Below are positions 1 through 64,000 of a DNA stretch of 64,000 nucleotides, piece after piece. The translations under genes and the position numbers were made by a program. The notes beneath the pieces are model-generated. The model did no database searches, was not told the origin of the DNA, and saw only the letters and a list, made by a program, of their open reading frames with translations. The DNA is taken from assembly GCF_002216795.1 (NCBI RefSeq), contig NZ_CP022316.1, positions 3,191,205 to 3,255,204 on the forward strand, written 5' to 3'. Positions within the stretch are counted from its first letter, which is position 1, and each line of letters begins with the position of its first letter. The DNA is from Brachybacterium avium. Lineage in GTDB: Bacteria > Actinomycetota > Actinomycetes > Actinomycetales > Dermabacteraceae.

Positions 1-499
1 ACCAGGGCGGGCTGAAGGAGCGGGTGGGCTGTCGCACGTCCACCGACGTCCGGTTCGCGCCGGCGGTCTGCGTGATCCTGGCCGGCACCCGGGCGTCGGG
101 GGACGGAAGCGTCGTGACTCCCGGAGAGACCAGGGCGAGGGTCAGCTCGTCGACATCCCCCGAGGGCAGCACGCGCACGGTTCCCGTGCCGGAGTCCAGG
201 GTCACCGCGGCCGGGCTTCCGAGCTCGGAGATCGCGGGCACCGCGGTGAAGCTGCGTCCGGCGAACCAGGTCGCGGTCGAGAGCAGTGCGAGTCCCAGCA
301 CGACCAGGAGCACGATCACCGCGCCGATCAGCGTGGTGGCCCGGCGCAGGCGGCGGTCGCCGCCTGGTGAGGGCGGAAGGCGGTGGCCGGGGATGATCAG
401 GGGGGCCGGTGCGGAGGGCGGAAGCTGTGCCGTGCCCGTCTCCTGCATAATGCGCGGGTCCGGTGCCCTCTGCGGGCCAGGGTGTGCGTCGATCTTCAT
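1..499 (-). CDS. Membrane-anchored protein with DUF4097-like beta domain (3' end outside window)
   Basis: An open frame starts at the ATG at 499 and runs off the left edge, giving at least 166 residues. Seen: about 50 proline-rich residues, an arginine cluster, one hydrophobic membrane segment at roughly residues 53-73, then the start of an extracytoplasmic stretch rich in beta-forming residues that resembles the DUF4097/toast-rack type. Its ATG overlaps the response-regulator stop by 4 nt (ATGA), so it is the third gene of the kinase-regulator operon. Inference: it is an envelope-stress accessory or target protein of that system. The family call is uncertain because the C-terminus is missing; the reading frame itself is secure. 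Confidence 0.7.
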   Translation of the reverse strand, partial: MKIDAHPGPQRAPDPRIMQETGTAQLPPSAPAPLIIPGHRLPPSPGGDRRLRRATTLIGAVIVLLVVLGLALLSTATWFAGRSFTAVPAISELGSPAAVTLDSGTGTVRVLPSGDVDELTLALVSPGVTTLPSPDARVPARITQTAGANRTSVDVRQPTRSFSPPW

Positions 500-1149
500 C
501 GCTCCTCCGATTCCAGATAGCGCAGCACGGCCATCACGCGGCGGTTCTCCCCGTCGACCGGCGGCAGATCGAGCTTGGTGAGCACGGAGGAGATGTGCTT
601 CTCGACGCTGCCGGCGGAGACGAACAGGGTGTCGGCGATCGCCTGGTTCGACCGCCCCTGGGCCATCAGGGAGAGCACCTCGCGTTCGCGCGGGGTCAGG
701 CCCTCGAGAGTCCGTCGCCGCCGGGAGCGGACGAAGATCTGCTGGACCACTTCGGGGTCGAGCCAGGTGCCTCCGTCGCCCACCTCGGCCACCACGCCGA
801 GGAAGTCCTCGACATCGGCGACGCGATCCTTGAGGACGTAGCCCAGGCCGTGCGGGGAATCGGCGATGAGATCGGAGGCGTAGCGCTCCTCGACATACTG
901 CGAGAGCACCAGCAGCGCCACTTCCGGGTCCTGGCGCCGGATCAGCATCGCGGCCCGCACCCCCTCATCGGTGAAGGACGGTGGCATCCGCACGTCCACC
1001 ACGGCCAGGTCGGGGCGGTGGTGGGAGATCGCGGCGACCAGCGCCGAGCCGTCGCCGACGGCCGCGACCACCTCATGCCCTGCGTCGGTCAGCAGCCGTT
1101 CGAGCCCGGCGCGCAGCAGGACGGCGTCATCGGCGATCACGATCCTCAT
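496..1149 (-). CDS. Two-component response regulator, NarL/LuxR family
   Basis: This 217-residue protein has an N-terminal receiver domain (residues 1-120) with acidic residues D7 and D8 and the likely phospho-acceptor D52 in the VVDVRMP motif. It is followed by a LuxR-type helix-turn-helix (about residues 148-205) with the LTPREREVLSLMAQG signature. It would bind DNA when phosphorylated by the kinase encoded immediately upstream. Its ATG overlaps the kinase stop by 4 nt, and its stop overlaps the next gene by 4 nt, so the three are translationally coupled. The target genes are not evident; autoregulation of the operon is plausible but unproven. Confidence 0.93.
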   Translation of the reverse strand: MRIVIADDAVLLRAGLERLLTDAGHEVVAAVGDGSALVAAISHHRPDLAVVDVRMPPSFTDEGVRAAMLIRRQDPEVALLVLSQYVEERYASDLIADSPHGLGYVLKDRVADVEDFLGVVAEVGDGGTWLDPEVVQQIFVRSRRRRTLEGLTPREREVLSLMAQGRSNQAIADTLFVSAGSVEKHISSVLTKLDLPPVDGENRRVMAVLRYLESEER

Positions 1150-2468
1150 CGGAGGGTCTCCTCGGTGGTGGGTCGGGTCATGGCCCGGGTGGTGGTCGCT
1201 TCGCTGGTCAGCGGGATCCGGGCGTGGAGCTGGGTACCGCCGCCGGGAGGGCTGGACAGCTCCAGCACCCCGCCGGTGGCGCGCACCCGGTCGGTGAGGC
1301 CGGCGAGCCCCGTGGAGTGCCCGTCGCGGTGCACCCGTGCGCCGCCGCGCCCATCGTCGCGGATGCGCACGTGCAGCGTCCCCTGGTCCTGGTCGACGGT
1401 GACCTCGGCCCGGCTCGCGGCGGCGTGCTTGGCGATGTTGGTCAGTGCCTCGGCGACCACGAAGTACGCCACGGCCTCCCGCTCCCGATCCAGTGCCGGT
1501 CCGCCTGTCGTGCTCAGGTCGACGTCGAGCGTGACCGGGATGCGAGAGCGGGCGGCCAGCGCTGAGAGCGCTGCGTCCAGACCTCGATCTGTGAGCACGG
1601 CGGGGTGGATGCCGCGGGCCAGCTGGCGCAGATCCGTCATCACCCCCTTCGCCTCGGCATGTGCTTCCCCGACCAGCCGCTCGGCCCGGTCGGGGTCGGC
1701 CCGGATCGCGCTCCGGGCGATGCCGAGCGTCATCGCGAGGTTGACCAGGCGCGGCTGGACCCCGTCGTGGAGGTCGCGCTCGATCCGCAGGCGCTCCTGG
1801 GCGGCCGCGTCCACCGCCCCCTGGCGGCGTTCGGCCAGCTCGGCGACCTGCTCACGCAGATCGCCCTCGGAGCCGGAGATGAGACCGCGGGCGAGCCCGC
1901 GATCGGCCAGGGCGCCCAGGCCGAGCATGACCGCGGCCAGCAGCACGCACACGGAGGAGATCACTGCGAGAGCAACCTGTGACAGCTCCCGCGACCCCAG
2001 CTCCACGGGGCCATGGACGAGAGCGATCTCCGCACCCTTCCAGCCGCACCACAGCAGCACTACGAAGGCGAGGAAGAACAATCCGGTGACCAGGATCGCC
2101 AGGTGGTGATGCAGGAGCCCGCGCCAGAACGCACCGGTTCCGAGCTCGAACCAGCGGTTCTGCAACCAGCCTGCGACCCCTTGTCGGCGGGAGCTGCGCT
2201 GGGCGGGCAGGATCACGCGCAGTCCGTGGATCGCGACGGCTCTGCGCCGCTCGATGCGCACGATCAGCTGCATCAGCAGCAGCCAGGGCAGCAGCAGCAG
2301 CAGACCGCTGCCCAGGGCGGGCAGCAAGCTGATCCCGGTGACGAGCAGGGCCAGGCTGATCCAGAACCAGGTGCACAGCAGGAGCCCGCCCACTGCCACC
2401 GAGGCGATCGAGGCCGGGGTCAGCCGAGCCCGCGGGTGGTTCCCGTCCTCGGCGATGGAGTCGTTCAT
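1146..2468 (-). CDS. Two-component sensor histidine kinase, HisKA_3 (NarX/DesK-like) family
   Basis: The protein is 440 residues from the ATG at 2468. The N-terminal half has four hydrophobic segments (about 22-45, 50-70, 122-142 and 163-190) with no large extracellular loop, as in putative-sensor-domain kinases that sense membrane state. A dimerisation/phosphorylation helix follows with H234 in RDLHDGVQPR, then a HATPase domain with the N box (EALTNIAKH) and a DDGRGG G box. It phosphorylates the downstream regulator, with which it overlaps by 4 nt. The open frame extends far upstream, but the sequence there is a shadow of the divergent LacI gene, so I used the first ATG after that gene's upstream region. 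Confidence 0.9.
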   Translation of the reverse strand: MNDSIAEDGNHPRARLTPASIASVAVGGLLLCTWFWISLALLVTGISLLPALGSGLLLLLPWLLLMQLIVRIERRRAVAIHGLRVILPAQRSSRRQGVAGWLQNRWFELGTGAFWRGLLHHHLAILVTGLFFLAFVVLLWCGWKGAEIALVHGPVELGSRELSQVALAVISSVCVLLAAVMLGLGALADRGLARGLISGSEGDLREQVAELAERRQGAVDAAAQERLRIERDLHDGVQPRLVNLAMTLGIARSAIRADPDRAERLVGEAHAEAKGVMTDLRQLARGIHPAVLTDRGLDAALSALAARSRIPVTLDVDLSTTGGPALDREREAVAYFVVAEALTNIAKHAAASRAEVTVDQDQGTLHVRIRDDGRGGARVHRDGHSTGLAGLTDRVRATGGVLELSSPPGGGTQLHARIPLTSEATTTRAMTRPTTEETLR

Positions 2469-2558
2469 GCCTTGACAGTAGGCCCCGGGAACGTGCTTCC
2501 CCACCGGGCCCGCCCTCCAAGGGAGTGGGGGTAAACCCCCGCACGGAGAGGAACCGTG

Positions 2559-3737
2559 ATGGACATCCATGACCGAGGTGCCGGATACGGCGGGCAGATG
2601 CGGTTCAATGGAGGCATGAGCAGTGACGCCACTTCTTCCGACGACTCCCTCGATCCCGCCCGTCAGGCCGGATCGTCCGCCGATGGCCAGGACCGGGGCA
2701 CCCTGCGTGATGTCGCGAACTCCCTGGGGATCTCCAGCGCGGTTGCGCTGCGTGCTCTGCGCGGCTCCGACGAGATCAAGCCGCAGATGGCGCGGCGCGT
2801 GCTGGAGACCGCCGAACGGCTCCGCTTCCCGCTCGAGGAGCTCAGCGGCGAGACGGAGCATCGCGGGGTCGTCGCAGTGCTGGTCAACACCATGCGCAAC
2901 ACCTGGATCTCTGATCTGGTGCGTGCCATCCGCATCGAGCTCGCGGCCACCGGGCGGACCGCCGTGGTGGTCCCGACCCGGCGCCGGATCCCCGAGTACC
3001 CGGTCGCCGCGGACACCGACGCCATCGAGGATCTGGTCCACCTCGGGGTGGACGGCTTCCTGATGATCTCCGACCTCGCGGACATGGAGCACGTGCTCGA
3101 GTCCACCGCCGGTCGCCCCTTCGTCGGCATCGGCTGTTCCCGCAGCTTCACCGGCAGGTTCGACACCGTCCGCATCGACGACGAGGTCGGACAGGGCCTC
3201 CTGGTCGACCATCTCGTCGGACTCGGGCATCGGGAGATCGCGCATGTCGGCGGGGTCGGGGCGGCTGTCGCCCGCGAGCGCGCCGAGGCGTTCCGCTCGG
3301 CGATGGCACGCCATGGCCTCGAGGACGTGGCCCGGGTCGAGCCCGGTGACTTCACCGAGCAGGTCGGGCAGACCGCCGGGTCGATGCTGCTGCGCGGCAG
3401 CCGCGTGCCCACCGCCGTCACCTGCGCCAACGACGTCACCGCGGTCGGGGTGCTCTCCGCCGCCCGCGATGCCGGCTATGCCGTTCCCGAGGAGCTCTCG
3501 GTGGCCGGCTACGGCAACACCTCGCTGGCGTCCTCCGGGGTCTCCCAGCTGACCAGCGTCGACCCCAACTCCGACCGTCTCGGCGCGCTCGCCGCGCAGT
3601 TCCTCGTCGAGCGCGTGTCCGGGCACGAGGGCCCGACACGGGATGTCGCAGTCGCACCCTCCATCGTGGTGCGCCGCACCACTTCCGCGGGGCCGCGCCC
3701 CGAGACCACCAAGCGCAAGCGGATCTCCGTCGACTGA
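2559..3737 (+). CDS. LacI-family transcriptional regulator
   Basis: The 392-residue protein has an N-terminal LacI helix-turn-helix (TLRDVANSLGISSAVALRAL, preceded by a polar extension of about 45 residues) and a periplasmic-binding-protein-like effector domain (about residues 105-370). It is presumably a sugar-responsive repressor. A GGAGAGG ribosome site at 2545-2551 lies 7 nt before the ATG at 2559, which decided the start. The alternative ATG at 2616 has its GGAGG only 1 nt away. It is divergent from the histidine kinase. No sugar transport or catabolic genes are adjacent, so the effector and regulon cannot be read from context. Confidence 0.88.
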   Translation: MDIHDRGAGYGGQMRFNGGMSSDATSSDDSLDPARQAGSSADGQDRGTLRDVANSLGISSAVALRALRGSDEIKPQMARRVLETAERLRFPLEELSGETEHRGVVAVLVNTMRNTWISDLVRAIRIELAATGRTAVVVPTRRRIPEYPVAADTDAIEDLVHLGVDGFLMISDLADMEHVLESTAGRPFVGIGCSRSFTGRFDTVRIDDEVGQGLLVDHLVGLGHREIAHVGGVGAAVARERAEAFRSAMARHGLEDVARVEPGDFTEQVGQTAGSMLLRGSRVPTAVTCANDVTAVGVLSAARDAGYAVPEELSVAGYGNTSLASSGVSQLTSVDPNSDRLGALAAQFLVERVSGHEGPTRDVAVAPSIVVRRTTSAGPRPETTKRKRISVD

Positions 3738-3798
3738 CCGTCGACAGCTCCCGGTATCCGACCTGCGAACGCTCTTCTCCCTGCGATAGGCTCCGACC

Positions 3799-4281
3799 AT
3801 GATCAACACCACGAACGACCCGAGCACGCCGCCCACCCAGCGGTCCATCGGCGAGCTCGTCCAGTCCATCCGCGACGAGCTCCTCGGTGTCGTCCACCAC
3901 GAGATCGACATTGCGAAGAAGGAGGTCACCGCCCTCGCGGTCAAGGCCGGCATCATCGCCGCCTGCGCGGCGGTGCTGCTGTTCCTCCTGCTCTCCGCCT
4001 GGGTGATGCTGCTGTTCGCGGCGGCCACCGGGCTCGAGGCGCTGGGGCTGCCCTACTGGGCGGCCTACCTGATCGTCGCCGGCGTCTTCGTCGTGATCAG
4101 CGCGATCCTCGGGCTGGTCGCGTTCCTGGTCTCGAAGAAGCTCAAGGCTCCTGAGACCACGATCGAGACCGCGCAGTCGGCGGTCCAGGCGGTCCAGGGC
4201 AAGCGCCGTCAGAATGCCGTGTCCTATGACGACACCTTCGAGGAGCTCTACGGCAAGCAGGTCAGCGCCCGCGTCGACTGA
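3799..4281 (+). CDS. Actinobacterial holin-X / phage holin superfamily III membrane protein
   Basis: This 160-residue protein has a soluble, charged N-terminus with an amphipathic helix (residues 17-50), two closely spaced hydrophobic segments (about 51-78 and 83-112), and a charged C-terminal tail. This pattern and the DELLGVVHHEIDIAKKEV stretch match the Holin-X (PF07332-type) proteins widespread in actinobacterial chromosomes. The function in chromosomal settings is unknown, and there is no lysis gene nearby, so a phage role is not supported. It sits 61 nt after the LacI gene and upstream of cysS. Confidence 0.78.
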   Translation: MINTTNDPSTPPTQRSIGELVQSIRDELLGVVHHEIDIAKKEVTALAVKAGIIAACAAVLLFLLLSAWVMLLFAAATGLEALGLPYWAAYLIVAGVFVVISAILGLVAFLVSKKLKAPETTIETAQSAVQAVQGKRRQNAVSYDDTFEELYGKQVSARVD

Positions 4282-4375
4282 CCTGGCAGCTCCGACGCTG
4301 CCGGGCAGGGTTCTGCTCGTGTGTCATGCGCCTCGCGCGCTATCGGCCCTCCCGCCTGGCAGTACCCTGGGGCAT

Positions 4376-5821
4376 GTGACTCTCCAGCTGCACGACACCG
4401 CTACCCGTTCCACTGCGCCGCTGACCCCGGTGCGGGAGGGGGCGGTGTCGTTGTATGTCTGCGGTCCGACCACGCAGGGAGCGCCCCATCTCGGGCATCT
4501 GCGCACCTTCCTCGCCTTCGATGTGCTGGTGCGCTGGCTCGAGCGCAGCGGGCTCGTGGTCACGCACGTCCGCAACGTCACGGACATCGACGACAAGATC
4601 CTCGTGAAGTCCGCCGAGGCGGGAGCCCAGTGGTGGGCCTGGTCGCTCCGCTTCGAGCGGGAGTTCCAGGACCTGCTGGACCGGGTCGGCAATCGCCGCC
4701 CGACCTACGAGCCGCGCGCCACCGGGCACGTGCCCGAGATGATCGAACTGATGCAGCGACTGATCGAGCGCGGCCATGCCTACGCCGATGGGAACGGCTC
4801 CGTCTACTTCGACGTCGCCTCCCACCCGGACTACGGATCGCTCACCCGCCAGTCCCTGGACGATATGCAGGATGCCGGCGAGGAGATGGAGCCGGGCAAG
4901 CGCGACCGACGGGACTTCGCGCTGTGGAAGGCGGTCAAGCCCACCGAACCGGCGACCGCCTCCTGGGACACCCCGTTCGGCCGGGGCCGGCCGGGCTGGC
5001 ACCTCGAATGCTCCGCCATGAGCCGCAAGTACCTGGGCGAGACCTTCGATATCCACGCCGGGGGACTGGATCTGCGCTTCCCGCACCACGAGAACGAGCA
5101 GGCGCAGTCCCATGCCGCCGGATACGGATTCGCGCGGCGCTGGATGCACTCCGGCGTGCTCACGGTGGACGGGCTGAAGATGGGCAAGAGCCTGGACAAC
5201 TTCGTCACGGCGGCCCGCGCCCTCGCCGAGCACCCCACCCCGGCCGTTCGGCTTGCTCTGATCAGCGGTCACTACCGTGCCACGGTCGAGTACAACGCGA
5301 CCGCCATGGCCGAGGCCGAGACCGTCTGGGAGCGTTTCCGGGCGACCGCTGTCCGGGCCGCGCAGCAGCTCGGCGAGCATCCGGTCGCCGCGGTGTCCGC
5401 GCCGCTGGCAGAGGTGGAGCTGCCCGCTGACTTCACCGCAGCGATGGACGAGGATCTCGCGGTGCCGGAGGCCCTCGCGGTCATCCACCGAGAGCAGTCC
5501 GCACTGAACACCCTGCTGGCCGCGAAGAGCGCCGTGGATCCCACGGAGATCGCCGGTCCGCTGGGTCGGTTGCGGGCGATGCTCGACGTGCTGGGGCTGG
5601 ACCCGCTCGGTGCGCAGTGGGGGCAGGCCGCCGGTGCCGCCAGCGGCGAGCACGAGGCGCTGGACGCGCTGATCACCGCACAGCTGGCCGCGCGGCAGGC
5701 GGCCCGCGCCGAGAAGGACTGGGCCCGGGCGGATGCATTGCGCGATGCGCTGACCGCCGCCAGGATCCGCATCGAGGATGGGCAGAACGGCGCCCGCTGG
5801 ACCCTCGAGACCCGAGACTGA
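4376..5821 (+). CDS. cysS: Cysteine--tRNA ligase
   Basis: CysRS charges tRNA-Cys with cysteine in the cytoplasm. The 481-residue frame has the class I signatures HLGH (PHLGHLRTF, about residues 38-46) and KMGKS (KMGKSLDNF, the KMSKS equivalent). It also has zinc-site residues C29, the cysteine of WHLECSAMS and the HHENE histidine, and a C-terminal helical anticodon-binding region. The GTG at 4376 is chosen because homology begins directly after it (TLQLHDTATR); the frame is open further upstream but that sequence overlaps the preceding gene and is not family-like. rlmB follows after 21 nt, the common cysS-rlmB pairing. Confidence 0.95.
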   Translation: MTLQLHDTATRSTAPLTPVREGAVSLYVCGPTTQGAPHLGHLRTFLAFDVLVRWLERSGLVVTHVRNVTDIDDKILVKSAEAGAQWWAWSLRFEREFQDLLDRVGNRRPTYEPRATGHVPEMIELMQRLIERGHAYADGNGSVYFDVASHPDYGSLTRQSLDDMQDAGEEMEPGKRDRRDFALWKAVKPTEPATASWDTPFGRGRPGWHLECSAMSRKYLGETFDIHAGGLDLRFPHHENEQAQSHAAGYGFARRWMHSGVLTVDGLKMGKSLDNFVTAARALAEHPTPAVRLALISGHYRATVEYNATAMAEAETVWERFRATAVRAAQQLGEHPVAAVSAPLAEVELPADFTAAMDEDLAVPEALAVIHREQSALNTLLAAKSAVDPTEIAGPLGRLRAMLDVLGLDPLGAQWGQAAGAASGEHEALDALITAQLAARQAARAEKDWARADALRDALTAARIRIEDGQNGARWTLETRD

Positions 5822-5842
5822 GCAGGACTGAGGAGACGAACG

Positions 5843-6808
5843 ATGGCAGGCAACAGCGCGCGCCGCGGTGCGGTGCGCAAGGGCAAGAAGGGCGCGACCG
5901 TCGGATCCGGCGGTGTGCGACGCCGAGCGCTCGAGGGCAGGGGTCCGACGCCGAAGGCTGAGGACCGTCCGAACCACAAGGCGTACAAGGGCGCGTCCTC
6001 ATCCGGTGGCACCGCTCCGCGGCGCGGGGCCGGCAAGGGGGCGCGGAAGGCTCCCGGCAGCGACCAGGTCGCCGGCCGCAACGCTGTACTCGAGGCGCTG
6101 CGCGAGGAGGTGCCCGCCACTCAGCTGACCGTGATGGTGCGCCTCGACACCGATGAGCGGGTGCGGGAGATCATGCGCCTGGCCACCGCTCGCGGTCTGC
6201 CGGTCGCAGAGGCTGCGCGCACGGATCTGGACCGCATGACCGATCACGCGGTTCATCAGGGTGTGGCGCTGACCATCCCGCCGTACGAGTACGCGGAGGT
6301 CGACGAGCTGCTGCGTATCGCCGCGGATCGCTTCGAACCGCCGCTGCTGGTGGCACTGGACGGCATCACCGATCCGCGGAACCTGGGAGCGATCCTGCGC
6401 TCGGCGGACGCCTTCGGAGCCCATGGAGTGATCCTGCCCGAGCGTCGCAGCGTCTCGATGACCGCGAGCGTGTGGAAGGTCGCCGCCGGCGCGGCCGGCC
6501 GGGTCCGGGTCGCCCAGGTCACCAACCTCAATCGCACCCTCACCTCGTTGAAGGAGAAGGGCGTGTTCGTGCTCGGACTCGATGCCGAGGGCGACGTCAC
6601 CACGCGTGGGCTCGAGCTGGGCACCCAGCCGACCGCCCTCGTCGTCGGCGCCGAGGGCAAGGGGCTGTCGCGCCTGGCCCGGGAGATCAGCGACCAGGTC
6701 GTGTCGATCCCGATGGCCGGACGCTCCGAGTCGCTGAACGCCTCGGTGGCCGCCGCGATCGCTCTCTACGAGATCTCCGGTGTACGCGAAGGCCAGGGCC
6801 TGGGCTGA
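5843..6808 (+). CDS. rlmB: 23S rRNA (guanosine-2'-O-)-methyltransferase RlmB (TrmH/SpoU family)
   Basis: The enzyme 2'-O-methylates a guanosine in domain V of 23S rRNA using SAM. The 321-residue protein has a long basic, disordered N-terminal tail (residues 1-75), a SpoU substrate-binding domain (about 75-155) and the knotted SPOUT methyltransferase domain. Motifs are NLGAILRSADAFG (motif 1), VVGAEGKGLS (motif 2) and IPMAGRSESLNASVA (motif 3). It is 21 nt downstream of cysS and probably co-transcribed with it. Its last codons and stop lie inside the first unit of a 55-bp tandem repeat. Confidence 0.94.
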   Translation: MAGNSARRGAVRKGKKGATVGSGGVRRRALEGRGPTPKAEDRPNHKAYKGASSSGGTAPRRGAGKGARKAPGSDQVAGRNAVLEALREEVPATQLTVMVRLDTDERVREIMRLATARGLPVAEAARTDLDRMTDHAVHQGVALTIPPYEYAEVDELLRIAADRFEPPLLVALDGITDPRNLGAILRSADAFGAHGVILPERRSVSMTASVWKVAAGAAGRVRVAQVTNLNRTLTSLKEKGVFVLGLDAEGDVTTRGLELGTQPTALVVGAEGKGLSRLAREISDQVVSIPMAGRSESLNASVAAAIALYEISGVREGQGLG

Positions 6809-6956
6809 TCGACGTGCTGGCGAGGGACGAGCCGGTAGGAGAGCAGCGGGGCGGCTGGGCTGATCGACGTGCTGGCGAGGGACGAGCCGGTAGGAGAGCA
6901 GCGGGTCGGCGGGGCTGATCGACGTGACGAGCCGGTAGGAGAGCAGCGGGTCAGCG
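6802..6956 (+). repeat. 55-bp tandem direct repeat, three units, spanning the rlmB stop
   Basis: Units begin at 6802, 6857 and 6912 (period 55). Units 1 and 2 are near-identical. Unit 3 lacks a 10-nt block (CTGGCGAGGG) and ends at about 6956, after which a weakly similar fourth start is visible. Unit 1 contains the rlmB stop codon (6806-6808) and unit 3 contains the stop of the convergent YczE-type gene (6951-6953). The array fills the whole convergent intergenic space. It looks like a local tandem duplication of the gene-end junction; no function is evident. Confidence 0.9.
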
Positions 6957-7673
6957 GGACTGAGTGGGTCCCTGGACCGTTTCCTGCGCGGCCTGAGCCG
7001 GGACTGCGCGGCCGTTCAGCGTGCGCACGGGGATGGTCGCGTAGGGCAGCGTGAGCTGGATGATCGGTCCGAGCCCGATCGCGTAGATCACGGTGCCGAT
7101 GCCGAGCGGTCCGCCCAGCACCGTGCCGGTGACCAGGACGATCACCTCGAGCACGATGCGCACCGGGCCGACCGGCCGATCCAGCACCCGTCCGAGCCCC
7201 GTCATCAGACCGTCCCGGGGGCCCGCTCCGAGCTGGGCGCCGATGTAGATGCCGCCGCTGATCCCGTTGAGGACCACGCCGAGGAGCATCATCGTCACCG
7301 CCGCCGGGATGCCCTGGGCCTCGGGCAGCACCAGCATGCCCAGGTCGATGCTCACGCCCACCCAGATCGAGTTCGCGATGGTGCCGATCCCGATCCGCTC
7401 ACGCAGGGGGAACCACACCAGCAGCAGCACGAAGCTCACGCTGATGCTGAGCGTGCCGACGGTGAGGCCGAGCCGGTGGGCGAGTGCCGCGTGGAGCACG
7501 TCCCACGGGGCTCCGCCGAGGCCGGACTCGAGCAGCAGGGCCAGGGAGAAACCGAAACCGGTCAGCCCCACCATCATCTGGAGCACCCGCAGCGGCAACC
7601 GGTCCACGCGCAGCTGGTCGCGCAGGGAGAGATTGTCCAGGCGCGCGGTCGATCGTCGACGATCGCGGGTCAT
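6951..7673 (-). CDS. YczE/YyaS-type multi-pass membrane protein
   Basis: This 240-residue protein has about five hydrophobic segments after a basic N-terminus. It matches the YczE/YyaS/YitT-like membrane family through its GLGGAPWDVLHAALA region, the GISGGIYIGAQLGAGPRDGL segment and a matching second-half repeat (GPVRIVLEVIVLVTGTVLGG). The biochemical role of the family is not established. It lies 18 nt downstream of the DUF4032 gene on the same strand, so the two probably share a transcript. Its stop codon is inside the 55-bp repeat array. Confidence 0.82.
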   Translation of the reverse strand: MTRDRRRSTARLDNLSLRDQLRVDRLPLRVLQMMVGLTGFGFSLALLLESGLGGAPWDVLHAALAHRLGLTVGTLSISVSFVLLLVWFPLRERIGIGTIANSIWVGVSIDLGMLVLPEAQGIPAAVTMMLLGVVLNGISGGIYIGAQLGAGPRDGLMTGLGRVLDRPVGPVRIVLEVIVLVTGTVLGGPLGIGTVIYAIGLGPIIQLTLPYATIPVRTLNGRAVPAQAAQETVQGPTQSR

Positions 7674-7691
7674 GGAAGCGGTGGGCTCCTC

Positions 7692-8933
7692 TCAGGAGTC
7701 GAAGATCGGCAGAGCGGAGGTCTCGGTGGTCACCAGGGACTTCTCATCCGGCCGATGGATGAGGACGTTGAGGATGTAATGGCGCACGGTCTCATCGAGG
7801 CTGACGTCGTGGCCCTTCTTCTCGGAGAGGAACCACTTGTGCTCGAGGATCTCATGGAAGAACTCAGGAGGCTCGAGTTTGGACCGCATCGAGCGGGGCA
7901 CCGCCCGCACCACCGGCTCGTACTGCTGCTGGAGCCACTCGTGCGCGACGAACTCCTCGTCCTCGAGCTGCTGCTCGGTGTCGGCGCGATACTGATCGAG
8001 GTCGTTGAGCAGTCGCCGCGCCTGGTTCTCCTGCGCGTCGATCCCGGTCAGCCGCATCAGGCGCCGCGCATGGTGCCCCGCGTCGACGACTTTCGGCATG
8101 ATCGACAGCGTGGTGCCGTCGAGGTCGGTGGTGATCTCCAGCTCGCCCACGTCGAAGCCCAGCTCGTTGAGCTTCTCGATCCGGGCAGAGACCCTCCAGC
8201 GCTCATCGGCGGAGAACCGCTCGCGGGAGGTGAGCGTCTCCCACAGCTCCTCGTAGCGGGCGATCAGGTCGTCGCCGACCGAGATCGGATCGGCCTCGGG
8301 ATCGAACATGTCGCCGGCCTGCAGGTCCATCAGCTCGCCGATGATGTTGGTGCGAGCCAGGTCCAGGTCGTAGTGGCGCTGACCGGTGGAGAGCCGCTCG
8401 TGGAGGGAACCGGTCTCGACATCGACGAGGTAGGCGGCGAAGGCTCCCGCATCGCGGCGGAAGAGGGTGTTGGACAGTGAGACGTCGCCCCAGTAGAAGC
8501 CCTCCAGGTGCAGGCGCACCAGCAGCACCGCGAGCGCGTCGAGCAGGCGGTGGGCGGTGTCCGGGCGCGAGACCTGGCTGAAGACGGCCCGGTAGGGCAG
8601 GGAGAACTGCAGGTGGCGCGTGATCAGGACGGCGTCGAGCTCCTCGCCCGAGGGCGTGGTCCGGCCGGAGACGACGGCGAAGGGTTCGACCGCAGGGATC
8701 TCCAGGCGGCCCAGCACGCGCAGCATCTCGTACTCACGCTGCGCCAGGGTGTGGGAGATCTCCTTGATGGCGAGGACCCGTCCCGAGACGCGGGCGAAGC
8801 GCACGACGTGACGGGAGATGCCGCGGGGCAGGGCGGCGAGGATCTCGTCGGGCCACTGCTCGAGCGGCGTCTCCCACGGCAGGTCCAGCATTGCCGGATC
8901 TGCGCGGGATGCGGTGATCTCCAGGGGTGCCAT
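7692..8933 (-). CDS. DUF4032 domain protein with kinase-like N-terminal fold
   Basis: From the ATG at 8933 the protein is 413 residues. The N-terminal half resembles lipopolysaccharide-kinase/InaA-like proteins: a lysine in VLAIKEIS, an HLEGFYWGDVSLSNTL catalytic-loop-like motif and a YLVDVETGSL metal-binding-like motif. The C-terminal half is the DUF4032 region with MLRTLIHHR-like helices. The frame remains open to a GTG at 8987, but family-like sequence begins at MAPLEITASR and an AGGAG lies 11 nt before that ATG, so the shorter start is preferred without certainty. It probably is an atypical small-molecule or protein kinase; the substrate is unknown. Confidence 0.82.
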   Translation of the reverse strand: MAPLEITASRADPAMLDLPWETPLEQWPDEILAALPRGISRHVVRFARVSGRVLAIKEISHTLAQREYEMLRVLGRLEIPAVEPFAVVSGRTTPSGEELDAVLITRHLQFSLPYRAVFSQVSRPDTAHRLLDALAVLLVRLHLEGFYWGDVSLSNTLFRRDAGAFAAYLVDVETGSLHERLSTGQRHYDLDLARTNIIGELMDLQAGDMFDPEADPISVGDDLIARYEELWETLTSRERFSADERWRVSARIEKLNELGFDVGELEITTDLDGTTLSIMPKVVDAGHHARRLMRLTGIDAQENQARRLLNDLDQYRADTEQQLEDEEFVAHEWLQQQYEPVVRAVPRSMRSKLEPPEFFHEILEHKWFLSEKKGHDVSLDETVRHYILNVLIHRPDEKSLVTTETSALPIFDS

Positions 8934-9036
8934 GGGGACATTGTCTCCTGTGCCGGGGAGCTTCGCATCGTCGGGACGAGAATTCACGTCATCTCGACGT
9001 GAAGGTCACCTCGTGCGCACGGACGGGGACGACGGC

Positions 9037-9068
9037 GACGGGCGCCCGGCAGATGCCGGACGCCCGTC
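9037..9068 (-). terminator. Hairpin terminator after the sugar-ABC ATPase gene
   Basis: A 15-bp stem (9037-9051 with 9054-9068, one mismatch) with a very tight loop lies 21 nt past the stop of the ATPase gene at 9090. There is no clear T-tract, which is usual in high-GC actinobacteria. It separates the ATPase gene from the DUF4032 gene downstream on the same strand. Confidence 0.65.
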
Positions 9069-9089
9069 GCGCGGTGCAGCTGGTTCGGG

Positions 9090-10175
9090 TCAGTCGCCGA
9101 GGCGCTGGCCGCTCTTCGTGTCGAAGAGGTGGGCGTGCTCCGGCGAGGGACGGAAGTAGACCGTCTCGCCCTTGCTCGGAGGACGGCGGGCGTCGACACG
9201 GGCGATGAACGGCTTGTCCGTCTCCTCGGCACCTGCCCGACGACCGTAGATGAACGCGTCTGCGCCGAGCTCCTCGACGAGGTCGACCTCGATCGCGAGC
9301 CCCTGGTTGTCGGAGGCGATCTCCAGGTCCTCGGGGCGCACACCCACGGTGACCGTGGTCTGATCGGTCTCCGAGAGCGTGGAGCGGTCCACGGGGATCA
9401 CGGCGCCGCCGAACTCGACGCCCTGATCGCTCAGCGGGGCCTCGAACAGGTTCATGGCCGGGGAGCCGATGAAGCCCGCGACGAACACGTTGTTCGGGTG
9501 GTCGTACATGCGGCGCGGGGAGTCGATCTGCTGCAGGACACCGCGATCGAGCACTACCACGCGGTCACCCATCGTCATGGCCTCGGTCTGGTCGTGCGTG
9601 ACGTAGACCGTGGTGACGCCGAGACGACGCTGCAGCGAGGCGATCTGGGTACGGGTGGACACGCGCAGCTTGGCGTCGAGGTTCGACAGCGGCTCGTCCA
9701 TGAGGAACACCTGGGGCGAGCGGACGATCGCGCGACCCATGGCCACTCGCTGACGCTGACCACCGGAGAGTGCCTTGGGCTTGCGATCCAGGTACTCGGA
9801 GAGGTCCAGGATCTCCGCGGCGTCCTCGACGCGCTTGCGGATCTCGGCCTTGGGCTTGCCGGCGATCTTCAGGGCGAAGCCCATGTTGTCGGCGACGCTC
9901 ATGTGGGGGTACAGCGCGTAGTTCTGGAACACCATCGCGATGTCACGATCCTTCGGCGGGACGTCGGTGACGTCGCGATCGCCGATCAGGATGCGGCCGG
10001 CGTCGATCTCCTCGAGGCCGGCGAGCATGCGCAGGGAGGTCGACTTGCCGCAACCGGAGGGGCCGACGAAGACGAGGAACTCGCCGTCACCGATCTCGAT
10101 GTCGAGGCTGTCGACGGCCGGGCGCTCCTGGCCCGGGTAAATGCGGGAAGCATTGTCGAACGTGACTGTTGCCAT
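9090..10175 (-). CDS. ugpC: Sugar ABC transporter ATP-binding protein (UgpC/MsiK type)
   Basis: This 361-residue ATPase energises carbohydrate import. Seen: Walker A GPSGCGKST (about residues 38-46), a Q loop, the LSGGQRQRVAMGRAIV signature, Walker B FLMDEPLSNLDAKL, and the switch histidine in VTHDQTEAMT. A C-terminal TOBE/MOI-like beta domain (about 240-361) is typical of MalK/UgpC. GAAGGAG precedes the ATG by 8 nt. No permease or binding-protein genes are nearby, so it is likely a shared ATPase serving several sugar importers, as MsiK does in Streptomyces (inference from the family). Confidence 0.92.
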   Translation of the reverse strand: MATVTFDNASRIYPGQERPAVDSLDIEIGDGEFLVFVGPSGCGKSTSLRMLAGLEEIDAGRILIGDRDVTDVPPKDRDIAMVFQNYALYPHMSVADNMGFALKIAGKPKAEIRKRVEDAAEILDLSEYLDRKPKALSGGQRQRVAMGRAIVRSPQVFLMDEPLSNLDAKLRVSTRTQIASLQRRLGVTTVYVTHDQTEAMTMGDRVVVLDRGVLQQIDSPRRMYDHPNNVFVAGFIGSPAMNLFEAPLSDQGVEFGGAVIPVDRSTLSETDQTTVTVGVRPEDLEIASDNQGLAIEVDLVEELGADAFIYGRRAGAEETDKPFIARVDARRPPSKGETVYFRPSPEHAHLFDTKSGQRLGD

Positions 10176-10402
10176 GGTGGTTCTCCTTCACCGGCAGGTA
10201 CGTGCCGGACGGTCCGTTGTGAAGTGATGAGCGGCCGGTTCGAGGTCGTTCCCACGGGAGGTGCTTCTTCGCACCGGCTCGCAGAAGTGTAGCGCAGCTC
10301 TCAGTCCTCCTGGCGGGTCGGTGTGGCGAGTCTCACGTGCGGGCCTCGTCCTGTGCCCTCGCAGGGCGGGGAAGCAGGGGAGGGGTGCGGGATACTGGCG
10401 CG

Positions 10403-11086
10403 GTGGACATCAACGAGCTGACCCGGAAGATCCTGGACCGACGCGCGCAGGATGGTGATGCGCTGCGGATCGTGCAGGCCGGGCATCCGGCTCTGCGGCG
10501 GCGAGCCGTCCCCGCCCGTGGGCGGATGGATCTCGAGCTGCTGTGCGAACTGGCCGAGGCGATGACCGTGACGATGCGCGCAGCTCCGGGAGTCGGGCTG
10601 GCGGCTCCTCAGGTGGGGCTTCCGCTGAGCTTCTACGTGGTCGAGGACGCCTCCGCCAGCGAGCCGGGCGAGGACGCGGGAGACGACCTGCTCGAACGCC
10701 GGCCGCTCGCGCTGCGCGCGCTGCTCGATCCGGTGCTGGAGCCACTGGGCTCGCAGCGGGTCTACGCCTTCGAGGGGTGCCTCTCCGTGGACGGGTGGCA
10801 GTCGATCGTCCCGCGCTCGCGCCGGGTGCGCCTGCGCGCCGTCGAGCTGCTGTCGGACGGTCGGCTGGAGGAGGTCGACGAGGAGCATGTGGGCTGGACC
10901 GCCCGGATCCTCCAGCACGAGACCGATCATCTGGCCGGAACCCTGTGCCATGACGTGTCCGTGCCCCGCTCCTTCATCGATGCGGCCTACGTCGAGCACT
11001 ACGGGGACCTCGCCGAGGCGGTCTCCCGGCTCGGACTGACCGGGGAGATCGCCGAGCTCGCCCCCGGCGAGGTGGTGATCGGCTGA
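10403..11086 (+). CDS. def: Peptide deformylase
   Basis: The enzyme removes the formyl group from nascent N-terminal methionine. All three motifs are present in the 227-residue frame from the GTG at 10403: GVGLAAPQ (residues 63-70), EGCLS with metal ligand C126, and QHETDH with H172, E173 and H176. An acidic insertion (about residues 81-100) between motifs I and II and the longer C-terminal helix resemble actinobacterial variants. The open frame continues 66 nt upstream, but that translation is not family-like. The gene is divergent from the ABC ATPase. Confidence 0.93.
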   Translation: MDINELTRKILDRRAQDGDALRIVQAGHPALRRRAVPARGRMDLELLCELAEAMTVTMRAAPGVGLAAPQVGLPLSFYVVEDASASEPGEDAGDDLLERRPLALRALLDPVLEPLGSQRVYAFEGCLSVDGWQSIVPRSRRVRLRAVELLSDGRLEEVDEEHVGWTARILQHETDHLAGTLCHDVSVPRSFIDAAYVEHYGDLAEAVSRLGLTGEIAELAPGEVVIG

Positions 11087-11168
11087 TCGCGGCGCCGAGC
11101 CCTCAGCGGGGTCCCGGCCGGACGCTGTAGCTTGACCCTGTCCAGGACCCGACAGAACGGAGCAGACG

Positions 11169-11906
11169 GTGACCCAGAGCGGCCGGAGCACCCCTTCCAT
11201 CCCGCAGGACGAGCTGGTCGAGGACGACGGTCTCGCCGAGCAGCTCGATGAACGCTGGCTCGCGGTGATCGACACCGTGCTGCGGGTGCAGGCGCCGCTC
11301 GCCCGCACCTACGTCGAGCGCTTGCGTGCCAAGCACCCCGAGGCGACCGATCGCCAGCTGCTCGAGCACGTCACCAAGCGGTTCAAGGACATCACCACGG
11401 TCAGCGGGGCGGGCATCGGCGGTGTGGCGGCGCTGCCCGGGCTCGGCACCGTGGCTGCTCTGGGCCTGACCATCGGCGAGGGCGTGTCCTTCGCGGAGGC
11501 GTGCGCCTTCCTCACCCTCGCCGCAGCGGATATCCACGGTGTGGACATGTCGGAGCAGAACACCCGCCGTCTGGTCCTGATGGGTGTGCTCAGCGGTGAG
11601 CGGGGCACCGAGATCATCGCCAAGGCGATGGGCAAGCAGGGACTGCAGTGGAATGCGGTGCTCAGCGGCGGCGGTGGTTTCCTGCCGGGGCTGGTCAGCC
11701 GGCAGGTCTCCCGGTATGCGCGCCGCCGCGTGATGGCGCGCGCCGGCAAGCTCTGGTTCTTCCGGCTGCTGCCGTTCGGGATCGGTGCCGTGCTGGGCGG
11801 TCTCGGGGCCCGCTCTGTCGCCCGCTCCGTGGTCGAGTCGATGCTGGAGATCTTCTCGCACGGCGCGACGCTCCAGGGCGAGATCGCTCAGGAGCGCGGG
11901 GCGTGA
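11169..11906 (+). CDS. Hypothetical protein with glycine-rich hydrophobic segments (EcsC-like)
   Basis: A 245-residue protein from the GTG at 11169. It has a charged helical N-terminus, then a Gly/Ala-rich hydrophobic stretch (about residues 82-120), and a second basic plus hydrophobic region (about 180-225). The arrangement is reminiscent of EcsC-family proteins, but I see no diagnostic motif, so this is only a suggestion. Coding is supported by the steady GC3 pattern, few alternatives in other frames, and placement between def and a strong terminator. Confidence 0.68.
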   Translation: MTQSGRSTPSIPQDELVEDDGLAEQLDERWLAVIDTVLRVQAPLARTYVERLRAKHPEATDRQLLEHVTKRFKDITTVSGAGIGGVAALPGLGTVAALGLTIGEGVSFAEACAFLTLAAADIHGVDMSEQNTRRLVLMGVLSGERGTEIIAKAMGKQGLQWNAVLSGGGGFLPGLVSRQVSRYARRRVMARAGKLWFFRLLPFGIGAVLGGLGARSVARSVVESMLEIFSHGATLQGEIAQERGA

Positions 11907-11971
11907 GCGGACGGAGCCGCAGGCGCCGCATGCCCAGCTGACGGGCACGTGGGGCACGGATGCAGAGCACA

Positions 11972-12001
11972 GAGGGTCGGTCCCCGCGGGGACCGACCCT
12001 C
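11972..12001. terminator. Perfect palindromic bidirectional terminator
   Basis: A 30-bp perfect inverted repeat (left arm 11972-11986, right arm 11987-12001, centred on CCGCGG) lies between two convergent genes: the unknown protein ending at 11906 and ppa ending at 12044. The position and symmetry suggest it ends transcription from both sides. Confidence 0.8.
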
Positions 12002-12043
12002 CGTGCCGTCGAGACCGGGTCCGCGATGCGCGGACCGGGGTGC

Positions 12044-12556
12044 TCAGACCTTCTGCGTGAAGTCGTTGGCGTGCTCGGTGCCGACGGCACGCTCATAGGA
12101 GCGGCGGATCTCCGCCTCCGCGTCGCTGCGGCCCTCCCAGTGCGCGCCCTCGACGCTCTTGCCGGGCTCGAGGTCCTTGTAGACCTCGAAGAAGTGCTGG
12201 ATCTCCAAGCGGTGGAACTCCGAGACGTCGGTCAGCTCCTGGCGGCGCACCTGACGACGGTCGCCGACGGGGACCGCGACGATCTTGTCGTCGCCGCCGG
12301 CCTCGTCACGCATACGGAACATGCCCAGTGCACGGCAGCGGATCAGGCATCCCGGGAAGGTCGGCTCCTCGAGGAGGACGAGGCAGTCCAGCGGATCGCC
12401 GTCCTCGCCGAGGGTCCCTTCGATGAAGCCGTAGTCATCCGGGTAGCGGGTGGCGGTGAACAGCATCCGGTCGAGCCGGATGCGTCCGTTGTGGTGGTCC
12501 ACCTCATACTTGTTCCGATTTCCCCGGGGGATCTCGATAGTCACGTCGAATTCCAC
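12044..12556 (-). CDS. ppa: Inorganic pyrophosphatase, family I
   Basis: The enzyme hydrolyses pyrophosphate, pulling biosynthetic reactions forward. The 170-residue frame carries [14 protein letters not shown] at the N-terminus and the metal-binding signature region [12 protein letters not shown] (the DxDPxD motif). The start is the GTG at 12556, because homology begins there and GGAG sits 8 nt upstream; the frame is open a further 84 nt but that part is not conserved. Divergent from dacB with a 68-nt gap. Confidence 0.95.
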
Positions 12557-12624
12557 GACAGCCGCTCCATTGCTCCGGCCCCGTAGGCCACTGGTAAAGA
12601 CCGTGACACCATATCGTGGGCACC

Positions 12625-14034
12625 ATGGCAGCGAGTGCAATCGAGCGGATCTGGCGCACCACCGCGATCGTGATGTGCGCGGCGGTGCCGACGAGCTTCT
12701 ACGTGCTCGGAGATCTCACCGACGCCTTCCCCGGCGTCCTCACCGTGCGCAGCGAGGCGGCGGGCCCGGAGTTCGGGCCGCGCGCTGTCGCCGAGGACTG
12801 GGAGCGGGTCGGGGCCGAGGACCTCCTCCCGGCGCCGAAGCCGGCCGCCTCCCCGGCAGACACCGCTGACCTCGCGGAACGGATGGCCGCCGGGGCGGAC
12901 CTGCCGGTGGTCGCCGGAGGGCTGGCCTTCAGCGTGGTCGACGCTGAGACCGGCCGGACGCTCGCCGCCCGTGAGGAGGGCACCGCCCTGGTGCCCGCCT
13001 CGACCTTGAAGCTGCTCACTGCCGCCGCCGTGCTGCGCCAGTACCGCGGGGACGAGGTCCTGACCACCCGCGCCGTCGTCCAGGACGGCGTGATCACCCT
13101 CGTCGGCGGTGGTGACATGACTCTCAGCGAGGACGATCTGCGTGAGCTGGCCACCCAGGCGGCGACGCTCGCCGGAGCGCAGGGGGCCACCGAGGTCTCC
13201 GTCGCGCTGGATGACAGCTACCTGGATGGCGGAGCCAACCCGGCCTGGGGCAACAACGGCAGGGCCGGCGGCTGGGTGACCCCCACCGCTTCTCTCGCGC
13301 TGGAGGAGGGGTGGCTCGACGGGGAGCAGTACGGGCCCAAGTCGGCGACCCCGGCGCGGGACGCCGCCGAACGCTTCGCGGAACTGCTCGAGGAGGCGGG
13401 GCTGACGGTCGCGGGTGAGGTCACCGGCGCACGAGCCCCCGAGGGCGCGCCGGCCGCGGAGATCCATTCCGAGACGATCGCGGAGCTGGTGCGCCACACC
13501 CTGCTGATCTCCGACAACACCACCGCTGAACTGCTCGCCCACCTGGTGGCCCTCGCCCGCGGCGAGGAGACCACCCCGGCCGGGGCGGCTGCCGCGGTCG
13601 ATGCGGAGATCCGGGAGCTGGCGGAGGAGATCGGAGTGGCGCCGGAGGTGATCGCCTCGCTCGAGATCCATGATGGCTCCGGGCTCTCCCGGCAGAATCG
13701 GGTGCCTCCGGCGCTGCTCTCGGCGGTCCTGGCCGACGTGGCCTCCGGGAAGGCGCCCGCCCTCGAGCAGATCCTCTTCGACGTGCCCATCGCGGGCCTG
13801 TCCGGCACTCTGGCCGACCGCTTCGAGGCGGAGGGGACCGAGGACGCGAGCGGTCTCGTGCGCGGCAAGACCGGCTACCTCGGCGGCGCGGCCACCCTGG
13901 CCGGAGTCACCGTGCTGCCTGATGGACGGACCGTCGGGTACTCGATCGTGGTGCATGGCTTCGACGGAGCCGACGCGGCGGCCGCCCGCGCGGCGGTCGA
14001 CGAGGTCGCCGCCGAGATGGTGCAGGTGGACTGA
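12625..14034 (+). CDS. dacB: D-alanyl-D-alanine carboxypeptidase/endopeptidase, PBP4 family (S13)
   Basis: A 469-residue exported penicillin-binding protein that trims or cleaves peptidoglycan cross-links. The N-terminus has a hydrophobic signal/anchor (residues 8-30). The active-site triad motifs are visible: SxxK (S126 and K129 in VPASTLKLL), SDN in [11 protein letters not shown], and KTG in [10 protein letters not shown]. The ATG at 12625 is chosen over the GTG at 12616; neither has a strong ribosome site. Its stop overlaps the tilS ATG (TGATG), the first link of a long operon. Confidence 0.91.
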
Positions 14035-15128
14035 TGGCCGGCCCTCCTCCCGTCATCGCCCGCGCCCGCACCGCCGTGCGCTCCGCGCTGACCACCCGCC
14101 TCGAGCTGCTCGCCGACGACACCGCCGTCGGCCGGACGGCGCCGCGACTGCTGGTCGGGCTCAGCGGGGGAGCGGACTCGCTCGCCCTGCTGGCCACCAC
14201 CGTCTGGGTCGGGGCCCGGATGGGCCTGGAGACCGAGGCGGCGATCGTCGACCACGGCCTGCAGGAGGGATCGGCCCGGGTCTCGGAACGGGCGCTGGTC
14301 CAGGCGCAGCGGCTGGGCGCCGAGGCACGGATCCTGCGCGTCGCAGTCGACGTCGGGGCTCCCGGCGGGCTGGAGAACGCCGCCCGCACGGTGCGTCACG
14401 ACGCGCTGGAGACGCTCCGCGAGGAGCGGGGGGCGCTCGCGCTGCTGATGGCGCACACCCTCGATGACCAGGCCGAGCAGGTGCTGATGGGGCTCGCGCG
14501 GGGTGGCGGGCCGCGGGCCCTGGCCGGGATCCCGCGAACCCGCGGCGCCCTGCTGCGCCCCTTCCTGGGCAGCGGCCGGGACGAGAGCACCGCGCTGCGC
14601 CGGACCGATACCGAGGAGATCTGTCGCCTGCACGACCTGCAGTGGTGGGAGGACCCGATGAACGCCGATGAGACGCTGCTGCGCTCCCGCGTGCGCCACC
14701 GGGCCCTGCCCCTTTTGCGGGAGCTGCTGGGGGAGCACCTGGACGAGAACCTCGCCCGGACCGCTGACCTGGTGGGCCCCGATGCCGATCACCTGGACGC
14801 CGAGGCGACCGCGCTGCTGGAGTCGCTGCACCGGGACGGCGGCGAACTGCGCGAGGAGCGGGACCTGCTGCTGCTGGATGTCCACGCACTGGCTGCCGCG
14901 CCCGCCCCGCTGCGCACCCGGATCCTGCGCGACGCCTCACGTTCCGCTGACCGCGCAAAGCCGCGGTGCGGGGGCGCCGGATCATCGAAGTCCCTGCTCC
15001 GGCGCCAGGTGCTGGCGATAGACGCTCTGGTGGTCTCATGGCACGGTCAGTCAGCGGTGCCCGTTCCGGGTAGGATCGAGGTCGCTCGCCGCGACGGCCT
15101 GTTGGTGTGGCGCCGCATCGATTCGTGA
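14034..15128 (+). CDS. tilS: tRNA(Ile)-lysidine synthase
   Basis: TilS converts C34 of the CAU-anticodon tRNA-Ile to lysidine so that it reads AUA. The 364-residue protein has the PP-loop ATP motif SGGADSL (about residues 44-50), HTLDDQAEQVLMGLARGGG and the LRPFL / WWEDPMN segments of the N-type PPase fold. The C-terminal domain is short, as in actinobacteria. It overlaps dacB by 1 nt, and hpt follows, the widespread tilS-hpt-ftsH order. Confidence 0.94.
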   Translation: MAGPPPVIARARTAVRSALTTRLELLADDTAVGRTAPRLLVGLSGGADSLALLATTVWVGARMGLETEAAIVDHGLQEGSARVSERALVQAQRLGAEARILRVAVDVGAPGGLENAARTVRHDALETLREERGALALLMAHTLDDQAEQVLMGLARGGGPRALAGIPRTRGALLRPFLGSGRDESTALRRTDTEEICRLHDLQWWEDPMNADETLLRSRVRHRALPLLRELLGEHLDENLARTADLVGPDADHLDAEATALLESLHRDGGELREERDLLLLDVHALAAAPAPLRTRILRDASRSADRAKPRCGGAGSSKSLLRRQVLAIDALVVSWHGQSAVPVPGRIEVARRDGLLVWRRIDS

Positions 15129-15172
15129 CCCGCGGCTCGCGCACCCCACCACGTTCCATGGAGGAGATCCGC

Positions 15173-15727
15173 GTGCCCCAGACGCACCCCCACCCCGATG
15201 TCGACCGCGTGCTGCTGGACGAGCAGCAGATCCGCGAGCGGCTCGCCGAGCTCGGAGAAGAGATCGCAGCGGACTATGCGGACGAGCCGCCGATCCTGGT
15301 CGGCGTCCTCAAAGGGGCGGTGATGGTGATGGCGGATCTCGCCCGCGAGATCGACCTCAAGGTCGAGATGGACTGGATGGCGGTCTCCTCCTACGGCTCG
15401 GGCACCAAGTCCTCGGGCGTCGTGCGCATCCTCAAGGACCTCTCCGGGGACATCACCGGCCGCAACGTGCTGATCGTCGAGGACATCATCGATTCTGGCC
15501 TGACCCTCAAATGGCTGCTGTCCAACCTCCGCTCCCGCGGACCCAAGAGCGTCGAGATCGCCGCCCTGCTGCGCAAGCCCGAGGCGGCACGGGTCGAGAT
15601 CGACGTGAAGTACATCGGCTTCGACATCCCCAACGAGTTCGTGATCGGCTACGGCCTCGACTTCGCCGAGAACTACCGCAACCTCCCCTACGTGGGCGTG
15701 CTCTCGCGCTCGATCTACGAGGACTGA
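15173..15727 (+). CDS. hpt: Hypoxanthine phosphoribosyltransferase
   Basis: The purine-salvage enzyme makes IMP or GMP from hypoxanthine or guanine and PRPP. The 184-residue frame contains the PRPP-binding signature VLIVEDIIDSG and the GVLKGAVMVMADL loop. The start is the GTG at 15173, served by GGAGGAG at 15160-15166. The frame remains open back to 15107, overlapping tilS, but that sequence is not conserved. It lies between tilS and ftsH, 4 nt from the ftsH ATG. Confidence 0.94.
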   Translation: MPQTHPHPDVDRVLLDEQQIRERLAELGEEIAADYADEPPILVGVLKGAVMVMADLAREIDLKVEMDWMAVSSYGSGTKSSGVVRILKDLSGDITGRNVLIVEDIIDSGLTLKWLLSNLRSRGPKSVEIAALLRKPEAARVEIDVKYIGFDIPNEFVIGYGLDFAENYRNLPYVGVLSRSIYED

Positions 15728-15731
15728 TCAC

Positions 15732-17848
<2,117 letters not shown>

Positions 17849-17849
17849 G

Positions 17850-18416
17850 ATGGCCGTCGACGCCCCGCGCATCGAAGCCGCGGTCCGGGAGATCCTCGGC
17901 GCGATCGGCGAGGACCCGGACCGTGACGGCCTGCTGGAGACCCCGGCACGGGTCGCTCGCATGTATGCCGAGGTCTTCCAGGGCCTGGACCAGGATGCGA
18001 GCGCACCGCTGTCGACGACGTTCGACATCGACCACCAGGAGCTGGTCCTGGTGCGCGATATCGCGTTCTACTCGATGTGCGAGCACCATCTCCTGCCCTT
18101 CCACGGCACCGCCCATATCGGATACATCCCCGGCGGCGGGGTGGTCACCGGGCTCAGCAAGCTCGCGCGGCTGGTGAACGTCTATGCCCGGCGCCCCCAG
18201 GTGCAGGAGCGGCTCACCTTCCAGGTCGCCGACGCGCTGATGGACGAGCTCGGGGCGAGCGGGGCGATCGTCGTGATCGAGGCCGAGCACATGTGCATGT
18301 CGATGCGGGGCGTGCGGGCGGCCGGTGCCCGCACGGTCACCAGCGCCGTGCGGGGCATGCTGCGGGAGAACTCGAGCACCCGCGGCGAGGCCATGGCGCT
18401 CATCCACGGGTCATGA
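17850..18416 (+). CDS. folE: GTP cyclohydrolase I
   Basis: FolE catalyses the first step of folate synthesis, GTP to dihydroneopterin triphosphate. The 188-residue frame has the zinc and active-site motif MCEHHLLPF, a second zinc cysteine in [12 protein letters not shown], and GLSKLARLV. The ATG at 17850 is 1 nt after the ftsH stop, and the frame's upstream extension is a shadow of ftsH. Its stop overlaps folP by 4 nt. The substrate flow folE-folP-folB-folK is encoded contiguously. Confidence 0.96.
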
Positions 18417-19270
18417 GCAGCCCGCTGCGCCGTCCCGCCGGTCTGCCCGACCGGGCCGGCGGTGAGGGGACGCTGGTGATGGGCGTCCTGAACGTCACCC
18501 CGGATTCCTTCTCCGACGGCGGTGAGCATGACGCTCCCGCCGCCGCGATCGCGCATGGCCGGCTCCTGGTGGCGCAGGGTGCCGCGATCGTCGATGTCGG
18601 CGGCGAGTCGACGCGGCCCGGCGCCCCGCGCGTGGACGAGGACGAGGAGCTGCGCCGGGTGCTGCCGGTCGTCTCCGCCCTGGCGGCCGAGGACATCGTG
18701 GTCAGCGTGGACACCATGCGTGCCTCCGTCGCCGCGGCGAGCGTCGAGGCGGGTGCCCTGATCGTCAACGATGTCTCCGCAGGGCGGGCGGATGTGGACA
18801 TGGGCAGCGAAGCGGCGCGCCTCCGCACCCGCCTGGGCACCCCGCCGGTGTTCATCGCGATGCACTGGCGCGGGCACAGCGATGTGATGAACGAGCTGGC
18901 CGTCTATGAGGATGTGGCGCGGGACAGCGCCGCCGAGCTCGCCGAGCGTCTCGCCACGCTGCGCGAGGCTGGGGTCGAGGATCGCTTCCTCGTCGCGGAC
19001 CCGGGGCTGGGATTCTCCAAGACCGGGGAGCAGAACTGGGAGGTGCTGGCCCGCTGGGAATCGATCGCCTCCCACGGGCTGCCGATCCTCATCGGGGCCT
19101 CCCGCAAACGGTTCGTCGGCGCGCTCGGCGTGGATCGTGATCTCGCGACCGCAGCGATCAGCGCCTACAGCGCCGAGCACGGTGCCTGGGCGGTGCGGGT
19201 GCACGAGGTCGCACCCTCGGTCGCCGCGGTGCGCGTCGGCGACCGGTTGCATCGGAGCATCCACCGATGA
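18413..19270 (+). CDS. folP: Dihydropteroate synthase
   Basis: FolP condenses dihydropterin pyrophosphate with p-aminobenzoate and is the sulfonamide target. The 285-residue protein has both DHPS signatures, [15 protein letters not shown] and [12 protein letters not shown], plus the [10 protein letters not shown] pyrophosphate-binding motif near the C-terminus. The ATG at 18413 overlaps the folE stop (ATGA), and the 3' end overlaps the folB-folK fusion by 4 nt. Confidence 0.96.
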
Positions 19271-20184
19271 GCATCCTGAGGGGAGCCCCTGCCACCGGGC
19301 TGCAGCTGGTGGACCGCATCGAGGTCACCGGCATCCGCGCCTGGGGTCACCACGGCGTGCTCGCGGCGGAGACGCAGCTGGGCCAGCAGTTCATCGCCGA
19401 CATCACCCTGCACCTCTCCACCGCCGCTGCCGGCCGCACCGATGCGCTCTCCCGCACGGTCAACTACGCCGAGGCGGCTCATGCCGTCCGCGAGGAGCTC
19501 ACCGGCGGGCCCTACGCGCTGGTCGAGACCCTCGCAGAGCGGATCGCCCAGCGGATCCTCACCGACACCGGATATCCGCTGGTGCGCCGGGTCGAGGTCC
19601 GGATCCACAAACCGGCTGCACCGGTCGGTCTGCCCGTCGATGATGTCACCGTGAGCATCACCCGGGACGCCGCACCGGTGCCGGCCGTGCTCGCCCTCGG
19701 CACCAACCTCGGCGACCGCGCCCAGCATCTCCACGGCGCGCTCGAGCTGCTGGCCGCCACGGACGGCATCGAGGTGGAATGGACCGGGCCGGTGCTGGAG
19801 ACCGCGCCCGTCGGCGGTCCGACGGGGCAGGGCAGATTCCTGAACTCCGTGATCGGGGTGAGCACCGGTCTGGGCCCTTTCACACTGCTGGAGGCGGCGC
19901 ATCGGGCCGAGCATGCCGCCCACCGGGAGCGCCTGGTGCGCTGGGGACCGCGCACGCTCGACGTCGACGTGATCACCTACGGGAGCTGGACCAGCCAGGA
20001 CGAGCTCCTGACCGTGCCGCATCCGCGAGCCCACCTGCGCGCCTTCGTCCTGGCACCCTGGCACGCCGCGCGTCCCGGAGCGGAGCTGCCGGGCCATGGC
20101 CCGATCGGCGCGCTGCTGGCCGCGGCCGAGGACCGCGACGGGCTGCGTCCCGGTCCTGAGATCGAGGGGTACGGGATCTCGTGA
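19267..20184 (+). CDS. folBK: Bifunctional dihydroneopterin aldolase / HPPK (FolB-FolK fusion)
   Basis: Residues 1-137 form the FolB aldolase domain (IEVTGIRAWGHHGVLAAE start; TVNYAEA and ALVETLAERIA motifs). Residues 138-305 form 6-hydroxymethyl-dihydropterin pyrophosphokinase (VLALGTNLGDR nucleotide motif; VRWGPRTLDVDVI signature). The single polypeptide therefore performs the two consecutive steps before FolP. FolB-FolK fusions are known in several actinobacteria. It overlaps folP upstream and the DUF3180 gene downstream (GTGA) by 4 nt each. Confidence 0.94.
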   Translation: MSILRGAPATGLQLVDRIEVTGIRAWGHHGVLAAETQLGQQFIADITLHLSTAAAGRTDALSRTVNYAEAAHAVREELTGGPYALVETLAERIAQRILTDTGYPLVRRVEVRIHKPAAPVGLPVDDVTVSITRDAAPVPAVLALGTNLGDRAQHLHGALELLAATDGIEVEWTGPVLETAPVGGPTGQGRFLNSVIGVSTGLGPFTLLEAAHRAEHAAHRERLVRWGPRTLDVDVITYGSWTSQDELLTVPHPRAHLRAFVLAPWHAARPGAELPGHGPIGALLAAAEDRDGLRPGPEIEGYGIS

Positions 20185-20690
20185 AGCCCCTGAACGTGCC
20201 GGTGCTGGTGCTGATCCTGGTGGTCGGCGCCGGATTCGGGGCGCAGATGCTGGAGACCCTCGCCTCCCGGGGCCACTCGCTGCCGATCGCCGGCTGGCTC
20301 ACCACGGTGGTGCTGCTGGTGCTCAGCACGGTGCTGCTGATCGTGGGGCTGCCGCTGCGGCGCTACATGCTCGAGAGCGCCGAGCGCCGCGAGCATCCGA
20401 GCTTCGCCCCGCGGCGCCACCAGATCGACCTTCTCACCGCCTACCGGATCGTGCTGCTCGCCCGCGCATGCGCCTACACCGGGGCCGTGGTCGGCGGGAT
20501 CTTCGTCGGCCAGGCGCTGTTCCTGCTCCTGACCGGCACCGGTGATCCGTTGAGGGGGATCCTGCCCACCGCCGCCGCCGCCCTCGCCGGGATCCTGCTG
20601 GGTGTGCTGGGCGTGATCGTCGAACACTGGGGCCAGCTGCCACCGGAGGACGGAGAGAGGGCCGCGGAGGGCGCTGGGGCCGGCGGCTGA
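20181..20690 (+). CDS. DUF3180 family membrane protein
   Basis: This 169-residue protein has four hydrophobic segments (about 7-24, 39-58, 91-112 and 126-147) separated by a charged central loop, matching the actinobacterial DUF3180 family that usually follows folK. The function is unknown. The GTG start overlaps the folB-folK stop by 4 nt, so it is translationally coupled to the folate genes, although nothing links it chemically to folate. Confidence 0.85.
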   Translation: MKPLNVPVLVLILVVGAGFGAQMLETLASRGHSLPIAGWLTTVVLLVLSTVLLIVGLPLRRYMLESAERREHPSFAPRRHQIDLLTAYRIVLLARACAYTGAVVGGIFVGQALFLLLTGTGDPLRGILPTAAAALAGILLGVLGVIVEHWGQLPPEDGERAAEGAGAGG

Positions 20691-20765
20691 GGCGCGCCGC
20701 GGCCGCCTTTCGTCGGGGCCGCTGCCGACTTCCCGCAGAGCGCGGATCCCGGCGGAGGTGACACC

Positions 20766-21362
20766 ATGGTGCCCATGAGCTCCACCCCCGATCCCGCCGC
20801 GCAGACCGTCCCGGGCATGGTTCCGGAGGCGGCACCGGCCGCGACGGCGCCCGACCCGGCGCTGTCCGATGCTCCCGATGGTCTGCTCGGAGCGAGCGCG
20901 CTGCGCCCGGTCTCGACCTCGCTGATCCCTGCCCGCTACGTCGCAGGCATCATCGGCTATGTGATCTGGGTGCTGATGATCGCCGGTCTGATCACGGCGG
21001 CGGCGCTGTCCGGGATGTGGTGGATCGCCGCGCTGGGGCTCCTGCCGCTGCTGATCCTGCTCCAGAGCCTGCTGCTGACCCCGCGCCGGGTACGCGCCAT
21101 CGGCTACCTGGACGCCGAGGAGGATCTCACCATCGCCAGCGGCATCATGTTCCGTTCCGTGCACACCATCCCGTACGGACGGGTGCAGTCGGTGAAGATC
21201 GACGAGGGCCCCGTGGATCGCCGCTACGGCCTCGCGAAGCTGACGGTGAGCACGGCCAACGGGGCGTCGACCGTCGTCCTGCCGGGACTGCCGAAGGCGG
21301 AGGCCGAGCGGTTGCGGGCCCTGCTGACCGCCCGCGGCATCGAGACCATGGCAGCGCTGTGA
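20766..21362 (+). CDS. PH (bPH2) domain membrane protein, YdbS-like
   Basis: A 198-residue protein with a proline/alanine-rich N-terminus, two membrane segments (about 58-100), and a C-terminal bacterial PH-like domain of the former DUF304 type. The domain has the RVQSVKIDEGPVDRRYGLAKL signature, where a short helix-strand follows the paired membrane helices. GGAGGTG at 20754-20760 sets the ATG at 20766. Together with the next gene it forms a YdbS/YdbT-like pair; in Bacillus such a pair affects resistance to certain antimicrobial peptides (family knowledge, not shown here). Confidence 0.86.
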   Translation: MVPMSSTPDPAAQTVPGMVPEAAPAATAPDPALSDAPDGLLGASALRPVSTSLIPARYVAGIIGYVIWVLMIAGLITAAALSGMWWIAALGLLPLLILLQSLLLTPRRVRAIGYLDAEEDLTIASGIMFRSVHTIPYGRVQSVKIDEGPVDRRYGLAKLTVSTANGASTVVLPGLPKAEAERLRALLTARGIETMAAL

Positions 21363-22987
21363 GCACCCCTGACCACGGGCCCGTCGAGCCCGGCCCCCCG
21401 TCCGCTCCGGTTCCCGCCGTCGAGCCCGGGGCGACGGCCGCGCGCCGCCGCACCCACCCCATCACCCCGCTGGTCACCGGCTGGAAGATCGTGGTGGGCG
21501 TCATCGCCGTGCTCACTGCGCAGAACATCGCCCGACTGGCCGAGGACTTCACCGTGACCCGCGCCCTGATCGGGCTGGCCATGCTGGTGCTGGTCGTGGT
21601 GATCGCCATCGTCCTGTCGGGGTTCAGCTGGTGGTTCACCACCTACGCGGTCGACGAGGCCGGGGTCTCCCTGCACCGCGGCATGATCAGCCGGTCACGG
21701 GAGTACGCCCCCCGTGCCCGCATCGAGTCGGTCTCGGTCGAGCGGCCGCTGCTGGCCCGTCTGCTGGGGCTGGCGAAGGTGCGGGTCGAGGTCGCCGGCG
21801 GCGGGGATTCCTACCTCGACATCGAATACATCCGCTCCGCGGATGCCGAGCAGCTCCGTCGCGGCATCCTCGACGTCGCGGCGGTCGATGCCCCGGCCGG
21901 CCCGGCACCCGAGGCGGAGGGCGGCGCGGAGGCCGCTTCGGCCGCTGCCTCGACGGCGGGGCAGCGGTGGGATCAGGCCGAGGCCCCGGGGCCGGTCGGC
22001 CGGCAGACGGGCGCGCAGGGACCGGCCGGACGCTCGCTGGAGGAGATCCTGCACGACGACGTCGCCGAGGGCGAGCTGATCGCGCAGATCCCGACCCGGC
22101 GCCTGATCCACTCCCTGCTGCGCGACCCGGGATTCCTCCTCAGCATCGTCGTGGGCGTCCTCGGGGTGCTCGCGGCGCTCGCCCTGGTGATCTGGCAGGA
22201 CGGGGTGTCCTTCGCGATCCTCGTGGCCCTGCTGCCCACCGCGATCGCGATCCCCAAGTACGTCTTCGGCCGCATCGAATCCGGGTGGGGCTTCGTCTCC
22301 CGCATCACCGAGCGCGGGCTGCGGATGCGGCGCGGGCTGGCCAACACCCGCACCGACAACATCGCCGCGGGGCGCATCCAGCGCTTCGAGCTGCGACGCC
22401 CGCTGCTGTGGCGCAGCCCCGGCTGGACCGCGGTGACCGTCACCGTCGCCGGCATCGAGGACAGCGAGGAGAACGGGGCCGCGCACGTGCTGCCGGTCGG
22501 TGAGCGCGAGGAGCTGCGGGCGACGCTCGGCCACCTGGCCGCACCGCTGGGCACCCCGGATGACCTGGGGACGATCGAGCACCTGCTCTCCGCCCCGGCA
22601 CGGGAGATCGACGGGCTGCGCACCCCGGTCCGCGCCTTCTGGATCTCCCGACGGACCCGCGTGGCGGTGCTCCTGCCGGGAGCGCTGGTCCAGCGCAGCG
22701 GAGTCCTCGCCCGACATCTGGAGATCATCCCCCGGGAACGGATCCAGGGGCTCACCGTCCAGGACGGCCCTTTCGCCCGGAAGCTGGGGGTCCTGGATCT
22801 GCGAGCCGGCGTCGCCGGCGAGACCATGCTGCTGTCGGACCTGCCCCGCCGTGACGTCCTCGCCCTCCACGCAGTGCTCGCCCGCGACGCCGCCACGCTC
22901 CGCCGCTATCGGGACCGGGCGCACTGGCCGCAGCCCGCCCTGTCGCTCGTCGGCGCTGGGGCGGGACCGGCCGGGGGAGTGCAGTGA
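21359..22987 (+). CDS. Large PH (bPH2) domain membrane protein, YdbT-like
   Basis: The 542-residue protein has at least two bPH2 modules recognisable by the RARIESVSVERPLLARLLGLAKV and ERIQGLTVQDGPFARKLGVL signatures, and a third, weaker one (IQRFELRRPLLWRSPGW). Each is preceded by hydrophobic membrane pairs (about 40-90, 255-300). An acidic/alanine-rich linker (about 185-235) separates the first module. The GTG at 21359 overlaps the smaller PH gene's stop by 4 nt. It probably assembles with that protein in the membrane; the biochemical role is unknown. Confidence 0.86.
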   Translation: MSTPDHGPVEPGPPSAPVPAVEPGATAARRRTHPITPLVTGWKIVVGVIAVLTAQNIARLAEDFTVTRALIGLAMLVLVVVIAIVLSGFSWWFTTYAVDEAGVSLHRGMISRSREYAPRARIESVSVERPLLARLLGLAKVRVEVAGGGDSYLDIEYIRSADAEQLRRGILDVAAVDAPAGPAPEAEGGAEAASAAASTAGQRWDQAEAPGPVGRQTGAQGPAGRSLEEILHDDVAEGELIAQIPTRRLIHSLLRDPGFLLSIVVGVLGVLAALALVIWQDGVSFAILVALLPTAIAIPKYVFGRIESGWGFVSRITERGLRMRRGLANTRTDNIAAGRIQRFELRRPLLWRSPGWTAVTVTVAGIEDSEENGAAHVLPVGEREELRATLGHLAAPLGTPDDLGTIEHLLSAPAREIDGLRTPVRAFWISRRTRVAVLLPGALVQRSGVLARHLEIIPRERIQGLTVQDGPFARKLGVLDLRAGVAGETMLLSDLPRRDVLALHAVLARDAATLRRYRDRAHWPQPALSLVGAGAGPAGGVQ

Positions 22988-23889
22988 CCCCGCCGCGCCT
23001 GGGCATCGGCGTGATCGGTGCGGGCCGGGTGGGTGCCGTGCTCGGCGCCGCACTGCGCGCCGAGGGCCACGCGATCACCGGCGCCTACGCCGTCTCCGAC
23101 GCCTCCCGGGACCGTGCCGCCGCGCTGCTGCCCGGTGTGCCGCTGCTGGGCGTGGCGGAGCTGGTCGAACGCAGCGAGATGCTGCTGCTGGCCGTGCCCG
23201 ATGATCAGCTGGCACCATTGGCCGCCGGCATCGCGGCCACCGGCATGGCTCCCGGCGGGCAGCTGGTCGTGCACACCTCCGGGCGCTACGGCACCGAAGT
23301 GCTGGCGCCGCTCGCCCGCCAAGGCAGCGCGACCCTCGCCCTGCATCCCGCGATGACCTTCACCGGCACCCGGTCCGACCTCGCTCGCCTGATCGGCTGC
23401 CCGATGGGGATCACCGCCCCGCCCGATCTGCTGCCCATCGCCGCCGCCCTCGCAGTGGAGCTGGGCGGGGAGGCCGTGGTGATCGCTGAAGGCGACCGTC
23501 CTCTGTACCACGCGGGCCTCGCGCACGCCGCCAACCACCTGGTGGTGCTGGTGGACCAGGCCCGGGAGGCCCTGTCCCGGCTCGGGATCGAGGATCCCGG
23601 CAGCTATCTCCGCCCGCTGCTGGAGGCGGCGCTGGACGAATCCCTCCGCCACGGGGCGAAGGCGCTGACCGGGCCCGTCGTGCGGGGGGACGCCGGCACC
23701 GTCCAGTCCCACCTGGACGCGCTGGCGGACCTCGACGCCACCGGAACACCGGGAGAGCACGGGGATGTCGCGGACACCTACCGCGTGCTGGCGCTGGCGG
23801 CGCTGACGCGTGCGAGACTCCCGGAGGACACCCGGGCGAGAATCCGGGTGCTGCTGGAGGACCAGCCGCCCAGGGAGGACGAGGCATGA
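22984..23889 (+). CDS. Rossmann-fold DUF2520 protein
   Basis: The 301-residue protein begins with a NAD(P)-binding Rossmann motif [18 protein letters not shown]-terminal helical DUF2520 domain (about 130-290) has the [20 protein letters not shown] stretch. The architecture resembles pyrroline-5-carboxylate and ketopantoate reductases. Because it lies directly before panC, a pantothenate-related reductase role is a reasonable inference but unproven. The GTG start overlaps the upstream PH gene (GTGA), and its 3' end overlaps panC by 4 nt. Confidence 0.86.
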
Positions 23890-24760
23890 GCCAGGACCCG
23901 CTGCGGGATCCCGTACGTCGCATCACCACCAGGCTGATCACTACCAAGGATGAGCTGCGGGAACGACGCGCGGCGATGGACGGCACCGTCGCCACGGTGC
24001 TCACCATGGGCGCGCTCCATGCCGGTCACCTGGCACTGGTCCGGCGCGCGCGGGAGCTGGCGGACCAGGTGATCCTCACCGACTTCGTCAACCCTCTCCA
24101 GTTCGGCCCCGGCGAGGACTACGAGGCGTACCCGCGCACTCTCGAGGAGGACCTGGATCTGGTCGACGGGCTGGTCGATGTGGTCTTCGCCCCGTCGGTC
24201 CAGGAGATGTACCCGGTGCTGCCCCGATGGTCTCGGTCACTGCCGGCACGGCAGGCACGATCCTCGAAGGTGCGGCCCGTCCCGGTCACTTCGACGGCGT
24301 GGTGACCGTAGTGGCCAAGCTGCTGCAACTGACCGCCCCGCACCTCAGTGTGTTCGGTCGCAAGGACGCCCAGCAGCTGGCGATCATCCAGCGCCTGGTC
24401 GGCGATCTCGACCTGCCGGTGCGGATCGAACCGGTCGAGATCCAGCGCGAGCCGACGGGACTGGCCCGCTCCAGCCGCAACGCCTATCTCAGCCCGGCGG
24501 GCAGGGAGCGGGCGCTCGCCCTGTCCCGGACGATCACCGCCGCCTGCGCCGCAGCGCCCTCGGTGGGCGCGATCCGCGCCGTGCTCACCGAGGCGCTCGA
24601 TCGCGCCGAGATCGAGTGGGACTACGCCCATGCGCTGGACCCGGCCACGCTCGAACCGATCGGGCCCGAGCATCGCGGGGAGATCCTGGTGGTGCTCGCG
24701 GGCACCGTCGAGGGCACCCGCCTGCTGGACGCCGCTGTGGCGGTCGCGACAGCACCCTGA
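23886..24760 (+). pseudogene. panC: Pantothenate synthetase PanC, interrupted by a one-base frameshift
   Basis: PanC joins pantoate and beta-alanine. The first frame has the [13 protein letters not shown] nucleotide motif and runs to APSVQEMYP. The second frame resumes at [10 protein letters not shown] and carries VFGRKDAQQL and SSRNAYLS, ending at 24760. The break is at the C4 run 24222-24225 (CTGCCCCGATGG); one added C gives a continuous 291-residue PanC of normal size. The start overlaps the DUF2520 gene by 4 nt. panD and coaX, often next to panC, are not in this cluster. The interruption is most likely a sequencing deletion. Confidence 0.9.
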
Positions 24761-24802
24761 TCCGACAGGCATTCTCAGCGGCACTGATGAGACAATCGCC
24801 CC

Positions 24803-26311
24803 ATGAGCGAGAATCTCCCTGCCCTCGACACGACGGACACCTCCGACCAGGTCGCGGTCCGCAGAGCGAAGCGGGAGCGGCTGCTGGCACGCGGCGAGGA
24901 GGCCTATCCCGTCTCGGTCCCGGTGACCGACACCATCTCCGAAGTGCGTGCGCAGTACGACCAGCTCGGGGCCGGTGAGGAGACGCAGGACGTCGTCGGC
25001 GTCGCCGGCCGCGTCGTCTTCCAGCGCAACAAGGGGAAGCTGGCCTTCATCACCCTCCAGGACGGGGCCGGGCAGCGCCTGCAGATCATGGCCTCGCAGG
25101 CGGTCATCGGCGAGGAGCGGCTGAGCGCGCTCAAGGCCGACGTCGACCTCGGCGACCATGTCTTCTTCCACGGCCGGGTGGGCGCCTCCCGCCGCGGTGA
25201 GCTGAGCATCTTCGCCGATACCTGGCAGATGGCGGCCAAGGCCGTGCGGCCGCTCCCGGTCCTCCATGCCGGTCTCTCGGAGGAGTCGCGGGTCCGACAC
25301 CGCTACGTCGACCTCATCGTGCGCCAGGAGGCCCGCGACACCGTGCGCCAGCGGGCCGAGGTCATGCACTCGCTGCGCACCTCCTTCCACGACCGGGGCT
25401 ACGTCGAGGTCGAGACGCCGATGCTGCAGGTGATCCCCTCCGGCGCCGCGGCCCGGCCGTTCGTCACCCACATGAACGCCTTCGACCTGGATCTCTATCT
25501 GAGGATCGCCCCGGAGCTGTTCCTGAAGCGGGCGGCCGTGGGCGGGCTCGAGAAGGTCTTCGAGATCAACCGCAACTTCCGCAATGAGGGCGCGGACTCC
25601 ACGCATTCCCCGGAGTTCGCGATGCTCGAGGCATATCAGGCGTACGGAGATTACGACACGATCGGCGATCTCACCCAGCGGCTCGTGCAGGAGGCGGCCG
25701 AGCATGCCACCGGATCTCAGGTCGTCACGCTGACCGATGGATCGGAGTACGACTTCTCGGGCGAATGGGCGCAGATCACGATCTACGGCTCCCTCTCGGA
25801 ATCCCTCGGCGAAGAGATCACCCCGGAGACCACGCCGGAACGGCTTCGCGAGATCGCGCGTTCCCTCGATCTTGATCTCGATCACCCCAAGTTCGGTCAC
25901 GGGAAGCTCGTCGAGGAGCTGTTCGAGAATCGCGTCGGCGATCATCTCTACGAGCCGACCTTCGTGCGCGATTTCCCGGTCGAGACGAGCCCGCTGGTGC
26001 GTGCGCATCGTTCGCAGCCCGGCGTGGTCGAGAAGTGGGATCTCTACGTGCGCGGGTTCGAGCTCGGCACCGGATATTCGGAGCTGGTGGACCCGGTGAT
26101 CCAGCGTGAGCGGTTCGCCCAGCAGGCACAGCTCGCCGCACAGGGTGACGACGAGGCGATGCGCCTGGACGAGGACTTCCTCGAGGCGATGGAGTACGCG
26201 CTGCCACCGACCGGCGGCATGGGCATGGGAGTGGACCGCCTTCTCATGGCATTGACCGGCCTGGGAATCCGCGAGACCATTCTGTTCCCGCTCGTGAAGC
26301 CGGAGGCCTGA
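24803..26311 (+). CDS. lysS: Lysine--tRNA ligase, class II
   Basis: The 502-residue synthetase has an N-terminal OB-fold anticodon-binding domain (about 55-160) and the class II catalytic core: motif 1 around [15 protein letters not shown], motif 2 [13 protein letters not shown], and motif 3 [14 protein letters not shown]. It charges tRNA-Lys. It lies 42 nt downstream of panC and is followed by a small membrane protein and lsr2, an arrangement common in Micrococcales. Confidence 0.95.
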
Positions 26312-26312
26312 G

Positions 26313-26495
26313 ATGGATTCCGGGTTCTGGTTCGAAGCGGGGGCACTGCTCCCTTCCCTCGGTGTGGGGCTGCTGTTCTGGTTCGTGATGCGTGCGGTGA
26401 TGCGCGCGGACCGACATGAACGAGACGTCGAACGCGAGGCGGAACGGGAATACCGCGAACTGCATGGCAACGATGAACAGAATCACTCCGCCTGA
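26313..26495 (+). CDS. Small single-span membrane protein between lysS and lsr2
   Basis: A 60-residue protein starting 1 nt after the lysS stop (TGAGATGG). It has one hydrophobic segment (about residues 9-28) followed by a strongly charged, glutamate/arginine-rich tail ending in an Asn/His-rich stretch. The tight coupling to lysS supports real translation. Small proteins of this sort occur in this position in related genomes, but I know of no function. Confidence 0.65.
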   Translation: MDSGFWFEAGALLPSLGVGLLFWFVMRAVMRADRHERDVEREAEREYRELHGNDEQNHSA

Positions 26496-26513
26496 GCGGA
26501 TATCGAAACCAGA

Positions 26514-26542
26514 TTGAAATCTAGGTGTTTTCGGCTGATACT
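26514..26542 (+). promoter_or_regulatory. Likely sigma-70-type promoter of lsr2
   Basis: TTGAAA at 26514-26519 and GATACT at 26537-26542 are separated by exactly 17 nt. They sit in one of the most AT-rich patches of the window, with about 60 nt of leader before the lsr2 ATG. The -35 matches five of six consensus bases. Confidence 0.62.
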
Positions 26543-26553
26543 GGGTGCGGATG

Positions 26554-26573
26554 GCGAACTCACCAGAGTTCGC
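26554..26573 (+). promoter_or_regulatory. Stem-loop in the lsr2 5' leader
   Basis: A perfect 8-bp stem (GCGAACTC at 26554-26561 with GAGTTCGC at 26566-26573) and a 4-nt ACCA loop lie a few bases after the predicted transcription start and about 37 nt before the lsr2 ATG. It could be an mRNA-stabilising or regulator-binding element; the palindrome could equally be an operator. Confidence 0.5.
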
Positions 26574-26609
26574 ACGACAAAAGCATCAGACCAGCAAGGG
26601 AGAACCCCT

Positions 26610-26939
26610 ATGGCACGGAAGACCTACGTGGAGCTCATCGACGATCTGACCGGTGACAAGGCTGACGAGACGGTGAACTTCGCCCTGGACGGAGTCGCCT
26701 ACGAGATCGACCTGACAGAGGCGAACGCCTCGAAGCTCCGTGAGGAGCTCGGCAGCTGGGTGGAGAAGGCGCGCCGGGTGGGTGGTCGTCGTTCTCGCGG
26801 GACCGCTCCCGCACGCACGAGCTCCAACGACTCCGCCAAGATCCGTGAGTGGGCTCGCGGAGCCGGCTACGAGGTCCCGGATCGTGGCCGCATCTCCGGG
26901 ACCATCCGCAAGGCGTACGAAGAGGCCCACGCGGAATGA
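26610..26939 (+). CDS. lsr2: Lsr2 nucleoid-associated protein
   Basis: Lsr2 is the actinobacterial H-NS analogue that bridges DNA and silences AT-rich, often foreign, genes. The 109-residue protein has the N-terminal dimerisation domain (residues 1-58, VELIDDLTGD start) and a C-terminal DNA-binding domain (about 70-109). The AT-hook-like RGR motif in PDRGRISG inserts into the minor groove. AAGGGAG precedes the ATG at 26610. The frame extends 96 nt upstream, but that part overlaps the promoter and is not family sequence. Confidence 0.95.
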   Translation: MARKTYVELIDDLTGDKADETVNFALDGVAYEIDLTEANASKLREELGSWVEKARRVGGRRSRGTAPARTSSNDSAKIREWARGAGYEVPDRGRISGTIRKAYEEAHAE

Positions 26940-26986
26940 TCTCGAGCGCCTCCGGCCGCGGCGCGGCGGGAGAGCGCATCGAGCAC

Positions 26987-27024
26987 AGCACAGGCCCGTC
27001 ACCGATCGGTGACGGGCCTGTGCT
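26987..27024. terminator. Strong palindromic terminator between lsr2 and the lut operon
   Basis: A perfect 17-bp stem (26987-27003 with 27008-27024) with a GATC loop lies between two convergent genes, lsr2 and the epimerase gene. It probably terminates both transcripts. Confidence 0.85.
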
Positions 27025-27050
27025 CATGCCGGGACGGGAACGGCCGCCGC

Positions 27051-28019
27051 TCACCAGCCCCGCAGGGTCCAGGACGCGGCATGCTCCGCGCCGGGGACCA
27101 GGCGCACCACATCTGTGCCGGTGCGGAAGGCATCGGGCGGGCAGGTCATCGGCTCCACGGCGAGCCCCAGCCGGTTGTTCTCCGGCTCCGGGCGATCACC
27201 GGTGTGAAGCTGCAGCCAGGGACATTCCGGACCAGCGCTCAGCTCCACCCCGGTGCCGCCCGGGGCGGAGACGGTCACCACCACCCGGTCCTGACCGTCA
27301 CGGCCGAGATCGGTGAAGGCGTGGTCGAGGAACAGCGGGCCGAGAGTCCGTGCGGCGCGGAAATCGAACTCGCTGCCGGGAGCGACCTCGGCAGTACCGG
27401 TGGGCAGCAGCCGGTCCTCGCTGACGAGGAGCACGGTCCCCGCGGTGACCTGGAGCGACCAGGTATCCAGCGGCTCCGTCCCGGCGACCAGGTACGGATG
27501 CGGGCACGTCCCGTAGGGAGCGTCCTGTGCGCCGAGGTTGCGCGCGGTCACGGTGGTGCTGAGACCCTCCTGCGGATCCAGCGCGTAGTGCACCGTCAGC
27601 AGCAGGTGGAAGGGATATCCCGTGGAGGGGAACAGCTCGGTGCGCAGAACCAGCTCGTCCTCCGAGAGGGCTGCCGGGGTGAAGGCCTGGAAGGAGACCA
27701 GGCCGTGCAGCGCGTTGCCTCGTTCGGGCTCGGTGAGCGCGGTGCGGATCTCCTGGCCGTCCCAGGTGTAGGTCCCGTCGCCGATCCGATTGGGCCACGG
27801 CGCGACGATCGCCCCGCGGTGGAACTGCATGGGGCCGGTCTCGGGGTTGCGCACCAGCAGATCGCGACCGCCGACGGTGAGGGACTCGAGGGTCGCCCCC
27901 ACCGAGGAGATCTCTGCCTGGTACGCGCCCGCGTCGAGGGTGAACAGCTCTCCGCGGTCACGGGCGGCGCCGCCGGCGGCGGGCAGCTCGAGGCCCATGG
28001 TGTCTGTGGCATGGTTCAT
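27051..28019 (-). CDS. Aldose 1-epimerase (mutarotase) family protein
   Basis: A 322-residue protein of the galactose-mutarotase-like beta-sandwich fold. Visible signatures are APWPNRIGDGTY (substrate loop), ERGNALHGL with the first active-site histidine, the second histidine in CPHPYLV, and the likely catalytic glutamate in VEPMTCPPDAF. It would interconvert sugar anomers. Its ATG overlaps the lutC stop by 4 nt, so it is co-translated with the lactate genes, an unusual partner for them. The sugar specificity cannot be read from the sequence. Confidence 0.88.
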   Translation of the reverse strand: MNHATDTMGLELPAAGGAARDRGELFTLDAGAYQAEISSVGATLESLTVGGRDLLVRNPETGPMQFHRGAIVAPWPNRIGDGTYTWDGQEIRTALTEPERGNALHGLVSFQAFTPAALSEDELVLRTELFPSTGYPFHLLLTVHYALDPQEGLSTTVTARNLGAQDAPYGTCPHPYLVAGTEPLDTWSLQVTAGTVLLVSEDRLLPTGTAEVAPGSEFDFRAARTLGPLFLDHAFTDLGRDGQDRVVVTVSAPGGTGVELSAGPECPWLQLHTGDRPEPENNRLGLAVEPMTCPPDAFRTGTDVVRLVPGAEHAASWTLRGW

Positions 28020-28813
28020 GAGGTCTTCTCCTGGGTGCGGGCCGGTGCGGCCGTCGATGAGGGATCCTGCGTGGCCTCCGGCACGGACGCCGCCGCTGTC
28101 GTGGGGGCCGGTTCCGGTTCCGGCTCGATGAGGACGACCTCGAGGCGTCGGGGACCATGCATGCCCTCGACCCGCTCGAACTCGATATTCCTGGTCGCAC
28201 TGGGTCCGGAGATCATGGTCCAGGCCGCAGCGGCGTCCTGGCCCATGCGCTCGATCGCCTTGGGGACGCCGAGCACCACCTGCTCGGACTCCACGACGAC
28301 CACGTGGCGGTCGGGCACCAGGCTGAGCGCACGGCGTCCGCCCCGATCATCGCTGCGCAGCACCAGTGTGCCGGTCAGAGCGATCGCCGTATGGCAGCCG
28401 GTGAGCACCGCATCGAACGCGTCGAGCTCATGCGAGGTGGTGGCCCCGTCGTCGACCACCAGCGAAGCGTCGAGCTGCGTGAGCCAGGCCGCGGGCAGAC
28501 CGGAGGGGACCACCGCGCTGCGCGCCCCGCCCAGTGCGGCGGCGATCGCCGCCGGGGCCGCGGCTGCAGTGGTGCGGTGGACCGTCGCCGCGCAGTCCTC
28601 GAGACGCTGGACCAGCACACCGCGCACCTTCGTGGGGGCGGTGCGGATCTCCTGCTTGTCGTCGGCCCGCTGGTAGGTGCGCGGCACATCGCCGGACTCG
28701 GTGACCTCATCGCGGCGCGGGACCGCGAGCGCTGCCCGCACCCGGGCGAGGATCTCCTCTTTCGCGGTCATCCCCGGGGTGCGTGCGGGGCGGGCGTCCG
28801 TCCACTCGCTCAT
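28016..28813 (-). CDS. lutC: Lactate utilization protein C (LUD domain)
   Basis: This 265-residue LUD-domain protein is the third component of the LutABC L-lactate oxidase complex. Seen: an N-terminal helix with AKEEILARVRAAL and the C-terminal nucleotide/cofactor-like LUD fold ending in GMHGPRRLEVVLIE. The ATG at 28813 overlaps the lutB stop (ATGA); the frame's longer upstream extension is a shadow of lutB. An alanine/proline-rich linker about residues 235-260 ends the protein. Confidence 0.9.
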   Translation of the reverse strand: MSEWTDARPARTPGMTAKEEILARVRAALAVPRRDEVTESGDVPRTYQRADDKQEIRTAPTKVRGVLVQRLEDCAATVHRTTAAAAPAAIAAALGGARSAVVPSGLPAAWLTQLDASLVVDDGATTSHELDAFDAVLTGCHTAIALTGTLVLRSDDRGGRRALSLVPDRHVVVVESEQVVLGVPKAIERMGQDAAAAWTMISGPSATRNIEFERVEGMHGPRRLEVVLIEPEPEPAPTTAAASVPEATQDPSSTAAPARTQEKTS

Positions 28814-30369
28814 GAGTGCTCCTCGTCCGTGGAGCCCGGATCGTGCGCCGGGCCCTGCGCGGCGCGGTCCTTCTCGTGCTGATCCCACCAGGAGCGGAAG
28901 GAAGCGCCGGGCTTGGGCAGATCGCGATGATCGGTCCAGCCCGTCAGCAAGGGCAGCAGCCCGGGCAGCTTGCCGATGTTCTTCCCGGGCAGCACCGAGC
29001 TGAGCGGACCGGCCGAGCGCACCGCGAGGTCGTAGGCGCGGGGCGAGGCCATCAGCGTGCTCGCGCCCCGCAGCGCCACATCCCAGGTGCCGTGGAAGTC
29101 ACCGCGGCTCTCCCGCCGCCGGTCGACATCCTCGGCCCGCAGATGCACGAGCACCTCGGGGATGTTGATCTTCACGGGGCACACGTCATAGCAGGCGCCG
29201 CACAGGCTCGAGGCGTACGGCAGCGTCGAGTTCGGATCATCGCTGCCGTGCATCCCCGTCATCTGCGGTGAGAGGATCGCGCCGATCGGACCGGGATAGG
29301 TGGAGCCATAGGCCTGACCGCCGGTGCGGTTGTAGACCGGGCAGACGTTCAGGCACGCCGAGCACTGGATGCAGTGCAGCGCGCTGCGCCCCTCCGGATC
29401 CTCGAGCACTGCGGAACGACCATTGTCCAGCAGCACGAGATGGAACTCCTCGGGGCCGTCTCCCTCATGGACCCCGGTGAACAGGGTCGTGCACGGGCTC
29501 ATCCGCTCTCCGGTGGAGGAGCGGGGGAGCAGCTGCAGGAACACCTCCAGGTCCTGGAAGCTCGGCACGAGCGCCTCGATGCCGACCACGGAGATGAGAG
29601 TTCTCGGCAGGGTCAGGCACATGCGGCCGTTGCCCTCCGACTCGACGACGACCATGGTGCCGGTGTCGGCCACCGCGAAGTCCGCCCCGGAGATCGCCAC
29701 CGAACCGGGCATCTCCAGGAACTTCTCCCGCAGGAACCGGCGGGCCGCCCCCGCCAGCTCCGCCGGCTCGTCGGTGATCGACGGATCCAGATCCGGCATG
29801 GCCGCCAGCAGGATCTCCCGGATCTCGGACCGGTTGCGGTGGATCGCAGGAAGCACGAGATGGGACGGTGCATCCCCGGCGAGCTGCACGATGAGCTCGG
29901 CGAGATCGGACTCGATCGCCCTGATACCGGCATGGGCGAGCACCTCGTTGAGCCCGATCTCCCGGGTCGCTGACGACTTGACCTTCAGCACCTCCTGGGC
30001 ACCGCGTTCGAGCGCCAGACGGGTGACGATCTCCCCGGCCTCTTCGGCATCGCGCGCCCAGTGCACCACTCCGCCGGCCGCGGTCACGGAGGTCTCGAGC
30101 TGCTCCAACAGCTCTGGAAGATGATCGGTGACCTGCCACTTCAACGCGCTGCCGGCATTGCGCAGCTTCTGCCAGTCGCGCACCTCGCGCACCGCCGAGG
30201 CGCGTTTGGACTGGATCGTCGAGGTGGCGTGACGAAGGTTCTCGCGCAATCTCCCGTCGCCGAGCTCCTCCCGCGCCGCCTCGGGGAAACTGCGCCCACC
30301 GCGCAGGTGCGAGCTCGGGGAAGCGTGCTGCGGACGAACGGTCGGGATCCCGAGATCCACTGAGCTCAC
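28810..30369 (-). CDS. lutB: Lactate utilization iron-sulfur protein B
   Basis: The 519-residue protein combines an N-terminal LUD domain (about 60-310) with a ferredoxin-like region bearing two 4Fe-4S motifs, CIQCSACLNVCPVYN and CGACYDVCPVKINIP. It passes electrons from lactate to the respiratory chain with LutA and LutC. The GTG at 30369 has GGGAGGAG a few bases upstream, and that site lies within the 56-bp tandem repeat. It is the second gene of the operon. Confidence 0.93.
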   Translation of the reverse strand: MSSVDLGIPTVRPQHASPSSHLRGGRSFPEAAREELGDGRLRENLRHATSTIQSKRASAVREVRDWQKLRNAGSALKWQVTDHLPELLEQLETSVTAAGGVVHWARDAEEAGEIVTRLALERGAQEVLKVKSSATREIGLNEVLAHAGIRAIESDLAELIVQLAGDAPSHLVLPAIHRNRSEIREILLAAMPDLDPSITDEPAELAGAARRFLREKFLEMPGSVAISGADFAVADTGTMVVVESEGNGRMCLTLPRTLISVVGIEALVPSFQDLEVFLQLLPRSSTGERMSPCTTLFTGVHEGDGPEEFHLVLLDNGRSAVLEDPEGRSALHCIQCSACLNVCPVYNRTGGQAYGSTYPGPIGAILSPQMTGMHGSDDPNSTLPYASSLCGACYDVCPVKINIPEVLVHLRAEDVDRRRESRGDFHGTWDVALRGASTLMASPRAYDLAVRSAGPLSSVLPGKNIGKLPGLLPLLTGWTDHRDLPKPGASFRSWWDQHEKDRAAQGPAHDPGSTDEEHS

Positions 30370-30425
30370 GGCGGCATCTCCTCCCGCTCGTTCCTCGCAG
30401 TTCGTCGACCGACGCTGGTATTCAC
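30366..30425 (-). CDS. Possible 19-residue coupled mini-ORF (copy 2)
   Basis: GTG at 30425 to a TGA that overlaps the lutB start (GTGA). It would encode the arginine-rich peptide MNTSVGRRTARNEREEMPP. Its start overlaps the stop of mini-ORF copy 1. It has its own GGGAGGAG ribosome site because the repeat includes one. Whether the peptide matters is unknown; it may only pass ribosomes on to lutB. Confidence 0.35.
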   Translation of the reverse strand: MNTSVGRRTARNEREEMPP

Positions 30426-30481
30426 GGCGCCATCTCCTCCCGCTCGTTCCTCGCAGTTCGTCGACCGACGCTGGTATTCAC
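30370..30481 (-). repeat. Two tandem 56-bp repeats between lutA and lutB
   Basis: Two 56-bp copies (about 30370-30425 and 30426-30481), differing at one or two positions, fill the lutA-lutB junction. Each carries a GTGA stop/start junction and a GGGAGGAG ribosome site. The period (60 nt ORF minus a 4-nt overlap) is exactly what keeps the stop-start chain intact. Confidence 0.9.
30422..30481 (-). CDS. Possible 19-residue coupled mini-ORF (copy 1)
   Basis: GTG at 30481 overlaps the lutA stop (GTGA). The frame encodes MNTSVGRRTARNEREEMAP and ends at the TGA that overlaps the start of copy 2. It differs from copy 2 only near the C-terminus. The chain lutA-mini-mini-lutB is therefore linked by three successive 4-nt overlaps. 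Confidence 0.35.
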   Translation of the reverse strand: MNTSVGRRTARNEREEMAP

Positions 30482-31263
30482 GGCGCCCTGCCCAGGATGG
30501 TCTCCGCCGGGATGAAGGGATCCTCCTTGGTCGAGGCGAGGATCTGCGCGAGATGCACGGAGCGCGGCGAGGCACCTGTGCGGCGCAGCTTGCCGCCGAT
30601 GTTCATCAGGCACGAGGCGTCACCCGCGACCACGAACTCAGCACCGCTGCGCACCACGTTCTCGGCCTTGTCCGTCACCATCGCATCGCTGGTGGCGTCA
30701 TTCTTCACCGAGAAGGTGCCGCCGAAGCCGCAGCATGAATCGGACTCGGGCAGGTTCTTCATCTCCAGGCCCTCGACCGCACGCAGCAGCTTCAGCGGTC
30801 GCGCCCCCACCTTGAGGAAGCGCATCGAGTGGCAGGTGGGATGGTAGGTCACCGAGTGCGGGAAGTAGGCGCCGACATCGGTCACCTTCAGCACGTCCAC
30901 CAGCAGCTCCGAGAGCTCATAGGTCTTCGCCGCGACCGCTGCGGCACGCTGTTCGAGCTCGCTGTCGCCCTCATGCCGCGCCACCAGCTGATGCTGATCG
31001 CGCACGCACCCGGTGCAGGAGCCAGAGGGCATCACGATCGCATCGACCGACTCCAGCGCCGGTTCGAAGGTGTCGACGAAGGAGCGCACGATCGGCGCCG
31101 CTTCGGTGTAGTACCCGGAGTTGGTGTGCATTTGGCCGCAGCAGGTCTGCCGCTTGTCGAACACCACCTCGTGGCCGAGCCGTTCCAGCAGGATCACGGT
31201 CGCCCGAGCCACATCCGGGGCGACCACGTCCACCAGGCACGTGGTCATCAAAGAGATGCGCAT
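30478..31263 (-). CDS. lutA: Lactate utilization protein A, CCG-domain Fe-S subunit
   Basis: A 261-residue protein with two CCG motifs, CCGQ (about residue 41) and SCCGFGG (about 195), which bind an iron-sulfur cluster as in GlcF/LutA. It is the presumed first gene of the lactate-oxidation operon. The ATG at 31263 is preceded by AAGGAGGAAGG with a 7-nt spacer, while the frame's longer extension lacks homology. No GntR-type LutR gene lies next to it. Confidence 0.92.
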   Translation of the reverse strand: MRISLMTTCLVDVVAPDVARATVILLERLGHEVVFDKRQTCCGQMHTNSGYYTEAAPIVRSFVDTFEPALESVDAIVMPSGSCTGCVRDQHQLVARHEGDSELEQRAAAVAAKTYELSELLVDVLKVTDVGAYFPHSVTYHPTCHSMRFLKVGARPLKLLRAVEGLEMKNLPESDSCCGFGGTFSVKNDATSDAMVTDKAENVVRSGAEFVVAGDASCLMNIGGKLRRTGASPRSVHLAQILASTKEDPFIPAETILGRAP

Positions 31264-31351
31264 CCGCCGGCCTTCCTCCTTGTCGCGGTCCCGGTCCGAT
31301 CTGATCGTGCCCACCCACCTCTGCCGAGGCCCGGTGGGCCCTGAGAGCCTC

Positions 31352-32841
31352 TCAGGACTGCGTCAGGCCCAGTGCCTCGGCCGTGTGGTCGAGCAGCCGG
31401 TGCGCCTCGTCCGGGTACTCCGACAGGGACCGTCCCCAGCTCGGCACCATCTGGGTCAGCGAGGGCCGCCAGGCATCGATGCGCTGCGGGAACATCTTCT
31501 CCAGCAGACCGAGCATGATGCTGGTCGCGGTCGAGGCTCCCGGAGAGGCTCCGAGCATGCCGCCGATGGAGCCGTCTGCAGCGGTGATCACCTGGGTGCC
31601 GAACTGCAGCACGCCGTGCTTGGCCTTGTCCGGTGCGATGACCTGGACGCGCTGACCGGCGGTGACCTCTTCCCAGTCGGAGGCGCGCGCCGCCGGCATG
31701 TACTCGAGCAGCGCTTCGAAACGCTGGTGATGGGTCGCCGCCAGCTGCGAGCCGAGGTAGACCATGAGGTCGAGGTTCGGCGGGGCCACAGCCATCATCT
31801 GGGTGATGTTCGAGGGCTTCACCGATTCGAGCAGGTCGGTGTAGCGACCGGATTTCAGGAACTTCGGCGACCAGCCGGCGTACGGGCCGAACATGAGCGA
31901 TCGCTTCCCGCCCACATAGCGGGTGTCGAGATGCGGGACGCTCATCGGCGGGGCGCCGACGGCGGCCTTGCCGTACACCTTCGCATCGTGGCGGGCGATG
32001 GTCTCCGGATCGGTGCAGCGCAGCCACTGACCGGAGATCGGGAACCCGCCGAAGCCACGGATCTCGTCGATCCCGGACTTCTGCAGCAGGGGCAGCGCGT
32101 AGCCCCCTGCGCCGACGAAGACGAACGGAGTGCGCACCACGCTCATCGAGCCGTCCTCGGTGGAGCGCACCATCACCCCCCAGTCCGACCCCATGCGTCG
32201 CAGATCCACGACCTCTGACCCGGTGGAGACAGTGGTGCCGGTGCGAGTGGCGAAACCGAGCATCTGACGGGTCAGCGCGCCGAAGTCGACGTCGGTGCCA
32301 TCCATGGAGCGGGTCGCGGCGATGGTCTCCGTGACCGGTCGGCCTTCGGCGACCAGCGGCGCCCATTCAGCCAGCTGCGCATGCTCGGTCGTGAACTCCA
32401 TGCGGTCGAACAGCGGGTTCGAGGTGAGGGCCTGATGCCGGCGGCGCAGGAAGTCGGCGCTCTCCATGCCGTGCACGAAGCTCATATGCGGCACGGTGTG
32501 GATGAACTCGCCCGGGTCACCGATCCGGTCGTTCTCCACCAGATGCGCCCAGAACTGCCGGGAGACCTGGAACTGCTCGTTGATCGTGATCGCCTTGGCA
32601 GGGCTGACGGAGCCGTCCACATCCTGCGGGGTGTAGTTCAGCTCACACAAGGCGCTGTGCCCGGTGCCGGCGTTGTTCCAGCCGTCGCTGGACTCCTGAC
32701 CCACGGTGTCGAGCTTCTCGAGCACTCGGATATCCCACGTCGGCTCGAGCTCGCTGAGGAGGGCCGCAAGGGTCGCACTGGCGATCCCGCCCCGATCATC
32801 ACCGCATCGGCGCGCTCGACATCCACCCTGAGGTCTGCCAT
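31352..32841 (-). pseudogene. mqo: Malate:quinone oxidoreductase, interrupted by a one-base frameshift
   Basis: Mqo oxidises malate to oxaloacetate and reduces quinone in the TCA cycle. The ATG at 32841 opens a frame with the FAD motif start VMIGAG. The other frame continues IASATLAALLSELEPTWDI and runs, colinear with Mqo, to the stop at 31352. One base is missing in the G runs (plus-strand C3 at 32786-32788 or C4 at 32790-32793). With it, a 496-residue Mqo of normal length results. Conserved stretches include the WNNAGTGHSALCELNYT, SFVHG and GGYALPLLQK segments. Most likely the gene is intact in vivo. Confidence 0.92.
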
Positions 32842-32898
32842 GTCTCTCCGTCCCTCGTCCCCGCACTGGCGCAGGTCCCTCGATCGGTCCCGTGAAGC

Positions 32899-33149
32899 CT
32901 AGCCCTCACGGCGGGGTCTGGGCGATTCGGGCCGGCCGGCCCCCGGCGCCGGCTCGTCGTCCGATGCGTCCAGGAGGGTGTCTACGCGGCGGCCCAGCAG
33001 CGTGGAGGCGACCTGGACGACGGCCCCCGGACCGCCAGGATCCCCAGCGGGGGGATCACGGTGCAGAGCACGAGCCAGGGGAGCAGGACGGTGATCAGCA
33101 GGAAGCTGCCACGGGCTGCGTGCGACGACGTCCAGCTCCGGGTTCTCAC
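32899..33149 (-). pseudogene. Small single-span membrane protein, frameshifted
   Basis: From the GTG at 33149 (VRTRSWTSSHAARG) a hydrophobic span (FLLITVLLPWLVLCTVIPPLG) leads to LAVRG. In the given frame the sequence turns into basic nonsense, but adding one G in the G5 run (plus-strand C5 at 33024-33028) yields a natural continuation, AVVQVASTLLGRRVDTLLDA, then an acidic, proline-rich tail ending at 32899: 83 residues in all. It is unknown in function. The start is uncertain because no clear ribosome site is visible. Confidence 0.55.
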
Positions 33150-33281
33150 GACGCCGGCAGCGTGGGAGGGTGGGATCTCGCGGCGGTGGTGCCGCGACGA
33201 CGTCCGTCCTGATCGAGCAGCACCGCGACCCCGATGTTCGTGAGCGGGGATCGACGTCCCCCAGCTGAAGGAGATCGCACG

Positions 33282-34556
33282 ATGGATGAGGCCCACTGGT
33301 TCGACGAGGCCCGCTTCGGCCTGTTCGTGCACTTCGGGATCTACGCCGTCTCGGCGCGCCACGAATGGGTGATGAGCCGGGAGCGGCGTGATCCCGAGGA
33401 TTATGCGCGGTACGCGCAGGAGTTCGACCCCGATCGGTTCGATGCTCGCGACATCGCGCGCGGTGCCCGGGAGGCCGGCATGCGGTACGCCGTGCTGACC
33501 ACGAAGCATCATGACGGGTTTTGCCTGTGGGACAGCGATCTCACCGAGTACACGGCGCCGAAGGTGTGCGGGCGTGACCTGGTGGAGGAATGGGTCCGGG
33601 CGCTGCGTGACGAGGGGCTGCGCGTCGGCCTCTATCATTCACTGATCGACTGGTCCCATCCGGACTTCACGATCGACCAGAACCATCCGCTGCGGGACCG
33701 TCCCGATCGGGCCGAGCTCGACGCCGGTCGCGACATGGCGAGGTATCGCAGCTATCTGCATGGCCAGGTGCGAGAGCTGCTCACCCGGTACGGGCAGATC
33801 GACTATCTCTTCTTCGACTTCACCTACCCGGGGCCGCAGGGGAAGAGTGCAGAGGACTGGGATGCCCGGACGCTGCTGGCCCTGGTGCGGGAGCTGCAGC
33901 CGGGTGCCCTGGTGAACGACCGGCTCGGCATTCCCGGGGACCTGGTCACGCCGGAGCAGTACCAGCCGGCGCGGCCCATGACCGGCCCCGACGGCACTCC
34001 GATCCGGTGGGAGGCCTGCCAGACCCTGAACGGGTCCTGGGGCTATGACCGCGACAACCTCGAGTTCAAGAGCCCCGACCTGCTGGTGCGGATGCTCGTG
34101 GGCTCGGTGTCGACGGGTGGGAACATGCTGCTGAACATCGGGCCCGACGGGCGAGGGGGCCTGCGTCGTGAGGACACCGCAGCCCTTGCAGAGATCGGCG
34201 AATGGATGGAGCTGCACGAGGACTCCGTCCGCGGGGCCGGGCCGGCGCAGGGATTCACCGCCCCTGACGGCACGGTCCTCACCCAGCGCGGTGACCGTCT
34301 GTACGTGCACCTGACCACCTGGCCCATGCAGCACGTCCACCTCGCCGGAGCCGCCGGTCGTGTGCGTTTCGCGCGTCTGCTGCACGACGGCTCGGAGGTC
34401 GTGCACAGGGTCATCGACCCGGAGCAGAAGGCATCACAGATGACGCTCGGCTCCCTGGGCCGCGACGTCGTCACCTTCACCCTCCCCGTGCGCCGGCCGG
34501 ACGTCGCGCTGCCCGTGCTGGAGATCAGACTGGAGCCGGAGGGCGCAACCGGATGA
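33282..34556 (+). CDS. Alpha-L-fucosidase, GH29 family
   Basis: This 424-residue glycosidase would release terminal fucose. The N-terminal (beta/alpha)8 domain shows WFDEARFGLFVHFGIYAV, TTKHHDGFCLWDS and the putative nucleophile segment GQIDYLFFDFTYPG. A C-terminal beta domain begins near residue 320. GAAGGAG lies 8 nt before the ATG at 33282. No signal peptide is seen, so it is probably cytoplasmic and would act on imported oligosaccharides. No fucose-catabolic genes are adjacent. Confidence 0.9.
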   Translation: MDEAHWFDEARFGLFVHFGIYAVSARHEWVMSRERRDPEDYARYAQEFDPDRFDARDIARGAREAGMRYAVLTTKHHDGFCLWDSDLTEYTAPKVCGRDLVEEWVRALRDEGLRVGLYHSLIDWSHPDFTIDQNHPLRDRPDRAELDAGRDMARYRSYLHGQVRELLTRYGQIDYLFFDFTYPGPQGKSAEDWDARTLLALVRELQPGALVNDRLGIPGDLVTPEQYQPARPMTGPDGTPIRWEACQTLNGSWGYDRDNLEFKSPDLLVRMLVGSVSTGGNMLLNIGPDGRGGLRREDTAALAEIGEWMELHEDSVRGAGPAQGFTAPDGTVLTQRGDRLYVHLTTWPMQHVHLAGAAGRVRFARLLHDGSEVVHRVIDPEQKASQMTLGSLGRDVVTFTLPVRRPDVALPVLEIRLEPEGATG

Positions 34557-34628
34557 CGCATCTGGCGCCGCTGCGCGGCGTCGCCGACTCCCTCGTCGAT
34601 CAGTGCTGCGTCCCAGGGATCCCGGCCC

Positions 34629-34871
34629 TCAGACCGTGGGCGGAGGGTCGCGGCGCTCGGAGACGCTGTGCCCCGGTGCGTTCTGCGTGTTCACGACAGT
34701 CTTGCGCGAGCGCAGCATCAGCAGCAGGCCGACGACGAACAGGACGGCTCCCGCCGCCATCAAGATAGTGCCGAGCATGCCGGAGTCCACGCCGGGCAGA
34801 TCGAACTCCAGCGCGAAGCGCGCGATGGCTCCCAGGACGAAGAGGATGATTCCGCCGACGATGGCGCCCAT
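34629..34871 (-). CDS. DUF6458-like small two-span membrane protein
   Basis: An 80-residue protein with two hydrophobic segments (about 2-20 and 31-54), a short polar loop (EFDLPGVDSG) and a basic tail. It resembles the actinobacterial DUF6458 proteins. The ATG at 34871 has AGGAG 6 nt upstream. The frame is open for another 300 nt upstream, but that is a shadow of the clpC leader. It is divergent from clpC, and its function is unknown. Confidence 0.72.
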   Translation of the reverse strand: MGAIVGGIILFVLGAIARFALEFDLPGVDSGMLGTILMAAGAVLFVVGLLLMLRSRKTVVNTQNAPGHSVSERRDPPPTV

Positions 34872-35023
34872 GTGGTGCTCCTTGAGGAAGGGGGTGTGAC
34901 GCGGGCCATGATACGGCTCGCGCCGCCTCGCTCTGCGGGATCCGACCGACGGGTCAGGATGCATGTCGGGAACCGGGGCCCCGCGACCGGACGGGTGCTC
35001 ATGCCCACGGCGAACAGCCGTCA

Positions 35024-35037
35024 CGCCTGCGGCGAAC
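35024..35037 (+). promoter_or_regulatory. Putative ClgR-type operator upstream of clpC
   Basis: CGCCTGCGGCGAAC has the CGC-N5-GCG spacing and the trailing AAC of the ClgR motif described for actinobacterial clp genes (one mismatch by my memory of the consensus). It lies 67-80 nt before the clpC ATG, a position suited to activation. Confidence 0.45.
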
Positions 35038-35103
35038 AGGCTCTGCTTCAACCGGAGCGGCGCGTACGCTCGAGCCATCACCACCACCGGACGGGGGAGG
35101 ACC

Positions 35104-37686
35104 ATGTTCGAACGCTTCACCGATCGCGCCCGCCGCGTCGTCGTCCTGGCACAGGACGAGGCACGGCTGCTGAACCACAACTACATCGGCACCGAGCACA
35201 TCCTGCTCGGTCTGATCCATGAGAACGAGGGAGTCGGCGCGAAGGCGCTCGAAGCCCTCGGCGTGACCCTTGACGCCGTGCGCGAGCAGGTGCGCGACAT
35301 CATCGGCGAGGGGAACCAGACCCCCTCCGGTCACATCCCCTTCACCCCGCGAGCCAAGAAGGTGCTCGAGCTGAGCCTCCGCGAGGCGCTGCAGCTGGGC
35401 CACAACTACATCGGCACCGAGCACATCCTGCTGGGCCTGCTGCGCGAGGGTGAGGGCACCGCCGTCAAGGTGCTCTCGCGCCTGAAGGCGGAGCCGTCGG
35501 CCGTGCGCCAGGAGGTCATCGAGCGCCTCTCCGGCTACCAGGGCAAGGAGCCCGCCAACGCGGGCGGCCCCTCTGAGGGACAGCCCGCCGGGTCGCTGGT
35601 GCTCGACCAGTTCGGTCGCAATCTCACCCAGGCCGCCCGCGAGGGCAAGCTCGACCCGGTCATCGGCCGGGCCGACGAGGCCGAGCGGGTGATGCAGGTG
35701 CTCTCACGCCGCACCAAGAACAACCCGGTGCTGATCGGCGAGCCCGGGGTCGGCAAGACCGCGGTCGTCGAGGGCCTGGCACAGGCCATCACCGCCGGTG
35801 ACGTCCCCGAGACGCTCAAGGACAAGCAGCTGTACACGCTGGACCTCGGATCCCTGGTCGCGGGCTCCCGCTACCGCGGTGACTTCGAGGAGCGCCTGAA
35901 GAAGGTGCTCAAGGAGATCCGCACCCGGGGCGACATCATCCTGTTCATCGACGAGATCCACACCCTCGTCGGTGCCGGTGCGGCCGAGGGCGCGATCGAT
36001 GCCGCCAGCATCCTCAAGCCGATGCTGGCCCGCGGCGAGCTGCAGACCATCGGTGCGACCACTCTCGAGGAGTACCGCAAGCACATCGAGAAGGACGCAG
36101 CGCTCGAGCGCCGCTTCCAGCCGATCCAGGTCGACCAGCCCTCGGTGGCCCACACCGTGGAGATCCTCAAGGGGCTGCGGGACCGCTACGAGGCCCATCA
36201 CAAGGTGACGATCACCGATGCGGCGCTGGTGGCCGCGGCGAACCTCGCAGACCGTTACGTCAACGACCGCTTCCTGCCGGACAAGGCGATCGACCTGATC
36301 GATGAGGCGGGTGCCCGCCTGCGCATCCGCCGTCTCACCGCACCGCCGGAGCTCAAGGAGTTCGACGCCCGCATCGAGGCCACGCGGAAGCAGAAGGAGG
36401 AGGCGATCGACGGGCAGGACTTCGAGCTCGCAGCCTCGCTGCGCGATGAGGAGCAGAAGCTCAAGGTCGAACGGGACGAGAAGGAGAAGGCCTGGCGGCA
36501 CGGCGAGTCCGATGCCGTGACCACGGTCAGCGAAGAGGTCATCGCCGAGGTGCTGGCCGCTTCCACCGGCATCCCGATCGTGAAGCTCACCGAGGAGGAG
36601 TCCTCGCGGCTGCTCAACATGGAGGACGAGCTGCACAAGCGGGTCATCGGGCAGGACGAGGCCATCAAGGCCATCTCCCGCGCGATCCGTCGCACGCGCG
36701 CCGGCCTCAAGGATCCCAAGCGCCCGGGCGGCTCGTTCATCTTCGCCGGCCCCACCGGCGTCGGCAAGACCGAGCTCGCCAAGGCGCTCGCCGAGTTCCT
36801 GTTCGGTGACGAGGAAGCCCTGATCCAGCTCGACATGTCCGAGTTCGGGGAGAAGCACACGGCCTCGCGCCTGTTCGGCTCGCCCCCCGGATACGTCGGC
36901 TATGACGAGGGCGGCCAGCTCACCGAGAAGGTGCGGCGGAAGCCGTTCTCCGTGGTGCTGTTCGACGAGGTGGAGAAGGCCCATGTGGACATCTTCAACT
37001 CGCTGCTGCAGATCCTCGAGGACGGTCGCCTCACCGACTCGCAGGGCCGGGTGGTCGACTTCAAGAACACCATCATCATCATGACCACCAACCTCGGCAC
37101 CCGGGACATCGCCAAGGGCGTCTCCCTGGGCTTCACCGCAGGCGGAGACCTCTCCACCGACTACGCGCGGATGAAGTCGAAGGTGCATGAGGAGCTCAAG
37201 CAGCACTTCAAGCCCGAGTTCCTGAACCGTGTCGACGACGTGGTGGTCTTCCCGCAGCTGTCCATGCAGGAGATCGTCCAGATCGTGGATCTGGAGATCG
37301 CCAAGCTCGAGACCCGGCTGCGGGACCGGGACATGTCCCTCACCCTCTCGTCGAAGGCGAAGGATCTGCTGGCCGAGACCGGGTACGACCCGGTGCTCGG
37401 TGCTCGTCCGCTGCGCCGCACCATCCAGCGCGACATCGAGGACACGCTCTCCGAGCGGATCCTGTTCGGGCAGATCCAGGTCGGCGACGAGATCGTCGTC
37501 GACGCGGAGGGGGAGGGCCTGCTCGGGGAGCTGACCTTCGCCCGCCGGGCCGAGGGCGGCGAGCTGACGCCGATCTCCGAGGAGATCGACATCGATTCGA
37601 TGACCCAGGCGCGTGCCGAGGACCTCACCCACGCCGACGGGACGAGCTCCCCGGACGCGGACAGCGCGGAGGCCAGCACCTCCTGA
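35104..37686 (+). CDS. clpC: ATP-dependent Clp protease ATP-binding subunit ClpC
   Basis: ClpC unfolds substrates and feeds them to ClpP. The 860-residue protein has two N-terminal Clp-N repeats (residues 1-150), the D1 AAA domain with Walker A GEPGVGKT, a middle UVR-type coiled segment (about 420-455, rich in EEQKLK), and the D2 AAA domain with [10 protein letters not shown] and [11 protein letters not shown]-like Walker B. A C-terminal D2-small domain and an acidic tail follow. The ATG at 35104 is preceded by GGGGAGG; the frame extends upstream but is not ClpC sequence. Confidence 0.96.
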
Positions 37687-37812
37687 CCGGTCGGGCCGGT
37701 CCCGCCCGCGCGGGGCCGGCCCCACCACCCGCCTCGGCACGACTGCCGGGGCGCGAGCACTACCGGGCCTGATCCGCTCTCAGGCCCGGGCACTCGCTTC
37801 GACGAGCCCGGG

Positions 37813-37840
37813 AGGCCCGGGGCGTATGCGCCGGGGCCTT
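37813..37840. terminator. Imperfect GC-rich hairpin between clpC and the DedA gene
   Basis: AGGCCCGGGG... pairs imperfectly with ...CCGGGGCCTT around a CGTATGCG centre. It lies about 130 nt past the clpC stop and just before the DedA ribosome site, so it may end clpC transcription or act in the DedA leader. The stem contains mismatches. Confidence 0.35.
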
Positions 37841-37855
37841 CGATGGAGAGGACGC

Positions 37856-38692
37856 ATGGGCGACACCATCGACTGGCTGCTGTCACTGACGGCGCAGATG
37901 GAGGATTGGATCCTCGGCATCGCCGATGCCTGGTGGGTCCATCCCATGGTGTACCTGTTCGCCGCGTTCGACGGCTTCTTCCCCTCAGTGCCGAGCGAGT
38001 CGACGATCGTGACCCTCTCCTCCCTGTGGTCCAGCTCGGGTCGCCCCTCGATCATCTTCCTCGGCCTGGCGGCGTGGTTGGGTGCCTGGACCGGCGACAA
38101 CCTGGGGTATCTGATCGGCAGCAAGGTCGGCTGGGAACGCTTCCGGTTCCTGCGCGAAGGTCGTGGCCGCGGCGCTGTCGAGGCGGCGGATCGAGGACTG
38201 CAGAAGCGGGCCCTGGTCTTCCTGATGACCGCCCGCTACATCCCCTTCGGTCGCACCGCGGTGAACCTGGTCGCCGGCGCCGTGCACTATCCCCACCGCC
38301 ATTTCTGGCCCCGTTCGCTGCTGTCCACCTTCGTGTGGGCCGTCTACTCGTGCGCGATCGGGGCGATCGCAGGCGCCTGGTTCGAGGACCACAACCTGCT
38401 GGCCATCACGGTCGCGCTGTTCGCCGCTCTGGTGATGGCTCTGGTCATCGAACGGCTGATCACCACGCTGCACCGCGCCCTGGACCGCCGGGCCGAGCGG
38501 CGCGAGGCCGCGGCGGATCTCGCGGCGAAAGATGCTGCCGCTGAAGCCCAGCTGCGGGAGACGACCTCGCCGGACGGCGCCACCGAGGCCGCCGCTCCGA
38601 ACGGCGAGGGACCCGACCAGGGGCCGCAGACCGTCGGCTCCAGCGCCGAGTCACCGCTGAGCCCGTCACGTGGAGAGGACAGCTCGCCATGA
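37856..38692 (+). CDS. DedA-family (SNARE-associated) membrane protein
   Basis: The 278-residue protein has four to five hydrophobic segments. The DedA signatures are PSESTIVTLSSL, the G-rich GDNLGYLIGSKVG, and RYIPFGRTAVNLVAGAVHYPHRHF, with the conserved arginine and proline of the family. A long alanine/acidic cytoplasmic tail (about 200-278) is not typical of the family. DedA proteins take part in lipid-carrier recycling and membrane homeostasis. GGAGAGG lies 4 nt before the ATG. Its stop overlaps the acetyltransferase start by 4 nt. Confidence 0.88.
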   Translation: MGDTIDWLLSLTAQMEDWILGIADAWWVHPMVYLFAAFDGFFPSVPSESTIVTLSSLWSSSGRPSIIFLGLAAWLGAWTGDNLGYLIGSKVGWERFRFLREGRGRGAVEAADRGLQKRALVFLMTARYIPFGRTAVNLVAGAVHYPHRHFWPRSLLSTFVWAVYSCAIGAIAGAWFEDHNLLAITVALFAALVMALVIERLITTLHRALDRRAERREAAADLAAKDAAAEAQLRETTSPDGATEAAAPNGEGPDQGPQTVGSSAESPLSPSRGEDSSP

Positions 38693-39198
38693 GCACCACC
38701 ATCCGTCCCGCGCTGCCCGCCGATGTGCGCGGCATCAACCGTCTCGTCGAGCCGATGACCCACACCGGGGTGCTGCTGGGCAAGGACCTGGTGTCCTATT
38801 ACGAGGCGGTCCAGGAGTTCCTGGTGGCGATCGATGAGGCCGGGGAGGTGGTCGGCTGCGGCGCGCTCCACGTGATGTGGGAGGACCTCGCAGAGGTTCG
38901 CACCCTCGCGGTGCACGAGGACCATCTCCGCACGGGCCTGGGCCACCGGCTGCTCGACTCCCTGCTCGAGCGGGCGCTCCAGCTCGGCCTGCAGCGTGTG
39001 TTCTGCCTGACCTTCGAGGTGGACTTCTTCGTCCGCCACGGCTTCGAGGTGATGAGCGAGGCCGTGGAGCCCGACCTCTACAACCAGCTGCTGCGCTCCC
39101 CGGACGAGGGGATCGCCGAGTTCCTCGATCTCGCGCGGGTCAAGCCCAACACCCTCGGCAACACCCGCATGATCAAGGCACTGCTCCCACCACGCTGA
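38689..39198 (+). CDS. argA: Amino-acid N-acetyltransferase, short (ArgA-type) GNAT
   Basis: A 169-residue GNAT protein with IRPALPADVRGI at the start, the acetyl-CoA-binding turn around EDHLRTGLGHRLLDSL, and FEVDFFVRHGFEVM near the C-terminus. These match the stand-alone N-acetylglutamate synthases of actinobacteria, which perform the first arginine-synthesis step. No other arg genes are adjacent, so the assignment rests on sequence only. Its ATG overlaps the DedA stop. Confidence 0.8.
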   Translation: MSTTIRPALPADVRGINRLVEPMTHTGVLLGKDLVSYYEAVQEFLVAIDEAGEVVGCGALHVMWEDLAEVRTLAVHEDHLRTGLGHRLLDSLLERALQLGLQRVFCLTFEVDFFVRHGFEVMSEAVEPDLYNQLLRSPDEGIAEFLDLARVKPNTLGNTRMIKALLPPR

Positions 39199-39266
39199 AC
39201 GGGCTCGACGCCAGGGGGGTCCACGCGGACGAGGGCCTCGTGCGGCCCCGCGCTCCGTGCAACCGT

Positions 39267-40250
39267 TCACGGCAGGCGCAGGTGCGCCCCGTCACGGACC
39301 GCGAGGCCATCGGCTGCCAGCGTGCGGATGCCACGCCGCACCCGCTCGGGGTCATCCGCATCGAGCCCCATCAGCTGCTCCTGCGCGGCGGAGCCGTCCC
39401 TGCGCAGCAGGGCCATGATCATGCCTCGCATCTGCCGATCCGTGCCCTCGAAGGGCTGGCGGCGACGAGTGTCCTCCGTCGCGGCAGGACGGCCGGCGGC
39501 GAACCAGGCACAGCCGCCTCCGGCCAGCGGACACTGCTGGCAGCGCGGGGCCCGAGCGGTGCACACCAACGCCCCCAGCTCCATCACGGCCTGGTTCCAG
39601 GCCGTGGACTGCTCACGCGACAGCGGCAGGCTGGCGGCGGCCACCGCTCGCTCCGCAGCACTGTAGGAGCGGTCCGGCAGAGCATGGCCGCGCACGCTCC
39701 GGGCGAGCACCCGACGGATGTTGGTGTCGACCACGAGGGCCCTCTCTCCGTGCGCGAAGGCGGTGACCGCAGCGGCGGTGTACTCACCGACCCCCGGCAG
39801 CGCACGCAGGGCCTGCTCGCCGCGGGGGACCCTCCCGCCGTGCTCGCGAACGATGACGCGCGCACATTCCTGCAGCCGCAGCGCCCGTCGCGGATAGCCG
39901 AGCCGGTCCCAGCAGCGCAGCACCTCGGCGGTCGGGGCGTCGGCCAGGTCCGACGGTGCGGGCCACCGCTGCATCCATTCCTGCCAGCGCGGCAGGACCC
40001 GGACCACCGGGGTCTGCTGCAGCATCACCTCGGAGACCAGGATCGCCCAGGCCGATACACCCTCGCGACGCCAGGGCAGATCGCGGCCCGCCTCGGCGAA
40101 CCAGGCGATCACCGCCTCGACGGATTCCGCGTGCGCGGCGATCTCGTCCGTCCTGGCGACACCGCTGGGCGAGGGCGCACCAACAGCGCGGGCCGGAGCC
40201 TCGCGGCTCCGGCCCGCGCCGGTGGGATCAGGTGCCGAGGCACCGTGCAT
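39267..40250 (-). CDS. mutY: A/G-specific adenine DNA glycosylase (MutY)
   Basis: MutY removes adenine opposite 8-oxoguanine. The 327-residue frame has the SEVMLQQTPV motif, the helix-hairpin-helix LPGVGEYTAAAV, the catalytic aspartate in VVDTNIRRV, and the 4Fe-4S ligands in CTARAPRCQQCPLAGGGC. The C-terminal MutT-like domain is replaced by a short winged-helix-like region. The first ~40 residues are not conserved and contain a 15-bp perfect hairpin (40186-40219), so the true start may lie downstream, although no good start codon is visible there. Confidence 0.92.
   Translation of the reverse strand: MHGASAPDPTGAGRSREAPARAVGAPSPSGVARTDEIAAHAESVEAVIAWFAEAGRDLPWRREGVSAWAILVSEVMLQQTPVVRVLPRWQEWMQRWPAPSDLADAPTAEVLRCWDRLGYPRRALRLQECARVIVREHGGRVPRGEQALRALPGVGEYTAAAVTAFAHGERALVVDTNIRRVLARSVRGHALPDRSYSAAERAVAAASLPLSREQSTAWNQAVMELGALVCTARAPRCQQCPLAGGGCAWFAAGRPAATEDTRRRQPFEGTDRQMRGMIMALLRRDGSAAQEQLMGLDADDPERVRRGIRTLAADGLAVRDGAHLRLP
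40186..40219 (-). terminator. Perfect 15-bp hairpin inside the mutY 5' end (terminator-like)
   Basis: The left arm 40186-40200 and right arm 40205-40219 form a perfect GC-rich stem with a TCGC loop. On the minus strand it lies about 37 nt after the mscL stop and within the annotated first codons of mutY. The position suits a terminator or attenuator after mscL; no U-tract follows. Confidence 0.55.
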
Positions 40251-40255
40251 GATGC

Positions 40256-40693
40256 TCAGACCTGCGGGGTGGTCCCGCCGGGCTGGGCCGCGCTGCCGGG
40301 CCGGGCGGTGAGCGCATCCCGGATCTCGGTGAGCAGGACGATGTCCTCGGAGATCGGGGTCTCCTCCTCCTCGGGAAGCCCGCGCCGCTTGCGATCGAGC
40401 CGCCGTGCGGAGGAGATCGGGAGCACGAAGACGAAGTAGACGACGGCCGCGGTGATCAGGAACGCGATGACGGCGGAGATCACGGCGCCGATATCGACCA
40501 GCGTGCCGTCATTGCCCTGGATGATCCTGAAGGCGAGACCGGCGGGGTTCTGCCCGCCGAAGACGTTGATCACGGGCTGGATCAGGTTGTCCACGAACGC
40601 ACCGATCAGGGCGGTGAACGCACCGCCGATCACGACGCCGACCGCGAGGTCGATGACGTTGCCCTGCATGACGAAGTTCTTGAAACCCTTCAT
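40256..40693 (-). CDS. mscL: Large-conductance mechanosensitive channel
   Basis: The 145-residue channel releases solutes on sudden osmotic downshift. It has the typical N-terminal amphipathic helix (KNFVMQGNVIDLAVGVVIGGAF), TM1, the periplasmic loop with VINVFGGQNPA, TM2 (VISAVIAFLITAAVVYFVFV), and a C-terminal helix bundle start (SEDIVLLTEIRDAL). The length is normal for MscL. It is upstream of mutY on the same strand, 5 nt apart. Confidence 0.94.
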   Translation of the reverse strand: MKGFKNFVMQGNVIDLAVGVVIGGAFTALIGAFVDNLIQPVINVFGGQNPAGLAFRIIQGNDGTLVDIGAVISAVIAFLITAAVVYFVFVLPISSARRLDRKRRGLPEEEETPISEDIVLLTEIRDALTARPGSAAQPGGTTPQV

Positions 40694-40754
40694 GGGGTCA
40701 TCCTTATGAGGAGAGGGATGGGGAGAGGAGCCGCTGTGCGGTCCGTGACGGACT

Positions 40755-41411
40755 TTAACCGATCACCGTCACGACCACAGCCCCGGCTCCCAGAGCGTGA
40801 GCCAGTTCTCGTTCCTGCCCCCGCTCGACGGTGACGAGCGCCTCGGCCATGCCCGTGCTCCCGCTGCCCAGCGCGGGCACGCCCGGGTCGGGGGCGACGA
40901 CCTCGAGGACCCGGGCCGCGATCCCCGAGCTGCTGAACGCGGTCGGATCCGCTGTCGGATCCACCGTCGGACCCACCGGGAGCAGCTCGATCCGGGTGCC
41001 CGGCGGCAGATGCGGCACGAGCGCCCGGGGTACGGGCACCGTCATCAGCACGAAGCCCTCGGGGACGGCGGCCGTGCCGGAGGCCTCGAGCATCCCGGGC
41101 AGCAGGGGCGTTCCGGCGCTCAACGGGATCCGGGTGGTGCGGCCCAGCACCTGCTCGACATCGAGTGCGGCATCCGCGGGGACCAGATCCTCTGCGATGC
41201 GGGCGGTGCTCAGGTGCGCGGAGGTCACCACGGTGCCGGTTGCGAGCTCCTCATCGAGAACCACCACCTCGACCCCGCGGGACGAGGGCGGCAGCAGCGA
41301 GGGCAGCAGGGCTGCCGTGAGCGCCATGACGGCCAGCACGGAGAGCGTCCGTCGTCGTCGGCGCAGAGCACGGCGCCAGGCGGGCAGGTGAGCGCGGAGA
41401 CGGGAGAGCAT
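40755..41411 (-). CDS. SAF-domain (CpaB/RcpC-like) protein
   Basis: A 218-residue protein with a basic N-terminus, one membrane anchor (about 22-43), and a SAF domain (about 48-115) with the ELATGTVVTSAHLSTARI pattern and PLSAGTPLLPGML. CpaB-type proteins help build pili, but no pilus genes are near, and solitary SAF-domain proteins of unknown role are frequent in actinobacteria. The C-terminal half is glycine and valine rich with no clear domain. Confidence 0.75.
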   Translation of the reverse strand: MLSRLRAHLPAWRRALRRRRRTLSVLAVMALTAALLPSLLPPSSRGVEVVVLDEELATGTVVTSAHLSTARIAEDLVPADAALDVEQVLGRTTRIPLSAGTPLLPGMLEASGTAAVPEGFVLMTVPVPRALVPHLPPGTRIELLPVGPTVDPTADPTAFSSSGIAARVLEVVAPDPGVPALGSGSTGMAEALVTVERGQERELAHALGAGAVVVTVIG

Positions 41412-41521
41412 GCCTCGACGCTAGGCGCGGCGCCTGTCCCGCGGGGTCGGTGCACCGTGGAGGTGGACGACCGTGCCCTGGGGAGGAGAGGTCGCCGCGC
41501 GGGAGGCCCCTCCCGCGCGGA

Positions 41522-41845
41522 TCAGGAGGCCGCGGGGGCGGGCTGCGTGGCCGGTGTGCTCGAGGAGGACGTCTCGGAGGGGGTGCTCGCGGCGGCACCG
41601 GAGCTCGCACCATCGGCGGTGCCGGACGCGCCGGTGGACGCAGTGGATGCCGTGGAGGCGCCCGAGGCCGCGGAGTCGGTCGAGTAGAAACCGGGCCCCT
41701 TGAAGACGATCCCCACGGAATCGAAGACCTTCCGCAGTGCGTCCTGGGTGCACTCGGGGCAGGTCCGCAGCGAGTCCTCGCTGAAGCTCTGGTACTGCTC
41801 GAATCGGTGGTCGCAGTTCTTGCAGGCGTAGACGTACGTGGGCAC
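41522..41845 (-). CDS. FmdB-family zinc-ribbon protein
   Basis: This 107-residue protein has a zinc ribbon (CKNCDHRFEQYQ...CPECT, residues 1-35) and the FKGPGFYSTD motif of the FmdB family. A long low-complexity Ala/Ser/Thr tail (residues 57-107) follows. A regulatory role has been proposed for the family but not shown. The 74-nt gap to the downstream cyclo-ligase gene contains nothing notable. Confidence 0.88.
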   Translation of the reverse strand: MPTYVYACKNCDHRFEQYQSFSEDSLRTCPECTQDALRKVFDSVGIVFKGPGFYSTDSAASGASTASTASTGASGTADGASSGAAASTPSETSSSSTPATQPAPAAS

Positions 41846-41919
41846 GCGGGATCCTCCGGGATGGTCGAAGTGCTCGGTCGCGCGCGGGCGACCGAGGTGA
41901 GTCTACGACTGCGTCGGGC

Positions 41920-42581
41920 TCAGGCGCTCGTGGACGTGACCAGCGAGACGAGACCGTCGGCCGTGAGCACGGTGGGGATCGGCACGTCATGCCCCTCGCA
42001 CGGCAGCGAGTCCTTCGCCAGCAGCTCGTCGGGATTGATCACCGCGACGATCCGCGCCCCCTCGGGCAGGGTGCGCAACGCGCGGTCGTAGTAGCCGGCC
42101 CCGTGCCCGATCCGGGTGCGGGAGCGGTCCACCGCCACCGCGGGCACCAGCACCAGCGAGGCCTCCTCGAGCGCGCAGGTGCCGAGCCTCTCGCCGGCCG
42201 GCTCCTTGCCGAAGCCGCGGCCGGGGAGTCCTGGAAGGCGGACTCGCCATCCCAGCTGATCCATTCGAGCTCCTTCCCGGCAGCGGCCGGGAACACCACC
42301 CGGGCGCCGGCGCTCGCGAGCCGACCGGCGAGGGGCAGCACATCCGCCTCGGTGGGGGTGGGATGGAAGGCGGCGACCAGCGGGGCCGGGCCATCCGCGG
42401 CAGCCGCGGCGCGCACGTCGCGCTCGACCTCGGCGATCAGCGGAGCGGCGTGCTCGATCAGCTGCTGCGATTCCCGTGCTCGGCGGGAGGCGCCCTCCTG
42501 ACCGGCATAGGCAGTGGCGCGCCTCGCCCTCAGCTGCCGACGCAGCTCCTGCTTGCGTGACCTCATCGTCTCCTCGTCCAT
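41920..42581 (-). pseudogene. fau: 5-formyltetrahydrofolate cyclo-ligase, interrupted by a one-base frameshift
   Basis: The enzyme returns 5-formyl-THF to the folate pool using ATP. The first frame (ATG at 42581) has KQELRRQLRARR and FHPTPTEADVLP and runs to WDGESAFQDS. The second frame picks up GRGFGKEPAGERLGTC and contains RIGHGAGYYDRAL and the C-terminal EGHDVPIP. The break is the C4 run (plus-strand G4 at 42223-42226); an added C gives a continuous 220-residue protein. It is probably a sequencing deletion. Divergent from the GNAT gene. Confidence 0.9.
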
Positions 42582-42659
42582 GACCCCAGACTCGCACAGC
42601 GCGCCACCTCCCGGTGCCGTGGGGCCGGTGATCGGGTCGGCGCCGTCTACGATGACGCG

Positions 42660-43286
42660 ATGGTTCACGTGTGGCCGCTGACATTGCAGGACGGGGAGCT
42701 GATGCTGCGTCCCCTGCGCCGCCGTGACCGCGGGGCCTTCGAACGGCTGCGAGAGCGCAACGCACGCTGGCTGCGCCCCTGGGACGCGACCGATCCCGAG
42801 CACGGAGCTCGCCCGATGGACTTCCGGCTCCTGCGCCGCTGGAACCAGGAGCAGGCGCGACTGGGGCTCGCGCTGCCGCTGGTGATCACGGTCCAGGGGC
42901 GGCTGGCCGGGCAGATCACCGCGGGCCCCATCCAGTACGGGGCGCTGCGCTCCGCAGTGCTCGGCTACTGGATCAGTCATGACGAGGCCGGTCGCGGGGT
43001 CGTGCCCCGCGCGGCGGCGCTGGTGATCGACCACCTCTTCGCCGAGCTCGGCATGCACCGCATCGAGGTCACCGTGCGCCCCGAGAACGTGGCGAGCCTG
43101 CGCGTGGTGGAGAAGCTGCACCTGCGGCCCGAGGGACTGCGAAGGTCGGCGATCCACGTCGACGGGGCCTGGCGCGACCACCAGGTCTTCGCCCTCACCG
43201 CGGAGGAGGTCGCCACCGGGGATGACGGGCACGGGGTGCTCAGACGTCTCCACAGCGAGTTTTCCGGCGACACGCCCGCAACCTGA
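42660..43286 (+). CDS. GNAT N-acetyltransferase, RimJ/RimL-like
   Basis: A 208-residue GNAT protein with MLRPLRRRDRGAFERL at the start, AGRGVVPRAAALVID as the acetyl-CoA loop, and the RPENVASLRVVEKLHLRPEG motif that marks the RimJ/RimL N-terminal-acetyltransferase group. The substrate is unknown. It sits between the cyclo-ligase gene and the SepX-like gene, an order I recall from Streptomyces as well. Confidence 0.85.
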   Translation: MVHVWPLTLQDGELMLRPLRRRDRGAFERLRERNARWLRPWDATDPEHGARPMDFRLLRRWNQEQARLGLALPLVITVQGRLAGQITAGPIQYGALRSAVLGYWISHDEAGRGVVPRAAALVIDHLFAELGMHRIEVTVRPENVASLRVVEKLHLRPEGLRRSAIHVDGAWRDHQVFALTAEEVATGDDGHGVLRRLHSEFSGDTPAT

Positions 43287-43322
43287 CCTGGGGAATCACA
43301 GGCATGTCACTAAGGTGTCCAT

Positions 43323-44210
43323 GTGGAGTCGATCAATCTCGGAGCCGTCCTCTTCGGCATCCTGCTGCTGCTGTGGCTGGCATACGCCCTGCCGCGCACC
43401 GCGAGCCGTCGTGACGTGATGGGCCGCGCCCGCGCGGCCGACGACGCCGAGATGTCCTCCCAGGCGCGGGACCTCTCCGCGGCCGTCCACGCCCGCCGCA
43501 CGTCCACCGAGGTGAACCCGCCCATGTTCCAGGACCGCCTGCTCCTGCGCCCCGCAGACCCCACCAGCCGCCCCCGCTTCGACGCCGAGCCCGGCACCCG
43601 CATCGACCCCGCCCAGGAGCGTGCGCGCTCCCGTCGCCTGCTCGCCGTCGTGCTCGGCACCCTGCTCACGGCCACTGCCGTCCTCGTCCTCCTCGCTGCG
43701 CTGCAGGTGCTGGCCTGGTGGGTGCCGGTGCTCGCCGGCGCCGGGGTCGCCGCGTACCTGATGGGACTGCGCCGGGTCGAGCTCGAGCGTCGCGCCCGGG
43801 CGACCCGCGCGACCACCCGCCAGCGCCGTCAGCGCGCCGAGGCCGAGACCGCACGGCGCAGGGAGTCCGAGCAGAGTGCGCACGCTGCGGCGCCGGACAC
43901 GGGCACGGCGCCCGCCGCTCCGCTCGAGGGGGCGCCGAACGCCGCGCTCGAGGCCTCCTCCCGGCGCGCGGCGGAGCAGGTCTCCCGGCCCGGCGAGTGG
44001 ACCCCCCGGCCGGTGCCCCGCCCCACCTACGCTCTGCGTGGCGAGGTCGACGACCTCGCCAGCCGCCACGCGGCCCACCGCCAGAGCATGCTCGCCACCT
44101 CCGTCCCGCTGGAGAGCGGACGCGTCGAGGAGTTCGAGGCCGTCGACGAGGACTTCGCCCCGGCGCAGGACCTCCAGCTCGACGAGATCCTCGCGCGCCG
44201 TCGGGCCTGA
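43323..44210 (+). CDS. SepX/GlpR-like divisome-associated membrane protein
   Basis: A 295-residue protein with an N-terminal membrane anchor (residues 6-23), a basic linker, a pair of hydrophobic segments (about 106-150), and a long charged, arginine/alanine-rich cytoplasmic tail. In Streptomyces the protein at this position after a RimJ-type GNAT is SepX, which takes part in division. Family-level similarity here rests on architecture and neighbourhood more than motifs, so the role is inferred. The GTG at 43323 follows a weak ribosome site. Confidence 0.6.
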   Translation: MESINLGAVLFGILLLLWLAYALPRTASRRDVMGRARAADDAEMSSQARDLSAAVHARRTSTEVNPPMFQDRLLLRPADPTSRPRFDAEPGTRIDPAQERARSRRLLAVVLGTLLTATAVLVLLAALQVLAWWVPVLAGAGVAAYLMGLRRVELERRARATRATTRQRRQRAEAETARRRESEQSAHAAAPDTGTAPAAPLEGAPNAALEASSRRAAEQVSRPGEWTPRPVPRPTYALRGEVDDLASRHAAHRQSMLATSVPLESGRVEEFEAVDEDFAPAQDLQLDEILARRRA

Positions 44211-44211
44211 G

Positions 44212-45423
44212 ATGAGTACCCGCGGAGACGTCGTCGATCTCGAGTCGCTGCTCGCCCGCGAGGGTTATCACGAGCGCCCGATCGCTGTGCTCGACCTCGA
44301 CGCCTTCGACGCCAACGCGGAGGACCTCGCGCGGCGGGCTCATGGCACCCCGCTGCGAGTCGCCTCGAAGTCCCTGCGGGTCAGAGGCCTGCTCGAGCGG
44401 GTGCTGGCCCGTCCCGGATATGCCGGGATCCTCGCCTTCACCCTGCCCGAGGCCCTGTGGCTGGTCGAGCAGGGAGCCAGCGACGTCGTCGTCGCCTACC
44501 CGACCGCCGAGCGCGGGGCCCTGCGTCGGCTCGCGATGCTCCCCGCGGCGCTGGACGCCATCACGCTGATGGTCGACGAGACCGCACAGCTCGATCTGAT
44601 CCTCGACGCCGTGGCCGATCTCGAGTCCCGACTGACCGAGCACCCGATCCGGATCGCCCTCGAGCTCGATGTCTCCTATGCGCCCCTTCCCGGGGTGCGC
44701 TTCGGGGCGCTGCGCTCGCCGGTCCGCAGCCCCGAACAGGCCGTCGCGCTCGCCCACCAGGTGCAGGCCCGAGCTGGTCTGGACCTGGTGGGGCTGATGG
44801 CCTACGAGGGGCACATCGCCGGGGTGACCGATGGGGCCCCCACACCGTACGGCGCAGCGGTGCGCACCATGAAGCGGCTCTCCCGCCCGGACATCGCCGC
44901 TCGCCGTGCCGAGGCGGTCGCCGCGGTGCGGGAGATCGCCGACCTCGAATTCGTCAACGGCGGCGGCACCGGGTCGATCGAATCCACCGCGGCCGAGGCT
45001 GCGGTCACGGAGATCGCCGCTGGTTCCGGACTGATCGGTCCGGGACTGTTCGACCGCTACCGGGATTTCGCCCCGCGCCCCGCCCTGCTGCTCGGGGTGA
45101 GCGTGGTGCGCCGCCCGGCCCCGGGCGTGGCGACGCTGCTCGGCGGCGGGTGGATCGCCAGCGGCGTGCCGGCGGCGGACCGTCTGCCCACCATCGCTCA
45201 CCCAGCCGGGCTCGCCTTCGCCCCTCAGGAGGCGGCGGGAGAGGTCCAGACCCCTGTCGTCGGGGCCGCCGCCGAGGGGCTGCGGGTGGGCGACACGGTA
45301 TGGCTGCGGCACGCCAAGGCAGGGGAGCCCGCAGAGCACTTCGCGAGCTATCTCCTGGTCTGCGGCGACGAGATCGTCGGATTCCACCCCACCTACCGCG
45401 GGGAAGGTGCAGTCTTCCTCTGA
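44212..45423 (+). CDS. PLP-dependent amino-acid deaminase/aldolase (alanine-racemase N-domain)
   Basis: The 403-residue protein has an alanine-racemase-like barrel with the PLP lysine in RVASKSLRVRG (about residue 48). A C-terminal beta domain carries the metal-binding-like H and D residues of D-threonine aldolase/D-serine dehydratase relatives (FVNGGGTGSIES, WLRHAKAGE). It would act on an amino acid, perhaps a D-amino acid. The ATG at 44212 is 1 nt after the SepX-like stop. Specificity is unknown. Confidence 0.84.
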   Translation: MSTRGDVVDLESLLAREGYHERPIAVLDLDAFDANAEDLARRAHGTPLRVASKSLRVRGLLERVLARPGYAGILAFTLPEALWLVEQGASDVVVAYPTAERGALRRLAMLPAALDAITLMVDETAQLDLILDAVADLESRLTEHPIRIALELDVSYAPLPGVRFGALRSPVRSPEQAVALAHQVQARAGLDLVGLMAYEGHIAGVTDGAPTPYGAAVRTMKRLSRPDIAARRAEAVAAVREIADLEFVNGGGTGSIESTAAEAAVTEIAAGSGLIGPGLFDRYRDFAPRPALLLGVSVVRRPAPGVATLLGGGWIASGVPAADRLPTIAHPAGLAFAPQEAAGEVQTPVVGAAAEGLRVGDTVWLRHAKAGEPAEHFASYLLVCGDEIVGFHPTYRGEGAVFL

Positions 45424-45504
45424 ACAGTGCGGATCCGAGAGCAGTGCGGTTCCGCCCGGGATCCTGACGACCCCGACCCCCACCGAGCCCCGAAGGAGCG
45501 GCCG

Positions 45505-46815
45505 ATGCCGGCGAGCACCATGACCCTGCGCACCTGGAGCAGAGCCGTGCGGTGGACGCCGCAGCAGGTGCTGCGGCCCACCTCCCAGGACGCAGTGGCC
45601 GCCGCAGTGCAGGCCGCCCGTGCCCGCGGCTGCACGCTGCGGATGATCGGTGGCGGCCACTCCTTCTCCGCCCTCGCCGCGACCGAGGGGATCACCCTGT
45701 CGTTGGACGGCTATCAGGGCCTGGTCACCGCGGACCCCGTCACGGGTTTGGTCACCCTGCGCGGCGGCACCCGGCTGTGGGCGGTCGCAGAGCTGCTGGC
45801 GCCCTACGGTCTCGCGCTGTCGGTGATGGGGGATATCGACCGGCAGTCGATCGCCGGGGCGATCCAGACCGGCACCCACGGCACCGGCGCCGCCTTCACC
45901 GGGTTCGCCGGCATGGTCCGCGGATTGCGGCTGGTGCTGGCCGACGGCTCGGTCGTGGACACCTCACCCAGCCAGGAGCCCGATCTCTTCGAAGCCGCCC
46001 GCCTGGGGCTCGGCAGCATCGGGGTGGTCCTCGAGGTCACCCTGCAGTGCGTGCCCGCGTACCGCCTCGAGCTGATCGAGAGCACCGAGCCGCTCGAGCC
46101 GACGGTCGGCTCCTTCCTCGCCGAGTCCTCCCGCGCGGACCACCACGAGTTCTTCTGGTTCCCCCGCACCGACCGGGCGACCGTGCGCACCATGCGGCGG
46201 CTGCCGCTGACCACTGCGCGACACCGCCCCGCCCGTGCCCTCGAGGTGCTGCAGCAGGAGGTGCTCGGCAACGGGGCCTGGGAGCTGCTGTGCCGCAGCG
46301 CTGCGCTGGTCCCGCCGCTCAGCCGGCCCGTCGCCGAGATCGCCTCGCACGTGTTCGCCGGGCCCCGGGTGGTCGGTGACTCCGCCGCGGTCTTCGCCGC
46401 GCCGCGGCGGGTGCGCTTCCACGAATCGGAATGGGCGCTGCCGGCGGACCGCTTCGAGGACGCCTTCGCGGCGCTGCGGCACCGCATCGAGGCCGAGGAT
46501 GTGCGCGTCACCTTCCCGCTCGAGATCCGCCGCGCCGCGGCCGACGACGTGTGGCTGTCCACCGCCCACGAGCGGGACACGGTCTACATCGCGGCCCACC
46601 GCCACTTCACGGAGGAGCCGGGACCCTATCTGCTGATGGTGCAGCGGACCCTGGCGTCCTTCGGGGCTCGCCCGCACTGGGGAAAGATGCACTGGTTGGG
46701 CCTCCGCGAACTCACGGCGCTCTATCCGCGTCTCGAGGACTTCCGCACCGTGCGCCGGGCCGTCGATCCCGACGGACTGCTGATGAGCCCGTACCTGCGG
46801 CACCTGTTGGGCTGA
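45505..46815 (+). CDS. FAD-linked sugar-lactone oxidase (D-arabinono/L-gulonolactone oxidase family)
   Basis: This 436-residue protein has an N-terminal FAD-binding domain with MIGGGHSFSALA, where the histidine would carry the flavin, and GAIQTGTHGTG. A C-terminal ALO domain follows, with the RPHWGKMHWL signature of aldonolactone oxidases. GAAGGAG precedes the ATG by 6 nt. It follows the deaminase gene by 81 nt; a shared operon is possible. The substrate is unproven. Confidence 0.86.
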   Translation: MPASTMTLRTWSRAVRWTPQQVLRPTSQDAVAAAVQAARARGCTLRMIGGGHSFSALAATEGITLSLDGYQGLVTADPVTGLVTLRGGTRLWAVAELLAPYGLALSVMGDIDRQSIAGAIQTGTHGTGAAFTGFAGMVRGLRLVLADGSVVDTSPSQEPDLFEAARLGLGSIGVVLEVTLQCVPAYRLELIESTEPLEPTVGSFLAESSRADHHEFFWFPRTDRATVRTMRRLPLTTARHRPARALEVLQQEVLGNGAWELLCRSAALVPPLSRPVAEIASHVFAGPRVVGDSAAVFAAPRRVRFHESEWALPADRFEDAFAALRHRIEAEDVRVTFPLEIRRAAADDVWLSTAHERDTVYIAAHRHFTEEPGPYLLMVQRTLASFGARPHWGKMHWLGLRELTALYPRLEDFRTVRRAVDPDGLLMSPYLRHLLG

Positions 46816-46900
46816 GCGGGGGACGAGCCGGCGCGGCAGTCGGCTGTCCGCCGGCTGTCCGCCCGCCCGGGACCGACCGGCGCGGGCTAGCCTCACAGGG

Positions 46901-47794
46901 GTGAACACCTCCGCGCCCCGTACCTCACCCGCCACCGTTCCCACGCCCGCGCAGCTGCGGGACATCGCGCTCGCCGCCGCCCATGCCGCGGCCGAGTACA
47001 TCCGCGGCCTGGATCGCGACGGCCTGGCTCGCGAGTACAAGACCTCCAGCCACGACATCGTCACCGAGCACGACCGCGCCAGCGAGGAGATCATCGTCTC
47101 CGAACTGCGCCGGCTGCTGCCCACCGCCCGCATCGTCGGTGAGGAGGGCGGGGAGCGCCCGGCCGAGGAGCCCTCCTCCGGTACAGCGGGGGAGGAGCCG
47201 GTGGTGAGCTTCTTCGTCGACCCCATCGACGGCACCAGCAACTTCGCCGCCGGGCTGCCGCTGTTCTGCATCTCGATCGGGGTGACGGTCGACGATGAGC
47301 TGGTCGCCGGAGTCATCGACGCCCCGGTGCTGCACCAGGTGTTCGCCGCGGCCGATGGCGACGCCACCCTCAACGGCCGCGTGATGCGCCCGCGCGCCAC
47401 CAAGTCGCCGGCCGACGCCCTGGTGCTCTCCGGATTCCCCGGACAGCGGGTCGGTGCGCAGTTCCCGGACTATGCCGCGAGCTCGTTGCGCACGCTCGAG
47501 GACTCGGTCTCCGCGGTCCGGCACCTCGGCTCGGCCGCGCTCGAGCTCGCCTACGTCGCGGCCGGCTGGGCCGATGCGACGGCGCTGACCGCGATCAACT
47601 CCTGGGACGTAGCGGCGGGATTCCATATCCTGCGCCGGGCCGGCGGCTCGCTGCGCACCTGGCCGGGGGCCGAGGCGGTGGAGCGCCCCGACCACCTGCA
47701 TCCCGCCTACGTGGCCTGCACCGGGCAGGAGAGGCTGGACGTGCTGGATGGTCTGCAGGAGGAGCTCCAGGAGCTGCGCACCGCGGGGCGGTGA
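46901..47794 (+). CDS. Inositol monophosphatase family protein
   Basis: The 297-residue protein has the metal-binding motifs GEEGGERPAEE (glutamate ligand), DPIDGTSNF and INSWDVAAG (second aspartate site), standard for the IMPase/FBPase-like family. Substrates in this family include inositol, histidinol and PAP phosphates, and the neighbours give no clear pointer. GTG start at 46901. An acidic/proline insert about residues 83-95 is longer than usual. Confidence 0.9.
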   Translation: MNTSAPRTSPATVPTPAQLRDIALAAAHAAAEYIRGLDRDGLAREYKTSSHDIVTEHDRASEEIIVSELRRLLPTARIVGEEGGERPAEEPSSGTAGEEPVVSFFVDPIDGTSNFAAGLPLFCISIGVTVDDELVAGVIDAPVLHQVFAAADGDATLNGRVMRPRATKSPADALVLSGFPGQRVGAQFPDYAASSLRTLEDSVSAVRHLGSAALELAYVAAGWADATALTAINSWDVAAGFHILRRAGGSLRTWPGAEAVERPDHLHPAYVACTGQERLDVLDGLQEELQELRTAGR

Positions 47795-47903
47795 TCCCGC
47801 CCGCCCGACGGCGCGCTGTCGCTGTGACCTTCGTCAAGGCCCCGTCCTCGAGGCGACAGCTGCGCGGTGGCGATGCTAATCTGTCCAGGTCGCATCGCGG
47901 CAT

Positions 47904-47976
47904 GGGGCTATGGCGCAGTTGGTAGCGCGTCTCGTTCGCAATGAGAAGGTCCGGGGTTCGAATCCCCGTAGCTCCA
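47904..47976 (+). tRNA. tRNA-Ala(CGC)
   Basis: A 73-nt cloverleaf can be drawn: acceptor GGGGCTA/TAGCTCC with the alanine identity pair G3-U70, D-arm GCGC...GCGC, anticodon stem TCTCG/TGAGA with loop TTCGCAA (anticodon CGC, reading GCG), and T-arm CGGGG TTCGAAT CCCCG, discriminator A. The CCA end is not encoded. No duplicate of the 3' end that would suggest an attachment site was seen. Confidence 0.96.
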
Positions 47977-48068
47977 CTCCGGTTCCCCCTGGTCAGCTTC
48001 ATGATCAGGGGGTTCTTCCATGTCGGGGCCCATGCCGGTCGCGGCCATGCAGCCCGAGGAGAACCAGC

Positions 48069-48611
48069 ATGAATACCCCGAAGAACGATGTCGACGCCTG
48101 GGCCGAGGCTCTCCGGCAGGGACGGACCGTCCCTTTCCGCTTCTCGCGCGGCAAGACCGTCCTGTTCATCTTCCTCTGCCTGTTCTTCGCACTGATCGGG
48201 CTGCTGATGATCGGCGCTGACGGCTTCTTCATCCCGATCGTCGGAGTGCTTGCGGTGTTCCTGTTCCTGGGCGGCGCGATCGTCCTGGTCCGTCGACTCT
48301 TCCGGCGCGCCGCGGTGCTGGAGGTCTCCACCGAGGGCATCGCGATGTCGACGGCGAAGGCCGGCACGGTCCCGTGGACCGAGATCATCGATGTGCACCC
48401 GGTGAAGATGAACTCGAACGTGTTCATCGAGATCGTCGTCTCGGAGCAGGAGGCCGAGCGCCAGGCCGCCGCCGGCCACACCGTGGCGGAGCAGGAGCTG
48501 GAGGACGGAACCCGACAGCAGGTGCTGTGGGCTCCGAACGGGCTCGCGGTCTCGAAGCCCGCGCTGTGCTCCTGGCTCGAGCAGGAGCTCACCGCCCGCC
48601 GCACCGTGTGA
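48069..48611 (+). CDS. STM3941-like membrane protein
   Basis: A 180-residue protein with two adjacent hydrophobic segments (about 33-55 and 57-80) and a C-terminal soluble domain with VLEVSTEGIAMSTAKAGTVPWTEI. This layout of paired membrane helices and a small beta domain resembles the STM3941/PH-like families of unknown role. The ATG at 48069 has GAGGAG 7 nt upstream. It follows tRNA-Ala by about 90 nt; the open frame before that ATG crosses the tRNA and is an artefact. Confidence 0.7.
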   Translation: MNTPKNDVDAWAEALRQGRTVPFRFSRGKTVLFIFLCLFFALIGLLMIGADGFFIPIVGVLAVFLFLGGAIVLVRRLFRRAAVLEVSTEGIAMSTAKAGTVPWTEIIDVHPVKMNSNVFIEIVVSEQEAERQAAAGHTVAEQELEDGTRQQVLWAPNGLAVSKPALCSWLEQELTARRTV

Positions 48612-48642
48612 GAGCGACGCGCCGCGTGCGATGGCTCGCTCC

Positions 48643-48684
48643 GGCACCCGGCACCCGGCACCCGGCACCCGGCACCCGGCACCC
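48643..48684 (+). repeat. GGCACCC x6 tandem heptanucleotide repeat
   Basis: Six uninterrupted 7-bp units in the 76-nt space between two convergent genes (stops at 48611 and 48688). Such arrays change length easily by slippage. Confidence 0.92.
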
Positions 48685-48687
48685 GGT

Positions 48688-49035
48688 TCACCGACTGGTC
48701 GTCGCAGGTATCGGGCGGAACCGTCCGCCCTCGCCCCGGGGGAGCACCACGGCGCTGTCCGGGCCGATGCTCGCCACGGTGTCCTCCAGGAACTCGATGA
48801 CCACGGCGAGGCCGTGGCGCGCCGCGGCATCCTCCGCCGCACGGGTGGTCGCATCGACCGCGAAGCGCAGCGCTACCCGCCCCACCCGTCGGCCAGCTAC
48901 CAGCGGGGCCTCCACCTCGTGCTGCTCGACCACGTGCAGGGTGCCGAGGGCGAGCACGGCCTGCTCCAGCACATCGGAGGGGGAGCACCCGGCATGGAGC
49001 GCACCGATCGGCACGTGCAGGCGATAGCTGGGCAT
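48688..49035 (-). CDS. Small hypothetical protein (MPSYRLHVPIG start)
   Basis: A 115-residue soluble protein with an N-terminal beta-like strand pattern, a helical middle (VLEQAVLALGTLHVVEQHEV) and a second strand-rich half (VALRFAVDATTRAAEDAA). It resembles small actinobacterial proteins of unknown function with a MPxYR(V/L) start. A 40-bp near-identical copy of its 5' end recurs at 51222-51261. ATG at 49035; GC3 pattern supports coding. Confidence 0.62.
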   Translation of the reverse strand: MPSYRLHVPIGALHAGCSPSDVLEQAVLALGTLHVVEQHEVEAPLVAGRRVGRVALRFAVDATTRAAEDAAARHGLAVVIEFLEDTVASIGPDSAVVLPRGEGGRFRPIPATTSR

Positions 49036-49122
49036 GGAGGAAGGGTAGAGCACGCCCCCGCAGCGAAGGATCGAGCCGCTGGGCCGTGCCTCTCAGCACC
49101 GCCCAGGTGAGAGCCGGTGATG

Positions 49123-50388
49123 CTATTGAGCGCACCCGATCGGGTCGCTCTCCAACCGCACCTGGTCGATGAAGTACTCCTGGAGATCATCGTCCCAGAG
49201 AAGCGCGTACGTGAGGTCCCAGTCGCTGCAGGCCTCGCCGCCCGGACCATAGTGGGGCGACTGCTCCGTGCGTAGGGTCATCCGCAGCTCGACGCCTTCC
49301 TCAGTGATCGTGCTGCCGGTCAGGGTGAGCTCCGTCCAGTACGAGGTGTCCAGCCCGCTGCTCCATTCCTCGAGGCCGCCCATGGCCTCCTGCATCTGCG
49401 GGGTGAACATCGCGAACGCGCTCTCGTAGCTCCCGGTATTGATCGCTTCTCCGTGGACCAGGACAGTGAGAGCCGCGACGATGACATCAGGATCGGAGAG
49501 GTCGGTATCAACCGTGAGCTCGAACGGCTCTGCCTCGGTGGCGCACGCGGGCATTCCGGGAGGATCGGGGTGGCCGCGCCAGCCCTCGACGAGCGGACGC
49601 GCAGCGGTATGAGAGACGGAGAAGTGCATGCCGTCGACCGGTCGGCCGAAGGCTTCGAGGAGGGTCCAGCTGTGGACACCGATCACCTCTCCGTCCCTCG
49701 TGACGATTGCTCCTCCACTATTTCCTGCGTTGGTGGGTGCGGTGATCCTGAGAAGCTCTTGTCCCGTCTCGCTCTCGTCATATCCGCTGAGGACACCGGT
49801 GACGACGGAGAATCCCCCTCCGAGCGGGAAGCCCAGCGCTGCCACGGCCGAGCCGATGGGCGCTTCCCCCTCGGCCCACGAGAACGTGTAGCCGTCCACC
49901 GGCTCGTCCAGCTGCAGCAGGGCGACGTCCGCCTCGGTGTCGAGGCCCAGGACCTGAGCGTTGCGGAGCTGCTCGTCGACCGCTGCGACGGTCGAAGTCG
50001 CGCCCTCCACCACGTGGGCGGCGGTGACGACCAGGTCCGGCGCGATGAGGAATCCACTCCCTGATCCGAGCACGTCCGGGTCGCACCCGGTCACGGTGAG
50101 GTGGACGACCCCTGAGCGGGTAGTCGCCACGACAGATTCCCATCCTTCCGGGTCGCCATCACTCTCCCCGTTCTGGGCTTTCCCTCCGCTCTCCGCTTTC
50201 CCCTCGGTGCCCGAGACGTCGTCCGCGCTGGAGTCCGACCCCTTGTTCTCGTCGCTCCCCTGCTGCTCGCCACCCGGCGGCTCCTGCACATCCAGCGGGG
50301 TCGTGAAGCCCGGGATGCATCCGGTGAGGGCGAGGACGGCAGTGGCCGCGATCGCGGCAAGACGTCCGCCGAGGTATTCGGTAGTCAT
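49123..50388 (-). CDS. Secreted lipoprotein trypsin-like serine protease (S1C)
   Basis: The 421-residue protein has a lipoprotein signal ending in LTGC (C24), a Gly/Ser/Asp-rich linker (about 35-85), and a trypsin/HtrA-like domain with the triad H125 (TAAHVV), D154 (ADVALLQL) and S224 (GNSGG). A C-terminal region (about 275-421) without a PDZ domain resembles a nuclear-transport-factor-like fold. It is probably a surface protease or protease-fold sensor. ATG at 50388; ATG at 50400 is an alternative. Confidence 0.85.
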   Translation of the reverse strand: MTTEYLGGRLAAIAATAVLALTGCIPGFTTPLDVQEPPGGEQQGSDENKGSDSSADDVSGTEGKAESGGKAQNGESDGDPEGWESVVATTRSGVVHLTVTGCDPDVLGSGSGFLIAPDLVVTAAHVVEGATSTVAAVDEQLRNAQVLGLDTEADVALLQLDEPVDGYTFSWAEGEAPIGSAVAALGFPLGGGFSVVTGVLSGYDESETGQELLRITAPTNAGNSGGAIVTRDGEVIGVHSWTLLEAFGRPVDGMHFSVSHTAARPLVEGWRGHPDPPGMPACATEAEPFELTVDTDLSDPDVIVAALTVLVHGEAINTGSYESAFAMFTPQMQEAMGGLEEWSSGLDTSYWTELTLTGSTITEEGVELRMTLRTEQSPHYGPGGEACSDWDLTYALLWDDDLQEYFIDQVRLESDPIGCAQ

Positions 50389-50604
50389 GGGTGGCCCCAT
50401 TCGCTCGGATGGAGCAGCTCTGCTCCGCAGTCGGAGGATCCGTAGCGGAAGAATAGGACAAATCCGCATGAAGCGGAATAGTCTCGCGAGCGGGAACCTG
50501 AGCTCCCGATGGCCGCGCTCTCGGTGCGCCCAGCCCGCTTCTCTCCCACAGGAAGCCGTGTGACCTCGTGGGAGGAGGCGGCCATGACTCGAGCATCTTC
50601 CTGA

Positions 50605-50810
50605 TCCACGCCGTCCGCGCCTCACCGCTCATGTGGAAGAACGCTGCGCCGCCTGCGCGGACGCGGCTGCGAGGACCTCGAGCACGTCGCCCAGGAACTC
50701 AACGGCCGCCCACGCAAAACGCTCGACTGGGATACCCCAGCCGAGCGTCTGCGTGATCTACTGACAGTCACTTAACCATCAGGTGTTGCGAGGACCCCTA
50801 GAAACCGCCA
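50605..50810 (+). mobile_element. IS30-family remnant (transposase C-terminus and terminal repeat)
   Basis: A frame opens after the stop at 50602-50604 and ends at TAA 50773-50775. Its last ~40 residues ([20 protein letters not shown], then AERLRDLL) are the C-terminus of an IS30-family transposase (rve-type integrase end). Downstream, 50776-50810 matches the end of such elements (CAGGTGTTGCGAGGACCCCT...). The DDE catalytic core and the other end are missing, so it cannot move by itself. Confidence 0.8.
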
Positions 50811-51095
50811 GTCCCGGGAGGGCGTTCTGCTGTGCGCGGCGGGAAGAGGCGATCCGGGGACGGTGCCCACCGACCGTGGGCTCTCAGGTCGGGTCGGTGG
50901 CGGAGCCGTCGGCCGGGCGGTCTCGGTCCTCGGATCGCCGCTCGTCGTGAGCGGGGCGTCCTCGGGGTCGGCGTACCCGAGCGCCTCGGCTGCGGCCGTG
51001 TCGTCGTCGGCCTCGTCGGGGCTGCGGTCCGGGTCGAGGGCGTCGTCCCTGCTGTCGTCCGACGGGATGAGGGGTGGTCCAGGTGGCATGCTCAT
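50772..51095 (-). CDS. Acidic proline-rich hypothetical protein, C-terminus supplied by IS30 end
   Basis: A 107-residue frame, rich in Asp, Pro, Thr and Ser with no domain I recognise. The last 13 residues ([12 protein letters not shown] region) are encoded by the reverse strand of the IS30 terminal repeat, so the original C-terminus appears to have been lost when the element inserted. ATG at 51095; ATG at 51089 also possible. It may be a decaying gene. Confidence 0.45.
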
Positions 51096-51221
51096 GGGAC
51101 GAGACTAGCGTCACATCGGCACGGGTGGGTCGCCGTGTCGACGGCCAGTGCTGTTCCGTGTGGCTGTGAGGCACCGACCTGACGGTCGGACCGCGCCGGC
51201 CATCCCCTGGGGAGTCGTCGT

Positions 51222-51261
51222 CACCGCTCGGCACGTCCAGGCGATAGCCGGGCATGGAGGA
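51222..51261 (-). repeat. Partial duplicate of the 49002-49041 gene start
   Basis: 37 of 40 bases match the 5' end of the small hypothetical gene at 48688-49035, in the same orientation. The following frame (MPGYRLDVPSGDDD...) does not resemble that protein, so this is a decayed copy. The protease gene and the IS30 remnant lie between the two copies. Confidence 0.75.
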
Positions 51262-51311
51262 CGAGCAGGGCGGCTCCCGACGACGCCGCGCGCGGGTCGT
51301 AGGCTGGGGGC

Positions 51312-51857
51312 ATGCATCCCACCACGCTGCGCGTCGGCTTCATCCCCGGCGTCGAACCCGATCGCTTCCTGCGCCGCTGGAAGTCGGGCCGCCGCGGGGC
51401 CTGGCTCGAACTCGTCCCGATCCCGCTCTCGCGGCAGCACGAGGCATTGAGCGCGGGCGAGGTCGACATGTGCTTCGTGCGCCTGCCGCTGACCTCCGAG
51501 GAGCTGCACCTGGTGCCGCTGTGGCAGGAGCGCGCCGCGATCGTGGTCGGCACCGAGGACGCGCTCAGCCTGCTCGACGAGATCGGCCCGGAGGACCTGG
51601 AGGGGGAGACCGAGATCCCCGCCACCCATGCCGATGACGCCGCCGAGCGGATCGCGACCGCCGCCACCGGGGTCGGCTTCACGCGCGTGCCGCTGTCGGT
51701 GGCGCGCCTCCACCACCGCAAGGATGCCGTCGTGCGCCCGCTGCGGGAGGGCGAGCCCACCCGCATCGCCCTGGCCTGGCCCCGGGAGGCTGATGATCCT
51801 GTGCGCCAGGAGTTCGTCGGCGTTGTGCGCGGCCGCACCGCCCGCTCCAGCCGCTGA
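51312..51857 (+). CDS. LysR substrate-binding-domain protein without a DNA-binding domain
   Basis: This 181-residue protein has only the LysR effector-binding fold ([17 protein letters not shown] start; LALPL-like strand [19 protein letters not shown]). No helix-turn-helix precedes it, so it is an effector-domain-only member known in actinobacteria rather than a full LTTR. The nearest partner is luxS, 98 nt downstream, but no functional link is shown. ATG at 51312 with a modest ribosome site. Confidence 0.75.
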
Positions 51858-51905
51858 GCAACCCCGCAGCCCCGCCGGTCTCCCGATCCCGGGACCACCG
51901 ACATA

Positions 51906-51935
51906 CCACCGATAGATCACCCACCGATAGATCAC
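51906..51935 (+). repeat. Two perfect 15-bp direct repeats in the luxS leader
   Basis: CCACCGATAGATCAC occurs twice in tandem (51906-51920, 51921-51935), with related CACCGA words on both sides, 20-50 nt before the luxS ATG. Could be a binding array or simple slippage. Confidence 0.8.
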
Positions 51936-51955
51936 CGATCCAAGGAGCATCACCG

Positions 51956-52429
51956 ATGACCGAGCAGCCCCGCATGAACGTCGAGAGCTTCAACCTCGAC
52001 CACCGCACCGTCGCCGCGCCCTACCTGCGCATCGCCGATCGCAAGGAGCTGCCCGGCGGCGACGTCCTGACGAAGTTCGATGTGCGCTTCACCCAGCCCA
52101 ACGTCGAGCATCTGGACACCGAGACCGTCCACTCGCTCGAGCACATGATGGCCGAGCACATGCGCAACCACTCCGGCGACGTCCTGGACGTCTCGCCGAT
52201 GGGCTGCCGCACCGGCTTCTACGTGCTGCTGGTCGGCGATCACACCGTCGAGGGCTTCGCCCCCGTCCTCGAGGCCACCCTGCGCGATCTGCTGGCGGCC
52301 GACGAGGTGCCCGCCGCCAATGAGGTCCAGTGCGGCTGGGGAGCCCACCACAGCCTCGAGGGCGCGCAGACCGCCGCTCGCGAGTTCCTCGACCAGCGCT
52401 CGGTGTGGGACCAGGTCACCGCGGACTGA
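51956..52429 (+). CDS. luxS: S-ribosylhomocysteine lyase (LuxS)
   Basis: LuxS cleaves S-ribosylhomocysteine to homocysteine and the AI-2 precursor DPD. The 157-residue protein carries metal ligands H59 and H63 (HSLEH) and C126 ([14 protein letters not shown]), plus the conserved C84 in [14 protein letters not shown] precedes the ATG. LuxS is patchy in actinobacteria and present in only some genera. No mtnN/pfs or met genes adjoin. Confidence 0.95.
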
Positions 52430-52489
52430 CCGTGCACGCGAGCTGAGGGCGGATCCCGCCGACCGCGCCGCGGATCGGCCGATCGCGCG

Positions 52490-54625
52490 TCAGCGCCGTC
52501 CCAGGCCCTCGCGCACCGCCATCAGCAGGCGTGCGGTGCGCTCGTCGGTCGCGATGTCGTCGATCGAGACCGGGGCCCCGGCGGCATCCGCCAGCGGGAT
52601 CCGCCAGTTCGGGTACTCCTCGTCGGTGCCCGGCTGGTTCTGGATGCGCCGCTCGCCCACGCAGTCCACGAGCGAGACGCCCAGCAGCATCGACGGGGTG
52701 CGTGCCAGGTGGCGGTGCAGGGCGAGCACCGTCTGCTCGATGTCCGGCCCGTCCTCGCCGCGGGCGGCCAGCAGGCCTTCCCGGCGCAGCAGGTCGAGCA
52801 CCTGCTCGCGTCCGGCGGCGTCCGCCTCGAGCTCCTCGTCCAGGTCCCGCTCCAGCAGACCCAGCTCGTGGCGCAGGGCGACGTGGTCACCCGCCAGGTA
52901 GCCCGCCGTGGGTGGCAGGTCGTGAGTGTTCACTGAGGCCATGCACAGAGCCCGGTAGTCCTCCGCCGGCAGCGGGTCCCCCTCGCCGTCGTACTCGAAC
53001 CAGAGGATCGAGGTGCCCAGGATCCCGCGGTCCACGAGGTAGTCGCGCACCCACGGCTCGAAGGTGCCGAGGTCCTCGCCGACCACCAGGGTGCCCGAGC
53101 GCTGCGCCTCCAGGACCAGGATGCCGATCATCGCCTCATGGTCGTAGGAGACGTAGGCGCCGTCGGCCGCCTCATGACCCTCCGGGATCCACCACAGCCG
53201 GAACAGCCCCAGCACGTGGTCGATCCGCAGCGCGCCGGCATGGCGCATGAGCGTGCGCAGCATGTCCCGCCACGGCCGGTAGCCGGCCTCGCGCAGATGC
53301 TCGGGATGCCACGGCGGCTGGTGCCAGTTCTGGCCCTGCTGGTTGTACTGATCGGCCGGAGCACCGACAGCGGCGCCGTCGGCGAGCACCCCCTGCAACC
53401 GCCAGGAGTCCGCGCCGATCTGTTCCACCCCGACGGCGAGATCATGCATGATCCCGATCCGCATCCCGGCATCGCGGGCCGCGGCCTGGGCGGCGCTCAG
53501 CTGCTCGTCCAGCAGCCACTGCGTCCAGATATGGAAGTCGATCCGTCCGGGCAGCTCTCGACGAGCCTGCTCGAGGATGGCCTGGTCGAGGTCCTGCAGG
53601 CAGGCCTCGTCGGCCGTGCCGCGCACCGACTCCGCGATCGCGCACCACAGTGCGAAGTCCTCCAGGCCCTGACCCTCGCGGGCGCGGTAGGCATCCAGCA
53701 GCGCCCTGCGCCCCGCGGTCAGCGGCACCGCGAACAGCTCCTCGAGGGCCTGCAGCTTCACGGCCAGCACCTCGTCGCGCTCGAGCCGGTCCACGCGATC
53801 GTTCCAGCCGGAGACCTGCTCGCGCAGCAGCCCCACCCGCTGGCGGGAGAAGTCGGTGAGCTCGCGGTACTCGGGCACGTCCTCGATGCGCAGGTACAGC
53901 GCACTGGTGAAGCGGCGGGTGACCGGGAGGTACGGGGAGGGTTCGACCGGCGGGGTCGGGTAGGAGGCGTGCAACGGGTTCACCAGCAGGAAGTCTGCGC
54001 CGTGGTGGGCACCGCTGATCGCGGCGAGATCGCGCATATCGGCGAGGTCGCCGATACCCCAGGAGCGCTGTGAGCGGACCGAGTAGAGCTGTGCTTGGAG
54101 CCCGAAGGCCCGCTTCGCGGCGAACTCCCGGTGCACGGTCACCCGCGCCGGGGTCACCACCACATCCGCCTCGGAGGGGCCCTGTGAGGTCTCCGCGACC
54201 AGCCGGTGCCAGCCCAGCGGCAGCCCGGCGGGCAGGTGGAAGCGGGCCCGGCCGCGCAGGGTGCCGTCCAGATCGTACGGGGCGGTGTGGTCCTCGGCCT
54301 GCGCGAGATCCCGGCGGTCGCCGTCCTCGAGCAGCAGGTGGGCCCGGACCGTGGTGCCGTGGTCGACATGGACGGGCACCGTGGTGGCGGCGTCCTCGCG
54401 CAGCACCGTCACCGGTGGCAGGGTGCGGGCCCAGGGTGCGCGCTCGCGCTCGCGCCGCACGGCCTCGATGTCCTGGTCGCAGGCCACCGGTGCACCGAGC
54501 GCGGTGAGGATCGCGTGGAGGGTGTCAGCAGCGACATCCTTCAGCGTGCCGTCCCACCCCCAGTACCGAGTGCTGACGCCGAGGTCGCGGGCAAGATCTC
54601 GCAGCGCTGAGGAATCTGGGGACAT
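52490..54625 (-). CDS. malQ: 4-alpha-glucanotransferase (amylomaltase)
   Basis: The 711-residue GH77 enzyme transfers alpha-1,4-glucan segments in maltodextrin/glycogen metabolism. The catalytic nucleophile lies in RIDHVLGLFRLWW, the acid/base glutamate in VGEDLG and the third carboxylate in NTHDLPPTAGYLAG. An N-terminal extension of about 150 residues resembles that of actinobacterial MalQ. Transcribed opposite to luxS, ending 61 nt from it. Confidence 0.93.
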   Translation of the reverse strand: MSPDSSALRDLARDLGVSTRYWGWDGTLKDVAADTLHAILTALGAPVACDQDIEAVRRERERAPWARTLPPVTVLREDAATTVPVHVDHGTTVRAHLLLEDGDRRDLAQAEDHTAPYDLDGTLRGRARFHLPAGLPLGWHRLVAETSQGPSEADVVVTPARVTVHREFAAKRAFGLQAQLYSVRSQRSWGIGDLADMRDLAAISGAHHGADFLLVNPLHASYPTPPVEPSPYLPVTRRFTSALYLRIEDVPEYRELTDFSRQRVGLLREQVSGWNDRVDRLERDEVLAVKLQALEELFAVPLTAGRRALLDAYRAREGQGLEDFALWCAIAESVRGTADEACLQDLDQAILEQARRELPGRIDFHIWTQWLLDEQLSAAQAAARDAGMRIGIMHDLAVGVEQIGADSWRLQGVLADGAAVGAPADQYNQQGQNWHQPPWHPEHLREAGYRPWRDMLRTLMRHAGALRIDHVLGLFRLWWIPEGHEAADGAYVSYDHEAMIGILVLEAQRSGTLVVGEDLGTFEPWVRDYLVDRGILGTSILWFEYDGEGDPLPAEDYRALCMASVNTHDLPPTAGYLAGDHVALRHELGLLERDLDEELEADAAGREQVLDLLRREGLLAARGEDGPDIEQTVLALHRHLARTPSMLLGVSLVDCVGERRIQNQPGTDEEYPNWRIPLADAAGAPVSIDDIATDERTARLLMAVREGLGRR

Positions 54626-54777
54626 GAGGCAAGCGTAGCGGGCCGGGGGAGAGGTCGAGCGTGTCCGTCCGCGGGGTCCCGGTCCTGCGCGCGCGCCACA
54701 GACCGAGCGACTGCGCCGTCGGCCGCGCGATCACGGGATCGTGACCTCGACCGCGCCACCGACAGGGCGCGCCGCAG

Positions 54778-56394
54778 TCAGGTCCAGGACGGCAGCCACA
54801 TGCGGTAGCGCCACTGCTCCAGATCGAGCACCTGCCCGGTCCAGACGGGCCAGAAGAACGCCGAGACGAGCACGATCAGCACCAGCAGCGAGCCGACGAA
54901 CAGCCCGCCGGCGAGCCGGCGCTCCCGCTCGGCGCCGGCGGAGCCGATCACCAGCGCCATCACGTACGCCAGGCACAGGATCAGCCACGGCGCGAAGGCC
55001 ACGCTGTAGAACGTGAAGATCGTCCGCTCGCTGAAGAACAGCCACGGCACATAACCGGCGAGGATCCCCGACAGCGCCGCCCAGGCACGGCCGTCCCGCC
55101 GCACCACAGCGAGCACCAGCGTCACCAGGACCGCGAGGGTGCCCAGCCACCAGATCAGCGGGTTGCCGACCGAGAGGATGTGCGCCCCGCATTTGGCGAC
55201 CTCGCAGCCGTGCTCGCCGTAGTCGTAGGAGCGGTAGTAGAAGTTCGTGGGCCGCAGCTGCAGCAACCAGCCCCACGGGTTCGCCTCATAGGGGTGCTCG
55301 GTGTCCAGCCCGACGTGGAAGGTGTAGGCCTGGACGTGGTAGAGCCACAGCGACAGCAGCGAATCCAGGATGCCGTTGCCGGTGGCCATGCCCTCCTCTG
55401 CCGCGAGGTGACGGTTGTATCCGATGGCGGAGACGAACCAGCCGGTCCAGGAGGCCACGTAGGTCACCAGCGCCGTCCCCACGATGGCGAAGAACGCAGG
55501 GATCGCGTCCCTCACCAGCGCGCCGAGGAACCAGTCTCGCTGAGCGGCGGTGCGCCGGGCCCACCAGTCCCACAGCACCGTCATGATCCCGAAGACTGCC
55601 ACGAAGTACAGCCCCGACCATTTCACCGAGCAGGCCATGCCCAGCAGCAGGCCCGCCAGCAGTCTCCACGGACGCAGCCCGCCGGAGATCCCGAGCCGGA
55701 CCGGCGCCTCGGAGCTGGTGTGCATGCGCGCGCTCGCCAGCGCGAGCCGTTCTCGGAAGCGATCCCGGTCGATGAGGAGCGCACCGAAGGCGGCCAGTGC
55801 GAAGAACATCAAGAAGGGGTCCAGCAGGCTGGTGCGGGAGTGCACCAGATGCACGCCGTCGACCGCGAGGAGCAGGCCGGCGATCAGGCCCGCGGTGGTC
55901 GAGCGGAACAGTCGCCGCCCGATCCGGGCCAGGAGCAGCACCGCGATCGAGCCCAGCACCGCCGAGGAGAAGCGCCAGCCCCAGGGGGAGTCCGCCCCCA
56001 GCAGCATCATGCCGCCGCCGATCAACCACTTGCCCAGCGGCGGATGGACCACGTAGGCGCCCTCGGGCTCGTAGGTGTCCACGTCCCCGGCCTCGAAGGC
56101 GGCGTCCGGTTCGTCGGGCCAGGACATCTCCACCCCCTGCTGGGTGAGGGTGTAGCCGTCCTTGACGTAATAGGTCTCGTCGAAGATCAGCTCATCGATC
56201 GACCCCAGGCCCCACAGCCGCAGCACCAGGGCGAGGCCGAGAACGGCCATCGCGCCGGCCCAGGCGATTCGCGAGAAGGGCAGGTCGAAGGTCCGCAGCC
56301 GTCGTCGGTATGAGGCGAGCACCGCATGCGGCTCGTCGTCGACGGCAGCTCGGTGCGCGCGGGCTGTCGCTTCCTCCTCCGTGGGCACCCGCAC
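54778..56394 (-). CDS. pmt: Dolichyl-phosphate-mannose--protein mannosyltransferase (PMT/GT39)
   Basis: This 538-residue integral membrane protein has an N-terminal acidic DE motif (IFDETYYVKD) and about ten hydrophobic segments, as in bacterial PMT enzymes that O-mannosylate exported proteins. The HPPLGKWLIGGGMML and SRTSLLDPFLMFFAL segments are conserved. Divergent from rsmI with a 70-nt gap, the same arrangement as in mycobacteria. Confidence 0.92.
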   Translation of the reverse strand: MRVPTEEEATARAHRAAVDDEPHAVLASYRRRLRTFDLPFSRIAWAGAMAVLGLALVLRLWGLGSIDELIFDETYYVKDGYTLTQQGVEMSWPDEPDAAFEAGDVDTYEPEGAYVVHPPLGKWLIGGGMMLLGADSPWGWRFSSAVLGSIAVLLLARIGRRLFRSTTAGLIAGLLLAVDGVHLVHSRTSLLDPFLMFFALAAFGALLIDRDRFRERLALASARMHTSSEAPVRLGISGGLRPWRLLAGLLLGMACSVKWSGLYFVAVFGIMTVLWDWWARRTAAQRDWFLGALVRDAIPAFFAIVGTALVTYVASWTGWFVSAIGYNRHLAAEEGMATGNGILDSLLSLWLYHVQAYTFHVGLDTEHPYEANPWGWLLQLRPTNFYYRSYDYGEHGCEVAKCGAHILSVGNPLIWWLGTLAVLVTLVLAVVRRDGRAWAALSGILAGYVPWLFFSERTIFTFYSVAFAPWLILCLAYVMALVIGSAGAERERRLAGGLFVGSLLVLIVLVSAFFWPVWTGQVLDLEQWRYRMWLPSWT

Positions 56395-56464
56395 ATGCTA
56401 GGTCATCGACCGGGGGCACCCGGGCGGCTGCGCTCGACCGGGCGGGTATCGCTAGCATGGCGGG

Positions 56465-57304
56465 ATGCTCGAGCCCGGAGTCCTCACCCTCGCCGCCACC
56501 CCTATCGGGAATCCGCTGGATGCCTCGGTGCGTCTGATGCGAGCTCTCGGCGAGGCGGACCTGATCGCCGCCGAGGACACCCGGCGGCTCCACCGCCTGG
56601 TGCGGGAGCTCGAGGTGGTCACCCACGGCACGATCCTCTCTTATCACGAGCACAACGAGGTCGAGCGCACCGGCATGCTGCTCGAGGCGTTGGCGGCGGG
56701 GCAGCGGGTCCTGATCGTCACCGATGCCGGCATGCCCGTCGTCTCCGATCCGGGCTTCCGTGCGGTGCAGGCCGCGACCGGGGCCGGACACCGGGTGACG
56801 GTGATCCCCGGCCCCTCCGCCGTGCTGACGGCGCTGGCGGCCTCGGGCATAGCCCCGGACCGCTTCACCTTCGAGGGCTTCCCGCCGCGGAGGGAGGGCC
56901 GACGGGCCGGCGCGCTCGAACCGCTGGCGACCGAGCAGCGGACGATGGTGTTCTTCGAATCGCCACGACGCACTGCCGCGACCCTCGCCGCGATGGCGGA
57001 GGCCTTCGGCGCCCAGCGCCCGGCCGCCGTGGCCCGCGAGCTGACCAAGACCTACGAGGAGATCCGGCGCGGCACCCTCGCCGAGCTCGCCATCTGGGCG
57101 GAGGAGGGCGAGGTGCTGGGCGAGGTGGTGATCGTCGTGGCGGGCGCAGAGCCCGTGGCGGCGAGCGCGGAGGACCTGGTCGACCAGGTGCTGGCCCGGG
57201 CGGCGGCGGGGGAGCGGCTCAAGGCTGCGGCGAAGGAGGTCGCCCGGCCCCATGCAGGCATCGGCGCGAGCGAACTCTACGACCTGGCCCTGCAGAAGCG
57301 CTGA
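56465..57304 (+). CDS. rsmI: 16S rRNA (cytidine(1402)-2'-O)-methyltransferase
   Basis: RsmI 2'-O-methylates C1402 of 16S rRNA. The 279-residue protein shows the SAM-dependent tetrapyrrole-methylase-like fold with TPIGNPLDASVRL, the EDTRRLHRL and SYHEHNE segments, VTDAGMPVVSDPG, and the GEVVIVVAGAEP C-terminal part. It is on the plus strand, opposite pmt. Confidence 0.94.
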   Translation: MLEPGVLTLAATPIGNPLDASVRLMRALGEADLIAAEDTRRLHRLVRELEVVTHGTILSYHEHNEVERTGMLLEALAAGQRVLIVTDAGMPVVSDPGFRAVQAATGAGHRVTVIPGPSAVLTALAASGIAPDRFTFEGFPPRREGRRAGALEPLATEQRTMVFFESPRRTAATLAAMAEAFGAQRPAAVARELTKTYEEIRRGTLAELAIWAEEGEVLGEVVIVVAGAEPVAASAEDLVDQVLARAAAGERLKAAAKEVARPHAGIGASELYDLALQKR

Positions 57305-57372
57305 GACGGCGGTGGTGTCCCCGGCGCGCAGAGCCCGTCGGAAGCAGGGATCTCTTAGGATCCCGCACGCAT

Positions 57373-57409
57373 GACGACGCCCCCGTCACCGAGTGGCGGG
57401 GGCGTCGTC
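57373..57409. terminator. Long hairpin terminator between rsmI and rpmF
   Basis: GACGACGCCCCCG at 57373-57385 pairs with its complement ending at 57409 across a short CGAG-type loop, with one wobble. It lies between the convergent rsmI and rpmF genes, so it is a bidirectional terminator candidate. Confidence 0.75.
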
Positions 57410-57444
57410 GAGCATGCTGTGGTGCGGGCAGTGCCCGCGGCGGA

Positions 57445-57615
57445 TCAGTCCTCGATCTCGAGGAGACCGCGCTGGTACGCCTTCGCGAGGCGACGCGGCA
57501 CGGCGGCGGTGCGGCCGCGGACCGTGACCTGCACGAGGTCGGGGTTGTTGGCCTTCCACTGCGAGCGACGGGAATGCGTGCGCGCACGGGACATCTTGAA
57601 CTTGGGCACTGCCAT
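57445..57615 (-). CDS. rpmF: 50S ribosomal protein L32
   Basis: The 56-residue protein starts [21 protein letters not shown], the L32 signature, and is basic with no cysteine, so it lacks the CxxC zinc motif found in some L32 versions. AAGGAG lies about 7 nt before the ATG at 57615. It stands alone rather than beside rpmG/rpsN. A second paralogue elsewhere in the genome is possible but cannot be seen here. Confidence 0.92.
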
Positions 57616-57927
57616 GGGACGCTCCTTGACGGTCCGGAGGGTGAACGAGCGTTGGCATCCGCCCGAGCAGCGACCCGAACCCGGTCCAACGGAATCGGGG
57701 CGCTCGGGTGCACGAAAGGACGCGCAACGACGCCCCATCTTGCCACATCCCCTGGATCTCCGCGCCCTCCAGGCCTGCTCCGTGCCCGTGAGCTATCACA
57801 CCGCCCGCGGCCCGATCGGTACTGATCGCGTCGTCAGGGGCGCAGCGACGGGCACGTTCCGGTCACGGCCCGGGGGTGCAGAGCCCCCGTGGTCCGGCGC
57901 GCCCGTGGCCCCTCCTACCATGGTCGC

Positions 57928-58902
57928 ATGTCGTCACCGCACGAGACCCCGCCCGGACCCGCCGCCCCGTCACCGGTGCGCGACCGCGAGGACATCGACC
58001 CCCGTGGGAAGAAGCGCGACCGCTCCTGGCCGCCCGCGCCCGAGCCGCTGCCCTTCCCGGTGATCGACAACCACTGCCATCTCGACTTCGCCGACGGGGA
58101 TGAGCAGCTCAGCATCCACGACCACGTCGCCCGGGCCGCGGCCGCCGGCATCGATGCGCAGATCACCATCGGCTCGGATCTCGAGGCCGTGCGATGGACA
58201 GCCGCGCTGCTCGCCTCTGCGGACTGCCCGCCCTCTCTGCGCGGAGGCGTCGCCGTGCACCCCAACGAGGCCGCCCTCCACGTCCGCGGGCGCGACCATC
58301 AGGGCCGGGAGCTGGTGGGGCTCGACGAGGCGATCGGTGAGGTCTCCGCACTGCTGCGCGGCCCCGGGATGGTCGTGGTGGGGGAGACGGGACTGGACTG
58401 GTTCCGCACCTCGCGGGAGGACGAGGCGGCCCGCACAGCCCAGATCGACTCGTTCCGCGCGCATATCGCACTGGCCAAGGAGCTGGACCTCCCGCTGCAG
58501 ATCCATGACCGCGACGCCCACCGGGACGTGCTCGAGGTGCTCGAGGCCGACGGCGCTCCGGAGCGGACCGTCTTCCACTGCTTCTCCGGCGATGCCGAGT
58601 TCGCCCGCGAGTGCGTGGACCGGGGCTGGTTCCTCTCCTTCGCCGGTACCGTCACCTTCAAGAACGCCGCGGACCTGCGCGGCGCGCTGGCCGAGGTGGG
58701 CCTCGGCCAGGTCATGGTCGAGACCGATGCACCCTTTCTCACCCCGGTGCCCTACCGGGGCCGCCCGAACTCCTCGTACCTGATCCCGCTCACCATGGCG
58801 ACGATCGCCGAGGTGACCGGCACCGACCTCGAGCAGGCCTGCCGCACGATCCGGACCACCACCCAGGACGTGTACCGCTGGCCCGAGGGCGTGCCCGCAT
58901 GA
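57928..58902 (+). CDS. tatD: TatD-family metal-dependent hydrolase
   Basis: TatD proteins are deoxyribonuclease-like hydrolases. The 324-residue protein has NHCHLDF (the HxH pair), GETGLDW, HCFSG and ETDAPFLTP, the four metal-site segments. A 50-residue polar N-terminal extension is longer than usual; the ATG at 57928 was taken. It overlaps rsmA by 4 nt and shares a run with rsmA and ispE. The 312-nt gap upstream to rpmF shows only divergent leader sequence. Confidence 0.93.
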   Translation: MSSPHETPPGPAAPSPVRDREDIDPRGKKRDRSWPPAPEPLPFPVIDNHCHLDFADGDEQLSIHDHVARAAAAGIDAQITIGSDLEAVRWTAALLASADCPPSLRGGVAVHPNEAALHVRGRDHQGRELVGLDEAIGEVSALLRGPGMVVVGETGLDWFRTSREDEAARTAQIDSFRAHIALAKELDLPLQIHDRDAHRDVLEVLEADGAPERTVFHCFSGDAEFARECVDRGWFLSFAGTVTFKNAADLRGALAEVGLGQVMVETDAPFLTPVPYRGRPNSSYLIPLTMATIAEVTGTDLEQACRTIRTTTQDVYRWPEGVPA

Positions 58903-59786
58903 CCGGCGCTGATGCGGGGACCTCGGGGATGCTGCTGACCGCTCGCGACATCCGCGAGCTCGCCGAGACCGCGGGTATCCGTCCCTCGAAGCAGCGTGGA
59001 CAGAACTTCGTGATGGATCCCAACACGGTCCGTGCCATCGTGGGCCGTGCCGGGCTGGAGCCGGGCCAGGCCGTGCTCGAGGTCGGACCGGGTCTGGGAT
59101 CCCTCACCCTGGGTCTGCTCGAGGCCGGGACCGAGGTGGTCGCCGTCGAGCTGGATCGGGGCCTGGCCGAGCTGCTCCCGCTCACGCTCCGCGCCCGCGG
59201 CGTCGAGGAGGACCGCTTCCGACTCGTGCACGCCGACGCTCTGCAGATCGCCGAACTCCCCTCGCTGCCGCACGCCGGCGAGCCGACGGCGCTGGTCGCG
59301 AACCTCCCGTACAACGTCGCCACGCCCATCCTGCTGACGATGCTCGGGCGCTTCCCCTCCGTGCGCACCGCCCTGGTGATGGTGCAGTCCGAGGTGGTGG
59401 ATCGCCTCACCGCAGGCCCGGGATCACGCACCTACGGCGGGCCCAGCGTGAAGACCGCCTGGTACGGCCGGGCCGTGCACGCGGGCAGGATCTCCCGGCA
59501 GATCTTCTGGCCGGTCCCCAACGTCGACTCCGCACTGGTCGAGCTGGTGCGGCACGAGCAGCCGCTCGGCACCGACGCCGAGCGGGAGGCGGTGTTCGCC
59601 GTCGTCGACGCCGCCTTCGCCCAGCGGCGCAAGACGCTGCGGGCCGCGCTGGCCGGCTGGGCGGGCTCCGCGGCGCGATCCGAGGAGATCCTGCGCAGCG
59701 CCGGCATCGACCCGGGCGCCCGCGGCGAGACCCTGGGCATCGAGGAGTTCCGCGCGATCGCCCAGGCGGAGAGGGAGATCTGCTGA
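58899..59786 (+). CDS. rsmA: 16S rRNA (adenine(1518)-N6/adenine(1519)-N6)-dimethyltransferase
   Basis: RsmA (KsgA) dimethylates two adjacent adenines near the 3' end of 16S rRNA. The 295-residue protein shows the SAM motif EVGPGLGSLT, the ADAL second motif, the NLPYNVATP catalytic motif, and the FxPxPxVxS-like WPVPNVDSALV. The ATG at 58899 overlaps the tatD stop (ATGA); its stop overlaps the ispE start (TGATG). Confidence 0.95.
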   Translation: MTGADAGTSGMLLTARDIRELAETAGIRPSKQRGQNFVMDPNTVRAIVGRAGLEPGQAVLEVGPGLGSLTLGLLEAGTEVVAVELDRGLAELLPLTLRARGVEEDRFRLVHADALQIAELPSLPHAGEPTALVANLPYNVATPILLTMLGRFPSVRTALVMVQSEVVDRLTAGPGSRTYGGPSVKTAWYGRAVHAGRISRQIFWPVPNVDSALVELVRHEQPLGTDAEREAVFAVVDAAFAQRRKTLRAALAGWAGSAARSEEILRSAGIDPGARGETLGIEEFRAIAQAEREIC

Positions 59787-60712
59787 TGCCGCCCGCGCGC
59801 CGGCGGGTGGTCGTGCGCGCCCCCGGGAAGATCAACCTCTCCCTGGGGGTCGGCGCCGTCGATGACCGCGGCTACCACGCCCTGGCCACCGTGTTCCAGG
59901 CGGTGGATCTCTACGAGACGATCAGCGCCACCCGAGCCGACGGGATGAGCCTCGAGGTCCATTCCGAGGTGCCGGGGGAGATGCCGCTGGACGAGTCCAA
60001 CCTGGCCCTGCGAGCGGCGGAGCTGCTGCGCACCGAGTTCGATCTCCGTGACGGCGCCGCGCTCCACATCCACAAGCAGGTCCCGATCGCGGGGGGCATG
60101 GGAGGGGGGTCGGCCGATGCCGCCGCCACCCTGGTCGCCCTGGATCGACTCTGGGGCCTGGGGCTGGGCAGTGATGGCCTGCGGCAGCTCGGCTCCCGGC
60201 TCGGTGCCGACGTGCCCTTTGCGATGCTCGGTCACACGGCGCTCGGCCGGGGCAACGGCGCGGATCTCACCACGGTGCTCACCCACGGGGAGTGGACCTG
60301 GCTGCTCGCCGTCCCCGGTGGTCATCTCTCCACCCCCGAGGTGTTCCGCCGGTTCGACGAGATCGCCGCCAGTGGCGGGCGCACCCCGGCCACGCAACCC
60401 ACGATCGACGAGCGTCAGCTCCAGGCCCTCAGCGGCGGCAATGTCGAGCTGCTCGCCGACACCCTGCACAACGACCTGCAGGCCGCCGCCTTCGCCCTGC
60501 ACCCGGGGCTGGAGCCCGTCGTCGAGGCCGCTGAGCAGCATGGCGCCCTGGCGGCGCTGGTCAGCGGCTCGGGCCCGACGGTCGCGGTGCTGGTGGAGGG
60601 CGAGGCGCAGGCCCGCTCGATCGCGGCCGGGCTGATGAGCGAGGCGCTGGTGGAGTCGTGCCTGGTGGCCCGGGGGTCCGCGCCGGGAGCGAGCGTGCTC
60701 GAGGAGGAGTGA
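59786..60712 (+). CDS. ispE: 4-diphosphocytidyl-2-C-methyl-D-erythritol kinase
   Basis: IspE phosphorylates CDP-ME in the MEP isoprenoid pathway. The 308-residue GHMP kinase shows APGKINLSLGVG at the N-terminus, the ATP motif PIAGGMGGGSADAAATL, and GSGPTVAVL near the C-terminus. It overlaps rsmA by 1 nt; the tatD-rsmA-ispE order is common in actinobacteria. Confidence 0.96.
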   Translation: MPPARRRVVVRAPGKINLSLGVGAVDDRGYHALATVFQAVDLYETISATRADGMSLEVHSEVPGEMPLDESNLALRAAELLRTEFDLRDGAALHIHKQVPIAGGMGGGSADAAATLVALDRLWGLGLGSDGLRQLGSRLGADVPFAMLGHTALGRGNGADLTTVLTHGEWTWLLAVPGGHLSTPEVFRRFDEIAASGGRTPATQPTIDERQLQALSGGNVELLADTLHNDLQAAAFALHPGLEPVVEAAEQHGALAALVSGSGPTVAVLVEGEAQARSIAAGLMSEALVESCLVARGSAPGASVLEEE

Positions 60713-61360
60713 CTCCGCGATCCCCGGTGTCGGAGGGCTCGGTCTTCCTGCGGTGGATGGCCGGAATCGCGACCACCGGCCCGACCTCTCTCATCGGACG
60801 TGCCGAACCTCCCCGAAGAGACGACGACGGGTGAGCGCCCCGGAGGAGTCGGCGAGGGCGCGGCCGCGATGTCCGGGGCTCCGCCGAAATGTCTCGGTGC
60901 GCTGGCAGGAGGCGATTCAGGAATGTCTGCGCGGGATCTCTCCACTCTTCCCGAACGGATTGCTGAGGCTGCTGGGTGGCGTCATTTCGTGGGAGGGACA
61001 GATGTGACCTCATGAGCCCTGCGGAATGTTCAGTAGCGGTGTGCGCGGACTGCACAGAGGGGTGCTCTTGCCGGCGCTGAGCACATGGGTGGCAGACGGG
61101 GGATCGCGGACCCTCGGCGACCCGCCCCCGGAGGGTCAGGTCTCGCTCCTTCTGCCGATCCTGCTCCTGTGCATGCTCTGACGTGCACATCGTCCCCACG
61201 CCGGCTGCGCTCTCGCTCGCGATAGAGGCTCGCGGCCGGTCGCGCCGTCGCCCCTCGAAGACTCCTCGGGACTCGTGCGAGACGCAGCATTCGAGGGGCT
61301 TCTGCGTGGTCACCTGAACGTTGAGGGGTGGTAGGGGCGAATCACCTTTCCTCCCCAGTG
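60713..61360. other. Intergenic stretch between ispE and the HNH gene, no supported gene
   Basis: About 650 bp follow ispE with short overlapping frames on both strands, none with recognisable domains, ribosome sites or gene-like composition. G+C falls towards 61.3 kb. It may be a remnant of an older insertion; I cannot identify it. Confidence 0.5.
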
Positions 61361-61364
61361 GAGG

Positions 61365-61431
61365 TTATCCACAATGAGCAGCTACTCATGAGTAGGATCC
61401 ACAGAGATCTTCCCTTCATCGAATCTCTGTG
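61365..61431 (+). promoter_or_regulatory. DnaA-box-like site plus palindromes upstream of the HNH gene
   Basis: TTATCCACA (61365-61373) is a perfect DnaA-box consensus. CTACTCATGAGTAG (61382-61395) is a perfect 14-bp palindrome. CACAGAGAT (61400-61408) pairs with ATCTCTGTG (61423-61431). The ATG of the HNH gene follows at 61446. This would fit an operator or 5' leader structure. Confidence 0.55.
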
Positions 61432-61445
61432 CGAAAATATGAGGC

Positions 61446-63194
61446 ATGGCACGTGAATCGTACGAGGGCGAGGAAGCACCGGGAGCCGGTCACGACGCTC
61501 CCGGGATCGTGCCGTTGCGTGCGACCTCGGGGAGCGGTCCCGAGGGGTCGATCGCGGCGTCGGTGGGGCCCGGAGTGCGCAGCGCGCTCTCGATCGACGC
61601 AGGTGTCGGCGAGCTCCGGATCGGTGACGTCGACGTGGCTGCGGCGCGCACCGTGCTCGCCCGGCTCGGGGCCGACGGCGCCCCCTCGCTGGATCGGCTG
61701 TCGGCCACGGAGGCGATCGCAGTGCTGTCCGGGCTCCAGGAGCTGTCCGGGGCGGTGGCCGCGGTCCAGGCACGGGCGCTGATCCGGTTGGAGGAGGCGG
61801 TCACGGAGGACTGCCGGCGTCGTGAGGAGACGCCGAAGCAGGCGCTGAAGATCGCACGGTCCGAGGTCTCGACGGCGCTGAAGCAGTCCCGGTCCTGCGC
61901 CGGTCAGTCGATGGCCACCTGCCGTCGTCTCGTCCGCTCGATGCCCGGCATGCTCACCGCGCTCGCCCGCGGGCAGATCGTGCCCGGCTCCGCGCACAGG
62001 GTGGGGCGCACGATGGCGCCGGCGAGCCCCGAGCAACGCGCGCAGGTCGATCAGATCCTCACCGCCCACCTGCCCTACCTCGAGGACTGCGGTCCGGAGG
62101 AATGGGGCGGGGAGGCGGAGAAGGTGCTGCACGGCCTGGATCCGGACGGCGCCGCTGAACGACATCGCACGGCGAAGAGGGACCGCAGCGTCACCGTGCG
62201 CCGCGGTGAGCACGGCATGTGCACTGTCACCGCGCGCCTGGCCGGGCTCGACGGCGCCCGCCTCCGCAAAGGGCTCTCGATCGCTGCGGAGAAGGCCCGC
62301 GCTCATGGTGATCGGCGGGGCCATCAGCAGATCATGGCGGACCTCTTCGCCGACGCACTGATCGGCCGCGGCGAGGGGATCGATCCGTCCACGCTGGAGA
62401 TCGGCGTGATCATCACCGACCGCTCCCTCCTCGCCCCCGATCACGCCGATGCCGCCACCATCGAGGGCTACGGCGCGGTGCCCTTCGAGCACATCCGCGA
62501 GGAGATGCGCGAGGCGATGACGCCCGTCGAGGAGGATCCGGAGCTCGTGATGACCCTGCGCCGGCTCTATACCGACCCGGAGGACGGCCAGCTCGTCGCT
62601 GTCGAATCCACTGCCCGCAGCTTCCCGCCGGCGCTCGCCCGCTTCCTCCGGTTCGCCCACCAGACCTGCCGTGCGCCCCACTGCGATGCGAGCATCCGCC
62701 AGAACGACCACATCGTCCCGTGGTCGCAGGGTGGCCCCACCTCCCTGGACAACGGCAACGGACTCTGCGCCGCGGACAACCAGAAGGAGGAGTCCGGGCA
62801 GAGGGCACGCGTCGTCCGTGACGAGAACGGGAAGCGCCGCACCGTCGAATGGACCACCCGCTACGGGCAGACGTCCCACCGTCGCGGCATCAACGTCGAC
62901 CCGGTCGGCACGGGGGCGAGACTGCTGCGCCGAGCTGACGGCACGGCTCGCTCCAGTCCCCGCCCCGGCTCCCGCCCACCCGATGGCGAACCGGATGGCT
63001 CACTCCGCCGCGCTCTCGCGCTGCTCGATCCGCGACCGGTGGTGCGAGATCACCGCAGGGAACCCCCTCTCAAGGAGCCTCGACACAGGGAATCTCACCG
63101 CCTCGCGTCGCGGCGCCGGGATCACGTCTTCTTCCCGCACGTCACGCTCATCGCCGACCGGCCATGGCGCGGTCTCGAACCCGGCGCGGCCTAG
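61446..63194 (+). CDS. DUF222/HNH endonuclease-type protein
   Basis: A 582-residue protein with an N-terminal DUF222 region (about 75-370) and a C-terminal HNH nuclease motif (CRAPHC at about 410, then NDHIVPWSQGG with the paired histidines, and NGNGLCAADN). Such 13E12-type proteins are multi-copy in many actinobacteria and of unknown function. A long arginine/proline-rich tail (about 490-582) is poorly conserved and may be a read-through of a decayed end. The GAGG upstream supports the ATG. Confidence 0.87.
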   Translation: MARESYEGEEAPGAGHDAPGIVPLRATSGSGPEGSIAASVGPGVRSALSIDAGVGELRIGDVDVAAARTVLARLGADGAPSLDRLSATEAIAVLSGLQELSGAVAAVQARALIRLEEAVTEDCRRREETPKQALKIARSEVSTALKQSRSCAGQSMATCRRLVRSMPGMLTALARGQIVPGSAHRVGRTMAPASPEQRAQVDQILTAHLPYLEDCGPEEWGGEAEKVLHGLDPDGAAERHRTAKRDRSVTVRRGEHGMCTVTARLAGLDGARLRKGLSIAAEKARAHGDRRGHQQIMADLFADALIGRGEGIDPSTLEIGVIITDRSLLAPDHADAATIEGYGAVPFEHIREEMREAMTPVEEDPELVMTLRRLYTDPEDGQLVAVESTARSFPPALARFLRFAHQTCRAPHCDASIRQNDHIVPWSQGGPTSLDNGNGLCAADNQKEESGQRARVVRDENGKRRTVEWTTRYGQTSHRRGINVDPVGTGARLLRRADGTARSSPRPGSRPPDGEPDGSLRRALALLDPRPVVRDHRREPPLKEPRHRESHRLASRRRDHVFFPHVTLIADRPWRGLEPGAA

Positions 63195-63211
63195 CGTGAG
63201 GGCGGATCCGC

Positions 63212-64000
63212 TCAGCCGAGCAGCTCCGACAGCTCCAGCCAGCGTTCCTCGAGGCTCTCGATCTCGCTCTCGACCTCGCGCAGCTGTGCGGTGATCTCCG
63301 CGAGGCCCACGTAGTCGGACTGGTCGTGGTCGGCCAGCTTCGTGTGCAGGGACGTCGTCCGCTGCTCGAGCTTCTGCATCCTGCGCTCCACGGCCCCGAG
63401 CTCCTTCTGCGCCGCATGCGACTCCGGCCCGGAGAGGGTCGGCGCCCCCGCGGCCGACGAGCCGGCTGCGGCGTCTGACGCCGGCGACCGGCCGGAGCCG
63501 CCGGAACCGCCACCGACCGCGCCCGCGCCACTCGCGCCGCGGGAGCTGCCGGGACTGCCGGAGCCTCTACCGCTTCCCGCCGCCCCGGATGCCGGTACCG
63601 CGCCCTTGCCCGCCCCCGCAGCCCGCAGCTCCAGGTACTGCTCCACCCCGCCCGGCACGTGCCGGACCGTTCCGTCGAGCACCGCGTACTGGATGTCGGT
63701 GACGCGCTCCAGGAGGTACCGGTCATGGGAGACCACCAGCAGCGGACCGGGCCAGGTGTCCAGCAGGTCCTCCATCGCCGCGAGCATGTCGGTGTCCATG
63801 TCGTTCGTCGGCTCGTCGAGCACCAGGATGTTGGGCTCGTCCAGCAGGGTCAGCAGCAGATCCAGGCGTCGCTGCTGACCGCCCGAGAGCGCCCCGACCT
63901 TTACCTTCTGATGCGCAGCGGTGAACCCGAGCCGCTCGAGCAACTGCCCGGGCGTGACCTCGTCCTTGCCCGAGCGGAACGTGGTGCGGTACCTGCCCAC
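63212..64000 (-). CDS. ABC-F family ATP-binding protein (5' part outside window)
   Basis: At least 262 residues of the C-terminal part of a soluble ABC-F ATPase: the signature VGALSGGQQRRLDLLL, Walker B ILVLDEPTNDMD, and the switch region VVSHDRYLLERV are from the second ABC domain. They are followed by a Gly/Ser/Ala low-complexity linker (about residues 135-190 of the visible part) and a C-terminal coiled coil (AVERRMQKLEQRTTSLHTKL). Such proteins act on the ribosome; Uup/YheS-like or antibiotic-resistance types cannot be separated from this fragment. Confidence 0.88.
   Translation of the reverse strand: MGRYRTTFRSGKDEVTPGQLLERLGFTAAHQKVKVGALSGGQQRRLDLLLTLLDEPNILVLDEPTNDMDTDMLAAMEDLLDTWPGPLLVVSHDRYLLERVTDIQYAVLDGTVRHVPGGVEQYLELRAAGAGKGAVPASGAAGSGRGSGSPGSSRGASGAGAVGGGSGGSGRSPASDAAAGSSAAGAPTLSGPESHAAQKELGAVERRMQKLEQRTTSLHTKLADHDQSDYVGLAEITAQLREVESEIESLEERWLELSELLG

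Follow-up and report, generated by a model that had tools for sequence, protein, structure and literature searches.

Within the window (the whole 64,000-nucleotide stretch of Brachybacterium avium DNA analyzed here), a lutA-like gene, whose product has the Pfam domain CCG (30478..31314, minus strand), is followed by a lutB-like gene encoding a protein with the LUD_dom and LutB_C domains (28810..30369, minus strand). Two 56-bp copies of one sequence are located at the junction (30366-30421 and 30422-30477), with a spacing of 56, one mismatch and 98% identity; TRF calls here a tandem repeat of 2.2 copies at 30366-30487. On the minus strand, the TGA stop codon of lutA (30478-30480) lies within a GTGA that is followed by two frames of 19 codons plus stop. 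Mini-ORF 1 (30422..30481, minus strand; VNTSVGRRTARNEREEMAP) overlaps lutA and mini-ORF 2 by 4 nt each, mini-ORF 2 (30366..30425, minus strand; VNTSVGRRTARNEREEMPP) likewise overlaps mini-ORF 1 and lutB, and a third GTGA contains the start of lutB, which gives three 4-nt overlaps. This arrangement of two copies, two 19-codon frames and three GTGA overlaps leading from lutA to lutB had been described in the original prediction, and recomputation showed it to be real.

The sequence GGGAGGAG can be read in each of the 56-bp copies, at 30434-30441 in repeat unit 1 (30423..30473, minus strand) and at 30378-30385 in repeat unit 2 (30367..30417, minus strand); these units score 64.5 and 59.1 bits, respectively, with the covariance model R1 described below. 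The 22-nt core of the repeat, with at most 3 mismatches, occurs twice in the window versus 0 times in 100 shuffles, and its occurrence here is therefore not due to chance. The array is known in this genome from the assembly, and one- and two-unit forms are seen at the same junction in other assemblies.

A repeat family dispersed in Brachybacterium

The copies had been read as a tandem duplication; a purely local one is not supported, as they have relatives elsewhere in the genome and in the genus. A search of the same genome with the array gave two further places, and a 23-nt core with at most 3 mismatches was found in 23 of 38 same-genus genomes (reversed control, 0). The collected set comprises 144 units in 76 arrays at 75 loci, with one to seven units per array; it was drawn from matches of the 23-nt core pattern, so that units with more than 5 mismatches found no array, and it leaves out a match on a short contig (G026:C402) and the locus L121, which failed the mismatch rule. 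Model R1 was built from 70 units, the alignment A1 holding 70 of the 76 first units. With this model, 36 units were detected in the same genome at E<=0.01 (150 of 6182 first-look candidates being scored). Five units in the window have E<=3.4e-5, two between lutA and lutB and three at 6800-6952, the next match having an E-value of 0.046. Judged from these sequences, the lutA-lutB pair is a two-unit array of a short interspersed Brachybacterium repeat, and not a one-off duplication.

Of the two tandem repeats with a long period in the window, the second is the array at 6800-6952 (plus strand), which belongs to the terminal type defined below. It begins with the TGA stop codon (6806-6808) of a SpoU-family RNA methylase gene (5843..6808, plus strand) and consists of units at 6800-6852, 6855-6907 and 6910-6952, the third of which is without part of the core. 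The 3' end of the methylase gene was fetched from 30 loci, 15 of which were readable by a tail motif; among these 15 the element is present in 5 (L262-L265 and L275) and absent in 10. A scaffold 96.5% identical to a B. paraconglomeratum locus carries 2 units versus 3 in B. paraconglomeratum. Presence and absence of the element were compared between species, and no fresh insertion was caught among the loci compared. At 48641-48686 the window also has 6.6 perfect copies of the 7-bp sequence CCGGCAC in tandem.

For comparison of the junction, 30 loci were retrieved from the genomes with a LutA match, which numbered 32 of 38 in the genus; the genome G006, with only a 51% identical LutA match, was left out. 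Direct overlap of lutA and lutB without an insert is observed at 20 of the 30 junctions, whereas units of the family occupy 7, two in each of L004, L007 and L009 and one in each of L005, L006, L018 and L019. The remaining three junctions (L008, L010 and L017) have another insert, in which the chain is kept with different peptides; the 18-codon frame of the L008 insert corresponds to 53 nt, which is the most frequent length of a unit, and this insert is perhaps a family unit that has decayed. Whatever the insert (0, 1 or 2 units, or an unrelated sequence), the chain of 4-nt overlaps is unbroken in 30 of 30 species. The copy number at this junction, which the original prediction had proposed to compare among relatives, is thus 0, 1 or 2 units and differs among species. 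One unit is also present at the junction in genome G027 (L105), where the LutA match is in two pieces. Besides their single unit, L018 and L019 have an extra segment in which a long inverted repeat is present (CTGCGGTGTCGTTGC ... GCAACGACACCGCAG in L018); the chain of overlaps is nevertheless maintained there, through a single frame of 43 codons.

An exact-pattern scan of a genome collection (84,980 species) yielded 59 stretches, almost all titled Brachybacterium and none titled Mycobacterium. The exceptions are L180, whose MAG bears the title Nesterenkonia, and three stretches from a single Actinomycetales MAG (L181, L189 and L205). In L180, on a contig titled Candidatus Nesterenkonia, the element is located at the same junction as in a Brachybacterium locus; the two are 87.6% identical over 2.9 kb, and L180 is therefore possibly misbinned. 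Matches to a looser pattern were confined to one of six genera in the family and numbered 27 of 47 genomes; the control gave one match (G007). Order-wide, R1 at E<=0.001 had matches in 25 of 396 genomes, 17 inside the genus and 8 outside. A spread beyond the genus was rejected on inspection by eye, as the loci concerned (L141-L148, E from 3.9e-5 to 8.8e-4) have no tandem or TGA-anchored repeat, and L142-L144 fall within a single coding stretch that they share.

There was no plasmid match for the element, and three records titled UNVERIFIED Bacteriophage sp. match it (L292, L293 and L294). The two of these three that were compared with Brachybacterium loci are 96.5% and 99.0% identical to them over 3.1 kb and are thus probably misfiled chromosome. 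At stop codons in four loci of the B. avium genome (L252, L257, L259 and L261) and in L140, the core is of a variant form that includes a second TGCGAGC-like half (TGCGAGC-TTGCGAGC type) and perhaps represents another subfamily. In the portions of the literature on Brachybacterium and interspersed or tandem repeats that were accessible, no account of the element is apparent.

Gene contexts, arm pairing and flanks

Typing by open frames divided the 76 arrays into 42 terminal, 29 coupled and 5 neither. A terminal array has a TGA at core position -2 to 0 that closes at least 60 codons, and a coupled array has a D-TGA just past the last unit that opens at least 45 codons; the 42 start exactly on the TGA closing an open frame, and the 29 lie at ATGA or GTGA overlaps. 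Typing by letters gave 29 coupled-like arrays and 47 others, and typing by the letters before the core gave 30 and 46. A TGA closing at least 60 codons is found in 42 of 47 non-coupled arrays versus 156 of 396 CTGA sites of the window (p 1.4e-12), a baseline that is unmatched for intergenic position.

The chain of 4-nt overlaps extends into the downstream gene in 28 of 29 coupled arrays, L084 having none. Most of the unit frames have 17-20 codons; longer ones are seen in L067 (37 codons) and in L040 and L049 (43 codons). For eight arrays (L037, L044, L051, L068, L099, L102, L104 and one of those in L081) the chain script entered upstream of the gene's own stop codon, and the direct mini-ORF is present in all eight. 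Core position 26 is T, creating an in-frame TAG, in 35 of 42 terminal versus 0 of 29 coupled arrays (Fisher p 1.5e-13), and array periods equal 2 modulo 3 in 12 of 14 coupled versus 11 of 26 terminal arrays (p 0.017), both p-values overstating independence because the arrays share ancestry. In the 29 coupled arrays position 26 is G in 24 cases and A in 5; the two coupled arrays with exceptional periods have 54 and 55. The terminal and coupled types may be simply two old subfamilies.

The units can be folded into two helices, an outer one of 8 bp, in which core positions -5 to 2 pair with 31 to 38, and an inner one formed by 7-12 and 22-27. Pairing of the two helices is observed in 84.0% of cells versus 74.3 +- 0.7 in shuffles, and 110 cells are changed on both sides versus 45.0 +- 4.9. 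Of the inner pairs, the two closest to the outer helix are formed in only 38 and 37 of 70 units. A first model of the inner hairpin, in which one pair was unformed in 59 of 70 units, was replaced by this better one.

Complementarity of the outer-stem arms holds at individual sites, a host-side arm that differs being matched by its partner. The end of the host gene forms part of the 5' arm in terminal arrays, and hence the 3' arm follows the host. Exchange of 3' arms among sites cuts the pairing at positions -1 to -5 in both letter classes, from 85 of 130 pairs to 69.7 +- 3.9 in class M (coupled-like), the observed value being reached by 1 of 10,000 shuffles, and from 94 of 115 to 79.3 +- 2.8 in class S (terminal-like), reached by 0 of 10,000. 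In terminal-like first units the paired fractions at -1 to -5 are 0.93, 0.96, 0.98, 0.93 and 0.74, and 0.15 at -6; the coupled-like first units are weaker (0.57, 0.87, 0.73, 0.70 and 0.47 at -1 to -5).

The flanks of the arrays also resemble each other, their longest exact match being 7.9 nt on average and reaching 17 nt in L055, versus an average of 5.5 when partners are exchanged (the 200 means so obtained do not exceed 6.0). A TGA is inside the longest match in 55 of 76 arrays, the other 21 being without it. Such flank repeats are expected from insertion with target duplication, and unequal exchange could leave them too.

Proposed insertion and tolerance, and alternative explanations

The lutA-lutB units could be viewed as a regulatory dial, in which one or two re-initiation steps set the LutB:LutA ratio and the copy number tunes it. 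The variation in copy number and the coupling kept in 30 of 30 junctions agree with this proposal, but 20 of the 30 junctions couple directly without an insert, so that the units are not needed at lutA-lutB, and the same units are found at many unrelated genes. A dial therefore appears improbable, and neutral tolerance of the units at this junction fits better with the sequences compared. It is still harder to argue for a functional arginine-rich small peptide encoded by the mini-ORFs. The frame is indeed kept open in coupled copies; however, differences from the consensus in the 29 coupled cores number 20, 8 and 9 of 290 at the three codon positions, with no third-position excess, and the peptide is thus probably not what is kept. 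In addition, the inserts of L008, L010 and L017 retain the chain with different peptides, and we regard a peptide function as very doubtful. A neutral one-off tandem duplication of the local 56-bp segment, belonging to no wider family, would account for the 98% identity of the two copies, but not for their relatives in the genome and the genus or for the single-unit forms at the same junction. As a full account it is refuted and deserves next to no credence, while duplication of units is still part of the best explanation.

Selection for a structured RNA element at gene ends, for instance an mRNA-end or protein-binding site, would be in line with the two-helix fold (84.0% paired versus 74.3 in shuffles), its strong covariation and the abrupt end of the outer stem at core position -5. 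On the other hand, the window lutA-lutB units are without 4 and 5 of 8 outer pairs and resemble shuffles in their folding (z 0.08 and -0.07, as compared with z from -1.8 to -3.6 for four other units), pairing within terminal arrays is lower in later than in first units (203 of 245 versus 209 of 230 pairs), and a copy is absent from many species. Furthermore, a search of Rfam with six loci gave no family at threshold and two matches far below it. We consider selection of the hairpin for such a role unlikely.

The explanation that we favor, and hold to be quite probable, is a stop-codon/overlap element with its own ribosome site and a tiny frame, which would be tolerated in an operon by leaving the chain unbroken. 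Coupled units combine the Shine-Dalgarno-like GGGAGGAG with an open frame from the stop codon of the upstream gene to the next start; since this frame begins on the former and ends on the latter, the chain of 4-nt overlaps stays unbroken. The element would spread by insertion at TGA or stop-start sites, and its units would multiply through slippage or unequal exchange. A ribosome finishing lutA would re-start on each mini-ORF and then on lutB, and this relay would make the insert tolerable inside the operon. The mini-ORF would act as a relay rather than as a working peptide, and chain-breaking insertions would be lost. The structural side of the original coupling idea is borne out by the overlap chain in 30 of 30 junctions, whereas its local duplication gives way to a genome-wide repeat family.

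As to the means of spread, a possible but doubtful suggestion is mobility by an undescribed route, in which every insertion would read or copy the host gene's end, and the 3' stem arm would come to be, or be selected as, a reverse complement of the last codon of the target plus TGA. This would involve templated fold-back synthesis at the junction or a base-pair-guided choice of stop codons, with stop codons and stop-start overlaps as the targets of the element; selection of the hairpin after insertion would be expected to produce the same pattern of host-complementary arms. No mobility enzyme was found in the two families searched in the 38 genus genomes, Y1_Tnp (PF01797) being detected in 0 of 38 (5 of 14 control genomes were positive) and RVT_1 in 1 of 38.

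For the interpretation of similar loci, these observations mean that the 4-nt coupling at a single operon junction has outlasted several separate insertions, and they caution against reading such arrays as an expression dial of one locus.

Comparison with known interspersed repeats

REP elements are short intergenic hairpin-forming repeats associated with RAYT (Y1) transposases. The Brachybacterium repeats are likewise short and hairpin-forming, and their terminal type has GTAG near the stem. In contrast to the REP/RAYT system, there is no Y1_Tnp match in the 38 Brachybacterium genomes, and the open frame of the coupled copies is linked to the genes on either side.

Another group of interest is the mycobacterial interspersed repetitive units (MIRUs), reportedly described by Supply et al. 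1997. To our knowledge, the spread of MIRU-like repeats and their settling at stop-start overlaps are unsolved. A non-mycobacterial family with host-tracking arms and many empty sister sites would make such spread testable in ordinary bacteria. Matches to a mycobacterial core, at most 2 mismatches being allowed, were obtained in 23 of 394 genomes of the class; one genus (g112), which we take to be Mycobacterium, accounts for 13. In the loci with this core the repeat period is near 51-55 and GAGGAG is present, and the loci are situated at gene ends and start sites. When the Brachybacterium core was aligned with it, the score was reached by 101 of 3000 dinucleotide shuffles for the coupled type and 269 of 3000 for the terminal type.

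According to a 2025 review (PMC12548453), which also cites Supply et al. 1997, MIRUs appear mobile, and by their insertion at start codons an inner ORF becomes coupled at -4 nt. A promoter was considered at lutA-lutB because the abstract of a further paper (PMC4213456) describes promoter activity of the MIRU-bearing senX3-regX3 region; a scan of 30250-30650 for promoters and terminators found none, such a scan expecting almost none. Like MIRUs, the Brachybacterium repeats are interspersed and vary in tandem number (144 units in 76 arrays), and their inner ORF is coupled to the neighbors by -4 overlaps (28 of 29 coupled arrays). They differ in belonging to another genus and having another core, and in that their arms vary with the host site, whereas hardly any variation of the arms was apparent by eye in most of the 13 loci of mycobacterial type. 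The closest known kind is the mycobacterial MIRU, and the Brachybacterium element is MIRU-like in that it works like one.
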